DNA from: Bacteroidales bacterium | Lineage (GTDB): Bacteria > Bacteroidota > Bacteroidia > Bacteroidales > WCHB1-69 | Assembly (NCBI GenBank): GCA_031273515.1 | Contig: JAISRU010000081.1 | Location: 1-13,789 of the forward strand | Length of the DNA: 13,789 nt | Direction: 5' to 3' | Shown: one piece after another, positions 1 through 13,789 of the stretch | Layout of the letters: each line of letters starts with the position of its first letter | How positions within the stretch are numbered: position 1 is the stretch's first letter | Translations under genes and position numbers: made by a program | Notes under the pieces: model-generated | The model's database searches: none | Seen by the model: the letters and a program-made list of their open reading frames with translations, nothing else | What the model was told of the DNA's origin: nothing

Positions 1-1
1 C

Positions 2-220
2 GACAAAGTATATCTGTCGTTTGAGACAGGCGTCTGCAAGCCCGACAGAGCTATCTTTGACTACATGATTGTCGATTCGTATCTTGATCCTCAGCGTTGT
101 CTGTTCCTCGACGACGGCGTATCCAATATCGAAACAGCAAAATCAATGGGCTTCCAAACCCGTCTGATAAAACCCCGCGAAGACTTTTCCGAACTGTTTA
201 GTGAACAAGTGAACGAGTAG
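2..220 (+). CDS. HAD-superfamily hydrolase, C-terminal part (5' end outside window)
   Basis: The 72 residues before the TAG stop read as the end of a class IA HAD hydrolase, resembling YihX-type sugar-phosphate phosphatases. Seen: the motif III lysine in TGVCKPDRAIFDYM, then motif IV as LFLDDGVSNIETAKSMGF, with the acidic pair that binds Mg2+. The family removes phosphate from small metabolites in the cytoplasm through an aspartyl-phosphate intermediate. The nucleophile Asp of motif I and the cap domain lie left of the window, so the substrate cannot be judged. The last residues (SEQVNE) are encoded by an 8-bp tandem repeat that runs through the stop codon, so this tail is probably recent and not functional. 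The gene converges on the batE unit. Family assignment is firm; the exact substrate is unknown. Confidence 0.88.
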   Translation, partial: DKVYLSFETGVCKPDRAIFDYMIVDSYLDPQRCLFLDDGVSNIETAKSMGFQTRLIKPREDFSELFSEQVNE

Positions 221-232
221 ACAAGTGGACAA
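201..232 (+). repeat. 8-bp tandem repeat over the HAD stop codon
   Basis: Four consecutive octamers are seen: GTGAACAA (201-208), GTGAACGA (209-216), GTAGACAA (217-224), GTGGACAA (225-232). The repeat encodes the last HAD residues and the TAG stop. A similar string, TGAACGAGTGAACAAG, occurs near 6556-6571, so this is part of a dispersed short-repeat family. Confidence 0.75.
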
Positions 233-245
233 AAGCGTCCGCAGG

Positions 246-266
246 CAATTCTCAATTCTCAATTAT
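246..266 (+). repeat. 7-bp tandem repeat (CAATTCT x3)
   Basis: CAATTCT, CAATTCT, CAATTAT follow each other directly, just after CCGCAGG (239-245). The same pairing of CCGCAGG and CAATTNT heptamers recurs at 743-785. Confidence 0.7.
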
Positions 267-272
267 TTTGTG

Positions 273-280
273 TACTTTTG
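273..280 (+). promoter_or_regulatory. Possible Bacteroidota -7 promoter box TACTTTTG
   Basis: TACTTTTG fits the TAnnTTTG consensus and is followed by CA, a common context in this phylum. No clear TTG -33 element lies at the expected distance. The only thing downstream is the terminator at 312-342, so it would make a transcript of about 55-60 nt. Weak evidence. Confidence 0.35.
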
Positions 281-311
281 CAATCCGATAAAATTAGAAT
301 TTTTTTTCATT

Positions 312-342
312 GGAAGCCTCTTTTGTGGGGCTTCTTTTTTTT
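312..342 (+). terminator. Rho-independent terminator
   Basis: A GGAAGCCTC...GGGGCTTC hairpin (312-320 with 327-334, six strong pairs plus G-T and C-G) with a short loop is followed by eight T on the plus strand (335-342). It lies 92 bp after the HAD stop and most simply ends that transcript. It could also end a small RNA started from the box at 273-280. Confidence 0.8.
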
Positions 343-380
343 ACGCTGTGTTATTGTCTTTCAGACTTTATCCTTACATC

Positions 381-636
381 AATTTTGCTGCGACAGGACA
401 GCAAAAAAATTGAATAATCGTAGACCCAAAAATGGATAAGGAAGCGTTGAAAATTATATACGGTCGAAACAAAATTTCTGTCCTGATGAAAATATATTTA
501 CTCCTTGTATAAATAAATTTCTGTCCTGATAGAATTTTATTTACTCTTTGTGTAAATAAATTTACTCCTTGTGTAAATAATTTTCCATCCTGACGAAAAT
601 AAATTCCTGTTCCTGCATAAATTTTGCTGCGACAGG
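381..636. repeat. Degenerate interspersed repeats in the convergent intergenic region
   Basis: Three sequence types alternate. AATTTTGCTGCGACAGG occurs exactly at 381-397 and 620-636, bracketing the block. AAATTTCTGTCCTGAT occurs at 472-487 and 515-530, with a degenerate third copy near 580-595. The 19-mer ATTTACTCCTTGTRTAAAT, itself an inverted repeat (ATTTAC/GTAAAT), occurs at 496-514, 539-557 and 560-578. No coding sequence is convincing here, and the function is unknown. Confidence 0.7.
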
Positions 637-664
637 TCGAAAAGAAAAAGGAATAAATAGAGCG

Positions 665-687
665 TTAAAAAAGGCAAAGAGCCTTCT
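665..687 (-). terminator. Probable terminator of the minus-strand batE unit
   Basis: On the minus strand AAGGC-TCTTT-GCCTT is followed by a run of T (plus strand A at 667-672). The stem has only five pairs, so it is weak, but it is correctly placed about 100 bp after the batE stop and oriented for it. Confidence 0.5.
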
Positions 688-700
688 CCGAACAGAGGTA

Positions 701-719
701 GTCAGGATGCATACCTGAC
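701..719. other. Small inverted repeat GTCAGG/CCTGAC
   Basis: GTCAGG (701-706) and CCTGAC (714-719) form a perfect six-pair stem around a seven-base loop. There is no T-run on either side, so it is not a plain terminator. It may add to termination between the converging genes. Confidence 0.45.
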
Positions 720-750
720 GGCATGCAGTGTTGTTTCTTTATCCGCAGGG

Positions 751-785
751 CAATTATCAATTATCCATTATCCATTGTCAATTAA
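751..785 (+). repeat. 7-bp tandem repeat abutting the batE stop codon
   Basis: Five heptamers follow one another: CAATTAT, CAATTAT, CCATTAT, CCATTGT, CAATTAA. They end at 785, one base before the complement of the batE stop (786-788), and are preceded by CCGCAGGG (743-750), as at 239-266. Confidence 0.75.
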
Positions 786-1541
786 TTAGATCACTTCTGC
801 TGCGTCTTGGGGTATCCAGCCTTTATCTCCTTGGGGCAGGCGGACTTCTATCCAATTTCCTGCTTTGTCTGTAATTCGGACTTTTATACCTTCGTGGATG
901 GTGAAAAGGTCAGTGCCGGATGCATCGGGAGTACTTTTGACCGTCAAGATTTTACGCATGACGATTGCTTCATCGTTTCTGTTTCGATTGTGGAGTTGTA
1001 AACCTGCAAAGAGAATACTCAAAACGGTGAACAAAATCAGGACGCACGACGTACAAAACAGTCCCATGCGCCAGCGTGAAAGAATAAGCATGAACGCAAT
1101 ACATATACATGCGACAGCAAGCAATACAATAGACAGTATCGTCCAGACCTTAAGCGGAAACAAATCGCGGATTGCATTAAATCCTGTTTTCAAGAAGAAA
1201 TCGGGCTGAACCTCTGTTTTATCGGTTGTCTGCTGATTGGCAAAAGCAATATTATGGCGAATATCTTCATTACCCGGGTCTAAACGCAAGGCGCGTTCGT
1301 ACCAAAGCAACGCCTTTGCCAGCTGATTGTCTTTAAAACAGGCATTCCCCAGATTATAATAAAGAATGGCTCCTGTATATCCTTCTTCCACAAGTTTTTC
1401 GTACAATACAACCGCCTTGTCGTACTCTTTTTGATTATAGGCGGCATTGGCTTTGTCAAATTGTTCATTTCCAAATACGGTGCAGGTGAAACATACAATA
1501 AATCCTGCTATCAACAAACTATATCTTTGCCTGTTTCGCAT
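786..1541 (-). CDS. batE: BatE-like aerotolerance protein (TPR, two TM segments, SH3-like domain)
   Basis: This 251-residue protein has the BatE layout. There is an N-terminal signal or anchor (about 7-24) and a pair of TPRs at about 25-104 (FDKANAAYNQKEYDKAVVLYEK; YYNLGNACFKDNQLAKALLWYERAL, including the typical LDPGNEDIRHN end). Two membrane segments follow at about 132-154 and 161-183. A bacterial SH3-like domain occupies about 191-251 (TVKSTPD...L..G..V.I....GNWIEVRLPQGDKGWIP). BatE belongs to the Bacteroides aerotolerance (Bat) set, thought to act in the envelope in stress resistance; its molecular role is not settled. It is normally the last gene after moxR-batABCD. Here it lies 44 bp after a beta-barrel gene and none of the other bat genes are in the window. 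The first ATG fits the signal sequence. No strong Shine-Dalgarno is seen. Confidence 0.82.
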   Translation of the reverse strand: MRNRQRYSLLIAGFIVCFTCTVFGNEQFDKANAAYNQKEYDKAVVLYEKLVEEGYTGAILYYNLGNACFKDNQLAKALLWYERALRLDPGNEDIRHNIAFANQQTTDKTEVQPDFFLKTGFNAIRDLFPLKVWTILSIVLLAVACICIAFMLILSRWRMGLFCTSCVLILFTVLSILFAGLQLHNRNRNDEAIVMRKILTVKSTPDASGTDLFTIHEGIKVRITDKAGNWIEVRLPQGDKGWIPQDAAEVI

Positions 1542-1585
1542 AATTTTCTGTTTTTGTTGAAAACGTTTGCCTCTGTGAATTATTG

Positions 1586-3370
1586 TTATCTTTTCCCAAT
1601 GGGTTCTCCGCCGAAATTATATTTTACGCCTACCAGACAATTCAGTCGTTGGGAAGGATAATCCTGATAATAATACTGACGCTGACAGGCAAAGTTATTT
1701 ATGTCGGCAAAAAACGATAACCGCTTCGACCACAGATATTCAAAACTGAAATCGAAATCAAGAACAGGTTTCATCAATGTCGGAGCAATATCATTCCCCT
1801 GAACATATTTGGGATACTTTGCCCCTGTGTGAATATAAAAATCCATTCCGAATGAAAACTTTTCAAGCAAAAGATATTTTATATCAAACGATGCAATAAA
1901 TACCGGCTTATACCATGCAGACAATAAATCTACACTGAGTTTATAATAATTATATTCCAAATTCAGTGTGAGCCACAGACTGTTTTTATACTGATACCTC
2001 AAATCGAAATGGAGATTGAATTGATTAGTGCGGTCTTCGGTTATATTAAATGTATTGTTCGGATGAAAAAACACGAACGTATCCTGCAAATGTAAAGCCA
2101 ACGGCTGCGCCGTATCGTTGTAAAAGAAAGGACGACCCGAATAAAAACCCAAAGAAGCTCCCGCTCCCATCGACAGACTGCGGGACAGTCCGATTTGTAT
2201 GCCTGCAAAGATTTTCGCTTTTTCATCGGTAAAGCCCAGATTAAGGACGTCGGACAAATAGGGATTCTCCTGCACAAAAGACAAATACGAATTGCGTTTC
2301 ATCCCGCCCTTGATCCCTGCATAAAAGGTGAAGATTTCAGGTACGATGTGCAAACGAACATCTATATCAGGATAAAAATGAAACTTTGCCGATTGCGACT
2401 GTCGGAAAAGCAACAAAGCGTCAAAGCCGATCTTAATGTAATATTCTTCGTATTTAAACAGTACATGCGGATTTAAATTTGCCATTGCATTATCGCTGAA
2501 CATAGCCCCAGACCAGCGGTTATGAAAATAATTAAATCCTATTTTGCCTCCCACGTTTAATGAAAATGCTTTTCTGAGTTGAATATCATGATCCAAAGCC
2601 GTCAGGAAACCCAACTGATGTTCGTTTGTTTTGGGCGTATTGTCGGTCAGCAGATCATAATTCAGCGCATAAAATTGATTTAACCGATGACTGCCGCTTG
2701 CGTTATTGCCGAAATTCACACCGACATTCACATGATGATATTGTCTGCGAATAGCTTTTGCGTCCAATGTATATTCGGGATTTTGTTGGAAAACAGTATC
2801 AGGCTGAAATCCGTAGCAATGCGCCATTAAATGATTGTAGGACATATTGGCGTTCAGGGTGTAGTTTTTGAAAAATTTCTGTGCAAAGACGTCCACGTTT
2901 GTTTTGCTGTAAGACGAAGGCGCATACGTCTTTATCTTTCCCCACGACGAATTGTGAAATATTCTTCCGCCATAGCTTCCTTTGGTAGACCGCAGACTGT
3001 TTATTTCAAAGTCGAGGTAGGGCGTCCAATAGTTTCCGAAGCCGAATTTCACGAAATTGCGATACAGACGGGATATTCGGTCTTTGCCTGCTTTGGGAGC
3101 TTTAATGGGTTCGGGGGTAAACTGTGCCGCATAAGCGGGAGCAACGATGTTATAGGCAACCGGTTTTGTTACTTTCACCGTATCGACTATCCTTGCTTTC
3201 TCATTGATTTTCTGTTGAGCATCTCTGATAACAGGGCTGAATGCAGAATTGACAAGCACATCGTACTGCGACTGCGCCGACAATCCGACCGACACTAATA
3301 CAGCAATGCAAACAATCTGTTTGGACAACTTCGGCTTGATGATAAGAGGTATGATTTTATTATTCTTCAT
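1586..3370 (-). CDS. Outer-membrane beta-barrel protein (TonB-receptor-like barrel, no plug seen)
   Basis: The chosen start (MKNNKIIPLIIKP, ATG at 3368-3370) gives 594 residues and a good signal peptide ending near VGLSAQSQ. A longer in-frame start at 3421 would add 17 charged residues in front of the signal and is less likely. After a proline-rich spacer (about 50-85), the rest is a succession of short amphipathic, aromatic-rich strands such as LRYQYKNSLWLTLNLEYNYYKL and LNCLVGVKYNF, typical of an outer-membrane barrel. No TonB box or plug domain was recognised. It overlaps the TPR gene by 11 nt (ATGAAGAATAA), which suggests translational coupling, so the two products may work together in the envelope. 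It could be a transporter, an assembly partner or a structural barrel; the substrate is unknown. Confidence 0.75.
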   Translation of the reverse strand: MKNNKIIPLIIKPKLSKQIVCIAVLVSVGLSAQSQYDVLVNSAFSPVIRDAQQKINEKARIVDTVKVTKPVAYNIVAPAYAAQFTPEPIKAPKAGKDRISRLYRNFVKFGFGNYWTPYLDFEINSLRSTKGSYGGRIFHNSSWGKIKTYAPSSYSKTNVDVFAQKFFKNYTLNANMSYNHLMAHCYGFQPDTVFQQNPEYTLDAKAIRRQYHHVNVGVNFGNNASGSHRLNQFYALNYDLLTDNTPKTNEHQLGFLTALDHDIQLRKAFSLNVGGKIGFNYFHNRWSGAMFSDNAMANLNPHVLFKYEEYYIKIGFDALLLFRQSQSAKFHFYPDIDVRLHIVPEIFTFYAGIKGGMKRNSYLSFVQENPYLSDVLNLGFTDEKAKIFAGIQIGLSRSLSMGAGASLGFYSGRPFFYNDTAQPLALHLQDTFVFFHPNNTFNITEDRTNQFNLHFDLRYQYKNSLWLTLNLEYNYYKLSVDLLSAWYKPVFIASFDIKYLLLEKFSFGMDFYIHTGAKYPKYVQGNDIAPTLMKPVLDFDFSFEYLWSKRLSFFADINNFACQRQYYYQDYPSQRLNCLVGVKYNFGGEPIGKR

Positions 3371-6300
3371 GATTTTCTTCGTTTTGATTTTGGTTATTTT
3401 CCTGTTCTTTGTTGATTGCATTTTCTTTTTCGATAATCTTTTCGTATTTCTCGGTTGCGATTTGCACTAATTCTTCTCCGTCGTAATTTTCGATAATACT
3501 CAGATAGGTATGTTTTGCCTGAAATGAATTTCCTTTTTCTAAATAAATATCTCCCAACAGGATATAGCTTTTTGCCAGCCAGTAGTCGTGCGAAATATTG
3601 GTCAGGATTTCAAATATCTTCTTTTCTGCCGTTTCGGGATTTCCTTTTTTATATTCGATATAGGTCAGATTATACAGAGCTTCCGATGCTGTTTCCGATT
3701 TATTTCCTTTCGATAGAAGGGTATATTGTGTTTTTGCGAGTTCGTAGTTGTCCATAGCCAGAGCCGAACGGGCAATAATCAGCGTTGCTTCTTCTTTTAT
3801 TTCATTGCCTGCTTTTTCTTCTTTCTGCAGCATCTCGGCGACGGCAATGGCTGAACTGTATTCTTTCAATTCGTAATAACAGCGGGCTACGCCTCTGGAT
3901 GCTTCCGATTTTTGAGTCGGAAGAATAGCTTCCTGTTCCAACGACTGATAATAAGACAATGCTTTCTGATATTCTTTTTTGTCGTACAATATCGTTGCGG
4001 CATTGAGCAGAGAGGTATTCAAAAAATGTTCATCCCGATGTTGGATTACATATTCGTAATGTTTCAGCGCTTTATCATAATCCGACTGCACAAAAGCGCA
4101 TTCTGCCAGATAATAATGCACATTGATAATGAATACGCCTTCCGAAAACTGGTCGATGTATTTTTCGAAATCTTTTTCTGCTTCGCTGAACTTTTTATTG
4201 AAATACTTGCCCGTTGCGGCATTATACATGATCGAATCCTGATGAGATACGGTTATATTGGCAAAAGAAACTCCCCTGATGTAAGCAAAAAACTCATCTA
4301 CATTGCCGTTGGAGGTATAGATATTTTCGATATTTTTCAAGGCGATGCTTGCTTCTTCCGAATTGGGATAATCGGCAATAATCGTTTTGAAGACTTCCAG
4401 CGCTTTTTCGTCCTGTTCCGTATTGTAATAGACAGAACCTAATTTCAGCAGAGCTGTTTTCGTCAACGGATTATGCGGATTTTTCACAACAAAAGCCTTG
4501 TATGCGGCGATTGCTTTTTCATTTTCTCCGCGCATAAAATAGGTATTGCCCATTTCGTATTGCACTTCCGTTACATAAGGCGATTTCGGATATTGTTTCT
4601 CCAAGAGTTGCATGGTCTGTATTTTTTCGTCGAACTGCCGCAATCCTCCTTCCGTTTGCGCACGTTGATACAGGGCATAATCCACATTGTATAATCCCGA
4701 CTGTATTACTTTGTCGTATTGCGTTTTGGCATTGTTGAGTTCCGAAAGCATAAAATAACAGTCGCCCGACCGATTGCAGGCGTCGGAAACAAGCTGTTTG
4801 TTGCTCACAAGCGTTTCTAACTTTTGAAATTCCAGAAATTTATGCAGACCTTCCTTGTATTGTTTCAATTTGAAATCCGCATATCCTCCATTGTAAAAAG
4901 CCATTGGATATTCCGTTGTAAACTTAGCCTGTTGCAACGATAAAAACAGGTCATATTCTTTTTGCGAAGCCGAATAATTTTCTTGTCGATAAGCAATTTC
5001 GGCTTTCCAGAATATAGCCTGAGCATAGACTAAGGCGTCGAAATTGTTCTGTATGGCGAGGTTTAAGTATTTTTCTGCTTCGTCGTAGATACCGTCATTA
5101 AAGAGTTCGAGTCCGCGAAAATACGTTACACGTTGATAAGCCTTCATCAAGACCATGCTTTTGTTGTTTATTTTTTCGATAGAACTGATGGCTGCCTTGT
5201 AATTCTTTGTAGTCAGGTAGATAGTGGAAAGATAACTTTCCACTTCATTTTTCCGCTTAGACTGTGGATAATCGTTCAGATATTGTTCAAAAGCCGTAAT
5301 TGCCGCCACAAACGGATTGGTAGAGAGTTCATACTGTAGTTTGGCGTATTCAAACAGAGCGTCTTCGGTCATGAGTTGATTTACTTTCAGACTGTACGCC
5401 TGAAAGAAAGCTCGTGCCGCAAATTCTTTTTGTTCGGATTTGAGGTAAGCATCTCCAAGCGCAAAATAGACATACTGGTCGGAGGTGTCGTTTTTGCAGA
5501 CCGCTTTTGTCAGCATTGAGATGGCTTTATTGTATTCTTTTCCGATGTAGTAACAATATCCTGTCATATAATAGTCATCGCAGGAAATCAGGGTGGAAGA
5601 GGTTGTTATATAGTTTTCGAAATAGTTTGCCGCCTGTTCATAGCGTTGCAGATGAAAGTACGATTGTGCGATAAGACGATTTATTTCGGGCAGTCGTTTT
5701 TTGGAACTTTTTGCAATCAGTTCTTCCGACTGAGCAACCAATTCTTCGTATCTTTGCGTGGCGAAATAGATATGAGCAATATAAAAAGGGACGATTTCCG
5801 AATAGGTTTCAGCCTGTCGAAGCTGTTCAAATCCTGCCAGAGCCGCATGATACGACTGTTCGATATACAGAATGTGAGAGTAATAAAAAAGGGCTTTGTT
5901 TTTATACTGACTGTTTGCAGAAGCGGCGTCTTTGAGCAGCGGTTTTGCTTTTGCGTAATTGTCCTGCATAAAATAAGCATATCCTTTTTTGAACATACAG
6001 GCGACAGTTTCTTCGTTTTGCAGGATTTTCATATCCACTTTTTCGTAGGCATTGAGGGCGTCTTTATAGTGATGTCCTTCAAAATAGTAATTGCCCAGAT
6101 GAAACCACAGTCGTTGAATATGCGGATGTTCGGGATAGTCGGAAATAAAGAGCAGCAGGAGTTTTTCTGCATCTTCGTGATAGAGCAAAGTCGCACAGAC
6201 AGCCATGTAGTAGAGGGAAGTCTGTTTACGGATATCGTATTTATTTTCAATAGCTGCATAGACTTTTCCGTACATATTCTTTGCCGAATTATATTGTTCT

Positions 6301-6443
6301 TTCACGAACAGTTCACCGGCAAGTTTATATTCATGGTCGGGAGAGGAATACGCATGTGTCTTTTGTGCGTACAACTCTCCTGATAATGCAATGACTGCAA
6401 TTAGAATCAGTGTTTTTATTCGATTGTTTTTATGTATATTCAT
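3360..6443 (-). CDS. Large secreted tetratricopeptide-repeat protein
   Basis: This 1027-residue protein starts at the ATG at 6441-6443; a GTG one codon earlier is possible but unneeded. A signal peptide covers about 1-27 (KTLILIAVIALSGELYAQ). It has no lipobox cysteine, so it is probably soluble in the periplasm. The remainder is almost wholly TPR-type helix pairs, e.g. LWFHLGNYYFEGHHYKDALNAY, VQYEMGNTYFMRGENEKAIAAY and SYILLGDIYLEKGN. The repeats continue to about residue 1000. The end is a charged, Asn/Gln/Glu-rich tail (NKEQENNQNQNEENHEE). Such solenoids bind partner proteins. Being first in a unit with a beta-barrel protein and BatE, it is likely an envelope scaffold. It resembles TPR proteins of the YfiO/YbgF kind only in general repeat type. 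The precise function is unknown. Confidence 0.8.
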   Translation of the reverse strand: MNIHKNNRIKTLILIAVIALSGELYAQKTHAYSSPDHEYKLAGELFVKEQYNSAKNMYGKVYAAIENKYDIRKQTSLYYMAVCATLLYHEDAEKLLLLFISDYPEHPHIQRLWFHLGNYYFEGHHYKDALNAYEKVDMKILQNEETVACMFKKGYAYFMQDNYAKAKPLLKDAASANSQYKNKALFYYSHILYIEQSYHAALAGFEQLRQAETYSEIVPFYIAHIYFATQRYEELVAQSEELIAKSSKKRLPEINRLIAQSYFHLQRYEQAANYFENYITTSSTLISCDDYYMTGYCYYIGKEYNKAISMLTKAVCKNDTSDQYVYFALGDAYLKSEQKEFAARAFFQAYSLKVNQLMTEDALFEYAKLQYELSTNPFVAAITAFEQYLNDYPQSKRKNEVESYLSTIYLTTKNYKAAISSIEKINNKSMVLMKAYQRVTYFRGLELFNDGIYDEAEKYLNLAIQNNFDALVYAQAIFWKAEIAYRQENYSASQKEYDLFLSLQQAKFTTEYPMAFYNGGYADFKLKQYKEGLHKFLEFQKLETLVSNKQLVSDACNRSGDCYFMLSELNNAKTQYDKVIQSGLYNVDYALYQRAQTEGGLRQFDEKIQTMQLLEKQYPKSPYVTEVQYEMGNTYFMRGENEKAIAAYKAFVVKNPHNPLTKTALLKLGSVYYNTEQDEKALEVFKTIIADYPNSEEASIALKNIENIYTSNGNVDEFFAYIRGVSFANITVSHQDSIMYNAATGKYFNKKFSEAEKDFEKYIDQFSEGVFIINVHYYLAECAFVQSDYDKALKHYEYVIQHRDEHFLNTSLLNAATILYDKKEYQKALSYYQSLEQEAILPTQKSEASRGVARCYYELKEYSSAIAVAEMLQKEEKAGNEIKEEATLIIARSALAMDNYELAKTQYTLLSKGNKSETASEALYNLTYIEYKKGNPETAEKKIFEILTNISHDYWLAKSYILLGDIYLEKGNSFQAKHTYLSIIENYDGEELVQIATEKYEKIIEKENAINKEQENNQNQNEENHEE

Positions 6444-6474
6444 CACTGGTTTGTCTTAGATACAAATTTGAATG

Positions 6475-6482
6475 CAAAATTA
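6475..6482 (-). promoter_or_regulatory. Likely promoter -7 box (TAATTTTG) of the TPR-barrel-batE unit
   Basis: Read on the minus strand, TAATTTTGCATTC matches TAnnTTTG and lies about 32 bp before the ATG, giving a short leader. A TTG at 6498-6500 sits only 15 bp upstream, closer than the usual -33 spacing. Good placement, partial motif support. Confidence 0.5.
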
Positions 6483-6555
6483 GCACATAAATCCTTTCAA
6501 TCGAAAAAAAAATCATATTTTTTTCAACAGTCCTCTTTTGATAACTTTTAGTCAT

Positions 6556-6634
6556 TTGAACGAGTGAACAAGGACGCAAAGCGAAGAGGATTGTTTCCCG
6601 CAGATTCCCGCAGATTCCCGCAGAGTTCCGCAGA
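6556..6634 (+). repeat. Composite short repeat with a 10-bp tandem (TTCCCGCAGA x4)
   Basis: Three exact decamers TTCCCGCAGA (6595-6604, 6605-6614, 6615-6624) and one variant, GTTCCGCAGA (6625-6634), form the tandem. It is preceded by TGAACGAGTGAACAAG (6556-6571) and then GGACGCAAAGCG, much like the block at 201-245 by the HAD gene. The two regions share the order octamer-like part, AAAGCG, CCGCAG. Confidence 0.72.
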
Positions 6635-6642
6635 ACAACGCA

Positions 6643-6808
6643 TCCCGTTAGGGACAATATGTTGGTAGAAGAAATGTACACCTCTATTGTCCGACCTCGA
6701 AGAGGTCAAATGTTTATAGAAGAAATAGACGTCTCTGTTGTACGACCCCGATGGGGTCGAATTGAAACACAACCTCTTTTTCTATAAACATACGATGTCT
6801 TCGACATC
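6643..6808. repeat. REP-like array: four palindromes at about 51-bp spacing
   Basis: Four small stem-loops are seen: TCCC-gtta-GGGA (6643-6654), GACCTC-gaa-GAGGTC (6693-6707), CGACCCC-gat-GGGGTCG (6743-6759) and GATGTC-ttc-GACATC (6794-6808). Their centres lie 50-52 bp apart. The spacers are related: GTAGAAGAAAT and TCTNTTGT recur at the same offset in the first two. The third spacer carries the 12-mer TTCTATAAACAT (6780-6791), the exact reverse complement of 6710-6721, centred on the third palindrome. This resembles REP/REPIN-type repeats moved by RAYT transposases, but no such transposase is in the window. It separates the LRR array from the TPR unit. Confidence 0.75.
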
Positions 6809-6822
6809 AAAACCGGCATACA

Positions 6823-7056
6823 TCATTTATTTTCCATTTCATAACTGCCGATAGATGTTACGTCGAAATTTATCTTGACAGTTTGAATGGAAGAGCGATA
6901 GCCTCCCCAAGGCGCTTTGCTCGATACGGTATAATCATTCATGTTTCCTGTTCCGCTGACAGTAAGGGTATAATTACCGTTTTCGCCGGTAAGAACCCAT
7001 TCGAGGTTTTCTCCGCATGAACCTGATGCAATCATGTTGTCTGAATTATTTGTCAT
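6823..7056 (-). CDS. Truncated BspA-like protein (N-terminal cap only)
   Basis: Only 77 residues are present. They match the module N-cap: MTNNSDNMIASGSCGENLEW, LTVSGTGNMNDY, then APWGGYRSSIQTVKI and the first VTSIGSY of an LRR, followed by EMENK and a stop. The LRRs and C-cap are missing. The sequence loses similarity just where the palindrome array begins, which suggests a recombination or insertion endpoint. The start codon overlaps the stop of the preceding module (7046-7048) in ATGACAAATAA, so it would be translated by reinitiation if at all. It is probably a decayed terminal module, but an active small protein cannot be excluded. Confidence 0.7.
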   Translation of the reverse strand: MTNNSDNMIASGSCGENLEWVLTGENGNYTLTVSGTGNMNDYTVSSKAPWGGYRSSIQTVKINFDVTSIGSYEMENK

Positions 7057-8029
7057 ATTTTTTCTGTTTTTCTGTTACTGGTATTTCTTCAATGTGCTCA
7101 AAAGAACTCCATCCTGTTGCTTCTTTGTAAGCCGATACAGTCCCCTTTGGCACATACAAAGTACATTTATTTTTATCGACATAAGCAAAAGCATTAAATT
7201 TAATACGTGGAATTTTGCTACGTATAAATAAAGATAACAAGCTATCTTTAAACACACTCTTTCCTGTGGATGTTATCGAATCGGAAATAATTACAGAGGT
7301 CAAACCGCTGCAATTACGAAACGCACAATCTCTGATGAATTTTACCGAATTGGGGATGATTACGGATGTCAAAGCACTGCAACCATAAAATGCGTTGGCT
7401 CTAATAACTTTTACCGAAATAGGAATGATTACGGAAGTCAAACCGTTGCAACCGGAAAACGCTCTGCTGTCGATGACTCTTACCGAATCGGGAATAGTAT
7501 AGTTCCTTGTTTTTCCTGCAGGGATTTGAATCAAGGTAGTTTTGTCTTTACTGAACAACACTCCCGATTCGCTCGAATATACAGTATTGTTGGCATCAAC
7601 GATAATAGAGGTTAAATCTTCGCAACCTTCAAACACTCTATCCCCAATCACTGCTACCGAATTGGAAACACTTACGGACTTCAAGCCGCTGCAATTCCAA
7701 AACGCTTCATTTCCGATCGATGTTACCGAATCGGGAATGATTACTGACGTCAAACCGCTGCAACCCTCAAATGCGCTAAATCCGATCGATGTTACCGAAT
7801 CGGGAATAATTACAGATGTCAAACTACTACAACCCTCAAATGCGCTAAATCCGATCGATGTTACCGAATCGGGAATGATTGCTGACGTCAAACCGCTGCA
7901 ACCACAAAATGTTTTGTATCCAATAGATATTACTGAATCGGGAATGATTACGGACGTCAAACCATTGCAACCATAAAACGCTCCATTTCCAATAGACGTT
8001 ACCGAATCAGGGATGATTACGGACGTCAA
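7046..8029 (-). pseudogene. BspA-like LRR protein, C-terminal part after a frameshift
   Basis: This open frame (327 residues) begins within an LRR and has no ATG near its start; the first usable codon would be TTG. It continues the module of 8026-8358 in a frame shifted by one base. It carries about ten more LRRs, an island (VDANNTVYSSESGVLFSKDK...LIQIPAGK...YTIPDSV) found only here and in the third module of the large gene, and the C-cap (NKCTLYVPKGTVSAYKEATGW). The end, EKQKKYDK, overlaps the next start by 11 nt. Two successive LRRs share 47 identical bases (7761-7807 and 7830-7876), a recent duplication. BspA-type LRRs typically bind host or matrix proteins; no target can be named here. 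Confidence 0.72.
7114..7174. repeat. 61-bp C-cap segment identical to 9275-9335
   Basis: Sixty-one bases in the C-cap coding region are the same in two modules about 2.2 kb apart, while adjacent LRR DNA differs. This suggests gene conversion or recent duplication. Confidence 0.75.
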
Positions 8030-8358
8030 ACTGCTGCAACCGGAAAATGCCTACGTCCTATGGAGTTTACCGAATTAGGAATGATTATGGACGTCAAACT
8101 GCTGCAATCTTTAAACGCCTGATTACCTATGGATGCCACACCTGAATTTATTTTGATAATTGTGATAGCTGAGCGATAGTTTTCCCAAGGCGTTTTATCA
8201 TTCCATTTATAATCTTTCATATCTCCTGTTCCGCTGACAGTAAGCATATAATTATCTTTTTCGCCGGTAAGAAACCATTCGAGGTTCTCTCCGCATGAAC
8301 CTGAGGCAATCCTGTTGTCTGGTTTTTTTGCCATATCTCTGCTGTTTTTCTGTTCCAT
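8026..8358 (-). pseudogene. BspA-like LRR protein, N-terminal part before a frameshift
   Basis: The ATG at 8356-8358 (MEQKNSRDMAKKPDN) matches the start of the large gene at 13524, so it is preferred over an upstream in-frame ATG at 8403. An N-cap (SGSCGENLEWFLTGEKD...LTVSGTGDM...TPWENY) and about one and a half LRRs follow. At about 8049-8055 the reading GGA-CGTAG-GCATTT is one base short of the usual spacing. The frame is lost to RRHFPVAAV and stops, while AFSGCSSLTSV continues in the next frame. No homopolymer lies at the lesion. It is a true mutation or a sequencing error; together the two pieces would form a module of about 435 residues. Confidence 0.72.
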
Positions 8359-8370
8359 ATCAGGGTTAAT
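8341..8370. repeat. 30-bp gene-start repeat, internal copy
   Basis: These 30 bases are identical to 13507-13536. Both span the MEQKNS start codon and the untranslated bases before it (minus strand ATTAACCCTGAT then ATG). This places a copy of the operon's first-gene leader inside the array. Confidence 0.85.
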
Positions 8371-8441
8371 CCTTTCAGAACCCATTGGAGGGTCGCTCTG
8401 CATGAACCTGATGTAATCATGTTGTCTGAATTATTTGTCAT
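8359..8441 (-). pseudogene. Scrap of a BspA-like N-terminal cap
   Basis: From an ATG at 8439-8441 the reading is MTNNSDNMITSGSC followed by RATLQWVLKG, clearly a diverged form of SGSCGENLEWVLTG. Then similarity stops and the bases become the leader ATTAACCCTGAT that precedes the next gene's ATG at 8358. The start shares ATGA with the TGA stop of the preceding gene. It is a recombination joint between a module start and a copy of the operon leader, not a functional gene. The frame stays open to 8217 but only as an out-of-frame reading of the next module. Confidence 0.65.
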
Positions 8442-9217
8442 ATTTTTGCTGTTTTTCCTGTTACTGGGATTTCTTCAATGTGCGTAAAAGAACTCCATCC
8501 GGTTGCTTCTCTGTAAGCCGATACAGTTCCTTTCGGAACATATAAAGTACATTTATTTTTGTTAATAGAAGCAAAAACGCTTAAACTAATATGTACAGGA
8601 ATTTTGCTGTATATGATTACGGACGTCAAACTGTGGCAATCCCAAAATGCGCAATCTCCAATAGATTTTACCGAATTGGGAATAGTTATTGATGTCAAAC
8701 TGCGACAACCATAAAATGCATACTTTCCGATAGAGGGTACCAAATTGGGAATACTTACTGATGTCAAACTGTGGCAATCAAGAAATGCGCCATTTCCGAT
8801 GGATGTTACCGAATTGGGAATAGTTACTGATATCAAACCGCTACAACCCCAAAACACACAATCTCCGATGGATGTTACCGAAACGGGAATACTTAGGAAC
8901 GTCAAACTACGGCAATTCACGAATGCACTATCCCTGATAGATGTTACCGAATTAGGGATGATTACGGAGGTTAAACCGCTGCAATCATAAAATGCAAAAT
9001 CTCTAATAGATATTACGCCAGAATTTATCTTAACAGTTTTAATGGATGAATTATATCTTTTCCAAGGAGATGTGTTCTCAGGTATCCATTCGCAATTTTC
9101 CATGTCCCCTGTTCCGCTGACAGTAAGGGTATAATTATCTTCTTCTCCGGTAAGAAACCATTCGAGGTTCTCTCCGCATGTGCCTGATGCAATCCTGTTG
9201 TCTGAATTATCTGTCAT
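8438..9217 (-). CDS. BspA-like LRR protein, single module
   Basis: This 259-residue protein has an N-cap at about 1-64 (SGTCGENLEWFLTGEEDNY...SGTGDME...SPWKRYNSSIKTVKI), six LRRs at about 65-205, and a C-cap (SKIPVHISLSVF...KCTLYVPKGTVSAYREATGW). No signal peptide is present. The start overlaps the preceding gene's stop in ATGACAGATAA. At its own end an extra G (GGAAAAACAGC, where the others have GAAAAACAGC) shifts the tail to GKTAKI. It then ends with TGA in an ATGA overlap instead of the usual 11-nt overlap. LRRs of this type generally mediate binding; the role of this protein is unknown. Confidence 0.82.
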   Translation of the reverse strand: MTDNSDNRIASGTCGENLEWFLTGEEDNYTLTVSGTGDMENCEWIPENTSPWKRYNSSIKTVKINSGVISIRDFAFYDCSGLTSVIIPNSVTSIRDSAFVNCRSLTFLSIPVSVTSIGDCVFWGCSGLISVTIPNSVTSIGNGAFLDCHSLTSVSIPNLVPSIGKYAFYGCRSLTSITIPNSVKSIGDCAFWDCHSLTSVIIYSKIPVHISLSVFASINKNKCTLYVPKGTVSAYREATGWSSFTHIEEIPVTGKTAKI

Positions 9218-10061
9218 ATTTTTGCTGTTTTTCTGTTATGGGTATTTCTTCAATATGCTCAAAAGAACTCCATTCTGTTGCTTCTTTGTAAGCCGATACA
9301 GTCCCCTTTGGCACATACAAAGTACATTTATTTTTGTTGATAGAAGCAAAAGCGCTTAAACTAATATGTACAGGGATTTTGCTGTATATGATTACTGACG
9401 TCAAACTGCGACAATCCCAAAACGCGTAATCTCCAATAGATTTTACCGAATCGGGAATAATTACGGACATCAAACTGTAGCATGCAAAAAACGCGCAATC
9501 TCCAATGGATGTTACCGAATTGGGAATGATTACAGATTTCAAACCGCTACAATTCCAAAACACGCCATTTTCGATAGATTTTACCGCAGTAGGAATAATT
9601 ATTGACGTTAAACTGCTGCAATTCCCAAACACACTTATACCGATAGATGTTACCGAATTAGGGATGATTACGGAGGTTAAACCAATGCAACCATAAAATG
9701 CGAAATTTCCTATGGATGTTACCGAATCGGGAATGATTACAGATGTCAACCCAATGCAACCCCAAAACGCTTTATATCCGATAGATGTTACCGCAGTAGG
9801 AATGATTACGAACGTCAAACCGCGGCAATCCTCAAACGCACTATCTCCGATGGATGCTGCTCCGGAATTTATTTTGACAGTTTTAATGGACGAACTATAG
9901 TCGTTCCATGGAGATGCGTTGTTAGCTATCCCTTTATAATTTTCCATGTCCCCTGTTCCGCTGATGGTAAGGGTATAATTATCTTCTTCTCTGGTAAGAA
10001 ACCATTTGAGGTTCTCTCCGCATGAACCTGATGTAATCATGTTGTCTGAATTATTTGTCAT
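9207..10061 (-). CDS. BspA-like LRR protein, single module
   Basis: This 284-residue protein begins MTNNSDNMITSGSCGENLKW and contains the N-cap, about seven LRRs (about 66-230) and the C-cap ending SSFEHIEEIPITEKQQKYDR. It has no hydrophobic leader. It overlaps the large gene by ATGACAAATAA at its start and the next gene by ATGACAGATAA at its end. This suggests translation by termination and reinitiation along one long mRNA. In two LRRs the usual NSV/DSV is replaced by TAV (IIPTAVTSIG, IIPTAVKSIE). Its C-cap DNA shares 61 identical bases with the frameshifted module. Likely a binding protein of the same class as its neighbours. Confidence 0.83.
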   Translation of the reverse strand: MTNNSDNMITSGSCGENLKWFLTREEDNYTLTISGTGDMENYKGIANNASPWNDYSSSIKTVKINSGAASIGDSAFEDCRGLTFVIIPTAVTSIGYKAFWGCIGLTSVIIPDSVTSIGNFAFYGCIGLTSVIIPNSVTSIGISVFGNCSSLTSIIIPTAVKSIENGVFWNCSGLKSVIIPNSVTSIGDCAFFACYSLMSVIIPDSVKSIGDYAFWDCRSLTSVIIYSKIPVHISLSAFASINKNKCTLYVPKGTVSAYKEATEWSSFEHIEEIPITEKQQKYDR

Positions 10062-13000
10062 ATTTTTGCCGTTTTTTTGTTACTGGTATTTCTTCAATGT
10101 GTCTAAAATAATTCCATCCTTGTGCTTCTTTGTAAGCAGATACAGTTCCTTTCGGGACATACAAAGTACATTTATTTTTGTCGATAGAATGAAAAGCGTA
10201 TAAACTAATACGTAGAATTTTGCGTCTGAATAAAGATACCAAGCAATCTTCAAACACACTCTTTCCTGTGGATGTTGCCGAATCGGAAATAATTACAGAT
10301 GTCAAACTGCTGCAATACAAAAACGCACAATTTCCAATGGAGCTTAGCGAATTGGGGATGGTTACAAACGTCAAACTACGGCAACCCTCAAACGCGTTAT
10401 CTCCTATATATTTCACCGAATTTGGAATGGTTACAGATGTCAAACTGCTGCAATACAAAAACGCCCACCCCCCGATAGATTTTACCGAATCGGGAATAGT
10501 TATAGATTTTAAACCATCGCAACCACTAAACGCCCTGTTTCTTATATATTTTACCGAATTAGGAATAGTTACGGATGTTAAACCACTGCAATTGCTAAAT
10601 ACACTCTTGCTTATAGATTTTACCGAATTTGGAATGATTATGGACTTCAAACCGCTACAACCCTCAAATGCGTTATCTTTGATAGATTTTACCGAATTGG
10701 AAATAATTATGGACAGCAAGCCGCTGCAACCCTTAAATGCGCTATCTCCGATGTATGTAACTGAATTGGGGATAATTACGGATGTCAAACCAATGCAATT
10801 GCGAAACGTATTCTTTCTTATTGATTTTACCGAATCGGGAATGCTTACGGATGTCAAACTGCTGCAACCCTCAAATGTACTATCTCCGATGGATGTTACC
10901 GAATCGGGAATAATTACTGACGTCAAACTACTGCAATTCTCAAACGCTCTATCTCCAATAGATGTTACCGAATTGGGAATGATTACCGATGTCAAACCGC
11001 TACAATCCCAAAACGCCCAATCTTCAATAGATTTTACCGAATTGGGAATTGTATAACTACCTGTTTTTCCAGCAGGAAATTTAATCAATGTAGTTTTGTT
11101 TTTACTAAACAATACTCCCGATTCGCTTGAATATACAGTGTTGTTTGGATCAACGGTAATACGGGTTAACTTCTTACAAGAAGTAAACGCTCTATCCCCG
11201 ATAGATGTTACCGAATTGGGAATAGTTACGGACGTTAAACCACTGCAACCCCAAAATGCGCTATCCCCAATGAATGTTACCGACTTGGGAATGATTACGG
11301 ATGTCAAACCGCTGCAACCGGAAAACGCACTATATCCGATAGATTTTACCGAATTAGGGATGATTATGGACATCAAACCGCTGCAATCACAAAACGTCCA
11401 CCATCCAATAGATGTTACACCGGAATTTATTTTGACAGTTTTAATAGATGAACGATAGGCTTTCCAAGGCGCTTTATCAGACCAATTATAATCCATGTCC
11501 CCGGTACCGCTGATGGTAAGGGTATAATTATCTTCTTCGCCGGTAAGAACCCATCCGAGTTTCTTTCCGCATGTACCTGATGCAATAATGTTGTCTGAAT
11601 TTTCTATCATATCTCTGCTGTTTTTTTCTATTACTGGAGGTATATCTGTAATATGTGTAAAATAATTCCATCCTTTTGCTTCTTTGTAAGCAGATACAGT
11701 CCCCTTCGGAACATACAAAGTACATTTGTTTTTTTCGATAGCATGAAAAACGTTTGAGACTATACATACAGGGACTTTGCTATGTGTGATTAAAGATACC
11801 AAACCATTGCAATTTTTAAACGCGCCATCTCCGATAAATTTTACCGAATCGGGAATAGTTATAGATTTTAAACCGTCGCAACCACTAAATGCCCTGTTTC
11901 CTATATATTTTACCGAATTAGGAATAGTTACGGATGTTAAACCACTGCAGCCATAAAATGCCTCCTTTTCGATAGATGTTACCAAATTAGGAATGATTAC
12001 AGACTTCAAAGCACAGCAACTTCCAAATACGCTATTTTCAATAGAAATTACCGAATCGGGAATGATTACGGATTTCAAATTGTGGCAATTATAAAATGCA
12101 ACTTTCCCGATAGATTTTACCGAGTCGGGAATAATTACGGAGGTCAAACTGCGACAATCAAAAAACGCCCACTTTCCGATATGTGTTATGCCGGAATTTA
12201 TTTTGACGGTTTTAATGGATGGATTATAGTCTTCCCATGGCGCTTCTTTATGAGGCCATTCATAATCTTTCATCTTCCCTGTTCCGCTGACAGTAAGAAT
12301 ATAATTATCTTTTTCGCCGGTAAGAAACCATTCGAGGTTTTCTCCGCATGTACCTGATGTAATCATGTTATCTAAATTATTTGCATATTTCTGTTGTTTT
12401 TCTGTTCCAGATATTTCTTCAATGTGTCTAAAAGAGTTCCATCCTGTTGCTTCTCTGTAAGCGAATACAGTTTCTTTCGGAACATACAAAGTACATTTAT
12501 TTTTGTCGATGGATTCAAAAACGTCCAAATCAATACGTACAGAAATTTTGCTGTGTATGAATAAAGATACTAAGCAATCCTTAAACACACTCTTTCCTTT
12601 GGATATTGCCAAATCGGGAATAATTACAGAGGCTAAACCGATGCAACCGCTAAACGCCCTGTTTCCTATATATTTTACCGAATTAGGGATAGTTACGGAT
12701 GTCAAACTGTGGCACTCGCAAAACGCCCACTTTCCGATGGATGTTACCGAATTGGGAATGATTACGGAGGTTAAACTGCTACACCCTTCAAACGCCCTAT
12801 TTCCTATATATTTTACCGAATTGGGAATGTTTACGGAAGTCAAACTGCTGCACATAAAAAACGCTCTATCTTTGATATATGTTACCGAATTGGGAATGCT
12901 TACGGATGTCAAACCGCGACACCATCTAAACACATAATCTCCGATAGCTGTTACCGAAGCGGGAATGCTTACGGAGGTCAAACTGCTGCAACCCCCAAAC

Positions 13001-13524
13001 GCACTATCTCCGATAGCTGTTACCGAATCGGGAATGCTTACGGAGGTCAAACTGCTGCAACCCTCAAACGCACTATCTCCGATAGATGTTACCGAATTGG
13101 GGATGGTTACGGATGTCAAACCACGACAATCAGAAAATGCCCCCTTTCCGATAGATGTTACCGAAGCGGGAATGATTACCAATTTCAAACTGACGCAATT
13201 CAAAAATGCGCTATCACCGATGGATATAACCGAATCGGGAATGATTACGGACGTCAAACGCTTGCAATCAAAAAACGCATAATCTCCGATAGATGCTACA
13301 CCGGAATTTATCTTGATAGTTTGAATGGCTGGATGATAGTTTTTCCATGGTGATCCATTGTTATCGTTCCATTCATAATCTTTCATCTTCCCTGTTCCGC
13401 TGATGGTAAGGGTATAATTATCTTCTTCGCAGGTAAGAATCCATTTGAGTTTCTGACCGCATGTGCCTGATGCAATAATGTTATCTGAATTATTTGTCAT
13501 TTTTTTGCTGTTTTTCTGTTCCAT
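10051..13524 (-). CDS. Three-module BspA-like LRR protein
   Basis: This 1157-residue protein is three complete modules in one frame. Module 1 (1-380) has an N-cap, about 11 LRRs and a C-cap. Module 2 (381-638) has about 6 LRRs. Module 3 (639-1157) has about 16 LRRs, with the island VDPNNTVYSSESGVLFSKNK after its fourth. Repeats are of the type TSVTIPNSVKYIGNRAF..C. The joints are EKQQKYANNLDN (module 1/2) and IEKNSRDMIENSDN (module 2/3); elsewhere the first kind is a stop-start overlap. The start MEQKNSKKMTNN is preceded by an open stretch without a signal peptide, so export is not evident. Usually BspA-type proteins are secreted or surface adhesins. LRRs at about 12942-13080 show a fresh 69-bp duplication. 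It is the first gene of the array. Confidence 0.87.
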   Translation of the reverse strand: MEQKNSKKMTNNSDNIIASGTCGQKLKWILTCEEDNYTLTISGTGKMKDYEWNDNNGSPWKNYHPAIQTIKINSGVASIGDYAFFDCKRLTSVIIPDSVISIGDSAFLNCVSLKLVIIPASVTSIGKGAFSDCRGLTSVTIPNSVTSIGDSAFEGCSSLTSVSIPDSVTAIGDSAFGGCSSLTSVSIPASVTAIGDYVFRWCRGLTSVSIPNSVTYIKDRAFFMCSSLTSVNIPNSVKYIGNRAFEGCSSLTSVIIPNSVTSIGKWAFCECHSLTSVTIPNSVKYIGNRAFSGCIGLASVIIPDLAISKGKSVFKDCLVSLFIHSKISVRIDLDVFESIDKNKCTLYVPKETVFAYREATGWNSFRHIEEISGTEKQQKYANNLDNMITSGTCGENLEWFLTGEKDNYILTVSGTGKMKDYEWPHKEAPWEDYNPSIKTVKINSGITHIGKWAFFDCRSLTSVIIPDSVKSIGKVAFYNCHNLKSVIIPDSVISIENSVFGSCCALKSVIIPNLVTSIEKEAFYGCSGLTSVTIPNSVKYIGNRAFSGCDGLKSITIPDSVKFIGDGAFKNCNGLVSLITHSKVPVCIVSNVFHAIEKNKCTLYVPKGTVSAYKEAKGWNYFTHITDIPPVIEKNSRDMIENSDNIIASGTCGKKLGWVLTGEEDNYTLTISGTGDMDYNWSDKAPWKAYRSSIKTVKINSGVTSIGWWTFCDCSGLMSIIIPNSVKSIGYSAFSGCSGLTSVIIPKSVTFIGDSAFWGCSGLTSVTIPNSVTSIGDRAFTSCKKLTRITVDPNNTVYSSESGVLFSKNKTTLIKFPAGKTGSYTIPNSVKSIEDWAFWDCSGLTSVIIPNSVTSIGDRAFENCSSLTSVIIPDSVTSIGDSTFEGCSSLTSVSIPDSVKSIRKNTFRNCIGLTSVIIPNSVTYIGDSAFKGCSGLLSIIISNSVKSIKDNAFEGCSGLKSIIIPNSVKSISKSVFSNCSGLTSVTIPNSVKYIRNRAFSGCDGLKSITIPDSVKSIGGWAFLYCSSLTSVTIPNSVKYIGDNAFEGCRSLTFVTIPNSLSSIGNCAFLYCSSLTSVIISDSATSTGKSVFEDCLVSLFRRKILRISLYAFHSIDKNKCTLYVPKGTVSAYKEAQGWNYFRHIEEIPVTKKRQKYDK

Positions 13525-13536
13525 ATCAGGGTTAAT
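13507..13536. repeat. 30-bp gene-start repeat, first copy
   Basis: Identical to 8341-8370. It contains the start codon of the large LRR gene (13522-13524) and the bases before it. No purine-rich Shine-Dalgarno is visible; ATTAACCCTGAT directly precedes the ATG. Confidence 0.85.
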
Positions 13537-13577
13537 TCTTTTTTTGAGGCGCTATGAAAATATTTAGTGTCTGTCCG

Positions 13578-13589
13578 AAAACATGTTTT
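13578..13589. promoter_or_regulatory. Perfect 12-bp palindrome AAAACATGTTTT in the LRR operon leader
   Basis: AAAACATGTTTT is flanked by CCG on the left and GCGG on the right, nearly extending the symmetry. It lies about 55 bp before the LRR start codon, between that start and the possible promoter. It could be a protein-binding site, but a chance palindrome is possible. Confidence 0.3.
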
Positions 13590-13677
13590 GCGGAATTATA
13601 CGGATTTGAAGTTCTGTATGCGTTCTAAAAGCGCTTCAACACACAATTCGACAGACAATCCAACCACAAGAAAACGG

Positions 13678-13685
13678 CAAATGTA
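13678..13685 (-). promoter_or_regulatory. Possible -7 box (TACATTTG) of the LRR array
   Basis: The minus strand reads TACATTTGCCG, matching TAnnTTTG, about 155 bp before the first LRR start codon. No clear -33 TTG is at the right distance. Apart from this box and the palindrome at 13578-13589, the stretch 13525-13789 shows nothing recognisable; a 24-codon plus-strand frame at 13554-13628 is not convincing. Confidence 0.35.
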
Positions 13686-13789
13686 ACGCAAGGGATTATT
13701 TTCCGCCGCATCTTTTTCGGGACAAAATCGATACGAAGGTGTTTATTGTCTGGAAAATCGGCAAAACTTTAATTTGACAGTATTCTCAA

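Follow-up and report, generated by a model that had tools for sequence, protein, structure and literature searches.

A tandem array of BspA-type LRR modules with overlapping and fused joints in an uncultured Bacteroidales genome

Known relatives of the array

The closest described relatives of the locus analysed here, which lies in a 13,789-nucleotide stretch of DNA (the window; contig JAISRU010000081.1, assembly GCA_031273515.1), are the BspA-type or TpLRR proteins (PF13306, LRR_5; structures 4fs7, 4h09, 4gt6 and 6mlx), with which the array shares its repeats by Pfam. Several of the solved relatives are labelled as cell-surface proteins, and 62 of 64 relatives picked by the N-domain motif from 240 fetched proteins have signal-like N-termini (hydropathy of at least 1.8), which the array lacks. 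Two or more such N-domains per chain occur in 36 of the 240, including P0121 (five N-domains, 1953 aa) and P0001 (two, 468 aa), where LRRs, cap, short linker and N-domain follow each other as in the array. These proteins, however, keep their modules in one frame, whereas the array has a stop and a start at four of six boundaries.

A second comparison is offered by translationally coupled overlapping genes, as described in two reports (PMC6728339, PMC10666635). The array likewise has stop and start codons at most 10 nt apart on the same strand, but its neighbours are paralogous, its coupling is putative, and three of its four overlaps measure 11 nt, which is not among the common lengths of 4 or 1 nt given in PMC10666635. 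In Ca. Mycoplasma girerdii, BspA-like genes are phase-variable and their frame is set by small length changes, as in the array; dinucleotide repeats and length variants measured in reads are described there (PMC5476646), whereas the array has no such repeat. Among the titles returned by literature searches, which mostly covered journals outside subscription, none dealt with split or fused LRR arrays.

By sequence, the array repeats matched 10 PDB sequences, and the best 13 Foldseek matches were bacterial LRR proteins with query TM-scores of only 0.31-0.60. In two protein searches at least 7974 of at least 7997 and at least 8000 of at least 8000 candidates passed; among the best 120 matches listed for each search, identities reached 70% and 64%, in both cases across roughly half of the query. 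Module M4 of the window is missing from the best 120 matches listed for the first search, though its own flanking protein P0241 is in the database, so absence from that list is weak evidence. A longer version of the joint, allowing up to 3 mismatches, was found in 5 of 393 genomes of the order (5 sites in the array's own genome and one 3-mismatch site in each of the four others), and its reversed control also gave 5 matches. The joint motif had no match in viral contigs.

Modules, joints and reading frames

As read from its sequence, the array is a series of tandemly duplicated copies of a BspA-type LRR module in an uncultured Bacteroidales genome (Table 1). The module plan is an N-domain followed by 23-residue LRRs and a cap, and four of the five array ORFs scanned belong to PF13306, scoring 164-919.6 bits where the curated cut-off is 27.7.

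Table 1. Features of the LRR module array, in window coordinates
Feature	Positions	Strand	Description
First-gene leader	13490..13537	minus	First motif copy; homologous to joints
ORF of M1, M2 and M3	10051..13524	minus	1157 aa, fused in frame; ORF list; PF13306 919.6 bits, 9 stretches
M1	12388..13500	minus	N-domain, LRRs, cap
Joint M1/M2	12377..12386	minus	ATGCAAATAA; fused; standard motif minus one A
M2	11611..12384	minus	Fused to M1 and M3
Joint M2/M3	11600..11610	minus	ATGATAGAAAA; fused, through a longer change unlike that of M1/M2
M3	10051..11610	minus	
Joint M3/M4	10051..10061	minus	ATGACAAATAA; start/stop overlap
M4	9207..10061	minus	Separate ORF, 284 aa; PF13306 173 bits; AlphaFold2 mean pLDDT 93.7
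Joint M4/M5	9207..9217	minus	ATGACAGATAA; start/stop overlap
M5	8438..9217	minus	Separate ORF, 259 aa; PF13306 164 bits
Joint M5/M6a	8438..8441	minus	ATGA overlap; one extra G upstream
Dead-end ORF	8217..8441	minus	74 aa; M6a (about 66 nt of N-domain) followed by out-of-frame leader and N-domain
Internal copy of first-gene leader	8331..8372	minus	Repeat D8, 83% between 8195-8375 and 13361-13541
M6, 5' piece	8044..8331	minus	N-domain and first LRRs, within ORF 8026-8403
M6, 3' piece	7046..8050	minus	LRRs and cap, different frame; PF13306 300.8 bits for 7049-8029
Joint M6/M7	7046..7056	minus	ATGACAAATAA; start/stop overlap
M7	6823..7056	minus	Truncated to N-domain, 77 aa; ORF list; no Pfam match

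The standard joint is built on the motif ATGACARATAA. The window holds 5 copies of it, each of them on the minus strand (7046-7056, 8431-8441, 9207-9217, 10051-10061 and 13490-13500), where 200 shuffles gave 0.02 on average, chance being the wrong null for this count because the copies are homologous. The first module begins at the 13490-13500 site, which no other module precedes. A first-pass annotation had placed start/stop overlaps in the +1 frame at 7046, 9207 and 10051, and all its coordinates and letters agreed with ours: the motif ends in the TAA that stops the upstream frame and opens with the start codon of the downstream one, the downstream frame is +1 to the upstream one, and the overlap is 11 nt with the stop codon counted. 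The fusion of M1 and M2, ascribed there to one missing A, was confirmed by a frame that runs on across the joint (EKQQKYANNLDN). An ATGA overlap caused by an extra upstream G was also found as described; M5 consequently stops at the TGA of ATGA, and the ORF opened at 8441 is no module, since it runs through the M6a fragment into the leader copy and stops at 8217. This dead-end frame was absent from that annotation, as were the M2/M3 fused joint (an extra codon and two extra A's, with altered letters where the stop had been), the truncated M7, and the frame change in module 6, which lies near 8040-8050 inside an LRR and, by eye, corresponds to one lost base. Of its interpretation, a standard shared boundary whose indels set product length was retained, whereas switching was not. 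Since boundary indels decide product length, the array now comprises a 1157-aa three-module ORF along with single-module ORFs.

Frame-changing indels are found at three of six joints (about 240 bp) and once in about 6438 bp of modules; the Fisher value of 0.00018 indicates only that joints tolerate indels. Both the joint length (40 nt) and the count of three changed joints were chosen after seeing the data, and modules are non-independent samples. Indels could accumulate anywhere if the array were a decaying, non-working pseudogene cluster, and M6 in two frames, the M6a fragment, the truncated M7, the lack of any export signal seen and dN/dS values reaching 0.81 would all agree with decay. We regard this as unlikely, given that open frames exist for the 1157-aa product and for two complete single modules, that a single frame change is found in about 6.4 kb of module sequence, and that dN/dS is below 1 in all 36 module pairs. 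It is at least 0.30 in 30 of these 36, so constraint is weak, and the synonymous divergence of 0.25-0.80 in every pair means that the copies are old (the first nine columns were omitted from the N-domain pairs, and cap pairs include part of the joint-coded tail).

A fragmented metagenome bin (298 contigs, 71.5% complete) might also have had its repeats mis-joined or bases lost; the region is repetitive, and mis-joins or errors could account for the M6a/leader junction and for the M6 frame change. An assembly or sequencing artefact is nevertheless distinctly improbable as an account of the array: copies of the boundary repeats differ by 12-37% from their reference copies (D8-D13), so the assembler should distinguish them, long frames are open, and the M2/M3 joint bears several changes together.

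Probable leader origin of the joints and translation of the modules

The first-gene leader and the joints align along AACAGAAAAACAGCAAAAATATGACAAATAA, and the boundary repeat of 181 nt (D8) is present in seven copies. Separate modules end in TEKQQKYDK, which is the 5' leader of the next gene in another frame. As the leader of the next gene forms the joint and codes, out of frame, for the upstream tail, the overlap would probably have had a single origin, through tandem duplication, and have been copied afterwards. The first duplication may have set the end of a module against the following copy's 5' leader, as the leader/joint homology supports, so that the tail would be leader-coded with the next start codon sitting within it; unequal recombination could later have copied the joint. 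Elsewhere in the same genome, on a different contig, an LRR cap with no module after it meets a stop soon past the cap (FKNIVGKEA).

Special conservation of the joint was considered and rejected: compared in 15-nt windows between -150 and +120 (M6a only to +60), the four unfused joints are on average 73-97% identical to one another, and the 93-97% of the 30 nt that surround the start codon is barely above the flanks. The joint is slightly better conserved than most flanking windows, and selection on the overlap would fit too.

According to PMC10666635, coupling in Haloferax and E. coli requires overlaps or very short gaps; the stop and start codons of all four unfused joints in the array overlap or are at most 10 nt apart. 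For Bacteroidetes, PMC6728339 has Shine-Dalgarno motifs as seemingly unused for initiation or reinitiation. None of three terminator-like sites on the minus strand is located at a joint. Translation of the separate modules would probably pass from one to the next by termination-reinitiation along a single transcript. A promoter for each module was set aside, the scan for sigma-70-type promoters giving 16 sites against 24.7 in shuffles; Bacteroidetes promoters differ from the sigma-70 type.

An A-rich stretch stands directly 5' of every joint, as programmed frameshifting might use to join the modules in translation with no need of an indel. The shift required, however, is +1 or -2 at three of the unfused joints and, at the fourth, the ATGA joint, -1 into the dead-end frame; A runs never exceed seven, and by eye no canonical slippery site was seen. 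Frameshifting was set aside as hardly credible.

Probably fixed joint states and the question of a switch

The first-pass annotation had also proposed that single-base indels switch the array, as a possible source of surface variation. A phase-variable switch of this kind, with reversible joint indels alternating small proteins and one long protein within a population, could draw on three of six joints departing from the standard, on two of six runs of seven lying within 50 nt of a joint (joints and flanks being 9% of the array), with two more at module starts (8323 and 13500), and on the dinucleotide-repeat precedent of Ca. Mycoplasma girerdii (PMC5476646). These runs are of A at two joints and two module starts. 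Against it, no homopolymer of 8 or more exists in the array (6823-13551) and tandem repeats at the joints are two-copy 8- or 9-mers only, so that the hypermutable simple repeat of a phase-variable contingency locus is absent from the joints. The two fused joints differ in their change, M2/M3 having also lost the stop letters, and the M5/M6a joint leads into a dead-end frame. Moreover, the frame change inside module 6 shows that indels are not limited to joints, and every module pair is well diverged. Such a switch is therefore very doubtful, and equally slight is the chance of a modular switch within populations between coupled small proteins and fused ones, which would alter how long the products of a non-exported LRR array are and in what ratio they are made. 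For a flanking protein, the nearest non-self relative shares 71% identity.

The surface role fares no better. By a hydropathy proxy used in place of a dedicated predictor, no hydrophobic stretch was seen in any of six N-terminal readings taken from five modules (maximum 0.67), against the signal-like relatives above and 2.69-2.97 in all three flanking proteins (60 residues scanned instead of 40). The C-terminal T9SS sorting tail (PF18962) has 18 matches in the same genome and zero on the window's contig; lacking both signals, surface variation is weakened. Located 5' of the first gene, a short signal-like ORF (MRRKIIPCVTFAVFLWLDCLSNC) reaches its stop well before the array and was treated as chance.

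The joint states would rather be evolutionary outcomes, fixed instead of rapidly reversible. The reading we favour, and consider fairly likely, is a duplicated module array, probably translated by reinitiation, whose joints were shaped by duplication and drift and do not act as a switch. Three changed joints are about what drift would leave, on an indel-to-substitution ratio of 0.03-0.1 that was assumed after seeing the data. Indels at the joints may be tolerated because the residues they encode sit at poorly modelled ends of the fold (in the AlphaFold2 model of M4, pLDDT is 71 in the first block and 73 and 44 in the last two). Tolerated indels would have fused M1, M2 and M3 into one protein while M4 and M5 stayed separate, and the same process would now be eroding the 3' end (M6 and M7).

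With the boundary being the next leader out of frame, a small indel chooses between a stop-start overlap and a fusion, and the array can be taken as a readable snapshot of a multi-module repeat protein passing between split and fused states. If switching were true, it would be a new route to repeat-protein variation; as it stands, the array illustrates duplication and drift.

Modules and joints of the array

The draft metagenome bin that contains this contig (1.6 Mb, 298 contigs, 71.5% complete) carries here an array of LRR modules of a single plan, numbered M1 to M7: an N-domain of ~70 residues containing ...SGTCGENLEWFLTGEEDNYTLTVSGTGDM..., 23-residue LRRs, which are 69-bp repeats in the DNA, and a cap (NKCTLYVPKGTVSAYKEATGW..FEHIEEIP). 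PF13306 is matched by 4 of the 5 array ORFs scanned (Pfam, 164-919.6 bits), the fifth, M7, being without any Pfam match, and module 6 is split over two frames, with an N-domain fragment (M6a) before it. A codon-by-codon reading of the six joints between neighbouring modules gives two fused joints and four where start and stop are brought together. This confirms and extends the first-pass annotation, which had described the overlaps, an ATGA state and a fusion by one missing A. The ATGA joint opens no module, as its ORF departs from the N-domain where the leader of the first gene recurs, and this leader copy looks like the mark of an illegitimate junction left by a past duplication. The structure model of M4 is confident (mean pLDDT 93.7), with poor ends (start 71; tail 73 and 44) where the joint-coded residues sit; bacterial LRR proteins head its Foldseek results, at modest TM-scores (0.31-0.60, on the query).

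Features of the array and its surroundings
Feature	Position	Strand	Observation
Short ORF	13540-13789		Upstream of array, not joined to it; lipoprotein-type signal look (MRRKIIPCVTFAVFLWLDCLSNC)
LRR array	13524 to 6823	minus	Seven modules or module remains
Run of seven	13500-13506		At a module start
Joint M1/M2		minus	Fused through the lack of one A behind ATG
Joint M2/M3		minus	Fused; extra codon and two A's, altered letters at former stop
Joints M3/M4, M4/M5, M6/M7		minus	Overlap in ATGACA(A/G)ATAA
Joint M5/M6a		minus	ATGA overlap because of one extra G upstream
ORF of the ATGA joint	8441-8217	minus	Departs from N-domain after ~66 nt
Leader copy	8331-8376		Inside array, immediately behind the 66-nt N-domain fragment
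Run of seven	8323-8329		At a module start
Weak module match	extends to 6688		Contains stops; between array and TPR gene
Inverted repeats	6641-6810		Terminator-like; between array and TPR gene
TPR protein		minus	Downstream of array (ORF listing, Pfam)
611-aa protein		minus	Downstream of array (ORF listing); no Pfam match
TPR-SH3 protein		minus	Downstream of array (ORF listing, Pfam)

Both the first gene's leader (GGAACAGAAAAACAGCAAAAAAATGACAAATAATTCAG) and the M6 leader align to the joints. The shared stretch reads EQKNSKKMTNNS in the leader; at unfused joints it is read in a frame shifted by one as the end of the upstream module, giving TEKQQKYDK and then a stop. Joining a module end to the leader of the following copy thus yields the start/stop overlap. 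The motif common to the joints points to common descent and not to repeated invention. A different contig of the same genome has an LRR cap (start lost at the contig end) that finishes after ...FKNIVGKEA and is followed by no module, which fits the view that the array modules gained their longer tail as an addition.

Translation, export and the proposed switch

At the four unfused joints start and stop are as close as expected for translational coupling. According to PMC10666635, gaps of ~20 nt nearly abolish coupling in Haloferax and E. coli, and overlaps of 4 nt and 1 nt are by far the commonest; PMC6728339 describes the Shine-Dalgarno motif as apparently unused by Bacteroidetes in both initiation and reinitiation. 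In PMC3711429, frame-transition clusters are assigned to phase variation if repeats lie near the frameshift and the function fits, and to coupling if start and stop are within 10 nt; loosely applied to a single locus, these rules would favour coupling for the array joints.

The first-pass annotation had proposed that single-base indels at the joints switch the array between small proteins and one long protein, possibly as surface variation. Homopolymers of at least 8 are absent from the array (6823-13551), and tandem repeats at the joints are two-copy 8- or 9-mers, which speaks against a classical contingency tract. Two of the six runs of seven are found no more than 50 nt from a joint (0.5 expected, as such stretches make up 9% of the array), and two more are at module starts, so that these data leave room for mild slippage. 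The surface role is weakened because five array modules, examined in six N-terminal readings, show no signal stretch by a simple hydropathy proxy, and Por_Secre_tail, with 18 matches in the genome, has none on this contig. The same proxy finds a signal stretch in 62 of 64 relatives (those matching the N-domain motif among 240), and on visual inspection LRR ORFs of relatives show a signal-like start in 10 of 11 cases, the remaining one beginning at a contig end.

All 36 module pairs have dN/dS below 1 (0.25-0.78 across 21 N-domain pairs, dS 0.25-0.80; 0.15-0.81 across 15 cap pairs, dS 0.29-0.68), though 30 reach 0.30 or more, so that constraint on the modules is weak. Frame changes occur at three of six joints (40 nt counted per joint) versus one in ~6.4 kb of modules. 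Drift would give 1.1-7.2 indels in the joints and 19-129 frameshifts in the modules at an assumed indel/substitution ratio of 0.03-0.1 and a per-lineage divergence of 0.15-0.3; the joints therefore appear to be neutral and the frames of the modules to be under constraint, special mutability being unnecessary. The proposed switch is not supported, and is at most an unlikely possibility.

Distribution among relatives

LRR matches were obtained in 35 genomes, own included, out of 60. Within the genus, G001 has 37 and G002 (75% complete) none; G057, from the same order, tops the 60 with 72 matches to one LRR module, followed by 37. The TPR gene is matched in 95 of 99 family genomes, own included, and the best non-self match of the 611-aa protein, among 48 proteins listed, is 71% identical. 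G001 and G002 keep the order of the TPR gene and the two genes behind it, with different ORFs and no LRR array seen on its other side (translation ends inspected), and therefore the array is probably lineage-specific at this place.

Tandem LRR ORFs with gaps of 0 and 9 bases were found at L065 8408-11713 (Treponema bin) and L052 9815-15025 (Prevotellaceae bin), the second ORF of each pair having its own signal-like start. Four more LRR ORF pairs among the fetched loci surveyed (L032, L071, L130, L132), in different frames and overlapping by 31-46 nt, may reflect draft errors or changes of frame within LRR genes. Relatives frequently have fused multi-module proteins of this kind, two or more N-domains being present in 36 of 240 fetched proteins; what is unusual is a signal-less array, part split and part fused, with leader-derived overlaps.
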